64,000 nt of DNA from Geobacter sp. DSM 9736 (GCF_900187405.1 NZ_LT896716.1:2112001-2176000), one strand, 5' to 3'; counted from the stretch's first letter, positions 1-64,000 are shown. Program-made: numbers and translations. Notes: generated by a model not told the origin, from the sequence alone.

Positions 1-257
1 GCGAGCAAGGTGGCATAGATCGCCTTACAGGCTGCAGGGGAAGTGCTCCCCGCAAGAGAACCTGGGACCACCCAATCAGCATCAGTGCTGCAGATGTATA
101 CAGGCGTGTTCATACTGCTCAATCGAAGCAGCAATTTGCCTGGTTGGTGATAGGCAAGCGTCTGGACCGTTCCGCCGCAAACCACAGCTTCGGCGTAGGA
201 GGCAGGCACTGCTAGCAGAACAACTAGTAACAACAAGGTTCCTGTTAAATTTCTCAT
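1..257 (-). CDS. Small secreted protein, 3' part beyond the window
   Basis: The gene starts at the ATG at 257, after a strong AGGAGGAG ribosome site (262-270), and runs off the left edge, so the C-terminus is missing. The first 22 residues form a signal peptide (charged MRN, a run of Leu/Val, then an A-S-Y-A cleavage site). The mature part has two Cys residues and resembles the neighbouring protein at 352-738: both show a G-x-V start, a central cysteine after an extended stretch, and a Lys-Ala-x-Tyr-Ala-x-Leu-Leu-Ala helix. I infer the two are distant paralogues. I do not recognise a named function. Confidence 0.75.
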   Translation of the reverse strand, partial: MRNLTGTLLLLVVLLAVPASYAEAVVCGGTVQTLAYHQPGKLLLRLSSMNTPVYICSTDADWVVPGSLAGSTSPAACKAIYATLL

Positions 258-320
258 TTTCACTCCTCCTGGTAGAATCTACCTTGTAACTTGCTTACCT
301 GCGGTTTCAATCACCTGTAT

Positions 321-342
321 CTTGGTCCGACCCGCCGCTCGC
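321..342. repeat. 22-bp exact repeat, copy 1
   Basis: A 22-bp sequence beginning CTTGGTCCGACCCGCCGCTC occurs here and again, without mismatch, at 1191-1212. Both copies lie just past the 3' end of a leftward secreted-protein gene. It is far more GC-rich than the DNA around it, so it may be part of a dispersed intergenic repeat. Confidence 0.7.
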
Positions 343-351
343 CGGCTTCAG

Positions 352-738
352 TTATCGAACAGTGATATAACCGATGTGACAGTATCCACTGCCATCCGTA
401 TTTACATTGACTCCCACTGTTAAATTAGAAATTTTAGCGGCCAGCAGAGCAGCAACATATGCTTTGTAATTGCTATCAGTGTCAAGTAGATAAGCCCAGT
501 ATTGCCCGTTGCAAATTACAGGGTTTCCCTCAAGCTGAATTCTAAAACCATAATTATGACCGCTTGTTACATCTACAACCCCTATCCTTCCGCTCACAGC
601 TCCATCCCATGCAAAAGTAACAGACGAAGTACATACAAAACTCAAAAAAATACTTATGAATACCAAAGCATAATTTATTATCTTCTTGTGTTCTACACTT
701 TTGAAAATAAAATTAGTGTGGACGGCAATATTTTTCAT
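352..738 (-). CDS. Small secreted protein (128 aa), unknown function
   Basis: The start at 738 is chosen over an upstream in-frame start because a GGAGGAAG site lies directly before it and the protein then begins with MKN and a hydrophobic export segment (about residues 20-42) ending in a Phe-Ala-Trp-Asp region. The mature part of about 85 residues has two Cys residues, one in the middle and one near the end (Gly-Tyr-Cys-His). It resembles the truncated protein at 1-257 in length, cysteine placement and the Tyr-Lys-Ala-Tyr-x-Ala-x-Leu-Leu-Ala-Ala helix. The two genes are about 95 bp apart in the same direction with a 22-bp repeat between them. Function is unknown; a periplasmic or extracellular location is inferred from the signal sequence. 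Confidence 0.75.
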   Translation of the reverse strand: MKNIAVHTNFIFKSVEHKKIINYALVFISIFLSFVCTSSVTFAWDGAVSGRIGVVDVTSGHNYGFRIQLEGNPVICNGQYWAYLLDTDSNYKAYVAALLAAKISNLTVGVNVNTDGSGYCHIGYITVR

Positions 739-879
739 AATCTTCCTCCAGATAATAAACCTACAACTGGATGTCGTCATCTGTGAATATGGATTTGAAT
801 CTCCCTTGGAACAGATGCCCGCACCGCTTTCTCTGGATGTTCGTGTAGGTGGTATAGGAACTGTTTCTCTGATGCAAGC

Positions 880-1085
880 GGAAGGAGAGGGGTCAGCCCT
901 CGACAAGAGACACCTTCCTGCTCAATCGCCTCTATCTCTCTTCTTAAAGGTCGTTCTCCGGAAACTCTTTTGGATAACCCTTTGGGTACAACTTCACTGC
1001 CACCGCATGAGTTATGCTGCCCCAACTGCTCACAGATCTGCCGGTTGTGGCTGTTGTGTATGTCCCATGTCCAAGGCTTACCCCT
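880..1085. repeat. Approximately 200-bp dispersed repeat, copy 1
   Basis: The segment starts with GGGGTCAGCCCTCGACAAGA, continues through a CACCTTCCTGCTCAATC stretch, and ends with a GGTTGTGG-rich block. The same blocks in the same order occur at 4172-4362 with many differences between them. GGGGTCAG-type ends are typical of elements mobilised by REP-associated tyrosine transposases. The reverse strand has a short protein-like relic (SGERPLRREIE region). Assignment to that class is an inference. Confidence 0.5.
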
Positions 1086-1190
1086 TTGCTACTCCCTTCT
1101 TAGAGGCTTGTTTTTGAAGGTCAAAAGAGGCTTTAAGGCTTGTAAACGGGTTAATCCTATATGTTTAACAGAAAAATTTCAGACACTTGT

Positions 1191-1212
1191 CTTGGTCCGA
1201 CCCGCCGCTCGC
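1191..1212. repeat. 22-bp exact repeat, copy 2
   Basis: Identical to 321-342. It lies about 70 bp past the 3' end of the propeptide-like gene at 1282-2100, the same position relative to a gene end as the first copy. Confidence 0.7.
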
Positions 1213-1281
1213 GGCTTCTTCCCCCCCCTCCAAACACCTCCACACCTGGCGCGGCCTCAAGCCTGAGCCAAGAATGTCATT

Positions 1282-2100
1282 CTATTTTCTCCACAACGGC
1301 AACTTTTGAAGTATCTCACCAGTGAATGCATTTATTTCGTATGCCCATATAGTTTGTCCTGTCCACACTACATAGGGTGGATCAGCAATAACTAGCTTGT
1401 TTAAGGTGACCTCCTCGATATCTACTGGCACATTTTGTTGTTTATGATCCTTCTCAATAATTTGTTTGACATCATCTTCAGAAAGAGTGGTCTTCTTGGT
1501 AGCTTCGTAGGCCTCAGGTGGGACTGAGATTATCTCGGCCTTAACGCTGGTAACGTTATCTTGAGGGCCTATCGTAATTTGAATAGCGTTTCCTAGCGAC
1601 AACCCATTAATGAAACGGTCAAAAATTAAGGTTACATATGTTCCGTTGCCCCCTTCGGCTGAGAATATCTTACTTTCTCGCATTTCAGTCGGTTTGGATA
1701 TACCTAGCAATTCAGCCTCATCTTCCATAAAAGCCTTGGCAACGGCTCGTGCTCTGAGATGTCTGTCAGGCTCTTTTGCCAGATCGATAGCTATCTGCTT
1801 CTTCGGCACCATAGCCCCGCTGAGCCATACATTCCCAGAAAGCCCATGTTTAGTTTTCTTAACGTCAGACTCGGCGTACTTCACACTTGAATACTTACCT
1901 TTAACATGATCCTTGAACTTCTGAGGTGACTCATGTGGGTTATTCTTTTCTGTTGAGGAAGGCGCTCCCTTGTTGTCAACAGCATCTGCCGCAGGATCTC
2001 GAGATAAATCGGCACTCATGGCCATGGTAGCCTGCAGAAATGCACATGCCACCACACATATGATTCTCCTAATGTTCAAATTACTAGTCATTCTCTTCAT
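1282..2100 (-). CDS. Secreted FTP/PepSY-type propeptide protein
   Basis: The 272-residue protein starts at the ATG at 2100, behind a GGAGAAG site; an in-frame GTG 12 bases upstream overlaps that site and is less likely. An N-terminal signal sequence (about residues 8-30, ending Ala-Met-Ser-Ala) is followed by a low-complexity linker. A region with the pattern of the fungalysin/thermolysin propeptide (FTP) and PepSY modules follows: an Arg-Ala-x-Ala-Phe motif near 115, a Phe-Asp-Arg-x-Ile-Asn-Gly-Leu strand near 165, and a final Trp-Ala-Tyr-Glu-Ile-Asn-Ala-Phe-Thr-Gly-Glu-Ile block. In M4 proteases such a region is normally fused ahead of the catalytic domain and acts as inhibitor and folding aid. 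Here it is a separate gene 44 bp after an M4 protease gene without one, so I infer that it acts in trans on that enzyme. Confidence 0.75.
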   Translation of the reverse strand: MKRMTSNLNIRRIICVVACAFLQATMAMSADLSRDPAADAVDNKGAPSSTEKNNPHESPQKFKDHVKGKYSSVKYAESDVKKTKHGLSGNVWLSGAMVPKKQIAIDLAKEPDRHLRARAVAKAFMEDEAELLGISKPTEMRESKIFSAEGGNGTYVTLIFDRFINGLSLGNAIQITIGPQDNVTSVKAEIISVPPEAYEATKKTTLSEDDVKQIIEKDHKQQNVPVDIEEVTLNKLVIADPPYVVWTGQTIWAYEINAFTGEILQKLPLWRK

Positions 2101-2144
2101 ACTCTTCTCCACTTGCTAATGTATGTACCGGATCCATGAAAACC

Positions 2145-4109
2145 CTAGAATAGCAATATCCCAGACATAAGTGCCGGAAGCGTAAGCCTGAACCACAGGG
2201 CCTGTGGCGTTGTAGTACTAGTTACGCCGACAGCTGCCCAAGCTTTATTGACCTGTTCAGCCTCAGTAGATCCTGGGTATAAATCCTCAGCGGCAATAAT
2301 CATACCCTGTCTTGCTTCCCTGAAGGTAAAATCTGATCTTGGCGTAGATCGCTTCCATTTTTCTCGGCTTGACTTATATACAATTTGGATAGCTTTATCG
2401 ATACCAATAGGTTGTACACCTTCTCCGCCCTCAGAAAGTATGTAGAACATTTTATTGAAGACGCCGGCATTTATGTAGGTACCGCATTCATTATTATCAG
2501 GTGTTGGAGTGCAAACGGATCCTGGCATTGTATAGCTCCAATTTTTTCCACCATAAAATGCAGCCTGAGGGGGCGATGAGTTTAACGGGTTTACAAAGTC
2601 ATGTTTTGCTTGGCCCTGCCCAAAATCAAGCATCCAACTTCCGCCCCCTTGGGAACGCTGCTTCACAAAAATAGCCATACAATCAGCAAATGCTTCCTCC
2701 AAAGCCGCACCTTCCCCAAACGTTCCGATAGGCTGGTTATAACCTCGAATGAGTGATGCCCTGCTACTAACCGCATGAGCCCATTCATGCGCAACAACGT
2801 CTATGTTTGGAGGTGGTAATCCAACGCAGTACCTGACAGTCGAATCGGACGTCTGACTAGAATTATACCAAGAATAATAGGCCCTATTAGAGCATGGACT
2901 CCCATCTGCGTATTTTGTTTCTTCAACGATGTTTATCATGCTACGACCATCACCAGCAGGTGAAGGAAGGAGGAATGTTTTTAAGATATGTGCGTATACA
3001 ATAGATGAATTTACATGTGCATCAATCGCTGATAGGTGTGTAGGATCATTCCATACATTATCTGAATCTTGCATTGGACCTGCGATGCCATATGCTTCGG
3101 TTGTGATAGAGGCAGTATCCTGCATTTCACCTCCCTCACCAATGACATTTTTAATGCCGCTTAATTTTTTACGCGTTGTTATATCTTTAAGCAAATAGTT
3201 TTTAGAACCAAAATCATAACAAGTATTAAATAATCTGTTGGATAAAACTATCTCTGGAAAACATTCCATTGAAGGACCATTAAAGAATTTACGTGTCTCT
3301 GAAAAAGGACCAATACTGTTACTATTGTAAGCTTGAACGCGCCAATGAAATACACCTAACTGGCCACTTAAGGGAGCGTCGGTTTGTAACCATGGCCATC
3401 CCAAATATGATGTCTTTATATAATACGTATTCCAATCAAAATTAGAGCGAGGAGATATTTCCAGCTTAAATCTTTCAGCACCCGGTACTGTTCCCCAAGT
3501 TAGATTAACATAGCTACCAGAAGTTGTTCCTGTAAAGAATCGATTGGGAGTGGTCAGTGGCGGAGCTGCAGTAACTGGCGGTACGGTTGGGGCAGGTGGA
3601 TCAACAACTGGTGGTGGCGGATCATAGGTTATAGTGATAGTCCATTCATAAAAATAGCCCTCATGCCCATGGTACGCTGGGTTACAATTGGCATTGGGAC
3701 AACCGTTACTTGATATCGCCATCGTAATTGACCAGCTATCATTTGGATTAGCATTTTCAAAATATTTACTGTCATTGTATGTATAATTCGGTGTGACGTA
3801 TGCTGGTGTCCAATCATCCATGATCTCAATTGGCTGAACATCGGCTTTACTTTTCGACAAAGTTACTTTCAAACGATCATATGGACAGTGATGATAAGCG
3901 TAGACTACTTTCACATTTGTTATTTTAGCACCACTAGGTATGCCACTTACTGTTACAGTTGAGGTATGACTGCCAGGATTGTCAATATACACCGGTGTAT
4001 TGAAGTATCCGCCCGTTTTTGATATAAAGTCCGCAACAGCAAGGGAATAGCTCATCAAGCAAAACACAATAACCAAGAATGGGATGTGTACCTTCCGAAA
4101 AACCTGCAT
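2145..4109 (-). CDS. Secreted M4 (thermolysin-type) metallopeptidase, propeptide-less
   Basis: The start at 4109 follows a GGAGGAAG site (4112-4119) and gives a 654-residue protein with a signal peptide (ending Ala-Val-Ala-Asp). A beta-rich region resembling a proprotein-convertase P-domain (about 30-165), a Pro-rich linker, and an FN3-like module (about 195-280) precede the catalytic part. The catalytic part has HEWAH (about residue 440), the downstream zinc-binding Glu in Leu-Glu-Glu-Ala-Phe-Ala-Asp, and an Asn-Ala-Gly-Val-x-Asn-Lys block that matches thermolysin's N-S-G-I-x-N-K. The residue matching thermolysin His231 is Tyr here (codon TAC near 2489). No FTP/PepSY propeptide is present; the next gene supplies one. 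The C-terminus ends in a short hydrophobic stretch. Role: secreted zinc protease, or a zinc protein with altered catalysis. Confidence 0.85.
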   Translation of the reverse strand: MQVFRKVHIPFLVIVFCLMSYSLAVADFISKTGGYFNTPVYIDNPGSHTSTVTVSGIPSGAKITNVKVVYAYHHCPYDRLKVTLSKSKADVQPIEIMDDWTPAYVTPNYTYNDSKYFENANPNDSWSITMAISSNGCPNANCNPAYHGHEGYFYEWTITITYDPPPPVVDPPAPTVPPVTAAPPLTTPNRFFTGTTSGSYVNLTWGTVPGAERFKLEISPRSNFDWNTYYIKTSYLGWPWLQTDAPLSGQLGVFHWRVQAYNSNSIGPFSETRKFFNGPSMECFPEIVLSNRLFNTCYDFGSKNYLLKDITTRKKLSGIKNVIGEGGEMQDTASITTEAYGIAGPMQDSDNVWNDPTHLSAIDAHVNSSIVYAHILKTFLLPSPAGDGRSMINIVEETKYADGSPCSNRAYYSWYNSSQTSDSTVRYCVGLPPPNIDVVAHEWAHAVSSRASLIRGYNQPIGTFGEGAALEEAFADCMAIFVKQRSQGGGSWMLDFGQGQAKHDFVNPLNSSPPQAAFYGGKNWSYTMPGSVCTPTPDNNECGTYINAGVFNKMFYILSEGGEGVQPIGIDKAIQIVYKSSREKWKRSTPRSDFTFREARQGMIIAAEDLYPGSTEAEQVNKAWAAVGVTSTTTPQALWFRLTLPALMSGILLF

Positions 4110-4679
4110 ACTCTTCCTCCTACACCCGCACAGCATAAAATGTTGTAAAAGACGCCCTGTGAAGAAGTGCTGGGGTCAGCCCTCGACAAGAGCCACCTTC
4201 CTGCTCAATCTCTCTATCTCCTCTTCTCAACAGGGCATTCTCCGCCGACTCGTTTCAGATTATCTGATGCTCTTCGCTGCCGCCTGAAAGCTCATATTTA
4301 CTATATATGCATACCTCTCGGGTTGTGGCGGTTGTGGGTGTCTCATGCCTAGGACGGACCCCTTCTGTCCTAGTGTCCTAGAAGTATGCGGTGGTTTTAT
4401 ATCTGACATTTTTACCAGTCAATAAGGATACGCAAATAAGCAATAGTTAAGTTGTGTGCTTTCATATACTTACTCGCACTCTCTATCGCAGGCATTTTTT
4501 CAAGCATTCGCACTAGGTTACTCCTCCTCCTTGAAATGAAATATCTGCCACTGGCTGAGACATTTTTATGCAAGCCGCCGCAAAACTTGTCGCGATTTGG
4601 GTATTTTGATTGAGTAAAATATCTTTACCTTTCTCACACAACGGTTCAAAAGTCCTTCGACACCTGCTATATTCCCCCC
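4110..4679. other. Gene-free stretch between protease operon and transposase relic
   Basis: No gene is seen. It holds the second copy of the ~200-bp repeat (4172-4362), then AT-rich DNA with a short GTCCTAG-type repetition (4365-4385). It presumably contains the promoter of the leftward protease gene near 4120-4160, which I could not define, and the edge of the decayed IS630-type insertion. Confidence 0.45.
4172..4362. repeat. Approximately 200-bp dispersed repeat, copy 2
   Basis: It contains GGGGTCAGCCCTCGACAAGA at 4172, then CCACCTTCCTGCTCAATC, CATTCTCCG and a GGTTGTGG block in the same order as the copy at 880-1085. Both copies lie just upstream of a leftward gene for a secreted protein, in the same orientation. 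Confidence 0.5.
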
Positions 4680-5504
4680 ATGGGAAAAACCAAAAATACC
4701 GAACAAGCCGGAAAGACGAGCGAGACAACCCGGCGCCACGCCATGCGCCGCCTCACGGCGGGAACAAGCCCCAGCCTTGTCGCCAAGGTTTATGGCGTCC
4801 ATCGTTCGACCGTCTACAACTGGATCAAAAGGTATAAGGCTGGGGAGCTGGAAGGACTGAAAGACCGGCCTATCACCGGACGGCCGAGAAAGCTGGGGAT
4901 TTCAGATGAAATGGCGGTATTCCGAGCGATAACCAGAAAGGACCCCCTACACTACAACCTGGAGGCGGCCCTCTGGACCGTTGACACGGTCCGCGACTGT
5001 ATCCGGCAGAAGTTTTCGATCGAGGTGAGCAAGGTCTTAGTAGGACGGCTATTCAAAAAGCTGGGGTTGTCAGCGCCGGCGCCCCTGAAACGAATCTACC
5101 GGCTGAACCCGCGGCGGATCGAGCGGTGGCAGAGTGAGGAGTTTCCGACAATCGTGAAACTGGCCAGGCAAGAGAAGGCAACGGTCTATTTCACGTATGT
5201 AACGGAGGTAAAGTCGGACTGGCTGCGTGAGAATGAGTCGAGACCTCATCAAGGTCTCCTGATGATGTCGGCTATTACCGGCAAGGGCAGCATCCGGTTC
5301 CTCCTTTTAAAAGGAAAAAAACCCACATCGGACCGGTTCCTCAAATTCCTCGAGCGGCTGATACATGGCGCGAATAGGCCTATGTGGCTGATCGTGGACG
5401 GACATGAATATCAGCGTTCGCACCACGTCCTCAATTTCGTGGCGTCAACCCGTGGGCGCCTCAAGCTGATCTTCCTGCCGCTCTACAGGCCCGGGTACGA
5501 CTAG
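4680..5504 (+). pseudogene. Decayed IS630-family transposase
   Basis: The 274-residue product has an N-terminal helix-turn-helix region (Val-Ala-Lys-Val-Tyr-Gly-Val-His-Arg-Ser-Thr-Val-Tyr-Asn-Trp, about 35-50) and a winged-helix linker typical of IS630 transposases. The DDE core is damaged. The first catalytic Asp site, normally Y-F-x-D-E, reads Y-F-T-Y-V here. The second Asp is kept (I-V-D-G-H). The reading frame stops after L-P-L-Y-R-P-G-Y-D, where the family continues with S-P-x-L-N-P-x-E, so the third catalytic acid is gone. The usual length is about 340 residues. I could not identify terminal inverted repeats. It is almost certainly inactive and marks past insertion at the edge of the AT-rich block. 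Confidence 0.85.
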
Positions 5505-5742
5505 GAAAGCTCCTGAAAATCTCCCTCTCTACGCTCCGGCTACCCCCAGCCACTGCGCATCGACAGAGCTGCCTTTTCACGCTCGCCGAGCCCGGCCACC
5601 CGCTCCCGGCTTCTGCTCCTCTCCAAACCTGCTACAATTTTCTCAGAACTGGACAAACTACGGCTGCACTTAGGGGCAGACAGTTTAAGCGATGTATTGG
5701 TTCAACGACGAGTGAAAAACGGGAGCCGGAAAGGAGGGTGCT

Positions 5743-7143
5743 GTGTCCGATTTCGAAAAAGAACAATTTCCCTTCCCCACGTCAATTCCCGCCGAGGATG
5801 GCATCATTCAGGGGCCGGAGCAGCGGCGAGTCGAAGGGGTGCTCCTTGATCTGGCGGATTCGCTTTCGAGCCGGCTCGGCATCTCACGCCGCCGGTTTCT
5901 CTCCACCGCCTCGGGAATGGCGGCGGCATTTCTCGCCATGAACGCCGTGCACGGTTCGCTCTTTTCCGTCGATCCCGCGGAAGCGGCCGACCCCAAGGCA
6001 GCGGCAGAGAGGCTTCGAACCTTGCACAACCAGTTCATCTTCGACGTTCAGACCCACTTCGTCAGCGACCGTTATACCGGCACCGGGCTTCTCGGACTTC
6101 GGGAACTTGCAAAGGAGTGGAATCCGGAGATCAAGGGGAGGCAGACACTCGAGAGCATCCGTTACGAAAACTACGTGAGAGAGGTCTTCCGGAAAAGCGA
6201 CACAAGCGTGGCTCTCCTCTCCAGTGCTCCGGCCGACAATCCTGCATCCTGGTTCCTCCACAACCCTGAAATAATGGCCGCCCGTGAAAAGATCAATGCG
6301 GCGGCGGGTTCGCGGAGATTGCTGGCCCATGCGATCTTCACCCCCGGTCAGCCGGGATGGCTCGAGAAGCTGGACGAGGCAGCGGCGATGAAACCGGACA
6401 GCTGGAAGGGCTACACCCTCGGCTCTCCGTCAGGATCGAAATGGCCGTGGCGGCTGGACGACGAGGATCTCGTTTATCCGGCATATGACAAAATGCTGAA
6501 GGCGCAGATCCCCATTGTCTGCATACACAAGGGACTTCTTCCGAGCAGGCTGCGAAAGACGGGGACTCAGTGGCAATATGCGGGGCCGGGCGACATAGGC
6601 GGGGCGGCGAAAGCGTGGCCGCAGCTGACCTTCGTAATCTACCATTCCGCCATCCGATCGGGTTCTCCCCCGACCAGGAAGGAAGCGGCGCGGTTCGAAA
6701 AAACCGGCTACATCCCATGGGTATCGGAGCTGGCAAAAATTCCGGGGAAATGGGGCGTGACGAATCTTTACGCAGAATTGGGTTCGGTTTTCGCGGTCAC
6801 CGCCATAAGCAATCCACGATACTGTGCAGGCATCCTCGGAACGTTGATCAAGGGATTCGGCCACGAGCGCGTTCTCTGGGGAACCGATTCGGTCTGGTAC
6901 GGCTCCCCCCAGTGGCAGATCGAGGCACTGAGGCGGCTGGAAATTCCTGAAGATCTGCGCCGCAGGTTCGGCTTTCGGGAACTGGGACCGGCGGACGGGC
7001 CGGTGAAGAGGGCGATACTGGGAGGGAATGCCGCGCGTCTGTACGGCATCAAGGCGGAAACGGCATCGTACGGCCATGACAGGATCGCCGCATGGAAGCA
7101 TCGAGAAGAAGGAGCCGCAGAAGCCCGAATGGCAGGTTACTAG
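5743..7143 (+). CDS. Tat-exported amidohydrolase family protein
   Basis: Translation starts at GTG 5743, five bases after AAGGAGGG. The 466-residue protein carries a twin-arginine signal unusually far from the start (Ser-Arg-Arg-Arg-Phe-Leu near residue 47, then a hydrophobic stretch and Ala-Glu-Ala-Ala), so export in folded form is likely. The mature part fits the amidohydrolase-2 (ACMSD-like) TIM barrel. Strand 1 reads F-D-V-Q-T-H-F, where the family usually has HxH. A later strand has I-V-C-I-H-K-G, then V-I-Y-H-S, and finally V-L-W-G-T-D-S with the usual metal-binding Asp. Replacement of the first His by Gln may change metal loading. Substrate is unknown. It stands alone, rightward, without an obvious operon partner. 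Confidence 0.8.
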   Translation: MSDFEKEQFPFPTSIPAEDGIIQGPEQRRVEGVLLDLADSLSSRLGISRRRFLSTASGMAAAFLAMNAVHGSLFSVDPAEAADPKAAAERLRTLHNQFIFDVQTHFVSDRYTGTGLLGLRELAKEWNPEIKGRQTLESIRYENYVREVFRKSDTSVALLSSAPADNPASWFLHNPEIMAAREKINAAAGSRRLLAHAIFTPGQPGWLEKLDEAAAMKPDSWKGYTLGSPSGSKWPWRLDDEDLVYPAYDKMLKAQIPIVCIHKGLLPSRLRKTGTQWQYAGPGDIGGAAKAWPQLTFVIYHSAIRSGSPPTRKEAARFEKTGYIPWVSELAKIPGKWGVTNLYAELGSVFAVTAISNPRYCAGILGTLIKGFGHERVLWGTDSVWYGSPQWQIEALRRLEIPEDLRRRFGFRELGPADGPVKRAILGGNAARLYGIKAETASYGHDRIAAWKHREEGAAEARMAGY

Positions 7144-7523
7144 CGCACGCGCGAACTCAGCTTCCTCGCCTTTAAGCGTCTCTCCCCTCGCCGCAGCCGA
7201 GTGAGTAAGCTCACTCGCGAAGAAGGCGGCACCCTGAGCGCAGCGAATTGTGCCGCCGCGCGAGAGACCGACGGAGCGAGGGACCCCCCCGAAGGGGGCA
7301 AGGCGTTGGGGTGCCCTTTTCTTTGCTTCCGTTTCTTTTGGGCAAGCAAAAGAAATGAAGTGGGGGCAAGGGGGCAACGCCCCCTCAGGCGGGTGATTAC
7401 CACTAAGACACTAAGGGCACTAAGGAAAAACGTCGAATATCCTTGATATTCCTCGATGTTGCCGAGATCGTATACAGCATTAACCATAAACTTCAGCAGC
7501 TCCCCCACTGATCTCTGCCGTAT
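7144..7523. repeat. Mosaic of intergenic inverted repeats
   Basis: This 380-bp gene-free stretch holds several perfect inverted repeats. CGAGTGA/TCACTCG lies at 7198-7217, GGCGGCAC/GTGCCGCC at 7225-7257, and TTTCTTTTG/CAAAAGAAA at 7332-7355. A tract of the form CCACTAAGACACTAAG (7400-7420) follows. Similar GGGGTGCCCTTTTCTTTGCT and CACTAAGACACTAAG pieces recur between genes in many environmental proteobacterial genomes. The TTTCTTTTG hairpin could also end transcription from either side. Confidence 0.6.
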
Positions 7524-8381
7524 TCAATACGCCACCACATAATCCGCATCCCCCCGCTTCAGATTCCTCATCGCCTCAGGCGACAGCATCGGAAGCACCA
7601 CCTTGTACGGCATCGTCGTCAGCTGGGACACCTCCTCGGGGACCCCCCGCTTCATTGCGTGTCCCACACCGGTTACCACCACCATCACCCGCTCGGGGTT
7701 CTTCGTGAGATACTCCACCGCGAGCCACGCCATGGTCTGGTTGCGCACCGACTGCGCCTCACAGAAGTGTTCGAAGGAAGAGCCTCCCATGCCGTGTCCA
7801 AAATACATGTCGCGGACGAATTTCATGTAGGGAGTATCGATGCGGCAGGTAATACCCGGAGGGAGCAGCGACTTCTCTGCTTCGGTAAGGGAAGCGAAAC
7901 CGCTGCGATAAACCTTCCGGGCTATCTCCTGGGGCACGTTGAGCCCTCTCATCGGTATTCCATGATTACGGGCATAGAGGAATATTGTGTCGTACTGCTC
8001 CCAGGAAATGGTCCAGTTCTGACGGTACACCTGCATGAAATCCAGTAGATCGATTTCTCGGGCTACCCACGCGTTGAGGGCCTGCTGGCTGGGCCAGCTG
8101 AACATCTCGATCCCTATTGCTACCTGCTTGCCCGCTGCCCGAAGGGCCTTGATCACCTCCAGCTGCAAGGCATGGTGAGTGCGGTCGTCGTGGAGTTCGC
8201 CGACGAATATGAGACGGTCGTTCTTAAGCTCACCGATCATCTCCTGGAACGAGACCAGCCGTCCGTCGGCCATGCGCCTGATCCCCCCAGTATCGAGCAG
8301 GGGAAACGAAGCGCACGAAGCAAGAACCACCAGCATCAACAGGCAGCACGAAACCTTCAGGATCGAGATCATCGGATTCAT
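7524..8381 (-). CDS. ChaN-like lipoprotein
   Basis: The ATG at 8381 overlaps the stop of hpnI as ATGA, so translation is probably coupled; longer in-frame starts lie deep inside hpnI and are unlikely. The 285-residue product has a lipoprotein signal (Leu-Ala-Ser-Cys near residue 20) and the ChaN/DUF399 fold: Ile-Phe-Val-Gly-Glu-Leu-His-Asp-Asp near 60, Glu-Met-Phe near 90, and a C-terminal Val-Val-Thr-Gly-Val-Gly-His-Ala. ChaN of Campylobacter binds haem; whether this one does is unknown. As the last gene of the hpnN operon it may be an outer-membrane or periplasmic helper for hopanoid handling, which is an inference from position only. Confidence 0.8.
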   Translation of the reverse strand: MNPMISILKVSCCLLMLVVLASCASFPLLDTGGIRRMADGRLVSFQEMIGELKNDRLIFVGELHDDRTHHALQLEVIKALRAAGKQVAIGIEMFSWPSQQALNAWVAREIDLLDFMQVYRQNWTISWEQYDTIFLYARNHGIPMRGLNVPQEIARKVYRSGFASLTEAEKSLLPPGITCRIDTPYMKFVRDMYFGHGMGGSSFEHFCEAQSVRNQTMAWLAVEYLTKNPERVMVVVTGVGHAMKRGVPEEVSQLTTMPYKVVLPMLSPEAMRNLKRGDADYVVAY

Positions 8382-9520
8382 TCGGCTTCCGTCAGCTTGC
8401 CGCCGGGCAAAACCCGGAACAGGTGGCCGCGCCACCTGACCCGGCTGCCGAGGAACGAGAGCGCCCATGTGCCGAAGGAAAGGAGGTCGCGAAGCGGCAG
8501 GAGCCACAGATAACGGGGAAGAAGGCCGTCCCGGACGAAGCGGCGGCTATAGACGAGAGAGACGATGGAACGGACGAAATAAAGAAGTATGACGGCACCC
8601 CAGGCGGTCGCCGATCCATATTCAAGCAAAAGTGCCAGAAGAGCCGCCGGCGCAGGCTGGGTGATGCCGGACGCGAAGTAGCCGCCGGGGCGGCTCACCC
8701 GCATGGTGCGCGCCCAGCGAAGCTGCCGGGAGAGGACCGAGTCCAGCGACTCCCGGTGCATGATGCTTTCCACCCAGTAATCGGAGAGCTCCAGCCGGTA
8801 CCCCGCCCGGTGGACCTTGTTGCCGAGCTGGTAATCGTCCGCCAGGTAATCCACGAGGGCCGGAAATCCGCCGATCGCTTCGAGAGCTTCACGCCGCACG
8901 GCCATGGAAGCGCCGAGAGCGAAGGATAACCCTTCCAGCCTGCGCGCCACCATCACGTTGGGTACCATCTCCGTGGTGAATCCGAGGGCCTCGATGGCGG
9001 TGGCCGCTCCATGGACTCCCCTGGTGCGGTAGAGGGAAGTTACCAGGCCAACCTGCGGGTCAGCAAAGGAAGCGCATACCTCCTGAAGGAATCGGGTGCC
9101 GACCCGAATGTCGCTGTCGCAGACGATGAGGATGTCATGCTTCGCCCTGGGGAAGGCATTGATCAGGTTACAGACCTTGTAGTTGGGGCCGTAGATGCGC
9201 CCGTCGATGACGAGGTCGATGTCGCGGTCGGGGAACTCCGCCATGAGCCGGCGAATGACCGGCACCACCGGGTCGTCGGCGGAAGCGGCGGCGAAGACGA
9301 TCTGGAATTCCGAATAATCCTGACGGCAGAAGGAAGCGAAGTTCTCGAAGCTCTCCGCATCAACCCCCTTCACCGGCTTCAGGATGGTCACCGGAGCAGC
9401 CTCGCCATGGGAGCCTGCCGAACAGTTGTGTCGCCGGAAGAAGGGGGCGGCGCAGAAAAGGGAGAGGAGCGAGTAGGCAAGGGGGGGAAGGACAATGATA
9501 AACGGCAGCAGCCCGGTCAT
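8378..9520 (-). CDS. hpnI: Hopanoid glycosyltransferase HpnI
   Basis: This 380-residue family-2 glycosyltransferase resembles ceramide glucosyltransferases and HpnI. It has an N-terminal membrane segment (about 5-25), an Ile-Leu-Lys-Pro-Val-Lys-Gly motif, a Cys-Asp-Ser-Asp-Ile metal/nucleotide site (about 135), an Asp-Asp-Tyr-Gln-Leu-Gly motif, the R-Q-L-R-W-A-R product-binding motif (about 275), and two or three C-terminal membrane helices. Known HpnI proteins add N-acetylglucosamine to bacteriohopanetetrol. Start and stop overlap the neighbours by four bases (ATGA) on both sides, so the gene is tightly coupled in the leftward hopanoid operon. Deacetylase (HpnK) and HpnJ partners are not in the window. 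Confidence 0.88.
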   Translation of the reverse strand: MTGLLPFIIVLPPLAYSLLSLFCAAPFFRRHNCSAGSHGEAAPVTILKPVKGVDAESFENFASFCRQDYSEFQIVFAAASADDPVVPVIRRLMAEFPDRDIDLVIDGRIYGPNYKVCNLINAFPRAKHDILIVCDSDIRVGTRFLQEVCASFADPQVGLVTSLYRTRGVHGAATAIEALGFTTEMVPNVMVARRLEGLSFALGASMAVRREALEAIGGFPALVDYLADDYQLGNKVHRAGYRLELSDYWVESIMHRESLDSVLSRQLRWARTMRVSRPGGYFASGITQPAPAALLALLLEYGSATAWGAVILLYFVRSIVSLVYSRRFVRDGLLPRYLWLLPLRDLLSFGTWALSFLGSRVRWRGHLFRVLPGGKLTEAE

Positions 9521-10116
9521 TTGGAGCCTCCCCGGGAATAGGCCGCAACCTTTTCCACCGAGAGGACGTATGCAGCCTTTTCAGAAACGTTGACCCGGGA
9601 ACTTTTCCAGACAGAGAAGTCTTCGGAGGGAAGCGACTCTCCCCACGCCTCCACGGCAGCGCACTCCTCCGCCCCTCCCGGATGCCCCGGATAGAGCACC
9701 GCAACGAGAATCCCTCCCGGAGCGAGAAGCTCCACCGCCTGGGATAGGGCCGGAATGGTGGTTTCGGGGCGGGTGATACGGCTCTTGTCGCCGCCGGGAA
9801 GATATCCCAGGTTGAAAATCGCCGCCTGAAGGGGCCCTGCTACGAATTCCGCCAGCCGCTCGTGGCCGGAATCGACGAACTCCACTTGAGCGGTAGATCC
9901 TGCCTCCGCAAGTCGGGCCCTGGCCCGGCGAAGCGCCTCATCCTGAACGTCGAAGGACCAGACATGTCCGGTCTCCCCCACGAGAGAAGCCAGGAAAAGG
10001 GTATCGTGCCCGTTGCCGCAGGTGCCGTCAACCACCCGCCCCCCAGGTCCCACCCGATCCCGCAGCAGCATGTGGGAAAGGCCCACGGCATTGAGATGCC
10101 GCTTCTCCGGAGTCAT
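9517..10116 (-). CDS. MnmM/YtqB-like class I methyltransferase
   Basis: A 199-residue SAM-dependent methyltransferase. Motif I reads V-D-G-T-C-G-N-G-H-D-T (about 28-38), followed by an acidic strand end (S-F-D-V-Q-D). Then comes F-N-L-G-Y-L-P-G-G-D-K-S, which is characteristic of the YtqB family (PF06962), recently named MnmM for methylation of the tRNA wobble modification 5-aminomethyl-2-thiouridine. That function is known from Gram-positive bacteria and plants and is inferred here. The gene begins 10 bases after hpnN and overlaps hpnI by ATGA, so it is embedded in the hopanoid operon. A role in hopanoid methylation is conceivable, but HpnP and HpnR are radical-SAM enzymes of a different fold. 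Confidence 0.75.
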   Translation of the reverse strand: MTPEKRHLNAVGLSHMLLRDRVGPGGRVVDGTCGNGHDTLFLASLVGETGHVWSFDVQDEALRRARARLAEAGSTAQVEFVDSGHERLAEFVAGPLQAAIFNLGYLPGGDKSRITRPETTIPALSQAVELLAPGGILVAVLYPGHPGGAEECAAVEAWGESLPSEDFSVWKSSRVNVSEKAAYVLSVEKVAAYSRGGSK

Positions 10117-10126
10117 GCGATCCCTC

Positions 10127-12802
10127 TCACGTCCGCTTACCGAAAAGTGTCAGCACCGCAGGCAGGACCAGGACAAAGGCAACCTGGCAGGCAAGCATTC
10201 CCAGCGACATAGCCGCGCCGATGCTGAAGACGCCACGGTGGTGAGCAACCATGAGCGCACCGAAACTGGCCATTATGGTGAGTGTGTTGAGGAGCACCCC
10301 GATGCCGGTGCTGCTGTAAATCACCTGAACCGGCGTCTCGTCCTCGCGCCTGTATCGGTTTACGATATAGATTCCAGAGTCCACAGCGATGCCGAGAACA
10401 AGAGGCATCACGATGATGTTGGCCGAGTTGAAATCGACACCCATAAGCCACATGCCGCTCACCATGAGGAGAACCCCCACCACGAGAGGAACAAGTCCGA
10501 TTACGGTAAACCTGATGCTCCGGAAGGTGACGAAGAGAATGCCGACGATGGCAACGAAGGCATAGATGAACGCTCCCCGGTACGCGTCACGCAGGATGGT
10601 CATCGATTCGAAGACCATCACGGGTTCGCCGGTGGCGTGGGGGTCAACCTTGCGGACGTCGCCAATGAAGGCAGCCAGCGGCTCCCGGTCGAATATCTCC
10701 TCCTTCGGCGCCACCTGAAGCAGATATTTTCCCGTCCTCCCGATGAACCGCTCTTTCAGTTCCGCAGGGACGTCAGCCAGCGTGACAGGAGAGGCATTGA
10801 GGCTCTCCTTGAGAAGCCCGATCTTCGCCGGCAGCTCGGCGAACATCCCCCCCTGAAAATCCCGGAGCATCCCCAGCGCATTGGTGTTCCGCTGCTTCTC
10901 CAGCCTGGCAAAGAAGGCATCGAGGGTGGCGAGAAAAGCGCCTGCCTTCTCCGCCTCCGGCCTCTTCTCCTCATCGAGCCGCTTTTTGAGTCTCACCACG
11001 GCGTCCCGGAATCCCTCGAACACCGCCGGGAGCTCCAGCACCTGAAGATCCTCCTCGTAGGTCCCCGGCTTCACATCCGCCAGCTCCCTTCGCAGGTCCG
11101 CCAGGAGAGCCAGCTTCTTCTCCTGCTGGTCGGGAACGAAGGTGAACACGCTCACCACATGGTCGACCGTCGGGAGCGCCTCCAGAGCCCTGGTCTTCGC
11201 AGCGGCCTCCTCGGAGGAGGCTGCCATGACCACGGCAAAATAGCCCGAATTCTCCTTGCTCCGCATAAGCTTGTGTGCATACTCCACCGACTCCAGCCCC
11301 TTCGCCTGCATATTCATGAGGTTGTAATCGAAACGTACCCGACTTGCCGGGTAGAGGGAGATGAGACAGAAAACGGCGGTGACTGCGAGAAGAGTCCGCG
11401 GATATCCGAAAAGGATGCGCCGGTAGCCGCTGTCACTATCGACGGCTTTCCGAACCGGGGTCGCGACAGGAGACTTTCGGAACCGGGCCAGAAGCAGGAG
11501 CATTGCGGGAAGGACAGTGAAGGTAACGGCGACGCAGATGACGATGCCCCCGGCGGCGATAATTCCGAGCTCGGCGATACCTTTGAAATCGGTGAAAGCG
11601 AAGGTGAGAAACGCCGCGGCCACCGTAGCCGCCGCCATGATTATGGCCCATACGTTCCTGTCCAGGCCGGTCGCGATGGCATCCGGGTGATCCGCCCCCC
11701 CGACGAGCTCTTCCTTGTAACGCAGGACGATCTGGATCCCGTACTCGATGCCGATGCCTATGAGCATTATGGCGAACACCATTGAAAGAATGTTGAGATG
11801 TCCCACCGCAAGAGTCGCGAAGCCGAAGGAGAGGCAGATGGCCACGATGAGGGAGACCATGGCCGCAATGGTATTGAGGATGCCCCGAAAGGCCAGGAGC
11901 AGGAGGAGCACCGTGAGAACGAGTGAAATGACCGTGGCGATGGCAATGTCATGCTCACTGGTCGTCATCTCCTCGTGTTCGAGAACGGGAACACCCGTGA
12001 GCCCGACATTTACCCCTCTCAGTTCCGGCTGCTTCTGAAGCTTTGCAATCTCCGCCCTGACAATCCGGATCGTTTCCTCGGCAGGAACGAAGCTCGTCCG
12101 GTCCTTGACCGGCTGCACGGTCAGGATCTGCATCCTTCCCGCTCGCGCCATTGCGGATTCCTTGCCGTCCGCCCCGCGGAAAAAGAACTCCTCCAGCGAC
12201 AAAGGCGCACTATCCTTGCCGCCGAACCTCGTAAGCCCCTCCCCCAGCTTGTCGAGCATGAAGAGAAGGCTTTCGAGGCGCTTCGGGTCGCCGTCTGCGA
12301 TAGCGCGATCAGCTTCCGAAGTCAGGAAGGTAAAGAGGGTCTGCACCGAAGGAGCCGCAGCCAGCTCCTTGAGAACCGGCTTCGCCAGAGTCAGGTTGCG
12401 GTGCAGGTTTTCCAGGTCCGAAAGGGGAAGAAGAAGCAGCCCGTTCTGGCGGAAGAAGGGGAGCCCGAATGGATGGAAGACGTCGCGGACGTGGCGCGTC
12501 TCCCTTTTCAGCGCTTCGGCAAGCTCCGCCGCGAAACGTCCCACTTTCTCCTGGTCAGCCCCTTCCAGTACGACCACTATCTCCTCTGACTCGCCGAACT
12601 CGGCGAGCCAGCTCCGGTAGTCCCGGTGAAAAGCCGTGGTCTTGGGCATGAGATCGTCGCGACCCGTGAGGAACTCCATGCGCTGTTTGGTGTAGATCAC
12701 CGAAAGGATCGAAAGAAACAGCGCAACCGCGAGAATCAGCCGCGGATAAGCTGCTACCGAAGCAAACAGACGTGATCGTATCTTGTTGGAGGTCATGCTC
12801 AT
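10127..12802 (-). CDS. hpnN: Hopanoid RND transporter HpnN (MMPL family)
   Basis: An 891-residue membrane protein with the RND/MMPL layout. One helix near the N-terminus is followed by a large periplasmic loop, a five-helix bundle (about 260-430), a second single helix and loop, and a final helix bundle (about 720-885). Family signatures include Gly-Ile-Gly-Ile-Glu-Tyr-Gly-Ile-Gln in the first bundle and Gly-Ile-Ala-Val-Asp-Ser-Gly-Ile-Tyr in the second. HpnN moves hopanoids from the inner to the outer membrane. The start is uncertain among GTG 12805, ATG 12802 and ATG 12796; AGGTGA sits just upstream. It heads the leftward operon, divergent from shc. Confidence 0.88.
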   Translation of the reverse strand: MSMTSNKIRSRLFASVAAYPRLILAVALFLSILSVIYTKQRMEFLTGRDDLMPKTTAFHRDYRSWLAEFGESEEIVVVLEGADQEKVGRFAAELAEALKRETRHVRDVFHPFGLPFFRQNGLLLLPLSDLENLHRNLTLAKPVLKELAAAPSVQTLFTFLTSEADRAIADGDPKRLESLLFMLDKLGEGLTRFGGKDSAPLSLEEFFFRGADGKESAMARAGRMQILTVQPVKDRTSFVPAEETIRIVRAEIAKLQKQPELRGVNVGLTGVPVLEHEEMTTSEHDIAIATVISLVLTVLLLLLAFRGILNTIAAMVSLIVAICLSFGFATLAVGHLNILSMVFAIMLIGIGIEYGIQIVLRYKEELVGGADHPDAIATGLDRNVWAIIMAAATVAAAFLTFAFTDFKGIAELGIIAAGGIVICVAVTFTVLPAMLLLLARFRKSPVATPVRKAVDSDSGYRRILFGYPRTLLAVTAVFCLISLYPASRVRFDYNLMNMQAKGLESVEYAHKLMRSKENSGYFAVVMAASSEEAAAKTRALEALPTVDHVVSVFTFVPDQQEKKLALLADLRRELADVKPGTYEEDLQVLELPAVFEGFRDAVVRLKKRLDEEKRPEAEKAGAFLATLDAFFARLEKQRNTNALGMLRDFQGGMFAELPAKIGLLKESLNASPVTLADVPAELKERFIGRTGKYLLQVAPKEEIFDREPLAAFIGDVRKVDPHATGEPVMVFESMTILRDAYRGAFIYAFVAIVGILFVTFRSIRFTVIGLVPLVVGVLLMVSGMWLMGVDFNSANIIVMPLVLGIAVDSGIYIVNRYRREDETPVQVIYSSTGIGVLLNTLTIMASFGALMVAHHRGVFSIGAAMSLGMLACQVAFVLVLPAVLTLFGKRT

Positions 12803-12827
12803 CACTCACCTGAATAAAATATTATTA

Positions 12828-12856
12828 TTGACAATTAATATGAATCCCTGTATTTG
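12828..12856 (+). promoter_or_regulatory. Possible sigma-70 type promoter for shc operon
   Basis: A perfect TTGACA (12828-12833) is followed by 17 bases and a weak TATTTG (12851-12856) on the plus strand, which would give a leader of about 235 bases before shc. Only three of six -10 positions match, so the call is tentative. Confidence 0.35.
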
Positions 12857-12933
12857 CCGGGATGTACAGTACAATTAGAGACGGCAAAGGCGGAAAGTGT
12901 GCAACCTACCATAGCCGGAGAGTTAAATCAACC

Positions 12934-12956
12934 GCGGCTTACCCCGGATAAGCCGC
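12934..12956. promoter_or_regulatory. Strong inverted repeat in the hopanoid divergent region
   Basis: GCGGCTTA (12934-12941) and TAAGCCGC (12949-12956) form a perfect 8-bp stem with a 7-base loop, extended by ATCA/TGAT further out. No T-run follows. It lies in the transcribed leader of shc if the upstream promoter is real, so it could be an RNA hairpin or a repressor site. Confidence 0.5.
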
Positions 12957-13099
12957 TGATTTACCTAGACAAAGCCGGCAGATTTTTAAAAAACGGTATA
13001 CCTTTTTTTTAATTTGTGGTAGAAAGGCTGCTTATTTTTTAATTAAGTCATTGATTTTTCGAAGACAATGACCTGACGATTCACAGGAGAACCCGCGGC

Positions 13100-15139
13100 A
13101 TGACCACTTCCAAACATCCCATCTCTCATGCGCTCACGTCCTTCAACGGCATCGTTATGGAGCCAGAGTCCGGTACGGCCGGCAAACAGGCAGGAAAGAT
13201 CCATCACCTCCCCACATCACTCTGGAAAAAGCGGGAGGGAGAGGCAACGGACACGCTCGATGCAGCCATCGTGCGGACCCGAGACTTCTTCTTCCGCGAG
13301 CAGCTACCGGCAGGCTACTGGTGGGCCGAGTTGGAGTCCAACGTAACCATCACCGCCGAATACCTCATGCTCTTTCACTTCATGGGGATCGTGAACAGGG
13401 AGAAAGAGCGGAAGATCGCCAACTACCTCCTGAGCAAGCAGACCAAGGAAGGCTTCTGGGCCATATACTACGGCGGTCCCGGCGACCTCTCCACAACCGT
13501 CGAAGCCTACTTCGCCCTGAAACTCGCCGGCTATCCCGCCGAACACCCGGCCATGGCCAAAGCCCGGGCTTTCATCCTGGAGCAGGGTGGGATAATCAAG
13601 TGCCGGGTCTTCACCAAGATATTCCTCGCGCTGTTTGGAGAATTCGCATGGTTCGGGGTTCCGTCGATGCCCATCGAGCTCATGCTCCTCCCCAACTGGG
13701 CTTACTTCAACATGTACGAGTTCTCCAGCTGGTCCCGCGCGACGATCATACCGCTCTCCATCGTAATGACGGAGCGTCCCGTACGAAAACTCCCCGAGAG
13801 GTCACGGGTGCAGGAACTATACGTCCGGCCCCCCCGCCCCATCGACTATACCTTCACCAAGGAAAACGGCATCCTCACCTGGAAGAACATCTTCATCGGC
13901 GTCGATCACCTGCTGAAGATATACGAGAGCAACCCGATCCGCCCCCTCAAGAGCAAGGCGCTGGGAACCGCGGAGAAATGGGTCCTGGAACACCAGGAGC
14001 CGACCGGGGATTGGGGGGGAATCCAGCCCGCAATGCTCAACTCGGTTCTCGCCCTCCACTGCCTCGGCTATTCCAACGATCATCCCGCCGTGGCCAAGGG
14101 ACTCGAAGCTCTCGCCAACTTCGCCATAGAAACCGAGGAGGGTCTCGTACTCCAGTCGTGCGTTTCCCCGGTCTGGGACACGGCCCTCGCACTGAAGGCC
14201 CTGGTGGATTCGGGAGTCCCGACGGACCACCCATCCCTCGTAAAGGCCACCCAGTGGCTCATGGACCGGGAGGTCCGGAAACCGGGGGACTGGAAGGTGA
14301 AAAGTCCGAACCTTGAGCCGGGGGGTTGGGCATTCGAATTCCTCAATGACTGGTACCCCGATGTGGACGATTCCGGCTTCGTCATGATGGCCATAAAAGA
14401 TATCGAGGTGAAAGACCGGAAGGGGAAGGAAGAGAAAATCAGACGCGGCATCAACTGGTGCCTCGGAATGCAGAGCAAGAACGGAGGGTGGGGGGCCTTC
14501 GACAAGGACAATACGAAGCACCTCCTCAACAAGATACCCTTCGCCGACCTTGAGGCGCTCATCGATCCGCCGACCGTCGACCTTACGGGAAGAATGCTTG
14601 AATTGATGGGGACCTTCGGCTATCCTAAATCCCATTCGGCCGCGGTCCGCGCCCTCGACTTCATCAAGGAGAACCAGGAGCCGGAAGGTCCCTGGTGGGG
14701 TCGCTGGGGGGTCAACTACATCTATGGAACCTGGTCGGTGCTGTGCGGACTTGCCGCCATCGGTGAAGACCTGTCCCAGCCGTACATCAAGCGGGCCGTC
14801 AACTGGATCAAGTCGCGGCAGAACATGGACGGCGGCTGGGGAGAGACGTGCGAATCGTATCATGACCCGTCCCTTGCGGGTGTGGGAGAAAGCACCGCAT
14901 CCCAGACCGGATGGGCGCTTCTCGCTCTCATGGCCGCAGGAGAGGCCCACTCTTCAACGGTAGCCCGCGGCATACAATACCTTCTGTCTACCCAGAAGCC
15001 AGACGGGACCTGGGACGAAGACCAATACACCGGCACCGGGTTCCCGAAGTACTTCATGATCAAGTACCACATCTACCGCAACTGCTTCCCCCTGAGCGCC
15101 CTTGGAACCTACCGTTCCCTTACGGGGAAGAAGATGTAA
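13100..15139 (+). CDS. shc: Squalene-hopene cyclase
   Basis: The 679-residue cyclase converts squalene to hopene/hopanol at the inner membrane, the committed step of hopanoid synthesis. The catalytic DxDD motif is Asp-Val-Asp-Asp at about residue 421 (near 14360). QW-type repeats (for example Gln-Ser-Lys-Asn-Gly-Gly-Trp-Gly near 455 and Gln-Asn-Met-Asp-Gly-Gly-Trp-Gly near 575) support the alpha-barrel fold. ATG 13100 follows AGGAGA. The first 40 residues are extra relative to the conserved domain. The gene leads the rightward operon shc-hpnA-dxs-hpnH and is divergent from hpnN. Confidence 0.97.
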   Translation: MTTSKHPISHALTSFNGIVMEPESGTAGKQAGKIHHLPTSLWKKREGEATDTLDAAIVRTRDFFFREQLPAGYWWAELESNVTITAEYLMLFHFMGIVNREKERKIANYLLSKQTKEGFWAIYYGGPGDLSTTVEAYFALKLAGYPAEHPAMAKARAFILEQGGIIKCRVFTKIFLALFGEFAWFGVPSMPIELMLLPNWAYFNMYEFSSWSRATIIPLSIVMTERPVRKLPERSRVQELYVRPPRPIDYTFTKENGILTWKNIFIGVDHLLKIYESNPIRPLKSKALGTAEKWVLEHQEPTGDWGGIQPAMLNSVLALHCLGYSNDHPAVAKGLEALANFAIETEEGLVLQSCVSPVWDTALALKALVDSGVPTDHPSLVKATQWLMDREVRKPGDWKVKSPNLEPGGWAFEFLNDWYPDVDDSGFVMMAIKDIEVKDRKGKEEKIRRGINWCLGMQSKNGGWGAFDKDNTKHLLNKIPFADLEALIDPPTVDLTGRMLELMGTFGYPKSHSAAVRALDFIKENQEPEGPWWGRWGVNYIYGTWSVLCGLAAIGEDLSQPYIKRAVNWIKSRQNMDGGWGETCESYHDPSLAGVGESTASQTGWALLALMAAGEAHSSTVARGIQYLLSTQKPDGTWDEDQYTGTGFPKYFMIKYHIYRNCFPLSALGTYRSLTGKKM

Positions 15140-15257
15140 CATACCCTCCGGCCCTGCAGGCGCGGTGGGCATTCGACAAGGGTAGGGGCGGACGGAGAGT
15201 TCGCCCCTACACACGTTTTCCCCTCCCGGCACTTCCGGAGAGAGAATTCGGAACATC

Positions 15258-16241
15258 ATGAAAACGTTCGTTACGGGCGCCACGGGGTTCATCGGCGCCA
15301 CCCTCGTACGGGAACTCCTCAAGGACGGACACGAGGTCCGCGTACTGGCTCGTCCCGGTTCCGATCGGAGGAATCTTCAGGGCCTGGATGTGGAAACATG
15401 GGAAGGTGACCTCCGTGACCTGCCCTCCCTGAAAAATGGCCTGACCGGTTGCCGCCTTCTCTTCCACGCCGCCGCCGACTACCGCCTCTGGACCCGCAAC
15501 CCCTCGGAGATGTACGACAGCAATGTCACCGGCACGAGGAACATTCTCGAAGCGGCGCTGGAATGCGGCGTTTCCCGTGTCGTCTACACCAGTAGCGTCG
15601 GCACACTCGGCAACCCCGGCGACGGAACGCCAGGAACGGAAGATACGCCGGTATCTCTGGCGGACATGGTAGGGCACTACAAAAAGAGCAAGTTTCTCGC
15701 CGAGCGCGAAGCGCTGAAATTTCTGAACCGCGGCCTGCCCCTCGTCATCGTCAACCCCTCTACACCGGTTGGCCCCTACGATATCAAGCCGACACCTACC
15801 GGGAAGATCATCGTGGACTTCCTCAAGAGGAAAATGCCCGCCTACCTGGACACCGGCCTCAACATCATCGACGTGCAGGACTGCGCTCGCGGGCACATCC
15901 TTGCGGCGGCAAAGGGCAGGATCGGTGAAAAATACATCCTGGGGAACCGCAACCTCACCCTCCGGGAAATCTTCGTCACGCTGGAAGCGCTTACCGGATT
16001 GCCGGCCCCCCGCGTCCGCCTCCCCTACACGCCGATCCTCCTGGCTGCGTACCTGAACGAAGGCTTCTCCCGGTGCACCGGATGCGAGCCGATGATTCCT
16101 GTGGCGGGAGTACGGATGGCGGGTAAGTTCATGTTCTTTGATTCGGCGAAGGCGATGAACGAACTGGGGCTGCCGCAGCGGCCGGTAGAAGAGGCGCTCG
16201 ATCGGGCCGTAACATGGTTCAGGCGCCACGGGTATGCCTGA
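15258..16241 (+). CDS. hpnA: Hopanoid-associated sugar epimerase HpnA
   Basis: A 327-residue extended short-chain dehydrogenase. The N-terminal NAD-binding motif is G-A-T-G-F-I-G (7-13), a Thr-Ser-Ser-Val strand lies near 115, and the catalytic Tyr-x-x-x-Lys is Tyr-Lys-Lys-Ser-Lys near 140. The overall sequence, including [10 protein letters not shown] near 170, matches HpnA proteins that are always found next to squalene-hopene cyclase genes. The precise reaction is not established. It sits 118 bp after shc and its end overlaps the region just upstream of dxs, consistent with one transcript. Confidence 0.93.
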
Positions 16242-16263
16242 GAGGAATCTGGAGGAGTCTCAC

Positions 16264-18177
16264 ATGTACAAGCTGCTCGAAACCATAAATGCACCCGGAG
16301 ACCTGAAGAAGCTCTCGCCCGACGAACTAGTGAAGCTTGCCGACGAGATCCGCCGGTTCCTGCTGGACACGGTCTCGAAAACGGGGGGGCACCTCGCTTC
16401 AAACCTTGGAGCGGTAGAACTGACCATGGCCCTCCACTACTGCTTCGACTCCCCCCGCGACAAGTTTGTCTGGGATGTAGGGCATCAGGCATATACACAC
16501 AAGATACTCACCGGGCGGCGCGACCGGTTTCACACGCAGCGCCAGTACCAGGGCATCAGCGGGTTTCCCAAACGAGCCGAATCCCCCCATGACGCCTTCG
16601 ACGCAGGCCATGCCTCCACCTCCATTTCGGCCGGCCTCGGAATGGCAACGGCCCGGGACCTGGCCGGGGTGGACAGCAAGGTGATCGCCATAATCGGCGA
16701 CGGCTCCCTCACCGGCGGAATGGCCTTCGAGGCGCTCAACCAGGCGGGACACCTGCGCAAGAACCTCATCGTCATCGTGAACGACAATGAAATGTCGATC
16801 TCGAAAAATGTCGGAGCCTTCTCCACCTTCATTTCCCGCAAACTCACCGGGAACCGCCTGCGGGAGCTGAAGCACGAGATGAAGGGCCTTCTGCAGAGCA
16901 TTCCGGCAGTGGGAAACAACGTTCTCAGCTTCGCGCGCAAGGCTGAAAACTCGCTGAAGGGGTTCCTGACTCCCGGCACCCTTTTCGAAGCCCTTGGATT
17001 CGAGTACATCGGCCCCATCCAGGGACACGACCTGCCCCAGATGATAGAGATCTTCGAAAATGTCAGGTCCATGGAAGGACCCGTAATGATCCATGTTGTT
17101 ACCACCAAGGGGAAAGGCTACACCCCGGCGGAGGAAAATCCGGACAGATTTCACGGAGTCGGCCCGTTCGATGTCGTCACCGGACGGCTCTCCTCGGGGA
17201 AGGGAACCAGCTGCTCCTACACAGCCATCTTCGGGGACACCCTCTTGAAACTGGCCGCCGAAGATCCCAAAATAGTGGCCATTACCGCCGCCATGCCGGA
17301 CGGCACCGGGCTCTCCCCCTTCGCCAAAGCCTACCCGGAGCGTTTCTTCGACGTCGGCATTGCCGAGCAGCATGCGCTCACCTTTGCAGCAGGTCTTGCG
17401 GCGGAAGGCTTCAGGCCCGTCGCCGCCGTCTATTCATCCTTTACACAACGGGCATATGACCAGGTATTCCATGACATCTGCCTGCAGAAGCTACCGGTGA
17501 CGCTTGCTCTGGACCGTGCAGGGCTCGTCGGAGACGATGGTCCGACACATCACGGCGTTTTCGACCTGAGCTACCTGCGCCACCTGCCGGAAATGACGGT
17601 AATGGCGCCCAAGGACGAAAACGAGCTGCAGCACATGATAAAGACCGCTGTATATGCAGGAAAGCCTGTGGCGTGCCGCTACCCGCGGGGCAACGGCTAT
17701 GGCATCCCCCTGGATACCGAACTCCGAGAACTCCCCATTGGAGTGGGGGAACTGCTGGAAGAGGGGGAAGACCTCGTTATCGTCGCCGTCGGCATAACCG
17801 TCTATCCTGCCGTCGAAGCGAGCCGCACCCTCAAGGAGCGCGGGATCAGCGCTGCCGTCATCAACGCACGCTTCGTGAAGCCCCTGGACCGGGACCTCAT
17901 CCTGAACTGGGCACGCAGGACAGGTTGTGTCCTGACGGTGGAGGAGAATGCGCTCCAGGGAGGCTTCGGCACCGCCGTGCTTGAACTGCTGGAAGAGGAG
18001 CGGCTCTTTAACGTGGCTGCGAAGCGGCTCGGGATCCCCGATCGCTTCATCGAGCAGGGCCCCCAGGCGCAGCTTCGCCGGGACCTGGGGCTCGATGCCG
18101 AGGGCATCGCCACGGCAGCGGAGGCGCTGGTTACCCGGCGCGGCGCGGGCACTGCTCAACTGGCGCTTGTAAAATAG
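16264..18177 (+). CDS. dxs: 1-deoxy-D-xylulose-5-phosphate synthase
   Basis: Start 16264 is preferred over an upstream in-frame ATG at 16234 because GGAGGAGT lies just before it; the upstream start would overlap hpnA. The 637-residue length is typical. Thiamine-diphosphate features include a Gly-Asp-Gly-Ser-Leu-Thr-Gly-Gly site near 145 with Asn-Asp-Asn-Glu later, the catalytic Glu region Val-Gly-Ile-Ala-Glu-Gln-His near 370, and the transketolase motif Asp-Arg-Ala-Gly-Leu-Val-Gly near 420. The enzyme makes DXP from pyruvate and glyceraldehyde 3-phosphate, the entry to the MEP isoprenoid pathway. Placement in the hopanoid operon links precursor supply to hopanoid demand. Confidence 0.97.
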
Positions 18178-18237
18178 GCATTTCTACGAGGGGCATATCC
18201 CTGTCGATGTACCGATACGAAAGGAAAGAAAGACTGC

Positions 18238-19236
18238 ATGCGTTTTCCCTGGCGACTGAATTACGATCTGACAAAATACATCGTCCATTGCAAGATGAAG
18301 AAGATAGAGAAGGCCCCCCTCGTTCTGATGCTGGAGCCGACGCACCTGTGCAACCTGGCATGTTCCGGCTGCGGGCGCATCCGCGAATATGCCGATACTA
18401 TCCAGGAAATGATGAGCCTCGAAGAGTGCCTGAAGTCGGTTGACGAGTGCCCCGCCCCCGTCGTCACCATCACCGGCGGCGAGCCCTTTCTCTACCCGCC
18501 CGTTTACGAACTCATCGAGGAAGTGCTCAAGCGGGGCAAGCACATCTACCTCTGCACCAATGGCCTTCTGCTGGAGAAAGCCCTCGACCGGATGCGCCCC
18601 CACCCCAACTTCACGCTCAACGTCCATATGGACGGCATGGAAGAGACCCACGACAGGATCCTGGAACGGAAGGGGACCTTCAAAACGGCCATCGAAGGTA
18701 TCCGGAAGGCGAAACAGCTCGGCTTTCGGGTCTGTACGAACACGACGATCTTCAAGGAGACGAACCTTCTGGAGATCGAAATGCTCTTCTCCTACCTGCA
18801 GGATCTGGGGGTGGACGGTCTCCTCGTGGCACCCGGCTTCGGTTACGAGGCTGTGGGAGAGAAGTTATTCCTGGAGCGTCGCGAGATCGAAAAAAAGTTC
18901 GAGGAAGTGTATGAAATGAGCAAGCGGTTCCGCTTCTTTTCCACCCCCATGTACCTCAGGTTCCTCAAGGGGGAAAAGAAGCTGGAATGCACCCCGTGGG
19001 GGAACCCGACCCGCAATCCGCGCGGCTGGAAAGCCCCCTGCTACCTCATCACCGACGGACATTACCCGACCTTCCGGGATATGATGGAGAAGACCGACTG
19101 GAGCCGGTACGGCGTGGGCAAGGACGAGCGCTGCGCGCAGTGCATGATGCACTGCGGTTTCGAGCCGACGGTTGTGAACGAGATAGGGAAAAGCTGGAAG
19201 GATATCTGGGAAATGGTGGTGTGGAACCTGACTTAG
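18238..19236 (+). CDS. hpnH: Radical SAM adenosylhopane synthase HpnH
   Basis: A 332-residue B12-independent radical SAM enzyme with the cluster motif C-N-L-A-C-S-G-C (about residues 38-45), a G-G-E-P motif (near 80), and a C-terminal Cys-rich tail (Cys-Ala-Gln-Cys-Met-Met-His-Cys). HpnH adds the 5'-deoxyadenosyl radical to diploptene to give adenosylhopane, the first step of side-chain building. It is the last gene of the shc operon, 60 bp after dxs, and is followed by a strong terminator. HpnG, which normally removes adenine next, is not in the window. Confidence 0.95.
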   Translation: MRFPWRLNYDLTKYIVHCKMKKIEKAPLVLMLEPTHLCNLACSGCGRIREYADTIQEMMSLEECLKSVDECPAPVVTITGGEPFLYPPVYELIEEVLKRGKHIYLCTNGLLLEKALDRMRPHPNFTLNVHMDGMEETHDRILERKGTFKTAIEGIRKAKQLGFRVCTNTTIFKETNLLEIEMLFSYLQDLGVDGLLVAPGFGYEAVGEKLFLERREIEKKFEEVYEMSKRFRFFSTPMYLRFLKGEKKLECTPWGNPTRNPRGWKAPCYLITDGHYPTFRDMMEKTDWSRYGVGKDERCAQCMMHCGFEPTVVNEIGKSWKDIWEMVVWNLT

Positions 19237-19260
19237 TCAAAAGCGGGTTCCATGAAGTAA

Positions 19261-19294
19261 AAAAGCCGGGGCATCCATCGATGCTCCGGCTTTT
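19261..19294. terminator. Bidirectional terminator between hpnH and mcp
   Basis: AAAAGCCGGGGCAT and ATGCTCCGGCTTTT pair with one mismatch around a short loop, with A and T runs on both sides. It lies between two convergent genes and can serve both. Confidence 0.9.
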
Positions 19295-19326
19295 CTCGTT
19301 TCGGCTGCGCCCGCGGGGGCGGAGGC

Positions 19327-21348
19327 TCACACCGCCGAAGGGTTGGGGACTGCATCTTCAACAGTCCTGAACATTTTTATCTCCTTGTGCAGCAGACCGA
19401 TCTCATCGCTGATTTCCGTAATGGCAGCGGAAGCTCCCCGCAACTCGGCCAGAGTGCTCACATTCACCTGCACAACCTGCTCCAGAGACGAACGGATCGC
19501 GTCGTTGACCGCCTGCTGCTCGGATGAGGCCGACACAATTTCGGCGGTCTTTTCATTGGCAACCCCCAGGTTGCCGACAATCGAGTCGATAGTAGACGCC
19601 TGCTCCTCGGTGGCCCGCCGCGTTTTCTCGATCGCTTCGTTTATCGTGCCGATCCCTTCGATCAGACGTGCCGTACCGGCCTCCTGATCAACCGTCGCAT
19701 CATTGAGGGCGGCGTTCACCTTCTGCAGTTCCCTGATCGCCATCAGGATCTGTTCGAGACTCCTGCTCTGGTCGGCGGTCGCCTGCTCGATCCGTTCGAC
19801 CATTTCGGTCGATCTCCTCGAACTCTCCAGGATTTCCTCCAGCGCTCCACCGGCCTTGGCCGCCACCCGCCCCCCCTCGTGGACGATCTCCGAGGTCTGT
19901 TTCGTTTCCTGTACCGCGCTGCCTATTTCGTGCTGAATGGAGATGATGATATCCTCAATGTCCCTGGTGAAGTCGGCAGTCCTGTCGGAAAAATTCTTCA
20001 TCTCGTTGGCCACCACGGCAAAGCTTTTTCCATGCTCCCCAGCCTGGGCTGCTATGATGGAGGCGTTGAGAGCAAGGAGCTTCGTCTGGTCGGTAATCTG
20101 CCGGATCACCAGGACAATGCCGGCTATGTCCTTCGACTTGTTCCCCAGCCGTGAAATGGAAGAGGTAAGGGCATCGACCAGGTGTTCGATCCTGTGCATG
20201 CTGGTCATGACCTCTGACACCGCACCCATACCCTTTTCGGAAATTACCCGGGTCGTATGGGCGCTCAGTTCGCTCGATTCCTTCACGACCGTCTCTATCT
20301 CCCTGACGGACGTGCTGGCGCTTTCCACGGAGGATGAAGCATCCTCCACCGCCCGCGACGCCTTCGCCGCCACTACCGCCACATTACGCGCCGAAAGGCC
20401 GAGCTCCACAACCGTCTTCTGATAGGTGGCCGCATTTACGTTCAGACTGTCGACCTCGACGGCTATCTCCGCCGAAGCGCCCCCTATCTCGGAAAGGGAG
20501 AGGGTGTTCTCGTTGGAAAGATCGAGAAGGCTGTTACTGTTCTCGATGATGTGTATCTGCGAAGCCGAGGCATCCTGAACCGCCATCGATATCTGTTCCG
20601 TCGATTCGTGCTGGCGGATTAGCCTTTCTTCCACGGCCTGGAAGTTGCCGGTAAGACGGATGGAGGTGCTGGCCACGCTCCCGGACAGAGACTTGATCCT
20701 GCTTATGTTGGAAGCGAGCCGCTCCACCAGGAAATTGAGGCCGTTGGCGATCAGGGATATTTCATCCTGCTGCCGGAACTGGACCCGCTGCGTAAGGTCC
20801 CCCTCGGTTATCCGGTCGAGACATCCGCTGATGACGGAGATCCGTCTCCCCACGTCACGGTTGAAGAAGTAGTAGATGAGCAGGCCGAGAACCACGAAAA
20901 CCACTATCTGCAATACGAGAGTGGTGATCAGATGGTGGAACACCTTCTCCATCGAAGGGTCGAGGCTATAGCGAAGAACCAGCTTCCCGACCACATCCAC
21001 TCCGGACCTCACCGGCAGTTCTATAATCCCTGTTTTCAAAGAGGCAACCGGGTTCTTTTTTTTGAAGACCTGTATGTTGTTCGCGTCGTGAAGTGAAACC
21101 TCCGAAACGTCCTCGTCCTTCACGACCTCGTCCATCACCATCCCGAGGTAGGTAAAATCGAATGTGGAAAGAGCGGTGGCGGAAGTGGTCGAGAGGAGCT
21201 TTGCGCTGAGGAGCGCCTTCTGGCGAGTTCCCTCCTCCATCTCCCCTTTGTCATGCCGGTAGGAAGAAAACAGAATGACGAACTGTCCGAGAAACAGGAC
21301 GAGCAGGACCTGCAGAATGAATTTTTGCGATAGGGTCGCCTTAAGCAT
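19327..21348 (-). CDS. Methyl-accepting chemotaxis protein, partner of adjacent binding protein
   Basis: A 673-residue chemoreceptor: TM1 about 9-29, a periplasmic domain of about 110 residues, TM2 about 140-162, a HAMP domain to about 215, then a long signalling coiled coil. The hairpin tip is divergent (Leu-Leu-Ala-Leu-Asn-Ala-Ser-Ile-Ile-Ala-Ala-Gln-Ala-Gly-Glu-His-Gly-Lys-Ser) compared with the usual Ala-Ala-Ile-Glu-Ala-Ala-Arg. The C-terminus (Pro-Asn-Pro-Ser-Ala-Val) has no CheR pentapeptide. It starts 11 bases after the phosphate-binding-like gene in the same direction, so the receptor probably reads that protein's ligand state. Confidence 0.9.
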   Translation of the reverse strand: MLKATLSQKFILQVLLVLFLGQFVILFSSYRHDKGEMEEGTRQKALLSAKLLSTTSATALSTFDFTYLGMVMDEVVKDEDVSEVSLHDANNIQVFKKKNPVASLKTGIIELPVRSGVDVVGKLVLRYSLDPSMEKVFHHLITTLVLQIVVFVVLGLLIYYFFNRDVGRRISVISGCLDRITEGDLTQRVQFRQQDEISLIANGLNFLVERLASNISRIKSLSGSVASTSIRLTGNFQAVEERLIRQHESTEQISMAVQDASASQIHIIENSNSLLDLSNENTLSLSEIGGASAEIAVEVDSLNVNAATYQKTVVELGLSARNVAVVAAKASRAVEDASSSVESASTSVREIETVVKESSELSAHTTRVISEKGMGAVSEVMTSMHRIEHLVDALTSSISRLGNKSKDIAGIVLVIRQITDQTKLLALNASIIAAQAGEHGKSFAVVANEMKNFSDRTADFTRDIEDIIISIQHEIGSAVQETKQTSEIVHEGGRVAAKAGGALEEILESSRRSTEMVERIEQATADQSRSLEQILMAIRELQKVNAALNDATVDQEAGTARLIEGIGTINEAIEKTRRATEEQASTIDSIVGNLGVANEKTAEIVSASSEQQAVNDAIRSSLEQVVQVNVSTLAELRGASAAITEISDEIGLLHKEIKMFRTVEDAVPNPSAV

Positions 21349-21359
21349 GCATCATCTTT

Positions 21360-22169
21360 TCAAAAGTTGAAATCGGCGGGTACCGCCTTGGATTTTCGTA
21401 TAATGGCCTGCCCCTGGGGGGATTTGATGAAAGAAAGGAATCTTTTCACCCCCTCGCCACGGTTCTTCCCCAGCACCAGGTTGAGATGCTGGATGAGGGG
21501 CCAGTTCCTGATGGACGCTTCCGCATTCTTGCCGTCAAGGATTAACGCCTTCACCTTGCCTCCGCTGTGGACTATGGCATCGGCTTCAATGAACCCGATG
21601 GCATTCGGCTTCGTCAAGAGCGCAGCGAGCATGTCGGCCGTCTTGGGCAGCGACACCACCTCCCCCGACTCTTTCAGGTCGCTGAAACACTCTATCCCCC
21701 TTCGCAGCGCGGCCTTTGTCGAATCGCTTTCGGGGCGGGTCAGGGGAAGAATCCGGGCATCCGGCCCCGAAAGCTGCTTCCAGTTTGTGATCTTTCCCGT
21801 GTAGATGTCGCACAGCTGCCGGCTCGACAGCTGCCTGACCGGCACGGAAGAGTTCACCGCTATGATGGCGGCGGTCCTAGCGATTTCCAGCGGCAGCACG
21901 GGAAGCGCCTTCTGCTCCGGCGTCAGATCGGTGGCGGACATGGCTATGTCGACTCCCCCGTTCATCAGGGCGATGATCCCCCCCGGTTGCCCCAGCGACT
22001 TCTGGTTAACCTCGACACTATCGCCTGGATTTTTCTTCATGTAGGCTTTCGCGAGGTCGGTGACCAGTGGAATCATTCCGCCTGAACCGCCTATCCGGAT
22101 CGTTTCCGCCCCTGCGTTGCCGGCAGCGGAAATTGAAATCAATAAAGCAATCAGAACGCCAACTTTCAC
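21360..22169 (-). CDS. Phosphate-binding-like periplasmic protein (PstS superfamily)
   Basis: The 269-residue protein has a signal peptide (first 21 residues, ending Ala-Gly-Ala-Glu). A type II periplasmic binding domain follows, with a typical PstS-like opening (Ile-Gly-Gly-Ser-Gly-Gly-Met near 27) and a Leu-Cys-Asp-Ile-Tyr-Thr-Gly-Lys-Ile-Thr-Asn-Trp motif near 120. No transport genes (pstCAB) are nearby; instead the next gene on the transcript, 11 bases on, is a chemoreceptor. I infer that it is a sensory binding protein for phosphate or another oxyanion rather than a transporter part. A sigma-28-like promoter lies 32 bases upstream. Confidence 0.85.
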   Translation of the reverse strand: MKVGVLIALLISISAAGNAGAETIRIGGSGGMIPLVTDLAKAYMKKNPGDSVEVNQKSLGQPGGIIALMNGGVDIAMSATDLTPEQKALPVLPLEIARTAAIIAVNSSVPVRQLSSRQLCDIYTGKITNWKQLSGPDARILPLTRPESDSTKAALRRGIECFSDLKESGEVVSLPKTADMLAALLTKPNAIGFIEADAIVHSGGKVKALILDGKNAEASIRNWPLIQHLNLVLGKNRGEGVKRFLSFIKSPQGQAIIRKSKAVPADFNF

Positions 22170-22200
22170 TCGGAACTCCTTACCTGAGGGTTACAGTAGC

Positions 22201-22227
22201 TTATCGTGCAGATGCTCGATCACTTTA
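22201..22227 (-). promoter_or_regulatory. Sigma-28 (FliA)-like promoter for binding protein-mcp operon
   Basis: Read on the minus strand: TAAAGTGA, 11 bases, CACGATAA, compared with the flagellar sigma consensus TAAAGTTT-N11-GCCGATAA (6/8 and 6/8 matches, exact spacing). The -10 ends 32 bases before the start codon. Confidence 0.6.
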
Positions 22228-22313
22228 GGATATTCATGAATCCGAGGCCTTCCGGCCTTCCGATACCCGTGGTGGAAAAGACTTCATTTATGTGAGTGAG
22301 GCAGTCCCTTCGA

Positions 22314-24362
22314 CTACACCGCAAGCCGGAACTGCCCGACTATGCCCTGCAACTCATCCGCGAGACCCGCAAGCTGCTGGGCTGCACCGGCGGATTCCTG
22401 AGCCCCCCGTGCCGACTGCTGCACCACCTCCGTTATCTGAAGGATGTTGGTGGCGACCTCGCTGGTCGTAGCCGTCTGCTGCTCCGCTGCGGTGGCTATC
22501 TGGCTTACCTGCATCGAAACCTCATTGATACGGGAGAGTATCTCCTCCAGCGCTTCTCCCGATTTCAACGCGGATGCGGCCCCCTTCTCCGCCTCCTGGA
22601 CGCCGCTTTCCATGGCGCTCACCGCTTTTCGGGTCTCATTCTGTATCTCTACGATCATCTCCCCGATCTCTTTGGTCGCCCGCGTGGTGCGCTCCGCAAG
22701 GGCCCGTACCTCGTCCGCTACGACGGCGAAACCGCGCCCCTGCTCTCCGGCACGGGCTGCTTCTATGGCCGCGTTGAGAGCAAGCAGATTGGTCTGGTCC
22801 GCGATGTCCTCAATGGTGCCGACGATGTGCCCTATCTGCTCCGACCGCGCCCCCAGCGCACCGATGCTCCGGGAGGTTTCCCGGACCTGCTCCGCGATTG
22901 AGTTCATGCCTAGTATGGTTTCCTGCACGACCCTGGCGCCGTTGCATGCCGAATCGTTCGACCTGTCGGCGGCATCTGCCGCATTGCTGCAGCTGCGTGC
23001 GATGTCGGTGCTGGTTGCCGACATCTCTTCGCTTGCCGTGGCGACAGCTCCCGTCTGGGCCGCCACCTCCTCCGTCCCCGTCGCCATCTGCTCGGAAGTG
23101 ACCCTCAGCTGGTCGGCGGCGGCGGATACCTGCCCCGCGTTCTCGGCGGTTTTGCGCATGATCTCGTTCAGCCGCGCTACCATCCGGCGGCAGGCGTTCT
23201 GCATCTCCCCTATTTCGTCACGACCACCCTGAGGCGGGTGCACCGTCAGATCCCCTTCGGCTATCCGTTCAATAATGACGGCTGTTTCCTTGAGCGGCGC
23301 CAGGAACTTTCTGATGGCACCCATGATGAGTATGCCGAGGATGACGCCGCAGAGGAGAGAAGCACCGAGAATGTAACGCTGGATGCTTCCGGCGGCGGCG
23401 TAGAGTTCACTCGTATAGCCGCTGCACGCGATGAGCCAGTCCCACTCCGCTGCCGTCGCGAAGATCGCGAATTTCTCCCGCTCGGCGGACTCGCCGCTGT
23501 TCTTCCACCAGTAGGTAAGATAGCCAGTCCGGGCATCCAGCATCTCCCTGAAGAAGGGCTTTCCCTGCGTATCCTTGAAATCGAGGACATTCTTGCCTAT
23601 GTTTTTCGAGTCCGGGTGTATGGCGAACTCGCCTCTCGACTTGGTCCCCCCGCTGTCCAGCACATAGACATATCCGCTGTCACCGACCTTGATGGAGGAA
23701 AAGGTTTTCGTGAGCTTCTCCACCACCGCGTCGATGTTGTTTCCCACAAAAAGGGCGCCGACTACCACATTGCCGGCATCCCGGATCGGCAGGTATTTGG
23801 TCATGTAGTAGTGCCCGAACAGCTTCGCCTTGCCGTGATATGCCTCACCCCTCATGAGCGGTTCATATGCGGGATGGGAACTGCCGAGGGGAGTGCCGAC
23901 CGCGCGTGCTCCGTCCTCCTTCTTCAGGGAGGTGGCGATCCTGATGAAGTCGCTCCCGCTGCGTACGAACACTGTCGCCACCGACCCGGTGTTCTGGGCG
24001 CTGAAGTCATCGACGTGACGGTAGCTGTCATTTACCTGTGCTCCGTCCAACCTGAGGAGCGGCGTATCGAGATCCCCCATACGGACCGTGCGGCTCGTAT
24101 CGAGGGAAAAGCTCCCTCGATAATGTTGGAGGAGACCCGCCATCTTGACGTCCACGTCCCTAACCGTCGATTCGTGGGCAATGGAGACCATCTGGCTGAG
24201 TGAAGTGACCGTACCCTGGAGCTGCCGGACCGTCTCCTCCCGCAGCGCATCCTTTGCCTTGTGGGTGGCAAGCATCCCCAAGAGAGCGAAGCAGACCAGA
24301 ATGAATGGAAGGATGATCACCAGAAGTTTGTTACCGAGGGAGAGAGAACGGAAAAACTGCAT
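22314..24362 (-). CDS. Methyl-accepting chemotaxis protein with Cache sensor
   Basis: Start 24362 has AAGGAGG seven bases upstream; an in-frame start 39 bases earlier does not. The 682-residue receptor has TM1 (about 10-30), a periplasmic double Cache region (about 35-305; Cache_3-Cache_2 type, with [10 protein letters not shown] near 220), TM2 (about 318-340), HAMP, and a signalling domain with the standard tip [12 protein letters not shown]. It ends Gly-Gln-Phe-Arg-Leu-Ala-Val without a pentapeptide. Cache domains commonly bind organic acids or amino acids; the ligand here is unknown. A sigma-28-like promoter lies 73 bases upstream. Confidence 0.93.
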
Positions 24363-24434
24363 GCGCTGGCCTCCTTGTCCGTTGTTACGCATCTGAGACA
24401 CGTTGTTCTATTTTTGATACTAAACTGATTTGAT

Positions 24435-24461
24435 TGATCGGCTGCAGGCAGGGAAGCTTTA
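24435..24461 (-). promoter_or_regulatory. Sigma-28 (FliA)-like promoter for Cache mcp
   Basis: On the minus strand: TAAAGCTT, 11 bases, GCCGATCA, matching the flagellar sigma consensus at 7/8 and 7/8 positions with exact spacing. This is the best of the three such sites in the window. Confidence 0.75.
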
Positions 24462-24585
24462 GGGTGAAAAGAAATATTTACAGCACCACCAATAAGAAAT
24501 CTCGGCATGACGCCAAAGAAAAAGGGAGTGGGTTTTCCACACCCCCCGGTGAAATGAAACCGAATCTCAGAATGAAAGAGAGTGC

Positions 24586-26235
24586 CTAGGCTGAAAGCCT
24601 GAACTTCCCGACGACAGACTGCAACTCCTCAGCGAGGCCGGCAAGCTGCTGCGCTGCACTGGCCGATTCCTGCGCTCCCCTGGCCGTTTCCTGCACCACA
24701 GCGGTTATCTGCTGCATGTTGTTGCTGATTTCGCCGGTGGTCGCCGTCTGCTGCTCCGCTGCAGTGGCGATCTGGCTCACCTGTATCGTAACCGAGTTTA
24801 TCTGCTCGAGGATATCCTGGAGTGCAACTCCGGATTTTGCCGCCTCCTCGGTTCCCCGCTCAACGTCCTTCACTCCTTCGTTCATGGCGGCTACGGCACC
24901 TTTTGTTTCCTGCTGAATCGCCTTGATCATCTCACTTATTTCCTTGGTGGCCTTCGTCGTCCGTTCTGCAAGCGCCCGGACCTCGTCGGCAACTACGGCG
25001 AACCCTCGTCCCTGCTCCCCGGCCCGTGCAGCTTCAATGGCCGCATTGAGGGCCAGCAGGTTCGTCTGATCGGCAATATCCTCTATGGTGCCGACAATGA
25101 CGCCGATCTGGTCGGAACGGGTACCGAGACTGTCGACTGTCTGTGCTGAATCCTTGACTCGCCGTGCGATTCGATCCATCAGATTCACCGTTTCCTTCAC
25201 GACGGCTGCGCCGCTTGTTGCGGCGCTATCGGATCGCTGAGATCCCTCTGCGGCCAGTCCGCAGTTATGTGCGATCTCCTGTGAAGTAGCCGCCATCTCT
25301 TCTCCGGCCGTCGCCACGGTGCCCGCCTGTGCAGCCACTTCTTCAGCCCCCGTCGCCATCTTTTCGGCGCTCGAAGAAAGCTGGCTCGCCGCAGCCGCAA
25401 CCTTTTCCGCACTGACCTTTATTTTACCGATCACTCCTGCGAAGGCTCCGGCCATGTCATTGAATGAACCGGCTATCTCTCCCATTTCATCCTGTGAGTC
25501 CACTGAAGCGCGAGCCGCTAGATCGCCGGCGGCGATGGAAGCTGAAGCGTCCGCCAGGCTCTTTGTACTGCGAATGAGGGATCTGACGATGAAGAAGCTG
25601 ATCGTCGCGCCGGCAAGCGAGGCCACGACAATGCCTGTAACGATCGCCAGCAGCATCGAACGATAGTGCGATTCCGCAGCGGCAAATTCACGCCGCGCAC
25701 TCTCCTGCTTGTTCTTCAGGAGCTTTTCGAGCCCTTCATTGGCGCTGACGAAGAGAGGATTTATCTTTGCGAGGGTCAGCCTGACACCATCATCGTAACG
25801 CCCTTCAATAATCGCCGCCCTGGTCGGAAGAAGGCCTTCCTGAACGAACCGCTCTCTGCTCGCCTTGAACTCCTCGGCAAGCTTCTGCTCTTCCTCCGAT
25901 TTGGGTAACTTGGAGTACTCCGCCCACAACCTGTTGATCTCCTCGATGTTCTGCATCACCTTCTCGGTGTGCGTGTTCAAGGGATGGTCATGGAGCTTGC
26001 TCGTCTCCATCCGCTCGTCATGCTGCAGGGAGAGCAGGAGCTGCACCCGGTTGTCGCGCATGAGTCCCATGATCTTTCCGAATTCGATGGCAGAAGTCAG
26101 CTCCTCGTTATACATTGCCTCAAGAGCTTCATTGCTGAGTTTCATTCCCCGGAGGCCGAGAGCGCCCACCACTACTAGAAGAAGCACGAACATTGTTACG
26201 ACCGCAATCAGTTTGGACTTGATACTCAGCTTCAT
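24586..26235 (-). CDS. Methyl-accepting chemotaxis protein, four-helix-bundle sensor
   Basis: A 549-residue receptor. TM1 (about 9-28), a helical periplasmic domain of about 160 residues of the 4HB type with a conserved-looking Arg-Asp-Asn-Arg start, TM2 (about 192-214), HAMP, and a signalling domain with tip [10 protein letters not shown]. The tail Gly-Lys-Phe-Arg-Leu-Ser-Ala has no CheR pentapeptide. It is preceded by a 427-bp gene-free region and no clear sigma-28 site was found for it, so its control may differ from the neighbours. Confidence 0.93.
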
Positions 26236-26662
26236 AGATTTCTCCTGTCATGGATAACCAAGGAATCCCTTCGCACACTCTTGAGGTCTAGCGGCAGCCG
26301 TACTCCTTGTGAAAGTTAAAGGCTTCGAGCGCGATCCTCAGCATGCTACTTGGCAGCTTGCGTTGCAGTGATAGTCACTGCCATTGTTCAAGGATCCGCA
26401 TCGGACAAAAAAGCTACAAAAGCGATACGTGTTTCTTACATCTGATGCAGTGAAAAATTTTTCGGTACCGCTACGCGATGACTTAAGCAAAGAGTAAAAA
26501 AAGTTTACACACTAGAAGGCGGGATAATGCGAAGAGCTTGCGGAAGGGCTTTAACGAGGCGGGGGCCAAGAAGACGAGTACGTAATTTTTTTTACACTCT
26601 CCTCACCCGGTGTTTCTTGGTAATGCCAAAGCAAGGTGGCTGCGGCTCAGCGAACCCGACCA
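26236..26662. other. Gene-free region upstream of mcp, with a perfect inverted repeat
   Basis: No gene is seen in these 427 bp. GCAGTGA-TAG-TCACTGC at 26366-26382 is a perfect 7-bp inverted repeat, about 130 bp before the mcp start. The rest is AT-rich with A and T tracts (26500-26600). No convincing sigma-28 or sigma-54 promoter faces the mcp. Confidence 0.5.
26366..26382. promoter_or_regulatory. Perfect 17-bp inverted repeat, candidate operator
   Basis: Arms GCAGTGA and TCACTGC are separated by TAG. The size and symmetry fit a dimeric repressor or activator site; the protein is unknown. Confidence 0.4.
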
Positions 26663-29600
26663 CTAATCTGCCACCGGCGTCAACTCGACGCGACTCGGCA
26701 TCTCTTTCTCCCCGGCCGGCTCCTTGAAAATATCTCCCTTGCGGACCTGCACGCGCGCCGGATCGACTTTCCCCCTCCCCACGAGGTAATCGCGCACCGT
26801 CTCCGCCCGGGCGGCGGCCAGTGCCTGAAGGTCCTTCGTCCCCACCACGGTGTTGGCGAGGATCAGCTTCGTCATCTCGGCCTCGGGGAGGTCCTTTATC
26901 GTGCCGATGATGGTCCGGGGTTTGGGGAACTCCTCGGCGCGGTAGACGCGTTCCAGGTACTTTCCGTACTCCTCTTCAGGGATGCGGACGCTGTCGGGAG
27001 AGTCTCCGGAGCCTGCTTTCCCCGCTTCAACAAGCTGCCGGAGCTTCTCGCTCCTCATCTTCCTGTCCAGGTGCTCCCGGCGGATTCCTTCGGCGTCATG
27101 CTCCCGATCGACGTAGCCTGTGACTTCCACATTGAGTGCAGGGCGCTCCCGAAGAGCTGTAGCAAGCCTCTCCAGCTTCTCCCGCTCCTCCTTGCCGATA
27201 AACGACGTGCCGTAGCCGAAGGAGACGTTGCTGAAATCTCCCTTGCCGCCGAACATCGACTGAAGAAGCGTGAAGGGGGATCTTGCCGCTTTAAGCGCCA
27301 GATTCTTCACCATGCCGACCACTACATTCCAGAAGCTGAACTGGGGATCGTCGGTCCTCCCGGAAACGGGCAGGTTGAGGTGAATCTCTCCCTTTCTGTC
27401 CTTGAGCAGGGCGATGGCGAGCTTTACGGGGAGGCTCGTGGCACGTTCGCTCGGGACCTCCTTCCCCAGCACCAGTTCGTCCAGCAGGACGTTGTTGCTC
27501 GATTCGAGCCGCTTGTTGTCGATCCGGTACTGCAGGTTGAGAAAGAGCCTTCCCCTATCGAGGTTGTAGCCGAGGTAGGTCGCGGAATAGGGGGTGAGGG
27601 GGGGCAGCTCTATGTCCGAAAACTCCACCTTCAGGTCCGCAAAGAGATCCCCCCGCAGCGGATTGATCTGCCCTGTTATACGGAGCGGAGACTGGTTCTC
27701 CAGATTACCCCGGAGATCGACTTCGGCGCGGCTGGCCGGGTCGGAGTTAAGCCCGCTCACCCTCCCCCCCAGATTGAAAAGCGTAGCGGAATAGGGGCGT
27801 CGCAGATGAAGATCCGAGAAGTCGAGCACGCCATCCTGCATGACCATACGTCCCACTGCCATACTAGGTGCCGGCTCTCCCCTCCGGCCGCCTCCTCCTG
27901 CACCGGAGGTAGCCGTGCCTGCCGCCTCCCCCACGGGAGCGCTTCGCAGGTTTTGAACATTCAGGCTTCCATCCTTTCGGACAACTATCTTCGAAAAGTA
28001 GTGATTCAGGACCACATCGTCGATGAGAAGCGTGAAGGGGGAAAGGGTGCCGCTGATCCCATCGAGCTGAAGGTTCTCCCAGGTCAGCAGATCCTCCCCC
28101 GACGCGTCGAGACAGTGGAAGGAGCGGATAACGGCGGCTCCCCCGAAACTCCCCCCCCAACTCCCCTCCCTCCGGGCAAGGTTTACCCGTCCAGTGGCAT
28201 CGAGACTTCCATCGGCCACCTCTACCTCTATGTTTTCCGGAAGGTAGGAAGCAGCCTCGACAAGAGGTAACCCCTTCGCTTCGAATGTTCCGCTGATGCC
28301 CGCGGGCTCCGGCAGGTATTCCCCGGAAGCCTTAAGCCTGCCCCCTTTCCCGTAGGAGGAAGAGAAGCTGAAGGCGACCTTGGTGCGGGAGGGGATGCTG
28401 ACATTCTTCAGCATGAATCTCCCTTGCCGGAGCGCGAAATCGCGTCTCCCTTCCCCCGTACTGTCACGGAAGCGCACGCCTATCTTTTCTCCGTTAATGG
28501 TGCCGATGCTCGCACTGAAAGGCTTTTTCCCCTTCTGAGCCGCCTGGGTCCGCGCATCTCCGGACGTTTGCGGTTCTTTTCGCAGCAGCCGCAGCGGCGA
28601 GAGATTTCCGGATTCGTCCCGCGAAAAACTGAGATCGCTCCCGCGCACTCCTATCCGTTCGATATCCAGCTTGCGCCGGGAGAGGTCGAACCGCGCGCCC
28701 CTGGCCACCGCGCTCTGAAGCTTGAGTCCCTCCCCCGGCCCGAAAACGGCTGACAGGGAAGAAGCGTCAAGTTCCCCCTTCCCGATCCGAAGGCCTTCCC
28801 GGATATCGTACGACACCTCCCCCCTCATCGAGACGGTGCCCTTCACCGGCGCCGTAAGATACTCGGCCATATAGGGGTAGTAACGGGCCAGCGGAAGGTC
28901 GTTCAGCGTGACGGAAAGAGCGGCCGTCACTGGAGCCGAGGTAATTGTCCCCTCTGCGGCAAGCGTCTCCTTCAGCTTCGAAGTGCAGGAAAGAGCGAAG
29001 CGCGCAGGGGAACTCCCATCGGAAGAGTATCCGGTGAGGTCGACGCTGATGCCGTCGAGCCTCGTCTCGAACGGGCGGCTCGGCTTCCGGTCGTCAAAAA
29101 ACAGGCGGCCGTCGCGAAGGCGCGCAGACAGGACCCGGAGCCGTGCCTCCCTTTTCGCCCCCTTCTCCTCTTCTCCGATGCGGTCTGCTTCTTTCTTGAG
29201 GCGCACCACGTTCCATCGCCCCTCCCGGCTCCTCTTCAGGTGCAGCTCCAGCCCCTGAAGATCCAGCGAGGAGAGGTCATAGCTCTTCCCGAACAGGTTA
29301 GCTTCCTTTACCGCTATAGTCCCCTTGCCAAGCGCCGCCAGCGGAGCTCCCCCCGCCTCCCTTATCCTGGCGCCGGCAAGAGTGGCGGTGCCCGAAAGGG
29401 AAAGCTCGGGCCTGCTCCTGGCGCCGACACGGTAGCGGATCTCTGCCGCCGTGGAGAGAGCCCCTCCATCCAGAGTAAAGGGGAGCTTCGCGGGGAGGTA
29501 GGCGGCATAATGCGGCAGCGACATGTCCCGCAGGTTGACCGCCACGGAAGCTTCAGCAAGGGAAGGAAATATTTTCAGCCTTCCCGCCAGCCCCACGGGA

Positions 29601-30214
29601 GCACCGTTGAGCAGTCCGGCGAAGCGCGGTGTGACGTACCGGTCCGCCATGTACGGCATGGTGCTGATAAAGGGGATGTCGATGGATAGGCTTGAGAGGG
29701 TATGGCGTTTGGGGGCTGGTAGGCCGCGGTCGGTGAATGAGACGATCCCCCGCCTTACGGTAATGTTGTTGATGGAGAAGCGGGCACTCTCCCCGGCGCT
29801 GCGCGGTGTTTTCGCGCCTGGCTCCCCATCCTCCCGTCGCTCCAGGATGTCTGAAAAGCTGTACCTGTTGGCGGCGGTGCGTTCAATGGAGAGACGGGGC
29901 GAGTCCACGGCCAGGCTGGAGACTATCGGAGCGCCCTTTATCAGTGAGCGGGGGCTGAGGGAGATTCGTGCGCTGCTGAAGGAGAGGAAGGTTCCGGGCC
30001 CCTCCTTCTCTGCCAGCCGAACATCCTGGTATCTGGCGCTCAGGGTGAAGGGGTTTACGGCGACGCTGCCGATGGTGAGTTTCCTTCCGGTAGCTTCCTC
30101 CACCCGTCTGATCGTCCCGTTCCTGATCAGCATCGGGCCCGCCAGGGCCGCCAGCAGGACGACTATCCCGAGCAGAACGAGGAGCGCGCAACTCACCCGC
30201 TGCCATCGTTTCAT
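26663..30214 (-). CDS. Large AsmA-like DUF748 protein
   Basis: Start 30214 is chosen because GGGGAGGAG precedes it at good spacing. The 1183-residue protein has one N-terminal membrane helix (about 8-30). Long beta-rich repeats follow, of the AsmA/DUF748 kind (Asn-Pro-Phe-Thr-Leu-Ser-Ala-Arg near 55, Asn-Pro-Leu-Arg-Gly-Asp-Leu-Phe-Ala-Asp near 850). The end carries an OmpA-like segment (Ala-Ala-Ala-Arg-Ala-Glu-Thr-Val-Arg-Asp-Tyr-Leu near 1145). AsmA-like proteins are thought to bridge the periplasm and carry lipids between membranes. It is a monocistronic leftward gene between chemoreceptors, with no evident functional link to them. Confidence 0.85.
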   Translation of the reverse strand: MKRWQRVSCALLVLLGIVVLLAALAGPMLIRNGTIRRVEEATGRKLTIGSVAVNPFTLSARYQDVRLAEKEGPGTFLSFSSARISLSPRSLIKGAPIVSSLAVDSPRLSIERTAANRYSFSDILERREDGEPGAKTPRSAGESARFSINNITVRRGIVSFTDRGLPAPKRHTLSSLSIDIPFISTMPYMADRYVTPRFAGLLNGAPVGLAGRLKIFPSLAEASVAVNLRDMSLPHYAAYLPAKLPFTLDGGALSTAAEIRYRVGARSRPELSLSGTATLAGARIREAGGAPLAALGKGTIAVKEANLFGKSYDLSSLDLQGLELHLKRSREGRWNVVRLKKEADRIGEEEKGAKREARLRVLSARLRDGRLFFDDRKPSRPFETRLDGISVDLTGYSSDGSSPARFALSCTSKLKETLAAEGTITSAPVTAALSVTLNDLPLARYYPYMAEYLTAPVKGTVSMRGEVSYDIREGLRIGKGELDASSLSAVFGPGEGLKLQSAVARGARFDLSRRKLDIERIGVRGSDLSFSRDESGNLSPLRLLRKEPQTSGDARTQAAQKGKKPFSASIGTINGEKIGVRFRDSTGEGRRDFALRQGRFMLKNVSIPSRTKVAFSFSSSYGKGGRLKASGEYLPEPAGISGTFEAKGLPLVEAASYLPENIEVEVADGSLDATGRVNLARREGSWGGSFGGAAVIRSFHCLDASGEDLLTWENLQLDGISGTLSPFTLLIDDVVLNHYFSKIVVRKDGSLNVQNLRSAPVGEAAGTATSGAGGGGRRGEPAPSMAVGRMVMQDGVLDFSDLHLRRPYSATLFNLGGRVSGLNSDPASRAEVDLRGNLENQSPLRITGQINPLRGDLFADLKVEFSDIELPPLTPYSATYLGYNLDRGRLFLNLQYRIDNKRLESSNNVLLDELVLGKEVPSERATSLPVKLAIALLKDRKGEIHLNLPVSGRTDDPQFSFWNVVVGMVKNLALKAARSPFTLLQSMFGGKGDFSNVSFGYGTSFIGKEEREKLERLATALRERPALNVEVTGYVDREHDAEGIRREHLDRKMRSEKLRQLVEAGKAGSGDSPDSVRIPEEEYGKYLERVYRAEEFPKPRTIIGTIKDLPEAEMTKLILANTVVGTKDLQALAAARAETVRDYLVGRGKVDPARVQVRKGDIFKEPAGEKEMPSRVELTPVAD

Positions 30215-30343
30215 CACCCACTCCTCCCCCGTCATCACCAAGCGGCAGGTCAATTTTAACTGGTCCTGCAATCACAGAGGCTTCACAGCCAAATTGTTGC
30301 CGATAAGGAGGGCTTTGTCAAAAAGGGGATGGAGAGAGAAAGA

Positions 30344-30370
30344 AGCGGGGCAATGGACGTGTGCCCCGCT
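30344..30370 (-). terminator. Terminator after mcp 30389-31987
   Basis: AGCGGGGCA and TGCCCCGCT form a perfect 9-bp stem, followed on the minus strand by TCTTTCTCTCT. It lies just past the stop of the leftward mcp. Confidence 0.6.
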
Positions 30371-30388
30371 GGAGGTCTATTGGGTGAC

Positions 30389-31987
30389 CTACGCCGCTAA
30401 CTTGAACTTGCCGGTCAACCGTCGCAGCTCTTCGGCGATGCTGTTCAGCTGGCTGGCTGCAGCCGCCGATTCCTGGGCACCCTTCGCCGTCTGGTAGATG
30501 ACCTCGGTGATCTGCTGAATGTTCCCGCTGATCTCGGTGGTGGTGGAGGTCTGCTGCTCTGCGGCGGTGGCGATCTGGCTTACCTGGGAAACGACCTCGT
30601 TGATCTGGGCGAGGATGTCGTCGAGGGCATTCCCCGACTGAGCGGCGCCTGCGGTCCCCTTCTCGACCTCCAGAACACCTTCCCCCATCGCGGCCACGGC
30701 GTTCTTCGTCTCACCCTGGATCGCCTTGATCATTTCGCCGATCTCCCGCGTCGCTTTCGTCGTACGTTCTGCCAGCGCGCGAACCTCGTCGGCCACGACG
30801 GCGAAGCCGCGTCCCTGCTCGCCGGCCCGTGCCGCCTCGATAGCGGCGTTCAGCGCCAGAAGGTTGGTCTGATCCGCGATATCTTCTATGGTGCCGATGA
30901 TGGCGCCGATCTGGTCCGACCTTGCACCGAGGTTTTCAACAGTGTCGGCGGAAGCCTTGACGCATCCGGCAATCCGCGACATCCCCTCTACCGTCTCCTG
31001 CACGATTGATGAACCGCTCTGGGCAAAATCATTAGCCCTGTGCGCTCCCTCGGCTGCCATGGTGCAGTTCTGCGCAATCTCGCCTGAGGTAGCCGCCATT
31101 TCCTCTCCTGCCGTCGCTACCGTGCCTACCTGGGATGCCACCTCTTCCGTCTGGGTCGCCATCTGCTCCGCAGTCGAGTTCAGCTGGCTTGCGGACGCGG
31201 CCACCTGCGAGGCCATCTCGATAATGCTCGACATCATCCCGTTGAGGGTGTCGAGCATCCTGTTGAAGTTCTGACCCATGGTGCCAAGTTCATCGTTGGT
31301 CGTAATCCTCACTTTTGCCGACAGGTCTCCACCCGCCACCCAATCGATGACCGTACCAACGTTCTTTACTGCTTTAGTGATACCGCGAACGATCAGGAAC
31401 GATACCGCCGCCACAAGCAAGGCGGCGAGAAAGGCTATGCCGATCTGGAGAAAAAGCAGGTTCTGGGACAGACTGTGCATCTCCTGTCGCGTCTCCTTCG
31501 CATGAGCGGCCGATAGCTCATCAAGCTTCTTCAGCTGCTCCCGCAGTTCATTGTCCGCCCCCTTGAGCGACTTGTCGACTGCGGCAATGTCGTCGCTGGC
31601 GCTCCTGGCTTCCACAAGAGGTTGAATGGAATCACGGTACTTCTCCTGTGCTGCGAAAGCGGCCTTGACGGCGGCTTTTTGCTCCTCACCCTCCGCGGTC
31701 TTCTGATACGCTTTCAGATGCCCCTCAATAGCACCGTTTGCCCTGCGGAACTCCTCGACATACTTCTCATCCTTGCGGAGCAGATAATTCTTGTATGCCT
31801 GGACGGCCAGCCCCAGCTCGTTTTCGGCAGAGTCGGCTGCGGACATCTGAGCAATATCAGTCTCGATAAGGTCTTCATACCCATGCCTCGTCGACATGCT
31901 CGTGTAACAGGCAACCGCTGTGGCCACCAGCAGCGCCGCCAGAGACACCCCGATTATTCCGTAAAGCTTTCCTCCGATGCTCTTCAT
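30389..31987 (-). CDS. Methyl-accepting chemotaxis protein
   Basis: Start 31987 has AGGAGG six bases upstream and gives 532 residues beginning [12 protein letters not shown]1 about 10-30, a four-helix periplasmic domain of about 150 residues, TM2 about 185-207, HAMP, then a signalling domain with the standard [12 protein letters not shown] tip. It ends Gly-Lys-Phe-Lys-Leu-Ala-Ala, like the receptors at 22314 and 24586, and lacks a pentapeptide. A sigma-28-like promoter lies 54 bases upstream. Confidence 0.93.
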
Positions 31988-32040
31988 TCCGCGCCTCCTG
32001 CATAAGATAATAAAAATGAGAAATCTTTCGCGTATACCAT

Positions 32041-32067
32041 TTATCGGAGCCGTCAACCTTTACTTAA
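32041..32067 (-). promoter_or_regulatory. Sigma-28 (FliA)-like promoter for mcp
   Basis: On the minus strand: TTAAGTAA, 11 bases, TCCGATAA. The -10 matches GCCGATAA at 7 of 8; the -35 matches at 5 of 8. It faces the mcp whose start is at 31987. Confidence 0.6.
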
Positions 32068-32114
32068 GTTATTAGCATATAGCTGTATATTAATACTTTC
32101 CCCAGCTCGGCACG

Positions 32115-32148
32115 CAAAAATGGGGCAGACTTTATCAGCCTGCCCCAT
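32115..32148 (-). terminator. Terminator after mcp 32173-33894
   Basis: ATGGGGCAG and CTGCCCCAT form a 9-bp stem with an 11-base loop, followed on the minus strand by TTTTTG. It ends the cheW-mcp transcript. Confidence 0.85.
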
Positions 32149-32172
32149 CTGCTGCGGATATGACCTGACCGG

Positions 32173-33894
32173 TCAGAATTTCTCGAAGTCAGTGTCCATT
32201 GCATCGTCCCCCAGGTCGAATGCAGCCCCCCCATTGACTGCGGCGCGGGCAACCTTCCTCTCTTTCGGAACCTGATTCTGCGGGGCCGAGGCTGCCGGCT
32301 TCCTGAGCGTCTTCACTCTAGCCTGGAGCGATTCTCCTGTAGCTCTACGAACCGAAGTGCTTGTGTCCACCTTGAAGAAAGCGATGGAAGCCTGGAGCTG
32401 TTCCGCCTGGGAGGAGAGTTCCTCGGCGGTGGAAGACATCTCCTCTGCGGCGGAAGCATTCTGCTGTATCACCTGGTCGAGCTGCTGGATCGCCTTGTTG
32501 ATCTGCTCCGCCCCAGTGTCCTGCTCGCGGCTCGCCGCACTGATCTCCTGCACGAGTTCGGACGTTTTCTGAATGTCCGGAACCATCTTCGCCAGCAGCT
32601 CACCGGCGGTCTCCGCGACTTCAACCGAGCTCGCGGAGAGCTCGCTTATCTCGGCGGCAGCCTTCTGGCTCCGCTCAGCGAGCTTCCGCACTTCCGAAGC
32701 GACGACTGCGAACCCTTTGCCGTGTTCGCCGGCCCGTGCGGCCTCTATCGCGGCATTGAGAGCAAGCAGGTTAGTCTGGCGGGCAATCTCCTCGATGATG
32801 GAGATCTTGTCGGCAATGAGCTTCATCGCGTGCACGGTCTCTTCAACCGCCACGCCACCTTTCTTCGCGTCGTCGGCGGATTTGACTGCCATTTTTTCCG
32901 TCTGGTGTGCGTTTTCGGCGTTCTGCCTGATATTGGAAGACATCTCCTCCATGGAAGAGGAGGCCTCTTCCGCTGCCGCCGCCTGCTCGGTAGCCCCCTG
33001 GGACATCTCCTCCGCCCCGCTTGAGAGCTGCTGGCTTCCCGAGGCGACATTGTCCGCGGCTCCCTTCACCTCCGCCACAACGTCCTTGAGCTTCGTCACC
33101 ATCTGCCGCATGGCGGCCAGAAGCTGGGCGGTCTCGTCACGGCCGCTGGTTTCCACATTGACGGTCAGGTCACCCTCGGCAATGGAGTTGGCGGCGGTGA
33201 CCGCCTCCGAAAGGGGCCTGGTGATGCTGCGGGTGAGCGTCACCGCTATCCCGATCGCCAGAAGCAACGCTGCCGCCATTACCGCCACCAGGATCGCCTT
33301 GATCCTGTCAACGAGCTTGTTCGCCTGTTTTTCCATATCTGCAAGGCGCTGGTCCGCAACCTTCGCATAGTCAGCTATGCCCGTCTCCGCACGGTGCGTT
33401 TCATCCTTGAACTGCCCTATGGCCTTGTTTGCATCGGCAGTGGTCGTGATGGCGCCGGCCGCTATCTTATCGCAGACACCGTTAAACCCCGCAGCGTATC
33501 CGTCCAAGTCCTTTCTGAGGGAAGCGATTGTCTCCCTGTCCTTGCTCACGTCCGAATCGGTGATTCCAGCAAGGATCTTGCTGATGCCGTTGAGGCGTTC
33601 CTGCCCCCGCTCCAGGGTCTCACTCCACTTCTTCCGGTAGTCGGCCACCTTCTCGGCATCCTGGATATTGATGAAGGCGTCCTTCTCGTAACGGCGGAGC
33701 TGGTTGATGTTGGCCCTGAGCCGCTGGCTGAACTCGACGATCTTGGCGTCGGTGTTGATCGATTCTTCAAGGAGCCTGTCCATCTTGCCGACCGCCCAGT
33801 ACCCCACGCAGCCGACGGCCAGCAGAAAGAGCAGCACCGCCGCGAAGCCGGCCATCAGCCTCGTCCCGATCTTCATGTTTCCAAATGCGTTCAT
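32173..33894 (-). CDS. Methyl-accepting chemotaxis protein with C-terminal pentapeptide
   Basis: Start 33894 follows AAGGGGGA and gives 573 residues. TM1 about 12-32, a helical periplasmic domain, TM2 about 190-210, HAMP, and a signalling domain with tip [10 protein letters not shown]. After the coiled coil there is a flexible basic tail of about 60 residues ending Asp-Phe-Glu-Lys-Phe, which fits the x-aromatic-x-x-aromatic CheR/CheB tether. The gene starts 33 bp after cheW in the same direction. It is the third cheW-mcp unit of a tandem series. Confidence 0.93.
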
Positions 33895-33927
33895 GTTTCC
33901 CCCTTCGTTCCGTCGCAAACGGCCCTT

Positions 33928-34434
33928 TTACTGGTTCACTGCGAGCCCGCCCGGTTCTTCGCCCCCACCCGCGAGGACCGCTTCATCACCGGCAAAGCAG
34001 GTATCGATGTCAAGGATGATGACGAAGCCGTCGTTACGCTTGCCCATCCCCTTGATGAATTCGGTGTTCAGTCGCGTGCCGATTCGCGGCGCACCCTGGA
34101 TATCCTCCGGCTCCAGGTCCACCACCTCCTGCACGGAATCCGCCATGGCACCGAGTATGATGGTGTCCTCCCCCATCACGACTTCTATGATGATCACACA
34201 GGTCCCGATGGTTTTCTCGGTACGTGACATGCCGAATTTGAGCCGCAGGTCCACAACCGGCACCACACTGCCGCGCAGGTTGATGACTCCTCGCATATAC
34301 TCCGGTGTTTGCGGCACTTTCGTAACTGAAGTAAAATCCATCACTTCCCGCACTTTGCCGATCTCAAGGGCAAAGACCTCCTCGTCCAGCTTGAAGGTCA
34401 GATACTGGGTCGATGCGCCCACCGCGTCACTCAT
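33928..34434 (-). CDS. cheW: CheW coupling protein (unit 3)
   Basis: A 168-residue CheW with the typical two beta barrels. [11 protein letters not shown] near 15, Gly-Val-Ile-Asn-Leu-Arg-Gly near 52, and Pro-Val-Val-Asp-Leu-Arg near 60 are the receptor- and CheA-binding signatures. AAGGAGTG precedes the start. It is very close in sequence to the CheW proteins at 36395 and 38900. The extra C-terminal residues (Gly-Gly-Gly-Glu-Glu-Pro) differ between copies. It joins the receptor encoded 33 bp downstream to a CheA kinase not present in the window. Confidence 0.95.
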   Translation of the reverse strand: MSDAVGASTQYLTFKLDEEVFALEIGKVREVMDFTSVTKVPQTPEYMRGVINLRGSVVPVVDLRLKFGMSRTEKTIGTCVIIIEVVMGEDTIILGAMADSVQEVVDLEPEDIQGAPRIGTRLNTEFIKGMGKRNDGFVIILDIDTCFAGDEAVLAGGGEEPGGLAVNQ

Positions 34435-34582
34435 CTTGCACTCCTTTCATAAGCCATTTCACATTCCAGGCTGCGTACCGGCTCTTTTCGGAATGGAAGA
34501 AAGCGCCTTAAGCAAAAAAAATGAAGCATTGTCACACAGGACGCGAAAGAATTAATGATTGCGGCGTTTTAGGAGAGAAAAT

Positions 34583-34609
34583 AAAAAAACGGGCCCGGTT
34601 GCGGGCCCG
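34583..34609 (-). terminator. Terminator after mcp 34638-36332
   Basis: CGGGCCC and GGGCCCG pair around a 6-base loop, followed on the minus strand by a run of seven T. It separates unit 2 from unit 3, so unit 3 needs its own promoter. Confidence 0.85.
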
Positions 34610-34637
34610 CCTCTTGTGAGGAGCTTGAGGATGGGGG

Positions 34638-36332
34638 TCAGAAGCGCTCGAAGCCGGCGTCAATCTTGTCGTCACTCATGTTGAGCGCCGCCCCCTCCGC
34701 ACCCACGGCAGCCCTTGTCACGCGGTCGTGGTACTGGTGAGCAGGGGGGGCCAGGTGCTTCACCTTCGCCTTCTTCGTCTGGTGCCCCTGTGCCGGAGCA
34801 ACCGTACTGCTCCTGGCGCCCTGATTGTCCAGCCTGAAAAAGTCGATGCTGTTCTGCAGCCGCTCGGCCTGTGAAGCAAGCTCCTCGGCGGTGGAAGCCA
34901 TCTCCTCGGCTGCCGCGGAATTCTGCTGGATTACCTGGTCGAGCTGCTGGATGGCCTTGTTGATCTGGTCCGCGCCGGAATCCTGCTCGCGGCTGGCGGC
35001 GCTTATCTCCTGCACGAGCTCCGCTGTCTTCTGAATGTCCGGAACCATCTTGGCCAGCAGCTCCCCTGCCGTTTCGGCTACCTCCACCGAATTGGCCGAG
35101 AGGTCGCTTATCTCGGCAGCCGCTTTCTGGCTCCGTTCGGCGAGCTTTCGAACTTCCGAAGCGACAACCGCGAACCCTTTCCCATGCTCCCCGGCCCTGG
35201 CCGCTTCGATTGCCGCATTGAGAGCCAGCAGGTTCGTCTGCCGTGCGATCTCTTCGATGATGGAGATCTTCCCTGCGATTTCCTTCATGGCATGGACCGT
35301 CTGCTCGACTGCAGTGCCCCCCTTCTTGGCGTCTTCGGCTGATTTCACGGCTATCTTCTCAGTTTCGTGCGCATTGTCTGCGTTCTGCTTGATGTTGGAA
35401 GTCATCTGCTCCATGGAGGAGGATGCCTCCTCCGCGGAAGCTGCCTGTTCCGTGGCCCCCTGCGACATCTCCTCGGCGCCGGAGGAGAGTTCCTGGCTTC
35501 CCGACGCCACGTTGTCGGCGGCTCCCTTTACATCGGTCACGATCTCCTTGAGCTGCTCCACCATCCCGTTCAGAGCGGCGGCCAGCTGTCCCACTTCATC
35601 CTTCCGATCGATCTCGATCCGCTGGGTCAGATCACCCTTGGCCACCGCCTCGGCAAAGGCTACGCCCCGCTTCAGCGGAAGACTGATCATCCGGGAAATC
35701 ACGACACCAAGGAGAGCGGAGAGGATAACACCGAAGGCAAGGAAGGCCACCATCATGGCCTTTGCAGCCTTGGCCGTTGCGGTATTCTCGTCCGATTTCT
35801 TGCTGGCAAGCTCAATCTTCAGGTCGGCCAGCTTCTGAATATCTTCGTCCACCGCACGAGCCGCTCCGGTCATTGCCTGGCTGCGCATGTGTGCTACAGC
35901 TTCGCTGCTTCGGTTGGCCGAGGCCAGGGCCACGACTTTCTCCAGTTCAGGCTGGAATTTGACCAGAGACTCCTTAAGCTGGGCAAAGATCTTTTTCGTC
36001 TCCTCCGACACCAACGACTTCTCTATCTCCGGAAGGGCGGCATCTATCTTCCCCCGAAGTTCTTTGATCGTGGCGGCGTATCTGGCATTTTCCTCCGCCG
36101 ACTCCGAAAGAGCCAGGTCACGATAGTTCACCCGGATGCGCTGAAATGCCACCGCAGCATCAAGGATCGGCGACATCGGTTTCGTATTCAGCTCGTACAT
36201 CGCGGTGTCGGCCTTCTCGATCGTGTCGATTTTCACCATTCCCACAGCACCGATCGCTGCTGAAATCAGGGCCATCAGGAAGAAACTGACCAGCAGCTTG
36301 GAACCAATCTTAAGATCCACGAACCATTTCAT
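34638..36332 (-). CDS. Methyl-accepting chemotaxis protein with C-terminal pentapeptide
   Basis: A 564-residue receptor beginning MKWF, with AAGGAGGA upstream. TM1 about 10-30, a 4HB-type periplasmic domain, TM2 about 190-212, HAMP, and a signalling domain nearly the same as those at 32173 and 37173. The flexible tail ends Gly-Phe-Glu-Arg-Phe, a CheR-type tether. The periplasmic part differs from the other two, so the three receptors share output but probably sense different ligands. The gene follows cheW by 62 bp. Confidence 0.94.
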
Positions 36333-36394
36333 GTAGCCTTCCTCCTTTATCTGCTCCGGTCGTACCGAATGAATGTTGTTGTGTTGAGGCCGGC

Positions 36395-36898
36395 TCAGCC
36401 GTTTACCGCCATTTCAGCGGATTCCGGCGACAGCCCGGCCAGGTCAATGTCTGAGAAACAGCGGTCGATGTCGAGAATGATGATGAAGCCGTCGCTGTGT
36501 TTTCCCATCCCGGTGATGAAGTCAGTGTCGAGCCTCGTACCAATCCGGGGGGCAGGCTCCACCTCTTCCGGCTGCAGGTCTATCACCTCCTGGACCGAAT
36601 CGGCCATCGCCCCCAGGACCAGCGATTCCCCTCCGAGTTGCATCTCCACGATGATTATGCAGGTGTTGACGGTCTTCTCCGCATCGGCCATCCCGAACTT
36701 GCAACGCAGGTCGATGACGGGAACCACGTTCCCCCTCAGGTTGATGACGCCCCGCATGTAATCGGGGCATTGCGGTACCCTGGTTACGGTCGTAAAATCC
36801 ATCACTTCACGGACCCTGCCGATCTCAAGGGCGAAAACCTCCTCATCCAGCCTGAAGGTAAGATACTGATGTGCTGCCGCAACCTCCGTAACCGCCAT
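36395..36898 (-). CDS. cheW: CheW coupling protein (unit 2)
   Basis: A 167-residue CheW with the same motif series as its two paralogues (Gly-Val-Ile-Asn-Leu-Arg-Gly near 52, Pro-Val-Ile-Asp-Leu-Arg near 60, and an Ile-Leu-Asp-Ile-Asp end strand near 146). AAGGAGTG lies before the ATG. It is the first gene of the second cheW-mcp unit; a 15-bp inverted repeat lies 110 bp upstream. Confidence 0.95.
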
Positions 36899-37007
36899 CC
36901 GGCACTCCTTTCCCTACGCGTCATCCCCCCGAAACTGGCAGAGGGAAGAGCTTGATCCTTTTTAGTTAACCTGAGTTATAGATTCGGCAGAAATAAGGAA
37001 GCGTGAA

Positions 37008-37022
37008 TCAGGGATTTCCCGA
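37008..37022. promoter_or_regulatory. Inverted repeat upstream of cheW unit 2
   Basis: TCAGGGATTTCCCGA has GGG and CCC arms with near-symmetric flanks. A one-base variant occurs upstream of the first cheW (39473-39487), so it is probably a shared control element. Confidence 0.5.
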
Positions 37023-37117
37023 TGCGCACTAAGGATTAACGGAAATATTGCAGAAGGAGTGGATGAATGGAGAGAGAGAAACTGCCTGTGAATTCGAGGA
37101 GAAGCACGAAACGGAGC

Positions 37118-37142
37118 GGCCCGCTCCATGAAGAAGCGGGCC
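37118..37142 (-). terminator. Hairpin after mcp 37173-38867
   Basis: GGCCCGCT and AGCGGGCC form a perfect 8-bp stem just past the mcp stop. The bases that follow on the minus strand (GCTCCGTTTCG) are a poor T-run, so termination may be partial. Confidence 0.5.
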
Positions 37143-37172
37143 TGCTATTTGAGACTGCAAGCGGCGCGGCTC

Positions 37173-38867
37173 TTAGAATTTCTCGAACATGGCGTCCGTC
37201 TTGTCCTGATCCATATCGAAACTGATGCCGTCGCCGTTGGCGACCTGCTGCACCTGGACCTCCCGCCTTTTAACCTGGACATGCCCTGCTTTTGGCAGGG
37301 GGCGGGAAGCGGGGGATGCCGGCTTACGTACGGGCTTGACCGCCGCTCGCCCTCCGGAGCGCTCATCCAGCCTGAAAAAGGCGATTGTGCTCTGGAGCCG
37401 CTCCGCCTGGGAGGCAAGTTCTTCGGCGGTGGAGGCCATCTCCTCGGCGGCGGAAGCGTTCTGCTGGATTACCTGGTCGAGCTGCTGTATCGCCTTGTTG
37501 ATCTGGTCCGCCCCGGTGTCCTGCTCCCGGCTCGCTGCGCTGATCTCCTGGACCAGCTCCGCGGTCTTCTGTATGTCCGGCACCATCTTGGCGAGGAGTT
37601 CCCCCGCCGTCTCCGCCACCTCCACCGAATTTGCGGAAAGCTCGCTTATCTCGGCGGCGGCCTTCTGGCTCCGCTCGGCAAGCTTCCTCACCTCGGAAGC
37701 GACCACCGCGAATCCCTTTCCGTGCTCCCCGGCCCGTGCGGCTTCGATGGCGGCATTCAGGGCGAGCAGATTCGTCTGCCGGGCTATTTCCTCAATGATC
37801 GTTATTTTTCCGGCAATATCCTTCATTGCATGGACGGTTTCCGATACGGCTTTCCCACCCTCCCTGGCGTCTTCCGCCGACTTCATCGCCATCCGCTCCG
37901 TCTGGTGAGCATTGTCTGCGTTCTGCTTGATGTTGGAGGACATCTCCTCCATGGATGAAGACGCTTCCTCCGCCGATGCAGCCTGCTCGGTCGCCCCCTG
38001 AGACATCTCCTCGGCGCCGGAGGAGAGCTCCTGACTCCCCGAGGCGACATTGTCGGCCGCCCCCTTTACATCCGTTACGACCCCGCGGAGCTTTTCAACC
38101 ATCCCCTTCATAGCCTGCAGAAGCTGTCCTGTCTCATCCTTTGAAGGCACCTCGATCTCTACCGTCAGGTCCCCCTCCGACAACCGGGCCGAAACATCTA
38201 CAGCCTGCCGTATCGGTGTTGCGATCATCCGTGCGATGGCTACGCCCAGTCCTATGGCTACCAGCACCCCTACGAACAGAACCCCCCACATCGTCGCTAC
38301 AGTCCGCTTCATCGTAACCGAACTTTCATCCGATGCCGCTACTGCCTGTGAAAGCTTCATGTCCAGCAGAGCCGCGAAAGAATCATCAATCTCCTTCGCC
38401 AGCTGCCGCGCTTCGCCCTTCATGATGAGGAGTGCCTGGTCCCGCTCCCCCTGGAGCGCCAGGTCGAGCATCTTCTGCCGTACCGGATCATATGTACTGA
38501 TACTCTTGCGTAGCTTGTCGAATTCCTTCCGGACCTCTGCTGCCGCAACCGATTTCTCGAATTTAGCAAGATCTTCCTCAATCAGCTTGTCCAGCTCCTT
38601 GATCGTGGCGATCCGTTGCCGCGCCTCCTCCTGGTTTGCCGCGAAGATGGTGTCACGCAGATTGACCCGGGTGCGCTGAAAGGCGACAGAGGCCTTCCCC
38701 ATGGGACCTAATGGAAGCGCGTTCCGCTCAATCAGGATCGAGTACGACTGGTCAAGACGCTTCAGGTAGGTTACACCAACGACTCCGATCACCCCTGCGA
38801 TCAGTGCCACAAGGCCGAATCCCGCCAGGAGCTTGTTGCCGATTTTCATGTTATAGAACCACTTCAT
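37173..38867 (-). CDS. Methyl-accepting chemotaxis protein with C-terminal pentapeptide
   Basis: A 564-residue receptor starting [12 protein letters not shown]1 about 10-30, 4HB-like periplasmic domain (about 32-188), TM2 about 190-212, HAMP, and a signalling domain almost identical to the other two paired receptors (tip [13 protein letters not shown]). A Pro/Arg/Lys-rich tail ends Met-Phe-Glu-Lys-Phe. It lies 32 bp after cheW unit 1. Confidence 0.94.
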
Positions 38868-38899
38868 CCATTTATCCTCCCTGCATAAATTTTAAAAAG

Positions 38900-39403
38900 C
38901 TACTCGTTTACAGCCTGCACCGAATCGGATTCCTGCTCCAGCCCCAGTTCATCCCCGATGAACACCCTGTCGATATCTAGAATGATGAGGAACTGATCAT
39001 CATGTTTTCCCATTCCCCGGATAAAGTCGACGTCGAGGCGCGTGCCTATGCGGGGAGGCGGCTCGATCTCCGACGGCTCCAGCTCGATGACCTCCCGCAC
39101 TGAATCGGCCATGGCGCCGATGACGACTCTTTCATCCCCCATGTCCAGGTCCACAATGATGATGCACGTGTTGACGGTGGTTTCCCCCGGTGCCATCCCG
39201 AACTTGCGCCGCATGTCCACAACGGGCACGACAGCTCCCCGCAGGTTGATGACGCCGTTCATAAAGTCGGGGGTGCAGGGAACTTTGGTTACGGTGGTGA
39301 AATCGAGCACTTCACGCACCTTGGCGATGTCGAGGGCGAACACCTCTTCTTCAAGGGTAAACGTAAGATACTGCCTAGGCTGCACTGATCTCGCTTCGTC
39401 CAT
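38900..39403 (-). CDS. cheW: CheW coupling protein (unit 1)
   Basis: A 167-residue CheW: Thr-Phe-Thr-Leu-Glu-Glu-Glu-Val-Phe-Ala-Leu near 12, Gly-Val-Ile-Asn-Leu-Arg-Gly near 50, Pro-Val-Val-Asp-Met-Arg near 58. GGAGGAGAGG precedes the start. It heads the first of three tandem cheW-mcp units; the conserved 15-bp inverted repeat lies 70 bp upstream. Confidence 0.95.
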   Translation of the reverse strand: MDEARSVQPRQYLTFTLEEEVFALDIAKVREVLDFTTVTKVPCTPDFMNGVINLRGAVVPVVDMRRKFGMAPGETTVNTCIIIVDLDMGDERVVIGAMADSVREVIELEPSEIEPPPRIGTRLDVDFIRGMGKHDDQFLIILDIDRVFIGDELGLEQESDSVQAVNE

Positions 39404-39472
39404 GCCTTCCTCTCCTCCTGCATTTGTCCAAGTCCTGTAAGAGCCTCTTCGTCGTGCGGAGTGGAAGATAAA

Positions 39473-39487
39473 TCAGGGTTTTCCCGA
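39473..39487. promoter_or_regulatory. Inverted repeat upstream of cheW unit 1
   Basis: TCAGGGTTTTCCCGA differs by one base from the element at 37008-37022 and sits in the same orientation upstream of a paralogous cheW. Confidence 0.5.
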
Positions 39488-39623
39488 GCGCAGAGAGTAA
39501 AAAACCTGATTTTCAAGATTGTCGGGAGTAAGCCATCGGGTGCTGAAAAAGCAGGAGGGGAGAAGAAAGGGGGGAATAACTAGGGTAAGAAAGAAAACCG
39601 GTGGGGGCCTGGGGCTCTGCTTG

Positions 39624-42185
39624 TCAGGGGAGCGCTGAAAGGGGTTCCGGCGGTTGCTGAAGGCATGACTGAATGGAGGCGCATACCTCCTCCCCGCCCG
39701 GAAGCGCAGGCATTTGGAGAGGACGCACCAGTTGTTCCCGCAGGGCTTCCACGTTCAAGGGCTTGCTGAACAGGAAACCCTGCACCTCGCGACAACCGTT
39801 CCGGCGGAGAAAAGCGAGCTGGGCGTGGGTTTCCACCCCCTCCCCTACGACGTCGAGCCTCATGCTGCACGCCATGGCTACGATGGCCCTGGTGATGGCT
39901 GCGTCATCGGGGTCGTCGGGAAGATCGCGAACGAAGGAGCGGTCGATCTTGAGCCGGTCGATGGGAAAGCGCTTGAGGTAACTGAGTGATGAATAACCGG
40001 TGCCGAAGTCGTCTATCGCCAGGGAAATCCCCATCGACTTCAGTTCGTTGAGGGTTACGATGGTACGTTCTCCCTCCTCCATCACCGAGCTCTCCGTCAG
40101 TTCAAGTTCCAGGAAGGAAGCCTCCACCCCCGTCTGCTCGATTATCCGCGCCACCGTCTCTACAAATCCTGCATGACGCAGCTGCCGGCCGGAAAGGTTC
40201 ACCGCCATCCGCAACAGGGGAAATCCCGAGGTATGCAGTTCCCTTAGTTGCCTCAATGCCTGGTGGAGAACCCATTCTCCGATGGGAATTATCAACCCTG
40301 TCTCTTCCGCCACGGGAATGAAGCTCGCCGGGCTGACAAGCCCGAGAGTGGGATGCTGCCACCGGATAAGCGCTTCCACCCCGGTTATCCGACCGGCTCC
40401 CAGATCCACCACGGGCTGGTAGTGCAGGATAAACTCCCCCCTGTCCAGGGCGCCGCGAAGATCCTGTTCGAGGGAAAGGCGAAGCCGGGAACGCTCCTCC
40501 ATTCCTGCGTCGTAGTGGCGGCAGCAGGCGCGACCTGAGTCCTTGGCTTGATTCAGAGCCATGTCCGCGCGGCGAAGCAGGGCCTCTCCACGTGTTTCCC
40601 CTTCAACCGAGAACGCCACCCCGATGCTGGCGGAGATGTAGACACACCTGGCATCCAGGGAAAAGGGGTGAACGAAAGCCGCCTGCATCTTCTCCTCGAT
40701 ATCCGCCACGCGCGCCGCACCATCCATCAGAATGACGATGAATTCGTCCTCGCCGGTCCTGGCCAGAGTATCCTCCGGCTGCAGCATTTCCCGGAGCCGG
40801 TCCGCGACGCGGCGCAGAAGGCTGTCGCCGCTGCCGTACCCGAGGGTGTCGTTGATCGCCCTGAAGCGATCCAGGTCGAGGTGGAGTACCGCGATGGAGC
40901 GATGACAGCGGCAGGCCTGCATAAGCGCCTCGTTCAGGCGGACCTGCAGCATCTGCCGGTTGGGAAGCTCCGTCAGCGGGTCGTAGTAGGCAAGGCGCTC
41001 TTTCTCCCGCTCCCCAAGCTTTCTTTCTGTGATGTCGTCGAAGGTGACGGCGAAGTAACCATGCTTGGGACTGTAGGCATTTATTTCAAAATATTTTCCG
41101 AGGGGTGCGAAATACTTGTCGAAATGAACGGGGGCCCCTCCCAGCGCAACGGCGCCGAACACCCGAATCCACTCCTGATCGATTTCCGGAAGTGCTTCAC
41201 GCACCGTCCGGCCCACGATCCTCTCCCGGCTCAGTCCCGTATGGCGCTCGAACGCAGGGTTGACCTCAAGAAAGCGGTAATCGAAGGGTTCTCCTTCATT
41301 GTCACAGATAATCTCGTGATAGGCGAACGCGTCCAGCATCTTCTCGAAGAGAAGTCCGTACCGCCGCTCGCTCTTCTGCAGCTCGGTCGTCCGCTCCGCC
41401 AGCCTCTCCTCGATCCGCATCAGGGACCTGCTGCGTCGAGCGGCTTCGCAGAGCCCGATCAGATATTCCGGATCGAATGGCTTGAGTATGTAGCCGTCCG
41501 CCCCCGCATGAATGACCCGCGCCGCTAGAGAGGGATCGTCGTCGACAGTGATGACCACGATGGCCATGGTGCCCGAAAGCTCCCTTACGCGAAGCAGCAG
41601 GTCCTCTCCCGACATGTCGGGGAGGTGATAGTCGATGACGGCCACCTCGGGGACTTCTTCGGCCAGGTATTCCAGAGCCTCCGCCCCGGTTGTCGCGGAG
41701 CTTGTCCTGAAGCCGTGGGTGGCGAAACCATCGGAGATGATCCGCGAAACGCACGGGCTGTCCTCCACAATCAGCACGCCGGAAGTAGCAGAATGCCGTT
41801 CTCCTTTCAGCAGGGCCCGTACCTGATTGCGCAGAGCGGCCGTCTTGAAGGGAAGGGGGAGGAAGGCATCGGCCCCCAGTTCTTCGGCTACCTGCTGGAC
41901 ATGTTCTCCCGAAAAAACAGTAGAAACGACCAGTATCGGAATATGGTTGCAGGAGGGGTACACGGGAGAACGGAGGAGGGAACAGAGCCGCCATCCGTCG
42001 ATCCCCGGCATATGCACTTCGGTGACGATCAGATCGGGAGGTGTATCCACGGAAGAGAGAAGCCGCAGGGCATCGTCTGCATCCACGCAGGAATGGACGC
42101 CGAGGCCCTCCCTTTCCAGCACTGAAGAGACCAGCAGGCGCTGGACATGCTCCTGAATGACGACGACAGCTGTTTTCTTACCCAT
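39624..42185 (-). CDS. REC-REC-PAS-GGDEF-EAL regulator (c-di-GMP turnover)
   Basis: The 853-residue protein has two receiver domains (about 1-120 and 130-250), a PAS domain (about 270-390), a GGDEF domain (about 400-560) and an EAL domain (about 570-830). The first receiver has Glu where the phospho-Asp is expected (Val-Thr-Glu-Val-His-Met-Pro); the second keeps Asp (Val-Ile-Asp-Tyr-His-Leu-Pro). The GGDEF signature reads G-E-D-E-F and there is no RxxD inhibitory site just before it, so cyclase activity is doubtful. The EAL domain has E-A-L, Asp-Asp-Phe-Gly-Thr-Gly-Tyr-Ser and Gly-Glu-Gly-Val-Glu-Thr, so phosphodiesterase activity is likely. It is encoded 75 bp after the regulator at 42261 in the same direction. 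Confidence 0.92.
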   Translation of the reverse strand: MGKKTAVVVIQEHVQRLLVSSVLEREGLGVHSCVDADDALRLLSSVDTPPDLIVTEVHMPGIDGWRLCSLLRSPVYPSCNHIPILVVSTVFSGEHVQQVAEELGADAFLPLPFKTAALRNQVRALLKGERHSATSGVLIVEDSPCVSRIISDGFATHGFRTSSATTGAEALEYLAEEVPEVAVIDYHLPDMSGEDLLLRVRELSGTMAIVVITVDDDPSLAARVIHAGADGYILKPFDPEYLIGLCEAARRSRSLMRIEERLAERTTELQKSERRYGLLFEKMLDAFAYHEIICDNEGEPFDYRFLEVNPAFERHTGLSRERIVGRTVREALPEIDQEWIRVFGAVALGGAPVHFDKYFAPLGKYFEINAYSPKHGYFAVTFDDITERKLGEREKERLAYYDPLTELPNRQMLQVRLNEALMQACRCHRSIAVLHLDLDRFRAINDTLGYGSGDSLLRRVADRLREMLQPEDTLARTGEDEFIVILMDGAARVADIEEKMQAAFVHPFSLDARCVYISASIGVAFSVEGETRGEALLRRADMALNQAKDSGRACCRHYDAGMEERSRLRLSLEQDLRGALDRGEFILHYQPVVDLGAGRITGVEALIRWQHPTLGLVSPASFIPVAEETGLIIPIGEWVLHQALRQLRELHTSGFPLLRMAVNLSGRQLRHAGFVETVARIIEQTGVEASFLELELTESSVMEEGERTIVTLNELKSMGISLAIDDFGTGYSSLSYLKRFPIDRLKIDRSFVRDLPDDPDDAAITRAIVAMACSMRLDVVGEGVETHAQLAFLRRNGCREVQGFLFSKPLNVEALREQLVRPLQMPALPGGEEVCASIQSCLQQPPEPLSALP

Positions 42186-42260
42186 CCTGCAGCCACTCCT
42201 TGGCATTATATATCAGCACACCTGATGCAGCGTTACCGTTGCAGCTGAATCCCGCCCTGC

Positions 42261-42899
42261 CTAAAGGGAGGTAAGCCCCTCTCGAACGGCGAATTTGGTC
42301 AAGCCGGCGATATTATTGATACCGAGTTTGTCCATGATGTTCTGGCGGTGGGTCTCCACCGTCTTCACGCTGAGTTCCAGCAGGAAGGCGATTTCCTTGG
42401 TGTTGTTCCCCTCGGCGATCAGCTGAAGGACCTGCCGCTCCCGGGCTGAAAGAGTCGCGGCAGGCACCGGGTCTAGGGATTCATGGCGATCCGTCAGCAG
42501 GATTCCCGAAAGACGGACGCCGGCAGGAGTGTTCCCCTCCTTTACCGCACGGATGGAAGCCGCCAGGTCCCTGAAGGCGCACTCCTTGAGAATGTAGGCG
42601 TCGGCACCGGCACTGAGTGCATCCACAACCATTCTTCGGTCGGAATGCATGGAGAGCGCGATCACCCGGATGTCGGGGAACTCCGCGAGCAGCGCCCTGG
42701 TGGCCTCGATTCCGTTCATTCCCGGCATCGTTATGTCCATCAGCACGACATCCGGCCTGCACTCCCTGGCCTGCTGCAGGGCCGCCAGCCCGCTGTCGGC
42801 CTCGCCCACTGTGACCATGTCCGGCTCCTTCTCCAGGAGCGCCCGAAAGCCTTTACGGACCAGGGTGTGGTCGTCGGCAATAAGTACTCTGATAGTCAT
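42261..42899 (-). CDS. NarL/FixJ-type response regulator
   Basis: A 212-residue regulator: receiver domain (acidic pair Ala-Asp-Asp near 8, phospho-Asp in Leu-Met-Asp-Ile-Thr-Met-Pro near 54, Lys in Ile-Leu-Lys-Glu near 104), then a LuxR-type helix-turn-helix (Leu-Thr/Ser-x-Arg-Glu-Arg-Gln-Val-Leu near 150, Val-Glu-Thr-His-Arg near 188). It is a paralogue of the regulator at 43154 and could be a second target of the kinase at 43807. DNA target unknown. Confidence 0.95.
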   Translation of the reverse strand: MTIRVLIADDHTLVRKGFRALLEKEPDMVTVGEADSGLAALQQARECRPDVVLMDITMPGMNGIEATRALLAEFPDIRVIALSMHSDRRMVVDALSAGADAYILKECAFRDLAASIRAVKEGNTPAGVRLSGILLTDRHESLDPVPAATLSARERQVLQLIAEGNNTKEIAFLLELSVKTVETHRQNIMDKLGINNIAGLTKFAVREGLTSL

Positions 42900-43153
42900 C
42901 TTACCCTTACCCTGAGCCGGACCTCCGGCTGAGCGCGATAAATCACCTGATAAGGGACTATTTTACATTTGTCGCTACGCTACGGTAATCAGGGCATACC
43001 TGACCCGGATGGTAAAAAAACCCTAGGAGGTTCTCGAAAAAGAGGCATCCCGGCCGAAGCCCTGCTACGCCGCCTTGCGGGTTTCTGCGGGTGCGGTGGT
43101 CGGTCTGTTTTTGAACAACCTGAGGTATCTAAAACCCTGCTTGTGACGTATCC
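42900..43153. other. Spacer between two response regulators with hairpin and repeat-like DNA
   Basis: AGCCGG/CCGGCT at 42915-42930 makes a small stem close to the downstream start codon. The part from 43020 to 43120 (GGTTCTCGAAAAAGAGGC, then GCCTTGCGGGTTTCTGCGGG, then TTTTTGAACAACC) looks like a dispersed intergenic repeat. No gene is seen. Confidence 0.35.
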
Positions 43154-43810
43154 TCAATGTAGAGAGGTGATGCCTTCCCGGATGGCGTATTTGGTAAGGT
43201 CCGCCACCGTGTAGAGGCGGAGCTTCTTCATTATCTGCTGGCGCTGCGTTTCCACCGTCTTCACGCTCACCTTGAACGCGAAGGCAATCTCCTTGGTGCT
43301 CTTCCCCTCGGCAACCATCTGCAGAACTTCACGTTCGCGCGGCGTAAGCACGGAAAAAGCAGATTCATTCTCCCCCTGAGCAGGGCTTCTTTCGATGTAG
43401 TTGTTGATGACGACGCCGGTTACGGTACGGCAGAGATATCTTTTACCATCCGCCACCGCCCTGATCGCTGCCACCAGTTCCTCGGCAGCGCTCTCCTTGA
43501 GCACGTATCCGTGTGCTCCTGCCCGCAACGCTTCAGAAACGAAACGCTTGTCGGAATGCATCGTGAGAACAATGACACGGGTACCCGGCACGTCGGCGAC
43601 CAGTCGCCGTGTCGCCTCTATTCCATTCATGTCCGGCATGGTGAGGTCGAGCACAACGATATCCGGGCGCAGCCGTAAAGCCTCCCGCAGGGCGGCTTGT
43701 CCGTTCTCCGCCTCGGCTACAACCAGAAGCTCCTGTTCCTTCTCCAGGAGGGACCTTATTCCTTCCCGAACGATACGGTGGTCCTCCGCCAAAAGCACGG
43801 TAATGCTCAT
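43154..43810 (-). CDS. NarL/FixJ-type response regulator, cognate to adjacent kinase
   Basis: A 218-residue regulator: receiver (Ala-Glu-Asp near 9, phospho-Asp in Val-Leu-Asp-Leu-Thr-Met-Pro near 54, Leu-Lys-Glu near 104) and LuxR-type DNA-binding domain (Leu-Thr-Pro-Arg-Glu-Arg-Glu-Val-Leu near 155). Its start overlaps the kinase stop as ATGA, so the pair is translationally coupled and almost certainly a two-component system. Confidence 0.96.
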   Translation of the reverse strand: MSITVLLAEDHRIVREGIRSLLEKEQELLVVAEAENGQAALREALRLRPDIVVLDLTMPDMNGIEATRRLVADVPGTRVIVLTMHSDKRFVSEALRAGAHGYVLKESAAEELVAAIRAVADGKRYLCRTVTGVVINNYIERSPAQGENESAFSVLTPREREVLQMVAEGKSTKEIAFAFKVSVKTVETQRQQIMKKLRLYTVADLTKYAIREGITSLH

Positions 43811-45822
43811 GCCGCCCCCCTCACCGCGGGATCAGCTTCCATAGTAAGGGGGACGGAAAGCCTCACGACCGTTCCCCTGCCTATCCCGGACTCGATGCGT
43901 AACTCCCCCCCCAGGTGCCCGATGCGCTGCCTGACATTGAAGAGGCCGAACCCGCCACCGACACCGCAGGTAGTGGGAGAATCGACGGCATGGAATCCTT
44001 TCCCGTCGTCGGCTACCTCTAGCTGAAGTGTATCAGAACCTGTCCGGATGGATACCCATGCTTCGGGAGTCTTCGCGTGCTTCACGCAGTTTATGAGAAG
44101 CTCGCGCACAACCTGGAAGAGCACTCCGCGCGCCTCCTCCCCCAGCAGCCGCGAGCCTCCATCATCGGACACCCGGACATGCAGGCCGTGCTTCTCCTTC
44201 AGCCAGTCCCCCAGCCAGTCGAGTGCCGCGCTGAAACCGAGTTCGTAAAGGACCGGCGGACTGAGCTGAAACGTAAGCGACCGCACATCACTGATCGAAA
44301 GCTCCAGTGCTTCCGCAAGCTCGGACACCAGAGGTTTCTTTTCCCGGCTCACAACCGTCGCCAGTTCGTCCAGCTTCATTTTTGCAAAAGCCAGCGTCTG
44401 TCCTACCTGGTCGTGCAGTTCGCTGGCGATCCGCCTCCGCTCCCGTTCCTCGGCAAGGGCAAGCCGGTCGGCAAGCTCAGAGAGCTGCTCCTGGTAGGTC
44501 TGCAATGTGCGTTCGGCCTCTTTCCGCTCCGTGATATCCCTGGCGATTCCCGTCGTCCCGATTATCGCCCCCTTCTCGTTGCAAAAGGGGGATTTGGCGG
44601 TCTCGAACCACCGCAGCGAGCCGTCACTGACTACAAGCAGCTCCTCAAATATCTGCGAGCACCCGGAGCTGATGACTTCGAGGTCTTTCTGCCGTATAGC
44701 CGAAGCCTGCTCCTGCGGCCACAGGTCAAAATCGCTCTTACCTTCGATATCGGACTGCCCCGAATTCAACAGCGAAGCCATGGCATTGTTGATCTTTATG
44801 TACCTGCCCTGGACATCCTTGAACCATGCGCAGTGGGGTATCGTGTCCAGGATCGCCTCCTGCCTGCTCTGCAGCTCCGCAAGCTCCTTCTCGGCCTGCA
44901 CACGCGTGCTGATGTCGGTACCGACACCGCAAAGCAGCCGCCCGTCTCCCCCGTCATCCTCTATGACAAACTTGCTCATGAGAACGTGCCGGGCGGGTTC
45001 ATCACCCAGAGCGAAGGATTCCACCGTCTGCAGCGGATGCCCGTCTGCAAGCACCTGCCGGTCGCTCTGCCTGAAATGCTCTGCGACCTCGGGGGGCCAA
45101 AGCTCCTCGTCCGTCCGGTTGAAGTAGGTCTTGATGCCGTTCTGCTCGTAGAAGTCGCGGCACCCCTTGTTCATGTAGACGTAGTGCCCATGGCTGTCCT
45201 TGATGAATGCGTATCCGGGCAGATGATCCATGAAAAGCGAAAACCGCTCTTCGCTTCGCCGAAGAGCCGCCTCCGCAGCCTTCCGCTCCCGGTCGTCGGC
45301 GTAGATCAGAAGGTAGGCAAACGGCACCCCCCCGTCACTGACCAGCGGCGCTGCCCAGACCGACACATCGATCTGCGTCCCGTCTCTGCGCCGGCGCTGC
45401 ACATAGTATGACACCGGCTTTCCCTCACGGACCTTCGCCTGAAAAATGTCCTTCCACTCCTCCAACTGCTGCGCGGAAATGTACGGAACCTGTCTGCCGA
45501 CCACCTCCTCGGCGCTCCAGCCGAAGAGGCTCTCGGTGGCGGGGCTCCAGACACGGACCCTCAGGTTGAGGTCGAGTACGACGATGGCAAGGGGGGCCTG
45601 GTGCACGAGGGCCTCCAGAAACCGGTTGGTTTCCTGAAGAAGCACCGTCCGCTCCTCGACCTTCTCCTCCAATTCCTCGGCGAGCCGCTGCAACTCGTGC
45701 TGAACCGTCTCTCTGAGACCGATCTCCCGTTGCAGCATCCGGCGCCGGTGCCTGGTAGAAAGAGCGAGCAGAAGGAATAAGAAACCACCCACGACATTCA
45801 ATGCCAGAGAAGCGCCGCACAA
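43807..45822 (-). CDS. PAS-rich NarX-type sensor histidine kinase
   Basis: A kinase of at least 671 residues. An N-terminal membrane helix is followed by three PAS domains (about 70-185, 195-310, 325-440), a HisKA_3 dimerisation helix with the phospho-His in Glu-Leu-His-Asp-Gln-Val-Gly-Gln (about 468), and a HATPase_c domain (Asn-Cys-Val-Lys-His-Ala-Lys near 575 and Asp-Asp-Gly-Lys-Gly-Phe near 605). The start given is TTG 45822. The frame stays open to about 45968 and encodes a further membrane helix, but with no ATG or GTG, so the true start is unclear and the N-terminus may be damaged. It signals to the regulator at 43154. Confidence 0.88.
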   Translation of the reverse strand: MCGASLALNVVGGFLFLLLALSTRHRRRMLQREIGLRETVQHELQRLAEELEEKVEERTVLLQETNRFLEALVHQAPLAIVVLDLNLRVRVWSPATESLFGWSAEEVVGRQVPYISAQQLEEWKDIFQAKVREGKPVSYYVQRRRRDGTQIDVSVWAAPLVSDGGVPFAYLLIYADDRERKAAEAALRRSEERFSLFMDHLPGYAFIKDSHGHYVYMNKGCRDFYEQNGIKTYFNRTDEELWPPEVAEHFRQSDRQVLADGHPLQTVESFALGDEPARHVLMSKFVIEDDGGDGRLLCGVGTDISTRVQAEKELAELQSRQEAILDTIPHCAWFKDVQGRYIKINNAMASLLNSGQSDIEGKSDFDLWPQEQASAIRQKDLEVISSGCSQIFEELLVVSDGSLRWFETAKSPFCNEKGAIIGTTGIARDITERKEAERTLQTYQEQLSELADRLALAEERERRRIASELHDQVGQTLAFAKMKLDELATVVSREKKPLVSELAEALELSISDVRSLTFQLSPPVLYELGFSAALDWLGDWLKEKHGLHVRVSDDGGSRLLGEEARGVLFQVVRELLINCVKHAKTPEAWVSIRTGSDTLQLEVADDGKGFHAVDSPTTCGVGGGFGLFNVRQRIGHLGGELRIESGIGRGTVVRLSVPLTMEADPAVRGAA

Positions 45823-46100
45823 GGGATTGTCCCCATAACGGGCAGCAAATACAGCCAGGGGAAGAACGGAGGCTGTCAGAAGGATTGCTGCCGGACGGGG
45901 ATTTTCCAGAAATATGGCCGAAAGGGAATTAAATCTGCCGCTGAAGATAGGCTGCTCCGGTAGAGGTTATAGTCCAGGCAGGTTATCACAGACAGAACAA
46001 AAAAAACGAGGGGGGTTTTTGTTAGATATGACACAATAAAAAAGACTTATATTCAGAAAATACTTATAAAGAGAAGTTCTACATCCGTACACTCTCTCTA

Positions 46101-46685
46101 TCAGTACTTCCTGAAGATGAGCTTGGCCGTTGGTGAAACCTCCTCCGGACGCTCTTCAGGAAAATGGACCGTACCGGCGTATGCGGCAAATAGTTCGTGC
46201 AGCTCTCCAGGCTGCAGCAGGTACTCCTTCTTATGGACTCCCGGAAGGGCCGGGGTATCGAGAATGGTGTCGAAAACGAGGAGCCCGCCTGCGGAAAGCG
46301 CCGCTACCATCGAAGGAATGAGTTCTCTCAGAAGGAAATTGAAGTTGATGATGAGGTCGTATGTCCCCTCCAGAGGGTAACTCGCCAGATCCGCATGCAC
46401 AAAATCGATGGAAAGCTCTTCCAGCCGCGCCCATTGCCGGGCCTTGGCGAGGCCGGTCTCAGAGATATCCACCCCTGTAACACTGAACCCGTTTCGCGCG
46501 AGAAAGACACTGTTGCGACCCTCCCCGCAGGCGATGTCGAGAGCCTTGCGCCCCGGGCAGAACTCCATGATGAAGTCCATATGCTCCACCAGGTACCGGG
46601 AGGGCTTTTGCCCGAGATACCACTCCTCCTCGGTGTAACGCCGGTTCCACTTTATACGGTCTTCTTCCATGGGGGCGGATATCAT
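46101..46685 (-). CDS. Class I SAM-dependent methyltransferase
   Basis: The ATG at 46685 overlaps the stop of the upstream membrane-protein gene as ATGA, so I prefer it over the internal ATG at 46670. The 194-residue protein has motif I Leu-Asp-Ile-Ala-Cys-Gly-Glu-Gly-Arg-Asn-Ser (about 48-58), Val-Asp-Ile-Ser near 72, and a Tyr-Asp-Leu-Ile-Ile-Asn-Phe motif near 117. This resembles TehB-like and thiopurine-type methyltransferases. The N-terminal Lys-Trp-Asn-Arg-Arg-Tyr is typical of that group. Substrate unknown. Confidence 0.88.
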   Translation of the reverse strand: MISAPMEEDRIKWNRRYTEEEWYLGQKPSRYLVEHMDFIMEFCPGRKALDIACGEGRNSVFLARNGFSVTGVDISETGLAKARQWARLEELSIDFVHADLASYPLEGTYDLIINFNFLLRELIPSMVAALSAGGLLVFDTILDTPALPGVHKKEYLLQPGELHELFAAYAGTVHFPEERPEEVSPTAKLIFRKY

Positions 46686-47026
46686 TTTCGGACGATCAGG
46701 AGGTTTAACAGGAAACTGATGATGCTGAAAAGAAGGGCTGCAACGAACGCGCTCAGGAAGCCGGAGACCTGAAACCCTTTCACCAGCCATGCCGCCAGGT
46801 AGAACATGAATCCGTTGATTACGAGGGTGAAGAGTCCGAGGGTTAGCAGGTTGACCGGCAGGGTGAGAAATATGAGGATCGGCCTAAGAAAGGCGTTGAG
46901 GAGCCCGATCACAAGGGCTGCCACCAGCAGGGAAAGCCAGCGCTCCACGCTCACCCCCGGGAGGATGTAGGCCACCGCAAGGAGGGCGATGGCATTGGAC
47001 AGCCATTTCAGTAGGAATTCCCGCAT
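46682..47026 (-). CDS. Phage holin superfamily IV membrane protein
   Basis: Start 47026 follows AAGGAGA. The 114-residue protein has four membrane helices with the family pattern Ala-Leu-Val-Ile-Gly-Leu-Leu-Asn-Ala-Phe-Leu-Arg-Pro-Ile near 40 and Leu-Thr-Leu-Gly-Leu-Phe-Thr-Leu near 62 (PF04020). Despite the name, such genes are common in bacterial chromosomes outside prophages and no phage genes are nearby. It is coupled to the methyltransferase gene by ATGA. Confidence 0.88.
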   Translation of the reverse strand: MREFLLKWLSNAIALLAVAYILPGVSVERWLSLLVAALVIGLLNAFLRPILIFLTLPVNLLTLGLFTLVINGFMFYLAAWLVKGFQVSGFLSAFVAALLFSIISFLLNLLIVRK

Positions 47027-47105
47027 TGTCGTCTCCTTTTCCGTCACGTTTCGCCAGGAGTGTCGCCGAAATTGCCCGCCGCGTCAAGAGTCTGCCAATT
47101 TGCAT

Positions 47106-47852
47106 TCAATCGGGAGAGACGAGCATGGTCCTCGTGCAGAGCACAATGATGACGATCCCGACAAGCACCATTACGATGCGGGGAGGAATGCGCCGGCAGA
47201 AGTATGCTGCAAGGGGGGCGGCCACGACTCCCCCGCTGATGAGCCCGAGGACTATACGCCAATGACCGATGCCGATGGTGAAGGAGAAAGTTAATACCGC
47301 GGCGAGGGAGACGAATATTTCGGCAAGGCTCACGGTGCCGATGACAAAGCGGGGCATATGGCCGCGGTTTAACAGGGTTGACGTAACGATGGGACCCCAC
47401 CCTCCTCCCCCGGCACCGTCGAGGAAGCCTCCAGTCAGTCCCAGCACTCTTGTTGCCTTATCGATGGGGGCGGTGAACAGGGGAGTGCTGCGGACAGCCT
47501 TCAGGATGATGACGCCCCCCATGACCGCCAGATACCCTGAAACAATGAACCGCATATGCCATAGGGGCAGCAGCGTAATCGCATATGAACCTGCCACAGC
47601 CCCCATCGCGCCGAACAAGAGCAGCTTTCGCAGCAGAATGCGATCCACGTTTCCCATGAGGAGGTGGGAGAAACCTGAAGAAACCGCGGTTATCACCTGT
47701 GCCGTGTGAACGCTCGCGCTGGCCGCCGCAGGGGCAATCCCGGCACTGAGAAGAAACGTGGTGGAGATGACACCATAGGCCATCCCGAGTGCCCCATCTA
47801 TCAACTGCGCCACAAAACCTATGAGGGCGTACTTGAGGAACGTGGGGTCCAT
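47106..47852 (-). CDS. TauE/SafE family permease
   Basis: A 248-residue membrane protein with about eight helices. The N-terminal Gly-Phe-Val-Ala-Gln-Leu-Ile-Asp-Gly-Ala-Leu-Gly-Met-Ala-Tyr-Gly and the internal Thr-Gly-Gly-Phe-Leu-Asp-Gly-Ala-Gly-Gly-Gly-Gly-Trp-Gly-Pro are the two half-repeat signatures of this family, which exports sulfite or other sulfonate-related anions. Substrate is not predictable. It is 80 bp upstream of the holin-like gene and could be co-transcribed. Confidence 0.92.
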   Translation of the reverse strand: MDPTFLKYALIGFVAQLIDGALGMAYGVISTTFLLSAGIAPAAASASVHTAQVITAVSSGFSHLLMGNVDRILLRKLLLFGAMGAVAGSYAITLLPLWHMRFIVSGYLAVMGGVIILKAVRSTPLFTAPIDKATRVLGLTGGFLDGAGGGGWGPIVTSTLLNRGHMPRFVIGTVSLAEIFVSLAAVLTFSFTIGIGHWRIVLGLISGGVVAAPLAAYFCRRIPPRIVMVLVGIVIIVLCTRTMLVSPD

Positions 47853-48111
47853 TTCCGCTCCGGAGCAGCAGTCGGCTGAAGAATAGTTTCAGTCTATCAT
47901 TGGGGGCGCGTCGTGCAATGAAAGCAGGTAATGGGTATATGACTGCTGCGTACGGTTCCCTGGAGAGAGAGCTGCCATCAAGCATGGGAGATAGGCGCTT
48001 AAGGGGAAAGTGACTCCTGCCGATGAAATCCGCATATTCTTATTTTACGAAACTGCGCGGAGCGGGAACCGGCCTGACCTTTACAGTGGCAGGCGTAACG
48101 ACGGGTATTTC

Positions 48112-48711
48112 ATGAAAATAGAAACCCTCCGCAGGTTCAAGCGGATCACAATCAGCCCTGGGGAGTTTTACGCCTCCGGTGAGCCGGTCATGATGACCAC
48201 GCTCCTCGGGTCCTGCATAGCCGCATGCCTGTATGATCCCGTTGCACGGATTGTGGGCATGAACCACTTCCTCCTCAGCAATCACCGCTACGCCCGCAAT
48301 ATGGCGGTCACACTCTCCGAAGCCGGCCGCTACGGCGTCCAGGCGATGGAAATCCTCATCAACGAGATGATGCGAATCGGGGCCAGCAGAAAGAGGCTCT
48401 GCGCCAAGGTGTTCGGAGGAGCCACGATTCTCGGAAGCACCCAAGGAGCGGGGAATTTCGCCTGTGTGGGTGAGGTAAACTGCCGCTTCATACATGAGTT
48501 TCTCGAAAACGAGAATATCCGCCTCACCGCCGAGGATCTGGGTGGCGAAAAAGGAAGAGTAATCCATTTCTCCAACGGCGACTTCGCAGTCTATGTCCGG
48601 AAGATCAAACAGATCCAGAGCGAGCGGGTCGCCCGGCGCGACCGTGAGTGTTGGCTGAAGGCCATCGAATCCCAGGAGCTTACGATGCCCGACGTGGATC
48701 TGTGGCAGTAG
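48112..48711 (+). CDS. cheD: Chemoreceptor glutamine deamidase CheD
   Basis: The 199-residue protein starts at ATG 48112. There is no strong ribosome site before it, but an in-frame upstream start would add residues outside the family. It has the CheD core: catalytic Cys in Leu-Gly-Ser-Cys-Ile-Ala-Ala-Cys-Leu-Tyr-Asp (about 35), His in Gly-Met-Asn-His-Phe-Leu-Leu (about 56), and Val-Phe-Gly-Gly-Ala near 103. CheD deamidates receptor glutamines. No other che gene adjoins it; it could serve the many receptors encoded 10-30 kb away. Confidence 0.93.
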   Translation: MKIETLRRFKRITISPGEFYASGEPVMMTTLLGSCIAACLYDPVARIVGMNHFLLSNHRYARNMAVTLSEAGRYGVQAMEILINEMMRIGASRKRLCAKVFGGATILGSTQGAGNFACVGEVNCRFIHEFLENENIRLTAEDLGGEKGRVIHFSNGDFAVYVRKIKQIQSERVARRDRECWLKAIESQELTMPDVDLWQ

Positions 48712-48841
48712 CGTCCTGAAATCCTTCCCCCTTTCCTGTTTTCTCCTGCAAATGCGGTAAAATGTTCGTGGATTCTCAAATCGAGTGGCGCTCCTGCATC
48801 TGCCGGGGACGTGCACAAACTACGGACAAAGGAGGAGAAAC

Positions 48842-49309
48842 ATGAAGGGAAACGAGAGGATCATAGATGAGCTCAACGCGCGCCTGGCAGACGAAATAAC
48901 CGCCGTCAACCAGTACTTCGTCCACGCCGAGCTTTTCGAAAACTGGGGTTACGGGAAGCTGCACGACATGACGCGCCAGCGGTCCATAACGGAAATGAAA
49001 CACGCGGAAAAGCTGATCGAGCGGATCATCTTTCTCGACGGGCGGCCAATTGTCTCCAACCTGAACGAAATCAGGATCGGAAACGAAGTGCCGACCATGC
49101 ATGAGCATGACAGGAAAGCCGAAGAGGTAGCCATCAGCCGCTACAATGACAGCATTCGCCTCGCCATGGAACTGGGGGACAACGGGACGCGGGAACTGCT
49201 CGTTTCAATCCTGAAGGAGGAGGAAGGGCACATCGACGAGCTCGAAGAGCAACTCGACCAGATCAGACAGATGGGAGTTCAGAACTACCTGTCGGGACAG
49301 ATCGGGTAA
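48842..49309 (+). CDS. bfr: Bacterioferritin
   Basis: Start 48842 follows AAAGGAGGAG. The 155-residue four-helix protein has the ferroxidase ligands Glu (Asp-Glu-Ile-Thr-Ala-Val-Asn-Gln-Tyr, about 18), Glu and His (Glu-Met-Lys-His-Ala-Glu, about 51-54), and Glu-Glu-Glu-Gly-His (about 127-131). The Met between Glu51 and His54 matches the haem-ligand Met52. It stores iron in a 24-subunit shell and fits an iron-rich lifestyle. A bidirectional terminator follows. Confidence 0.96.
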   Translation: MKGNERIIDELNARLADEITAVNQYFVHAELFENWGYGKLHDMTRQRSITEMKHAEKLIERIIFLDGRPIVSNLNEIRIGNEVPTMHEHDRKAEEVAISRYNDSIRLAMELGDNGTRELLVSILKEEEGHIDELEEQLDQIRQMGVQNYLSGQIG

Positions 49310-49330
49310 CAGACTAGCCTGGCACCTACA

Positions 49331-49358
49331 AAAAAAGCCCCGGTGACCCGGGGCTTTT
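49331..49358. terminator. Bidirectional terminator between bfr and csp
   Basis: AAAAGCCCCGG and CCGGGGCTTTT pair around a short loop, with A and T runs on both flanks. It lies between convergent genes. Confidence 0.9.
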
Positions 49359-49377
49359 CGATGTACGATCGGAACTA

Positions 49378-49578
49378 TTAAATTCTCTGTACGTTGGCGG
49401 CCTGGAGCCCTTTCGGGCCTTTCACCACCTCAAAACGGACCGACTCCCCTTCGGCCAGGGACTTGAAGCCCTCACCGGTGATGGCCGAAAAATGAACGAA
49501 AACGTCCTCGCCACCATCCTGCTCGAGAAAACCGAATCCTTTGCTGTCGTTGAACCACTTAACCCTGCCGTTTACCAT
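49378..49578 (-). CDS. Cold-shock domain protein
   Basis: A 66-residue CspA-type protein with RNP-1 (Lys-Gly-Phe-Gly-Phe-Leu, about 14-19) and RNP-2 (Asp-Val-Phe-Val-His-Phe, about 26-31). It binds single-stranded RNA or DNA. The RNP-1 end has Leu-Glu-Gln where many have Ile-Thr-Pro. GGAGAAAC lies upstream of the start and the 5' leader is long enough for cold-type control, which cannot be seen directly. Confidence 0.96.
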
Positions 49579-49671
49579 TGTCTGTTTCTCCTGATGCTGT
49601 GTTATTGATCCGGAAACCGGACCGTATCACCGGCTCTTACGATGCCGGGTGAATCTGAATGAAGCCGACTC

Positions 49672-49703
49672 AAAAAAAAACCCGAAACTCTCAAAGTCCG
49701 GGT
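49672..49703 (-). terminator. Terminator after GYD-domain gene
   Basis: On the minus strand CCCGGACT pairs with AGTTTCGGG (one bulge), followed by nine T. It lies past the stop of the leftward gene at 49786. Confidence 0.6.
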
Positions 49704-49785
49704 CGGTTTCTTCAAAAGGCCAGGTAACTATAGCACAGTTAAAGCAAATGTAAAACAAAAAGAATTGAACCGGTCCGGAGCAGCA

Positions 49786-50109
49786 TCAGCGGCCTGCGCC
49801 GGCAGGTTCCACGGCAAGATTCCTCACAAGTTCCTTATAGTTCTTCCATTGGGTTGCGGGCCAGAGTTCCGTTGTGGCATGGCCGAAGGTCCGGATAATG
49901 GTCGCCACCTTCATGGCGGTATCCAGATCAGGCGCCCCGAAAACATCCAGGTAATCGTATGGCCCCATGACTGCAAGGTTCTGTATCCACTCGACCCTCG
50001 GGCACTCTTTGCGGATATGGGCCATCGACTGTTGCTCCAGTTCCTCAAGAGCCCCCGGAGACCTGAGCGCGTCGGGGGAAAGGCGGGTCAGCATCACGAA
50101 TATCATCAT
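49786..50109 (-). CDS. GYD-domain protein
   Basis: A 107-residue cytosolic protein of the GYD family (small ferredoxin-like alpha/beta fold), here with Met-Gly-Pro-Tyr-Asp-Tyr-Leu-Asp in place of the G-x-Y-D core near 50 and a Pro-Asp-x-Asp-Thr-Ala-Met-Lys helix after it. Function of the family is unknown. GGAGGAG precedes the double-ATG start. It is monocistronic. Confidence 0.85.
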   Translation of the reverse strand: MMIFVMLTRLSPDALRSPGALEELEQQSMAHIRKECPRVEWIQNLAVMGPYDYLDVFGAPDLDTAMKVATIIRTFGHATTELWPATQWKNYKELVRNLAVEPAGAGR

Positions 50110-50189
50110 CTGCTCCTCCTTGTTGTCTTTACTCTACCCTCTTACGGTAAGTGTAGGAGGCGCAGGGTAAAGTGCAAGGGAGGAAGGCA

Positions 50190-50483
50190 CTAGGTTTTCG
50201 GCTCCGTCCTCGTGATCACGCTCCGATGCTCGAGCCCCAGGAGAGCCCGCGCCTGCTTCATCGCCGCGGGAAAGCCCTCCCTGCTGCTGCGGTGGAGTTC
50301 GTTGGGCATCCCCTCTTCGTCCCAGGGCCAGCCCGTACGGACCAGCATGATGAGAACCTCTTCGAGCTCATCAACCTTGCTGGCCAGATCCTCCAGCTCA
50401 GAGAGAGCTTCATCAAGAAGAACCGCTGCATCTCCTCCATTCTTCATGGCGTTTTTCAGCCTTTGTACTGCAGTCGTGGGCAT
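50190..50483 (-). CDS. Hypothetical helical protein (97 aa)
   Basis: AAGGAGAAA precedes the ATG, supporting a real gene. The sequence is predicted helical with a heptad-like stretch (about 22-50: Leu-Ser-Glu-Leu-Glu-Asp-Leu-Ala-Ser-Lys) and no Cys or signal peptide. I do not recognise a family. Confidence 0.65.
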   Translation of the reverse strand: MPTTAVQRLKNAMKNGGDAAVLLDEALSELEDLASKVDELEEVLIMLVRTGWPWDEEGMPNELHRSSREGFPAAMKQARALLGLEHRSVITRTEPKT

Positions 50484-50606
50484 AGCGGTTTCTCCTTCAG
50501 GTGACTAAGCAAGCCGGATTAATGTTTTCAAAAAGAACGGCATGTGATATAGAAGGCGGCAGTTTACCCCCAAAAACGGAGGGAATCCAGGTCCGGAGGC
50601 AACGAC

Positions 50607-50843
50607 ATGATAAAACGGATTTATCTTTTGGCAGTAGCCGGTATATTGGGAACGGCGCTCCTGGCATCGGGCGGATGCTGTCACATGCACCGCAATCATG
50701 GGGCAGGCTCCTGTTGTCAGAAACCGTGCTGCGAGCAGCAATCCCAATGCGGCTGCGCAAAGGCTGCCGGCTGCACAAAGTGCATTCAGACGCAGAAACC
50801 GTGCAACGCCACCGATTGCCCCAAGGCAGATCAGAAAAACTAG
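50607..50843 (+). CDS. Small exported Cys-rich protein (78 aa)
   Basis: CGGAGG lies before ATG 50607. A signal sequence (about residues 1-20) ends in Ala-Ser-Gly-Gly-Cys, a poor lipobox. Twelve of the 78 residues are Cys, all after the signal, in pairs or C-x-C and C-x-x-C arrangements, with two His in between. This suggests metal binding in the periplasm or at the membrane surface. I know no named family for it. Confidence 0.75.
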   Translation: MIKRIYLLAVAGILGTALLASGGCCHMHRNHGAGSCCQKPCCEQQSQCGCAKAAGCTKCIQTQKPCNATDCPKADQKN

Positions 50844-50865
50844 ACGATCTTCCGCTCCACGCAGC

Positions 50866-50893
50866 AAAACCCCGGCAGAAACCGCCGGGGTTT
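50866..50893. terminator. Bidirectional terminator
   Basis: AAAACCCCGGC and GCCGGGGTTT form a 10-bp stem with a 7-base loop between convergent genes. Confidence 0.9.
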
Positions 50894-50895
50894 CC

Positions 50896-51306
50896 TCAGT
50901 CCCGGTGACGGAGTGTCGGGAGGCGGACAAGGTATACGGTTACACCTGCCGCAATGCAAAGCAACACTACCCGTAACCACGCCTTCGGAACGAAAAGAAA
51001 CGCCGAGGTCGGCACGGTGATCCATATCATGCCGAGAGCTGATGCCTTCGCCCGCAGCGGAATCCCCGCCCCCTTAAGGTAATCGCGCACCAGCGGCCCC
51101 AGACGGTTGTGTTCTACAAGCCAAGTGTGAAGCCCTTCGGAACTGCGAGCGAAACAGAGAGCCGCCAGCAGCAGAAGCGGCACCGTCGGAACAAGCGGCA
51201 GAAATATCCCTGCCACTCCTGCTGCAACGGAGCACCACCCCGCCACCATCAATACAATACGAAGGACGCCGCTCTTCACCTGCCGCGGATTCGTTGGTTC
51301 AGCCAT
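50896..51306 (-). CDS. DUF454 (YbaN-type) membrane protein
   Basis: A 136-residue inner-membrane protein with the DUF454 signature Gly-Ile-Phe-Leu-Pro-Leu-Val-Pro-Thr-Val-Pro-Leu-Leu-Leu-Leu-Ala-Ala-Leu-Cys-Phe-Ala-Arg-Ser-Ser (about 34-57), then Leu-Gly-Pro-Leu-Val-Arg-Asp and three further helices. Neither the start at 51306 nor the one at 51363 has a strong ribosome site; the shorter form fits the family length. Function unknown. Confidence 0.82.
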   Translation of the reverse strand: MAEPTNPRQVKSGVLRIVLMVAGWCSVAAGVAGIFLPLVPTVPLLLLAALCFARSSEGLHTWLVEHNRLGPLVRDYLKGAGIPLRAKASALGMIWITVPTSAFLFVPKAWLRVVLLCIAAGVTVYLVRLPTLRHRD

Positions 51307-51405
51307 CTCACTACCATTCTTGCGGAAGGCCACTTCCGCGCGCGAATGAACTTCAGACGACATATGATAGTAGCTATTGTGCCGGGAGTGTCAAGGCTGG
51401 AATAT

Positions 51406-51438
51406 GAAAGCCCCGCCGGCTAATGCCGGCGGGGCTTT
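51406..51438. terminator. Terminator after fumarase gene
   Basis: AAAGCCCCGCCGGC and GCCGGCGGGGCTTT form a perfect 14-bp stem with a TAAT loop, just past the leftward fumarase stop. Confidence 0.92.
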
Positions 51439-51460
51439 CCTGTCTGAGACGGATCAAGAG

Positions 51461-53086
51461 CTACAGCCCGAGCTGCTTGAAGAAATCGTTACCCTTGTCG
51501 TCAACCAGTATGAATGCCGGGAAGTTCTCCACCTCTATCTTCCACACCGCTTCCATCCCCAGTTCCGGGAAATCGATGCACTCGACCTTCTTGATGTTCT
51601 CCTCGGCAAGGACGGCTGCGGGGCCGCCGATGGAGCCGAGGTAGAAACCGCCGTACTTCTTGCACGCGTCGGTGACCTGCTGGCTGCGGTTCCCCTTGGC
51701 TATCATGATCATGCTCGCGCCCTTGGACTGGAGGAGATCGACGTAGCTGTCCATCCGGCCTGCGGTGGTGGGCCCGAAGGAGCCGGAAGCCTTCCCTGCC
51801 GGGGTCTTGGCCGGTCCGGCATAGTAGATCGGATGATTGAGGAGATACTCCGGAACCGGCTTCCCGGCGTCGATGATCTCCTTGAACTTGGCATGTGCGA
51901 TGTCGCGACCGACCACGATGGTGCCATTGAGAAGAAGGGGGGTTGCGACAGGATATTTGCTGAGTTCTGCGAGGATATCCTTCATCGGCTTGTTAAGGTC
52001 GACCTTCACGCCGTGCTCATGCTTGCCGCGGAACTGCTCGGGGATGAAACGCCCGGGGTTGCGGTCGAGCTCCTCTACGAAAAGGCCCTCACGGGTTATC
52101 TTCGCCTTGACGTTTCGGTCGGCGGAGCAGGAAACAGCCATACCGACCGGGCAGGAAGCCCCGTGGCGCGGCAGACGGATGACCCGGATGTCGTGGGCGA
52201 AATATTTCCCGCCGAATTGTGCCCCGATTCCCAGCTTGTACGCTGCCTGGAGAAGTTTCTCCTCCAGCTCGACATCGCGGAAGGCCTGACCGTACTCGTT
52301 CCCCTTGGTGGGCAGCTCGTCGTAATATTTCGCGGAGGCAAGCTTGACGGCTTTCATGCAGGCGTCGGCCGACGTGCCGCCGACTACGACGGCAATGTGG
52401 TAAGGAGGACATGCGGCGGTGCCGAGATATTTCATCTTGTCCACGATGAACTTTTCGAGTTTTTCCGGGGTGAGAAGCGCCTTGGTTTCCTGGAAAAGCG
52501 AGGTCTTGTTTGCCGAGCCGCCCCCCTTGGCCATGAACAGGAACTTGTAGGCATCGCCGTCTACGGCCTGGATGTCGATCTGCGCAGGGAGGTTGGTGCC
52601 GGTATTGATCTCCTCGTACATGTCCAGGGCCACCGTCTGCGAGTAGCGGAGGTTCTCTTCGGTATAGGTCTTGTGGATACCTTTGGAGAGGAATTCCTCG
52701 TCCTTCCCGCCGGTCCAGACCTGCTGCCCTTTCTTTGCAATCACGGTTGCGGTGCCGGTGTCCTGGCAGACGGGAAGCTCGAACTTTGCGGAGATCTCGG
52801 CATTACGCAGGAATGCGAGTGCCACACCCTTGTCGTTCTGGGAGGCCTCCGGGTCGCGGAGTATCTTGGCGACGGATTCATTGTGCTCGGGGCGGAGCAG
52901 GAAGGAGACGTCCCGCATTGCCTCGTTGGCCAGGACGGCAAGCGCCTCGGGGCATACCCGCAGCACATCCTGACCCGCGAACTGCTCGACCGTCACGTAC
53001 TGCTCCGATCCTTCGATCTTGCGGTACTTGGTGGAATCCTTGCCCAGGGGGAAGGGCTCCTGGTAGACAAACGGTTTCGTAGCCAT
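51461..53086 (-). CDS. Class I fumarate hydratase (iron-sulfur)
   Basis: Start 53086 follows AAAGGAGAA; upstream in-frame codons would read through the promoter. The 541-residue single chain carries both the alpha part (about 1-290) and the beta part (about 330-541). The likely 4Fe-4S ligands are Cys107 (Pro-Val-Cys-Gln-Asp-Thr-Gly), Cys226 (Ala-Ala-Cys-Pro-Pro) and Cys320 (Ala-Val-Ser-Cys-Ser-Ala-Asp), matching Escherichia coli FumA 105/224/318. It interconverts fumarate and malate in the TCA cycle; the cluster is oxygen-sensitive, fitting an anaerobe. Monocistronic between a promoter and a strong terminator. Confidence 0.96.
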
Positions 53087-53180
53087 TCTGCTGTTCTCCT
53101 TTCGTAGTGAATTGCATAAGAACGGCAGGGGACAAAGACGCCCCCTGCTGGGGCCAAACAAAATGTATACAGTATGCACA

Positions 53181-53209
53181 AATATATTGGAAAAGTCTCA
53201 ATTTGTCGA
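53181..53209 (-). promoter_or_regulatory. Sigma-70 type promoter for fumarase gene
   Basis: On the minus strand TCGACA, 17 bases, TATATT: one mismatch in each hexamer. The start would leave a leader of about 85 bases. A near-perfect dyad GTATAC-A-GTATGC (53165-53177) lies just past the -10, where a repressor would block initiation. Confidence 0.6.
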
Positions 53210-53338
53210 GAGGGAACTTTCGGGCTTTTCCGGAGCGCGTCCGCAGGAATCGGAAGGGCAACGGCCAACGGGTTAGCTGTGGCCGTCGGCGCGGCTCTCT
53301 GATAACATGCATGTATCATCTTTCAGAAGGAGGGAGTT

Positions 53339-53674
53339 ATGGTGAGGATACTTGCTGCCGTCACCTGTCTTTTTATCGCTGCTCCGGCACTTGCCACCGA
53401 CATGGAAACGATGATCTGCAAGAACGGCATCGTCTCCAAGGGAGATCTCGCCATAGAGGTTGTGGCGAAGTGCGGCGAGCCGGCTCAGAAAGCACAGCGG
53501 GAAGAAAAGCGCGGCGGTCTGGTCCGTGACATCCACGGCAGGGAACGCACGGTCTTCAGTCTCGTCACGATAGATGACTGGACTTTCAATTTCGGTCCAC
53601 ATGAATTCATGCAGCGCCTGCTCTTCGAAAACGGCAGGGTCGTCGGAATCGAGAGTCTCGGCTACGGATTCTGA
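53339..53674 (+). CDS. Exported DUF2845 protein
   Basis: A 111-residue protein with a signal peptide (first 19 residues, Ala-Leu-Ala cleavage) and the DUF2845 pattern: Cys-Lys-Asn-Gly-Ile-Val-Ser-Lys-Gly-Asp near 27, Val-Ala-Lys-Cys-Gly-Glu-Pro near 43, and Phe-Glu-Asn-Gly-Arg-Val-Val near 95. Two Cys may form a disulfide. Function unknown. AGGAGGGAG precedes the start. It ends 5 bases before lhr. Confidence 0.85.
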   Translation: MVRILAAVTCLFIAAPALATDMETMICKNGIVSKGDLAIEVVAKCGEPAQKAQREEKRGGLVRDIHGRERTVFSLVTIDDWTFNFGPHEFMQRLLFENGRVVGIESLGYGF

Positions 53675-53679
53675 CCCAA

Positions 53680-56600
53680 GTGCCACCGGACATCCTCAAT
53701 AGATTCCACCCGCTCATCCGGCAGTGGTTCCTGGAGCGTTTCGGCTCCCCGACCGATGTACAGGTGCGCACATGGGCCGAGGCGGTCGAAGGGAGGCATC
53801 TGCTTGTTACGGCACCAACAGGGAGCGGGAAGACACTGGCCGCCTTTCTCTGGGCGATAAACCAGCTTGTCGCAGGTGTATGGCCAAGGGGGGAAACCAG
53901 GCTCCTATACATCTCGCCCCTCAAGGCTCTCAACAATGACGTACGCCGTAACCTCATCACCCCGCTCCAGCAGATCGAGGCTCTATTCCGCGCCGCAGAA
54001 ATCCCCTTTCCCGGCATCAACGTTCTGACCAGAAGCGGCGACACTCCGGGAGGCGAAAGGCAGCGGATGCTGCGAAAGCCCCCGGAGATCCTCATCACCA
54101 CCCCCGAAAGCCTGAATATCCTTCTCACGTCACGATCCGGCCGGCACGCCCTCACCGGTGTCGCCACCGTCATACTCGATGAAATTCATGCAGTGGCAGG
54201 GAGCAAACGGGGAACGCACCTCATAACCGGCATAGACCGGCTCGTACTCCTGAGCGGAGAATTCCAGCGTATCGCTCTTTCGGCTACGGTAAAGCCTCTG
54301 AAAACCATTGCCGAGTTCATCGGCGGATCGCGTAGAAACAGGAGCGGGTTCGTCGGGAAGCGCGAAGTTGTGACCATCCAGGCCGACCAGACAAAGGAGT
54401 TCCGGGTCGAAGTGAGAGCTCCCGAAGCTCCCACGGAAGGCAATGACGACGATTTCTGGCCGCGACTGGCGGCGGAATGCAGGAAGATCATCTCCCAGCA
54501 CCGATCTACCCTCTTCTTCGCCAACAGCCGACGGACAACGGAGCGGCTCACGCGGCTCATAAACGAGAAGGAGGCACAGGAAGTCGCGTATCCACACCAT
54601 GGGTCCCTGTCCAGAGAGATCCGCCTCGCAGTGGAAGACCGGCTCAAACGGGGGGAACTGAAGGCGATCGTGGCCACCAACTCTCTGGAACTGGGCATCG
54701 ACATCGGACATCTCGACAGCGTAGTTCTCATAGAGTCCCCCCGCTCCATCTCCTCCGCTATCCAGCGGATCGGCCGCTCGGGACATGGCGTCGGCGAGGT
54801 GAGCCGGGGCATTCTCTTCCCTTCCCACGGGATGGACTATGTCGAAGCCGCAGTGATCGCCAGGGCCGTCACCGAAAGGGACCTTGAACCGGTGCGCCCC
54901 GTGGAATCCGCCCTCGACATCCTGGCCCAGATCATTCTCTCGATGGCACTGGGGGAAGAATGGGATCTGGATGAACTCTACGCCTTCCTCACGTTGAGCT
55001 GGCCCTACCGGAATCTGCCCCGCGACCGCTTCGACCTGGTGGTGGGAATGCTCGAAGGAAGGTACGCCGATTCCCGGATACCGGAACTGCGGCCGCGCGT
55101 CAGCGTCGACAGGGTCACCAACACCATCGGCACGAAAGAGAATGCCGCCCTTGCAATATATAGGGAAGGTGGAACCATACCCGACCGAGGCTATTTCGAA
55201 CTCAGAATGAAGGAGACGGGAGCAAAAATAGGGGAACTGGATGAAGAATTCGTCTGGGAGCGCCGGGTCGGGGAGACCTTTGCGTTCGGAGCGCAGGTAT
55301 GGCAGATCCGGGACATCACCCACAATGCGGTGGAGGTTTCTCCCGCCAGGAGGTCGCTTCAGATCATCCCTTTCTGGAGGGGAGAGGAACTTGACAGGGA
55401 CTTTCACTTCTCGGAGAAGATCTCCCGGTTTCTGGAAGGATGGAACGATCGGACAGGAGAAGAATCCTTCGTCGGCACAATTTCAGATTCTTACCCGCTA
55501 GACGAGCCGGCGGCGGAAGCTCTCGCCTCATTTTTGCGCCGGCAGCGGGAAGCTACCGGCACCGACCTCCCACACAGGCACCACCTGCTGATCGAGCGGT
55601 GCGATGCACCCGTGGAGGGGAGCGATGACGAGCAGGTAATACTCCACACCCTCTGGGGAAACGGGATCAACAGGCCTTTCGCCTTCACTCTCGCCGCTGC
55701 GTGGGAAGCACGCCACGGCTCCCCCCTCCCCTGTTTCTACAACAATGACGGCATCGCACTTCTGGTTCCACGGGGCACCGACCTCCACCGCATCTTCTCC
55801 CTCATCACCGCGGCCGACCTGGACGACCTCCTGGCTCGCACGCTCGAAGGCACCGGCTACTTCGGCGCACGGTTCAGAGAAAACGCAGGGAGGGCGCTTC
55901 TTCTCTCCAGATCCGGATTCAACAGGCGGATGCCGTTGTGGCTCACCCGGCTCCGGTCGAAAAAGCTCCTCAGCGCTGCAGCCCATTACCGGGACTTCCC
56001 GATTCGGATAGAAACCTGGCGCTCGTGCCTCCATGACGATTTCGAACTGCCGGCCCTCAGGCGCCTGCTCTCCGAGATAGAGACGGGGGAGATCCGGCTA
56101 GGCGAGACTCGGACCAACGTACCCTCGCCATTTGCCGAAGGGCTGATCTGGCAGCAGACGAACAGGTACATGTACGAGGACGATACGCCCGAGAATCAAC
56201 ATACCGTTTCCGGGCGCAACTTCATCGAGGAACTGGCTCTTTCCCCCCACCTTCGACCCCGGATCCCGGCCAAGCTGATCGATCTTTTCGAGTCGAAGCG
56301 CCAGAGGCGCGCCGCCGGATATGCCCCCGATTCGGGACGGGAGCTGATCGACTGGGTAAAGGAACGGCTTCTTATCCCCATGGACGAATGGCATCTGCTT
56401 CTCGACGCGATGAGACGCGACTACGGTCACCCGCCGCAAGAGGTACTCGCCGGGATTGCGGAACGGGTGGTGAAGATCACCGTACCCCCCCTGCAACCAC
56501 TTGCATGCGCGGTGGAAATGCTGCCGGAAGTGGCGCACGCACTGGGAAGGGAGCTTGAGGAGATAACCATTGCACCCCTCGCAGGAGGAGCGGAGCTGCG

Positions 56601-58149
56601 TGAAACGGTGCAGCAATCAGTAGAGTTCCTTTACGCCCGGTACCGTTCCCATTCCGGAGTCAGTGCTGACGGCGAAGATTCCCCTTCCTCCCGGCTACTC
56701 GGCCGGTGGCTGTCATTCTACGGACCTGTGGAAGTTGGGCTGGCATCCCGCACGCTTCCATTCAGACACAATCTTTTCGAAGAGGCGCTCAAGGCAATTG
56801 AGGAGACGGGACAGGTCATAATCGACAACATCTCCGAAGAGAGCGCTCTCCCCGAAATCTGCGATGCATCCAACCTGGAATCCCTCCTCCGCAGCCTGAG
56901 ACGCGCACGGCAGCCCGCCTTCGAGGCACTGGATATCAGTTATCTGCCGCTGTTCCTCGCGACCTTCCAAGGCCTTACAAGACCCGGATCCTCCATTGAG
57001 GATGTCAGGGAAAGGCTTGAACAGCTCTTTGGCCTCCCCCTTGCCGCAGGCGCCTGGGAAGAAGAAATCCTTCCGGCGCGCGCTTCGTCCTACAGCACTT
57101 CCTGGCTCGACAGCCTGATGCACACGAGCGGACTTTCCTGGTTCGGGTGCGGCCTGAGGAGGCTTTCTTTCGCTTTCCCCGAAGATATCCCGCTCTTCAT
57201 GGAAAGGGACCTCAGCTCCGAAAACACCTCACAGGCAGCTGCCCGGCTCATACCTGACCGGAAAGGACGCTACGGATTCCAGGCGCTACGGGCTCACTCA
57301 GGCCTTCCGGCCGATATCGTCTCGAAACAGCTGTGGAACCTAGCCTGGAATGGTATCCTCAGCAACGACTCCTTCGCCACGGTGCGAAAAGGTATAGTGA
57401 GAGGATTTGAAGAACAGGCGGGGCTGGCGCAGGCATCACAGAAGCGCACCACAAGCCGCTGGAAAACAGGCGAGGGCACCGCAGGCAGCTGGTTCCTGCT
57501 GGAAACGACAGGACCTCCCCCCGACGATCCCATCGCAGCGGAAGAACTCAACAAAGAACGGGTACGGGTGCTCATGGCGCGGTACGGAATCCTCTTCCGC
57601 GAGCTTCTGTCCCGTGAGCTCCCCCCCCTGCAATGGCAGAAGATATTCCGCACCCTCAGAATAATGGAACTCTCCGGTGAAATCCTCTCCGGCAGTTTCT
57701 TTACCGGAATTCCCGGGCTGCAGTTCATCTCTACCGAAGCGTTCGGCATTCTCCGCCGGGAACTCCCGGAAGATGCGGTTTACTGGCTGAATGCGACGGA
57801 CCCCGCCTCACTGTGCGGAATCGGTCTCGAAGAAACTAAAGGCGTTCTTCCCCCCCGCGTTCCCGGAACGCATCTCGTTTATCACGGCACTCGTCTTGTT
57901 CTCGTCTCCCGACGTTTAGGAAAGGAGCTGCTTATCAAGGTCCCACACGATGATCCACGACTACGGGAGTACGTCTCTTATTTCAAGGTCCCGCTTTACC
58001 GGGAGTTCAATCCCCGCCCCCACATCCTCGTGGAAAGGATCAACGGCAGGCCCGCCCTGGAATCGCCGTACAGGGCTCTACTGGTGGAGGCTGGTTTCCA
58101 GGAATCCTACAAGGGTCTCGAACTGTGGAAGAGGTACGCTGGCAGCTGA
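53680..58149 (+). CDS. lhr: Lhr-type large ATP-dependent helicase
   Basis: The 1489-residue protein starts at GTG 53680, right after the DUF2845 stop, with no clear ribosome site, so coupling is likely. Helicase motifs: Walker A Ala-Pro-Thr-Gly-Ser-Gly-Lys-Thr (about 43-50), Asp-Glu-Ile-His (about 167), Ser-Ala-Thr (about 203), and Gln-Arg-Ile-Gly-Arg-Ser-Gly-His (about 365). The core is followed by the winged-helix and the long Lhr-specific C-terminal region seen in full-length Lhr (about 1500 residues). Lhr unwinds RNA:DNA and DNA substrates and is linked to repair. Compared with the Lhr-Core form, this is the long form. Confidence 0.93.
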   Translation: MPPDILNRFHPLIRQWFLERFGSPTDVQVRTWAEAVEGRHLLVTAPTGSGKTLAAFLWAINQLVAGVWPRGETRLLYISPLKALNNDVRRNLITPLQQIEALFRAAEIPFPGINVLTRSGDTPGGERQRMLRKPPEILITTPESLNILLTSRSGRHALTGVATVILDEIHAVAGSKRGTHLITGIDRLVLLSGEFQRIALSATVKPLKTIAEFIGGSRRNRSGFVGKREVVTIQADQTKEFRVEVRAPEAPTEGNDDDFWPRLAAECRKIISQHRSTLFFANSRRTTERLTRLINEKEAQEVAYPHHGSLSREIRLAVEDRLKRGELKAIVATNSLELGIDIGHLDSVVLIESPRSISSAIQRIGRSGHGVGEVSRGILFPSHGMDYVEAAVIARAVTERDLEPVRPVESALDILAQIILSMALGEEWDLDELYAFLTLSWPYRNLPRDRFDLVVGMLEGRYADSRIPELRPRVSVDRVTNTIGTKENAALAIYREGGTIPDRGYFELRMKETGAKIGELDEEFVWERRVGETFAFGAQVWQIRDITHNAVEVSPARRSLQIIPFWRGEELDRDFHFSEKISRFLEGWNDRTGEESFVGTISDSYPLDEPAAEALASFLRRQREATGTDLPHRHHLLIERCDAPVEGSDDEQVILHTLWGNGINRPFAFTLAAAWEARHGSPLPCFYNNDGIALLVPRGTDLHRIFSLITAADLDDLLARTLEGTGYFGARFRENAGRALLLSRSGFNRRMPLWLTRLRSKKLLSAAAHYRDFPIRIETWRSCLHDDFELPALRRLLSEIETGEIRLGETRTNVPSPFAEGLIWQQTNRYMYEDDTPENQHTVSGRNFIEELALSPHLRPRIPAKLIDLFESKRQRRAAGYAPDSGRELIDWVKERLLIPMDEWHLLLDAMRRDYGHPPQEVLAGIAERVVKITVPPLQPLACAVEMLPEVAHALGRELEEITIAPLAGGAELRETVQQSVEFLYARYRSHSGVSADGEDSPSSRLLGRWLSFYGPVEVGLASRTLPFRHNLFEEALKAIEETGQVIIDNISEESALPEICDASNLESLLRSLRRARQPAFEALDISYLPLFLATFQGLTRPGSSIEDVRERLEQLFGLPLAAGAWEEEILPARASSYSTSWLDSLMHTSGLSWFGCGLRRLSFAFPEDIPLFMERDLSSENTSQAAARLIPDRKGRYGFQALRAHSGLPADIVSKQLWNLAWNGILSNDSFATVRKGIVRGFEEQAGLAQASQKRTTSRWKTGEGTAGSWFLLETTGPPPDDPIAAEELNKERVRVLMARYGILFRELLSRELPPLQWQKIFRTLRIMELSGEILSGSFFTGIPGLQFISTEAFGILRRELPEDAVYWLNATDPASLCGIGLEETKGVLPPRVPGTHLVYHGTRLVLVSRRLGKELLIKVPHDDPRLREYVSYFKVPLYREFNPRPHILVERINGRPALESPYRALLVEAGFQESYKGLELWKRYAGS

Positions 58150-58233
58150 GAGCCGGACTGCCGCCAGGCGGTTCTCCGGCAGCCTGTCCACCGAAAATTG
58201 CCCATTATCAATTATGCGAATGACGCAACCCTA

Positions 58234-58249
58234 TTTGCATTTCTGCAAA
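58234..58249. promoter_or_regulatory. Candidate enhancer site, perfect palindrome
   Basis: TTTGCA-TTTC-TGCAAA, perfect 6-bp arms, about 235 bp before the predicted sigma-54 start point. It is 106 bp (close to ten helical turns) from the second copy. Confidence 0.6.
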
Positions 58250-58339
58250 AACTGAAACTCCTTCCATCTTTCATCGTGAAACAGCTTGAAATTCTGCGGT
58301 AATTACTCGTCTGATGCGCCTAGTTTCCCCTCAAACATT

Positions 58340-58355
58340 TTTGCATTACTACAAA
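58340..58355. promoter_or_regulatory. Candidate enhancer site, one mismatch
   Basis: TTTGCA-TTAC-TACAAA, one mismatch from the palindrome, about 127 bp before the predicted start point, the usual range for a bacterial enhancer-binding protein. Confidence 0.6.
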
Positions 58356-58449
58356 ATCTCAAGGTGGATAATAATTAGAGCCGGGAACACCCATGTCGCA
58401 AGTACTTGAAAACTAGGGATTTTATTTGTTATACAGAATTTTAGAACAT

Positions 58450-58465
58450 TGGTACGCATGTTGCT
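58450..58465 (+). promoter_or_regulatory. Sigma-54 promoter of OFA transporter
   Basis: TGGTACG-CATG-TTGCT matches TGGCACG-N4-TTGCW with one mismatch and has the required 10 bases between the GG and GC pairs. It lies 49 bases before the start codon. Confidence 0.8.
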
Positions 58466-58513
58466 GAACAGGGAGTCATACCACGCATTCACTACATACG
58501 GAGGTGAGACGAC

Positions 58514-59815
58514 ATGTCAGAAACAATTAAGAACAGGGGATGGCAGGTAGCCATGGCCGGCCTCGGCATCAACCTGGCGCTCGGGGTGCTCTACGCATGG
58601 AGCATATTCAAGGGGGCTATCAAGACCTCTATTGAACAGGGGGGGCCTGACGCATTTCAGTGGAGTCTCTCCTCCATTAACGACCCTTACGCTCTCAGCT
58701 GCCTTATGTTTGCCTTTGCGATGATCCTCGCAGGGAAATGCCAGGACAAGATAGGTCCGGCCCGCACCGCGCTGATAGGCGGACTTCTCGTGGGAGCCGG
58801 CTTCACGCTTATGTCCCTCTCCAACAGCTACGCAGCCTGGGTAACCGGCTTCGGCGTTCTGGCAGGCGCTGGTTTCGGCTTCGGTTACGCTGCTGCTACG
58901 CCGCCGGCCCTTAAATGGTTCTCTTCCTCCAAGACCGGGGTGATCGCCGGCACCGTCGTCGCCGGGTTCGGGCTTGCACCTGTCTATATAGCCCCTCTCT
59001 CCAGCTGGCTTCTCGGGGTTTACGGCATTCAGAAATCGATGCTTTTCCTCGGCATCGGCTTCACCGCTCTGGTGTGCGGCCTTTCGTTTCTCCTCGTGAA
59101 CCCCCCCCAGGGATTCGTGCCGGCCGAGCCTGCAAAAAAAGATGACGCCCCCGCCAAGCCCAAGGCAGCCGTTTACAACGCAAACGTGAGCGAGATGATC
59201 CGCTCTCCGAAATTCTACATTCTCTGGCTGAATTTCTTCATCGGCGCCGGCGCCGGCCTCATGGTCATCGGCAGCGTCGCCGGACTGGCAAAGAAGAGCA
59301 TGGGACCCATGGCTTTTGTTGCCGTTGCGATCATGGCAGTAGGTAACGCCGGCGGGCGCGTCGTCGCCGGCATACTCTCCGACAAGATCGGCCGCAAAGC
59401 GACTCTGACCATCATGCTTGCATTCCAGGCACTCCTCATGTTCGCCGCCATTCCTGTGGTCGGTTCCGGAAGTGCAGTAGCCCTCGTACTCCTCGCCACC
59501 TTCATCGGCTTCAACTACGGCTCCAACCTTGCCCTCTTCCCCTCCTTCGCGAAGGATTACTGGGGCTTCAAGAACTACGGCCTCAACTACGGCACCCTCT
59601 TCACTGCCTGGGGCGTCGGCGGATTCGTCATGGGCCGGGTTTCCGAAATGCTCAACGCCCAGCCAGGCGGCCTGAACAAGTCCTTTATTCTCGCCGGCAC
59701 CCTGCTGGCAACCGGTACCGTTCTCACATTCTTCCTCCGTCAGCAGAAGCCGGTCGAAGTCAAGGCTCCGGTCGTCGTTGGCGAAGCTGTCCCGGTCATG
59801 GAAGAGAGCCGCTAG
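58514..59815 (+). CDS. OFA-family MFS transporter
   Basis: A 433-residue protein with 12 predicted helices. The N-terminal Gly-Ile-Asn-Leu-Ala-Leu-Gly-Val-Leu-Tyr-Ala-Trp-Ser (about 18-30) and Gly-Phe-Gly-Tyr-Ala-Ala-Ala-Thr-Pro (near 122) are typical of oxalate/formate antiporter relatives. Asp-Lys-Ile-Gly-Arg-Lys near 293 is the MFS loop motif. A charged linker rich in Lys/Ala/Pro splits the two halves, and the C-terminus is a soluble Val/Glu-rich tail. It probably carries a small carboxylate; which one is unknown. GGAGGTGA precedes the ATG. The gene is monocistronic, under a sigma-54 promoter. Confidence 0.9.
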   Translation: MSETIKNRGWQVAMAGLGINLALGVLYAWSIFKGAIKTSIEQGGPDAFQWSLSSINDPYALSCLMFAFAMILAGKCQDKIGPARTALIGGLLVGAGFTLMSLSNSYAAWVTGFGVLAGAGFGFGYAAATPPALKWFSSSKTGVIAGTVVAGFGLAPVYIAPLSSWLLGVYGIQKSMLFLGIGFTALVCGLSFLLVNPPQGFVPAEPAKKDDAPAKPKAAVYNANVSEMIRSPKFYILWLNFFIGAGAGLMVIGSVAGLAKKSMGPMAFVAVAIMAVGNAGGRVVAGILSDKIGRKATLTIMLAFQALLMFAAIPVVGSGSAVALVLLATFIGFNYGSNLALFPSFAKDYWGFKNYGLNYGTLFTAWGVGGFVMGRVSEMLNAQPGGLNKSFILAGTLLATGTVLTFFLRQQKPVEVKAPVVVGEAVPVMEESR

Positions 59816-59862
59816 ATCTATCCGCTCCACATGCCTTATTACAGGCAGAGCCAGCAGTAGAA

Positions 59863-59898
59863 AAATTAAGGGTCATGCTACCGCATGACCCTTAATTT
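59863..59898. terminator. Terminator after OFA transporter
   Basis: AAATTAAGGGTCATGC and GCATGACCCTTAATTT form a perfect 16-bp stem with a TACC loop. Confidence 0.92.
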
Positions 59899-59958
59899 AT
59901 TTGAAAAACGGCCAATTCTACGTATAATCCCGGCAATTCATGAGGTGAAGGAGCCAGA

Positions 59959-61104
59959 ATGGATACCACTTACATAAATACCCTCCTCGTTGTCTTTCTC
60001 GTAGTGGCAGCTCTGGCCATCGATGTGGGGTATCTGTACGTGAGCGAGGAAGATCTTCATAATGCCGCAGAGACAGCGGCGCTTACCGGCACCCAGGTAA
60101 TCAAGCAGCGGATTCAGGAACAGATCCACGCCGATCCCTCGAAAATCAGGAATGTTACAAACGATACCGTTCAGACCTCGGCGAGGACAGCGGCTATAGA
60201 CACCGTGTCGGGCAAGCACCGTGCAGTAGCTCTCATGGATATCGTCAACAACAACAGCAACCAGCTGACCACCTCAAACGATATCACCGTCGGCTTCTGG
60301 AATATCAGCACACACACCTACACCCCCGGCGCCTCGCCGGTCAACGCGATGCAGGTCCGGACCAGACGGACGGCCGAAAGCGATACCGTCGGCTTCGGCT
60401 CGGTTGGTGCCTTCATCGCCAGGATATCCGGAGTTGAGAAATTCCACTACACCCCCGAAGCGGTAGCCGCCTTCCCCCCGCGGGCAAATGCAAATTTTGC
60501 ACTCTGCATGGAGGCATGTGAAAGCTCCTGTACGTATCCCAATGTCTGCTCGATACCGGAAAGGAAGATGGTTCGAGATCCGTCGGACCAGCGAAAGGAG
60601 CAGTCGGCCGGAAACCTTTATGCGTATACCTCGCTCCTCTATCCGCCAACCGGCTCGACCAACCTCTCCGACCTCATCTGCATGGAGCTCCCTCCCCAGG
60701 AGGTATGCGGAAAGCAGATCTTCACGTCCGGAAGCGCAGACAACGGCTGGCTCCGGGACATGGAGTCGATGATGTACAACCCGAACGCTGACAAGTCGAA
60801 CAAGGAGATGGACGGCAACGGTGATGTCCGTGGCTGGTGGGTGATCGCACCTGTCACAAAATGTTCACAGGGGCGGCAGGAGGGGGCATTCGAAGGTCGG
60901 GCCGTCTCCGCGTATGCACTGGTCCGCATCAGCAAGATCTGTGCAAGCGGCGCTACGGGCTGCAAGCAGAATTATACGGCCTTCGACGGACCCGGTTCAT
61001 GCGGAAACGACAACAGCCTCTATATTGACCGGATCTCCTGCATCAGTTGCAGCAGCGAGAAGCTGCTCCAGTTCCCCGGCCTGCATCCGGTTGTAGTGAA
61101 ATAA
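59959..61104 (+). CDS. TadG-like membrane-anchored protein
   Basis: GAAGGAG precedes ATG 59959. The 381-residue protein has one N-terminal helix (about 8-25) followed by Asp-Val-Gly-Tyr-Leu-Tyr-Val and Leu-His-Asn-Ala-Ala-Glu-Thr-Ala-Ala-Leu-Thr-Gly (about 34-45), the pattern of the Flp-pilus TadG/TadE-like N-terminus. The remainder is a large exported domain with many Cys (about 14), unlike most TadG proteins. The cytoplasmic part before the helix is very short. No other tad genes are nearby, so it is an orphan. Role unknown. Confidence 0.78.
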   Translation: MDTTYINTLLVVFLVVAALAIDVGYLYVSEEDLHNAAETAALTGTQVIKQRIQEQIHADPSKIRNVTNDTVQTSARTAAIDTVSGKHRAVALMDIVNNNSNQLTTSNDITVGFWNISTHTYTPGASPVNAMQVRTRRTAESDTVGFGSVGAFIARISGVEKFHYTPEAVAAFPPRANANFALCMEACESSCTYPNVCSIPERKMVRDPSDQRKEQSAGNLYAYTSLLYPPTGSTNLSDLICMELPPQEVCGKQIFTSGSADNGWLRDMESMMYNPNADKSNKEMDGNGDVRGWWVIAPVTKCSQGRQEGAFEGRAVSAYALVRISKICASGATGCKQNYTAFDGPGSCGNDNSLYIDRISCISCSSEKLLQFPGLHPVVVK

Positions 61105-61128
61105 TCCCGCCCATTCCATCTACGGAAC

Positions 61129-61157
61129 AAAAAAAGGGCAGCCGTTTCAGGCTGCCC
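61129..61157 (-). terminator. Terminator after small Cys-rich gene
   Basis: GGGCAGCC and GGCTGCCC form an 8-bp stem; the minus strand then has seven T. It serves the leftward gene at 61218 and may also stop rightward transcription. Confidence 0.85.
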
Positions 61158-61217
61158 GTCATCACATGAAGGAGCGTAAAAATTTCTCTGGGACTCGAAT
61201 TCTCTTGTCCCGCCTGT

Positions 61218-61409
61218 TCAGCACCTCACCAGGTTTCCCTGCTCGGCAGGGAAGCGATCGGCCAACTCCTGGTACTTGAGGCATTCCTTATAGCGACAGC
61301 TACAGTACCTGATGATCAGATTCACGTCGTAAGGAGAGATATACCCGCATCCGACGTCGCAGTAGTCATCGCTCTTTCCGTAAAAGGGGCAGATCGTTTC
61401 GGCCGGCAT
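61218..61409 (-). CDS. Small Cys-rich cytosolic protein (63 aa)
   Basis: The 63-residue protein has seven Cys (Ile-Cys-Pro-Phe-Tyr near 7, Tyr-Cys-Asp-Val-Gly-Cys near 17-21, Tyr-Cys-Ser-Cys near 36-38, Glu-Cys-Leu-Lys-Tyr near 43, and the last residue). There is no signal peptide. The spacing suggests a small zinc or iron-sulfur site. The 5' side has a sigma-54 promoter and palindromic sites, and a terminator follows, so the gene is expressed on its own under regulated control. I know no named function. A hairpin AAACCC-GCAA-GGGTTT (61424-61437) lies in its leader. Confidence 0.78.
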   Translation of the reverse strand: MPAETICPFYGKSDDYCDVGCGYISPYDVNLIIRYCSCRYKECLKYQELADRFPAEQGNLVRC

Positions 61410-61539
61410 CGGAGCCTCGTATGTTAAACCCGCAAGGGTTTTCAGACGTGCACGGGGAAAGAAGCCATTCCGCTATCAGGTCGTCACCGGATTGCCAGAC
61501 TTCCGCCCATGCAACTAAAGGAGTAACTCAGGCTGTTAT

Positions 61540-61555
61540 AGCAACACCCATACCA
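61540..61555 (-). promoter_or_regulatory. Sigma-54 promoter of small Cys-rich gene
   Basis: On the minus strand TGGTATG-GGTG-TTGCT has the GG and GC pairs 10 bases apart and differs from the promoter at 58450 in only one of the twelve box positions. It is about 130 bases before the start codon. Confidence 0.75.
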
Positions 61556-61638
61556 CAATTCGCCTCCTCCGCCAGACACTGCAAATCGCCGTAATACTTA
61601 CTGTTTTACAACGATGACCTAATTGTAGGCCGAAATCC

Positions 61639-61654
61639 ATCGCATTGTTGCAAA
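61639..61654. promoter_or_regulatory. Candidate enhancer site, two mismatches
   Basis: ATCGCA-TTGT-TGCAAA: the right arm is perfect and the left has two changes. About 110 bp upstream of the predicted start point. Confidence 0.4.
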
Positions 61655-61784
61655 TGAACTGGAACCCGTACCGGCCGCACCGGCGATACTGCGGCATGTG
61701 ACTGCACCAGATTACCGTTGAAATTTTAGCCAGTTACTGCTCCAGAAGAGATTATTCGCACACATGCAACCATACATTCTCGTT

Positions 61785-61800
61785 TTTGCATGCATGCAAA
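61785..61800. promoter_or_regulatory. Candidate enhancer site, perfect palindrome
   Basis: TTTGCA-TGCA-TGCAAA, a fully symmetric 16-mer, about 260 bp upstream of the predicted start point of the Cys-rich gene. Confidence 0.6.
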
Positions 61801-61848
61801 TGTCCGTTGTGGCGGCAGCTCCAGACACTGTGAACAGTGGGGTAAGCT

Positions 61849-62268
61849 CTACCTGATGGTCTTGCTGACCTCGTTGGAATACCCGCTTTCGGTGCCTGAA
61901 GAGTCATAAGCGGAAACGGCAAAGTAGTATGTGCCCTGCGCCAGATCCCTTATTGAGCAGCTCGTCGAGTTTCCCACGTCGATGGTCTTGGCGTAGGCAC
62001 CCGAAGAGGGTCCGTAACTTACTTTGTACCCGGCGACAGCTGAATTACCGCCGCTCGATGCATCCCATGCCAGATTGGCGACTCCCACCGTAACCGCCCC
62101 TCCACCATTGTTATCGGTCCCTGCAGAAGGATTCCCTTCCGGCGCCGGTGCCGGCCCGGGAGCCTGGGCCTCCGCCGAAGCAGACGCGCCTCCGCCTCCG
62201 CCCCCGCCACAGCCGGTCACGCCTCCTAAAAGGCTCATACAGAGAATTACTGCACTGAGATATCGCAT
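61849..62268 (-). CDS. FN3-domain lipoprotein
   Basis: A 139-residue lipoprotein: signal with lipobox Val-Thr-Gly-Cys (Cys about residue 20), seven consecutive Gly, an Ala/Pro/Gly linker, and one fibronectin type III module (about 62-139; Leu-Ala-Trp-Asp-Ala-Ser, Gly-Tyr-Lys-Val-Ser-Tyr-Gly, Tyr-Phe-Ala-Val-Ser-Ala-Tyr-Asp). It is surface or periplasmic; the role is unknown. Confidence 0.88.
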   Translation of the reverse strand: MRYLSAVILCMSLLGGVTGCGGGGGGGASASAEAQAPGPAPAPEGNPSAGTDNNGGGAVTVGVANLAWDASSGGNSAVAGYKVSYGPSSGAYAKTIDVGNSTSCSIRDLAQGTYYFAVSAYDSSGTESGYSNEVSKTIR

Positions 62269-62290
62269 TGTATCCCCCTTCCGAAAAGTC

Positions 62291-62311
62291 AGCCGGCTTA
62301 AAGCGCCGGCT
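62291..62311 (-). terminator. Hairpin terminator after DUF4124 gene
   Basis: AGCCGGC and GCCGGCT form a 7-bp stem; on the minus strand ACTTTTC follows. It lies between the leftward DUF4124 gene and the lipoprotein gene. Confidence 0.5.
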
Positions 62312-62401
62312 CTGTTTCATGAGGGGAATACTACCTGTAACTGAAGATAATTAACGTGACGGGTGTCACTCCAGGTAACGAATTTAGGGGGGGCCCCGCA
62401 G

Positions 62402-62725
62402 TCACTCGTCCCGGGGTATACGGCGCGACCTTGTAGTTTCCGGCTTTGCCCGACTATCTCCCGGAACATTTGGGCTTGCAGAAGGTGGAGGCAGCGGCAA
62501 TGGGATTGACGGAGAAGCCCCCTGCTGTCCCAAAGACGCCGGCTGGTCCTTTTTCTGCTCCCCCGGCATATTGGGAAGGACTTTGGCGGTGTTACGGTAT
62601 TTTTGCGGTATGGTGTCGGGAAGATTTGTATAGTGGACCGTGCCGCCGGAGTCCTTCCATCGGTAAATTTCCGCCGAAGCCGTGCCGGCAATCAGGACCA
62701 GCAATGCGATTACGATTGGTTTCAT
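62402..62725 (-). CDS. Exported DUF4124 protein
   Basis: Start 62725 follows GGAGAG and yields 107 residues. The signal peptide (first 18 residues, Ala-Ser-Ala) is followed at once by the DUF4124 motif Ile-Tyr-Arg-Trp-Lys-Asp-Ser-Gly-Gly-Thr-Val-His-Tyr-Thr-Asn (about 20-34). A Pro/Ser-rich C-terminal half follows. Such proteins are periplasmic, function unknown. Confidence 0.85.
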   Translation of the reverse strand: MKPIVIALLVLIAGTASAEIYRWKDSGGTVHYTNLPDTIPQKYRNTAKVLPNMPGEQKKDQPASLGQQGASPSIPLPLPPPSASPNVPGDSRAKPETTRSRRIPRDE

Positions 62726-62816
62726 TATCTCTCCACCGGCAAAAGCATAAACGGGTATGGTTAACAGCCCCCAGGCGGCCGACAGTACGGGGCGAGACGG
62801 AAGCGGACGATGAAAC

Positions 62817-62846
62817 AAAAAGGGGAAGAGACACGGCCTCTTCCCC
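62817..62846 (-). terminator. Terminator after single-domain response regulator
   Basis: GGGGAAGAG and CTCTTCCCC form a 9-bp stem with a 7-base loop, followed on the minus strand by CTTTTTG. Confidence 0.8.
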
Positions 62847-62859
62847 CTTTGGAACCGGT

Positions 62860-63237
62860 TCATAAACCGAGCAGTGTCTCCCGCACCTTGTCGACCATCA
62901 GCTGATGCCCGAAAGGCTTGCGAATGTAGCCTTCGGAGCCCGACGCTATGGAAAGGCGACGCAGTTCCTGGTCAGGCTTGGAGGACAGAAGAAGAATCGG
63001 GATCTTTTTCGTCTGCCCATTATCCTTGAGCATCCTGGCTTTCTTGTCCCCATCAAGCGTGGGAAGCATGACATCCATTACAATCAGGTCAGGCGGGTTG
63101 TTACTGAAAATGGTAGAATCGGCCTCCTTGGCACTCAAGGCGGTGACGACCTCGAAGCCCCCCCCTTCCAAGGCTTCCCGTGCCATGGCAAGAACGATTT
63201 CGCTATCGTCCACTACCAGGATTCTCTTTTTATCCAT
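62860..63237 (-). CDS. Single-domain response regulator (CheY/PilH-like)
   Basis: A 125-residue receiver domain without output: Val-Asp-Asp near 9-11, phospho-Asp in Val-Met-Asp-Val-Met-Leu-Pro (about 55), and Lys in Tyr-Ile-Arg-Lys-Pro-Phe-Gly (about 107). GGAGGGGG lies upstream. It could be a CheY-like motility protein or part of another phosphorelay; no kinase adjoins. A TTTGTA-N4-TGCAAA palindrome lies about 105 bp upstream. Confidence 0.92.
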   Translation of the reverse strand: MDKKRILVVDDSEIVLAMAREALEGGGFEVVTALSAKEADSTIFSNNPPDLIVMDVMLPTLDGDKKARMLKDNGQTKKIPILLLSSKPDQELRRLSIASGSEGYIRKPFGHQLMVDKVRETLLGL

Positions 63238-63339
63238 ACCCCCTCCTGAGCAGAACGAAAATTTGAAACGATTGTTCTATATCATATTTCAAGAATGCCC
63301 TAACACCTTTTTTTCAGCTCTTGAGGGCTTAGAACATTT

Positions 63340-63355
63340 TTTGTAAGGCTGCAAA
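63340..63355. promoter_or_regulatory. Palindrome related to the sigma-54-linked sites
   Basis: TTTGTA-AGGC-TGCAAA, one mismatch from the TTTGCA-N4-TGCAAA palindromes at 58234 and 61785. It is upstream of the response regulator at 62860. No sigma-54 promoter was found here. Confidence 0.35.
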
Positions 63356-63378
63356 GTTTGCTATCCGGCCGGTCCCGA

Positions 63379-63591
63379 TTAATGCGTCCCGACGGAAAAA
63401 TCCACCTCGCGGCATTCTTCCCGTGTCCAGGAATCGAGTCCCCCATCATTCAAACGCACCTGCACCGTTCCCCCCTCATAGGTACACCCGAAAGAGTATC
63501 CAACTTCACCGCTCCTCAGGTTTCTAAGTGCTACCGACTCCTCACGCTGCTCAGTAATGTAACATATACGGTCATAGTCACGTTCTCTCAT
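63379..63591 (-). CDS. Hypothetical protein (70 aa)
   Basis: Start 63591 has AAGGAGG nine bases before it. The 70-residue protein begins Met-Arg-Glu-Arg-Asp-Tyr-Asp and has a beta-rich pattern (Val-Ala-Leu-Arg-Asn-Leu, Gly-Tyr-Ser-Phe-Gly-Cys, Val-Gln-Val-Arg-Leu) that could be a small beta barrel. No signal peptide. Family not recognised. Confidence 0.6.
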   Translation of the reverse strand: MRERDYDRICYITEQREESVALRNLRSGEVGYSFGCTYEGGTVQVRLNDGGLDSWTREECREVDFSVGTH

Positions 63592-63697
63592 GCAGATCGC
63601 CTCCTTTCCTGAATTCATTATAGCAAGAAAAGGAGAGATTTGAAAATGACATTCAGAAAGCTTGCGGCGCATCCTACGCCGGCCAGTGGGACACCCC

Positions 63698-64000
63698 TCA
63701 TTCAGGGCACTGGCGCTCAATGAAGGCGAGCCTCTGCAGAACACTGGAGGCATCGGGCGCCTGTTCCGGGCCATGTAGCGCTAGAAAGACTTCACGAAAC
63801 CTGTCGGTGACATAGACCGAAATGTCGCCTGGGCAGAACCGGTTGACTATTTCTCCCCCTGTATCGGCGAGTACCGGGAATGGAATTCCCAGTTCAACCT
63901 TCAACTGTCCTGCCTCCGGCTTGCTTTTCAAAACCACGACGACAACCGCGGCCTCGGACTCCTCAAGCTCCCCGAGGTTGGCAGCAAGAGATGCAAGAAA
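63698..64000 (-). CDS. Peroxiredoxin-like (AhpC/TSA) protein, 5' part beyond the window
   Basis: The frame is open from the right edge of the window to the stop at 63698, giving the last 100 residues. Phe-Leu-Ala-Ser-Leu-Ala-Ala-Asn then Val-Val-Val-Val-Val-Leu, Phe-Pro-Val-Leu-Ala-Asp-Thr, and Ile-Ser-Val-Tyr-Val-Thr-Asp match the second half of the thioredoxin-like fold of AhpC/TSA proteins (helix, beta3, beta4). The active-site Cys region lies outside the window, so enzyme activity cannot be judged. Confidence 0.7.
   Translation of the reverse strand, partial: FLASLAANLGELEESEAAVVVVVLKSKPEAGQLKVELGIPFPVLADTGGEIVNRFCPGDISVYVTDRFREVFLALHGPEQAPDASSVLQRLAFIERQCPE

Follow-up and report, generated by a model that had tools for sequence, protein, structure and literature searches.

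The window analysed here is a stretch of 64,000 nucleotides (G000:C1:2112001-2176000) from the one-contig genome of Geobacter sp. DSM 9736 (3,957,683 bp). Two of its genes, one encoding a transporter and the other, on the opposite strand, a small Cys-rich protein, are each preceded by a sigma-54 promoter and by a set of palindromic sites (Table 1). A pattern scan found two exact matches to TGGYAYGN4TTGCW in the window, and these are the boxes that the earlier note had placed there; by both the scan and reading of the sequence, each has GG at -24 and GC at -12 at the right spacing, and the two differ at a single box position, as had been described. The four palindromes reported upstream of these boxes are all present with the coordinates and mismatch counts given for them, and the distances quoted from them to the start points are about right. 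However, the sites number three per promoter rather than two, since those at 58205-58220 and 61755-61770 had been overlooked. Relative to the start codon of the Cys-rich gene the sites lie at -391, -361 and -245, and the sigma-54 promoter at -146. With up to two mismatches, TTTGCAN4TGCAAA occurs seven times in the window against 1.81 expected, a count that none of 100 shuffles reached.

Table 1. Features of the two window promoters and of the distant regulatory locus. Positions are counted from the first letter of the window unless a contig or locus is named.
Feature	Position	Strand	Remarks
Sigma-54 promoter (-24/-12) of the transporter gene, TGGTACGCATGTTGCT	58450-58465	+	Exact match to TGGYAYGN4TTGCW
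Sigma-54 promoter of the Cys-rich gene, TGGTATGGGTGTTGCT	61540-61555	-	Exact match to TGGYAYGN4TTGCW
Distal weak operator site, TTATCAATTATGCGAA	58205-58220		2 mismatches to TTYGCAN4TGCRAA
Perfect operator palindrome, TTTGCATTTCTGCAAA	58234-58249		-280 from transporter start codon
Operator palindrome, TTTGCATTACTACAAA	58340-58355		1 mismatch; -174 from transporter start codon
Operator site, ATCGCATTGTTGCAAA	61639-61654		2 mismatches to TTTGCAN4TGCAAA, 1 to the degenerate consensus
Weaker operator site, TTCGCACACATGCAAC	61755-61770		30 bp from next site
Perfect operator palindrome, TTTGCATGCATGCAAA	61785-61800		Promoter of the Cys-rich gene
SfMCT-type L-lactate/monocarboxylate MFS transporter, 433 aa	58514-59815	+	NCBIfam NF049980, PDB 6g9x
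Cys-rich protein, 63 aa (Cys63)	61218-61409	-	Invariant cysteines C7, C17, C21, C36, C43
Histidine kinase, 663 aa	G000:C1:1722365-1724356	-	dCache_2, HAMP, HisKA and HATPase domains
NtrC-family response regulator, 461 aa	G000:C1:1720983-1722368	-	Receiver (PF00072), sigma-54 AAA+ (PF00158), Fis-type HTH (PF02954)
Operon of Cys63, ~40-aa membrane peptide, 83-aa protein and 349-aa membrane protein	L012:4907-6695 (G000:C1:1718906-1720694)		Beside the regulator gene

The transporter, which the earlier note had taken for a carboxylate transporter, is better classed as an L-lactate/monocarboxylate transporter of the SfMCT type. It scores 400.5 bits over residues 10-397 against the NCBIfam model of the SfMCT L-lactate transporter (NF049980), for which the curated cut-off is 320, and its nearest solved structure is SfMCT of Syntrophobacter fumaroxidans (PDB 6g9x, E 3e-44; PMC6573034). 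The substrate-binding NxxxR motif of SfMCT (N276 and R280), with its carboxylate-binding arginine (PMC6573034), is aligned in TM8 as FSNAATR of SfMCT with VGNAGGR of the Geobacter protein, for which transport is predicted from this likeness. Unlike SfMCT, the Geobacterales gene often stands in an operon with proteins lacking an assigned function.

In the 3.96-Mb genome the perfect palindrome TTTGCA-N4-TGCAAA occurs five times and the reversed control pattern not at all. Two of the five copies are those of the window, and the other three (1720785, 1720947 and 1724420) flank a single pair of genes 0.45 Mb away, encoding a membrane-bound histidine kinase whose sensor is a double Cache domain (dCache_2) and an NtrC-family response regulator. 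The concern that such palindromes might be common throughout the genome without promoters is not borne out, as all five perfect copies are located upstream of the genes of the regulon or of its regulator, in four regions in total. Matches to the degenerate pattern with one mismatch are at background (28 against 30 for the reversed control), and this genome therefore supports four transcription units and no more, while lone weak matches are uninformative. One of these, TTTGTAAGGCTGCAAA at 63340-63355 of the window, precedes a CheY-like response regulator gene (62860-63237, minus strand) by about 100 bp; with its mismatch, no sigma-54 box and a class at background level, it is probably due to chance. 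Exact TGGYAYGN4TTGCW boxes number four in the genome, three of which (1720683, 2170450 and 2173540) lie just downstream of palindromes. The fourth, at 2649914, has no palindrome nearby and acts as a negative control, ruling out that the palindromes are a general trait of sigma-54 promoters.

All three domains of the response regulator score above cut-off in a profile search, and the GAFTGA motif, responsible for contact with sigma-54, is present. Two of the three distant sites separate the regulator gene from a sigma-54 promoter, TGGTATGGTGGTTGCT, which drives the gene for a paralogue (79% identity) of the window Cys-rich protein. The third, a lone palindrome without a sigma-54 box, precedes the start codon of the kinase gene by 79 bp, which suggests autoregulation of the kinase by a route other than such a box; since the kinase promoters of several species have no site, this autoregulation is not general. 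Because the five perfect sites are divided between the window (two) and the surroundings of the kinase/regulator pair and of this third promoter with its paralogous gene (three), the pair is a strong candidate for the regulator.

The best-scoring NCBIfam models for the regulator and the kinase are AtoC and AtoS of E. coli. Identity with AtoC was rejected, the regulator reaching 447 bits against a curated cut-off of 714 for the AtoC equivalog (NF008469), and the kinase scores 255 bits against the AtoS model, with a cut-off of 646. The AtoC site GCTATGCAGAAATTTGCACA is also built of two TGCA halves, but these are six bases apart rather than four, and AtoSC governs short-chain fatty acid metabolism through targets, atoDAEB, which differ from those found here (PMC3118216).

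A search of 117 genomes from the same family and order gave 242 perfect sites, compared with seven for the reversed control. Upstream of 77 Cys-rich genes, exact TTYGCAN4TGCRAA sites occur at 1.82 per 450 bp compared with 0.0005 in dinucleotide shuffles, and the same regions yield the operator consensus TTYGCA-N4-TGCRAA, with neighbouring sites mostly 26-33 bp or 90-140 bp apart. Each of the 30 transporter orthologues examined shows a site at around -279 and a sigma-54 box at around -63 from the start codon, with further sites at around -309 and -175 in most of them. Sites are also present in 30 of the 31 Cys-rich promoters examined, the sole exception being cut by a contig end. In the alignment of the 30 transporter promoters, mean column conservation is 0.88 at 58205-58220, 0.88 at 58234-58249, 0.79 at 58340-58355 and 0.93 at the sigma-54 box, as opposed to 0.51-0.52 in the DNA between the sites. 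The promoters, whose conservation in relatives had been named as a point to be checked, are thus kept, as seen in promoter alignment, synteny and upstream-region counts. The idea that AT-rich palindromes merely happen to stand beside weak sigma-54 look-alikes, which would suit the background level of the one-mismatch matches, has a vanishingly small probability, being already refuted by the counts in this genome and in the 117, by the reversed-pattern control and by the shuffles; the conservation, moreover, is position-specific and falls mainly on sites and boxes.

A kinase orthologue is encoded by 91 of the 117 genomes, which hold 233 of the 242 perfect sites, and the 26 kinase-negative genomes hold the other nine (Mann-Whitney p = 2e-12, a value that is indicative since the genomes are related). 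The check by co-occurrence for an NtrC-family regulator, suggested in the earlier note, hence indicates one candidate. This tracking of the kinase by the sites, the grouping of two or three sites ahead of a sigma-54 box, which is the layout of an enhancer-binding protein, and the many cases, among 84 loci in which synteny of the regulon was seen, where the sites lie between the regulator gene and the operon all make it improbable that some other regulator (a one-component repressor, a different enhancer-binding protein or a nucleoid protein) occupies the palindromes and that the two-component system is nearby by coincidence. Such a regulator would fit the single palindrome before the kinase gene, a site that lacks a sigma-54 box and might serve a repressor, and the persistence of transporter, operator sites and sigma-54 box in one genome (G001; L090, G001:C82:5675-9970) for which no orthologue of kinase, regulator or Cys-rich protein was found; binding of the palindromes by the adjacent response regulator is itself something that we infer. 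The order-wide sigma-54 regulon is genuine, and the identification of the two-component pair as its regulator rests on strong but indirect evidence.

Of 75 perfect sites listed with coordinates, 55 precede a transporter, Cys-rich or kinase gene by no more than 600 bp. The other 20 are elsewhere, some of them explained by an acetate transporter in Geomonas and some not; together with G001 these exceptions limit the regulon claim without changing it. In Geomonas, the gene for an acetate uptake transporter, AceTr_1 (L044:1501-2403; L046:1399-1620), is preceded by two copies of the operator palindrome, with a spacing of about 102 bp, and by a sigma-54-like box, which adds a member to the regulon in some species.

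The Cys-rich protein, of which the earlier note could say little beyond its composition, is one copy of a protein whose gene normally heads a conserved operon; its five cysteines are invariant in 49 relatives. In most genomes Cys63 is followed by a membrane peptide of about 40 aa, an 83-aa protein (S83) and a 349-aa membrane protein (M349), and in many species the operon ends with the transporter gene. In Geobacter sp. DSM 9736 this gene order is preserved in the copy beside the regulator, and the Cys63 copy in the window is solitary. Kinase, regulator, Cys63, S83, M349 and transporter lie together in a single cluster in two genomes from a different family of the phylum, and in one of these the cluster also contains an operator site and a sigma-54 box; transfer and an ancestral arrangement are both possible origins. 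In these clusters (L231, G142:C13:248000-264000; L233, G314:C89) the 83-aa protein is extended N-terminally to about 133 aa. As the genes form a single operon or cluster elsewhere, the two window targets are probably one functional unit that has been split in this genome.

Relatives of S83 are 84-99% identical to the copy of this genome, and those of M349 mostly 78-88%, and neither protein matched a Pfam or NCBIfam family. The structures predicted by AlphaFold are of low confidence (pLDDT 60.5 for the Cys-rich protein and 50.3 for the 349-aa protein). Our working guess is that Cys63, S83 and M349 make up a membrane complex with an assisting or gating role in monocarboxylate uptake. A bolder proposal is that Cys63, the ~40-aa peptide, S83 and M349 form a new type of complex in the membrane and cooperate with the SLC16-like lactate transporter, for instance by regulating it, by a redox link to it or by energising it. 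In its favour, S83 and M349 keep an identity of about 80% or more through most of the order, belong to no family, apparently share a regulator with the transporter and are often encoded in its operon, but the proposal is speculative and on balance rather unlikely. This conserved operon without an explained function is the most interesting part of the regulon.

The promoters described above very probably belong to one small sigma-54 regulon that would be run by the kinase/regulator pair encoded elsewhere in the genome, and the palindromes are probably the docking sites of this previously unnamed two-component activator. The kinase would sense an external small carboxylate, the nature of the signal being suggested by homology, and would phosphorylate the NtrC-family regulator. 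Dimers of the regulator would then bind TTYGCA-N4-TGCRAA at a distal pair of sites separated by some three turns of DNA (in most promoters 26-33 bp) and at a further site about 90-140 bp nearer the gene. The bound regulator may assemble into an AAA+ oligomer which, by looping of the DNA, would open the sigma-54 RNA polymerase about 100 bp downstream of the nearest site; the role of the palindromes as strict enhancers, that is, binding together with activation at a distance, is predicted from their arrangement. The putative targets in this genome are the SfMCT-type transporter, the window Cys-rich protein and the operon of Cys63, ~40-aa peptide, 83-aa and 349-aa proteins beside the regulator, and the single palindrome before the kinase gene could mediate autoregulation.

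The nearest solved relatives of the kinase sensor domain are the chemoreceptor Cache domains 2qhk, 4exo and 4k08, which bind pyruvate or acetate. Together with the score of the transporter above the SfMCT equivalog cut-off, its closest solved structure and the same sites before the acetate transporter of Geomonas, this favours a lactate- or acetate-type monocarboxylate as signal and substrate. Sites, promoters and regulator may nevertheless all be right and the ligand a different one, such as formate or oxalate, or else a metal or redox signal dealt with by the Cys-rich and membrane proteins, a substantial minority possibility given that oxalate/formate models also match the transporter, though below their cut-offs, that the operon partners match no known family, and that both kinase signal and transporter substrate are drawn from homology. 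A monocarboxylate of the lactate or acetate type remains the preferred reading.

Enhancers of NtrC, as at glnAp2, consist of a pair of dimer sites, spaced by about three helical turns and located upstream of a sigma-54 promoter. The present system resembles NtrC in the domain layout of the regulator and in its paired distal sites, and differs from it in operator, in sensor and in having no nitrogen genes among its targets. The closest parallel in layout is LurSR of Desulfovibrio vulgaris, also a two-component system with a sigma-54-dependent response regulator, which activates genes of lactate uptake and oxidation, a lactate permease among them (PMC6456213, PMC3333781). LurR (DVU3023) activates lactate genes from three sites at -389, -350 and -250 with a sigma-54 promoter at -136 (PMC6456213), a spacing close to that of the window Cys-rich gene. 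However, LurR sites are of the GTCCGCTTTTTCAGAC type (PMC6456213), unlike TTYGCAN4TGCRAA, and identity of the two operators was therefore rejected; the system was not filed as LurR because of this difference in operator, and it is the operator rather than a protein comparison that sets the two apart. Furthermore, LurR controls a lactate oxidation operon, and none was seen among the targets here.

The DVU0539 and DVU0946 regulators of D. vulgaris are sigma-54 response regulators as well and share one binding site, autoregulate, control operons of small membrane proteins and touch lactate genes (PMC3333781, PMC10102598). Their targets as given there, unlike those found here, include universal stress proteins and a PSE-family transporter, a comparison made by description and not by motif sequence (PMC3333781, PMC10102598). 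The system described here adds a new regulon to a known kind; it shares the layout of LurSR, has a different operator, and its DNA binding, signal and substrate are predicted.

A search of openly readable literature for this operator in Geobacter turned up no account of it, and one may have been published earlier. The nine genomes of one genus in the same family all have no kinase, and the best 80 named relatives of M349 include no record from G. sulfurreducens or G. metallireducens, which together may be the reason that the model species have yielded no description of the system. Metal reduction and bioelectrochemistry are fields in which the Geobacterales play a central part, and of their many sigma-54 activators few have assigned regulons. 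Here, comparative genomics alone ties one activator to an operator, to targets and to a likely class of signal, each step being testable, and brings to light a highly conserved membrane operon of no described family that is linked to monocarboxylate uptake. Operator-like sites, with no clear sigma-54 box, were also seen near a GSU0071-family or similar gene at three loci (L037:1470-2186, L026 and L035), and at L037 and L026 they form a pair 31 bp apart.
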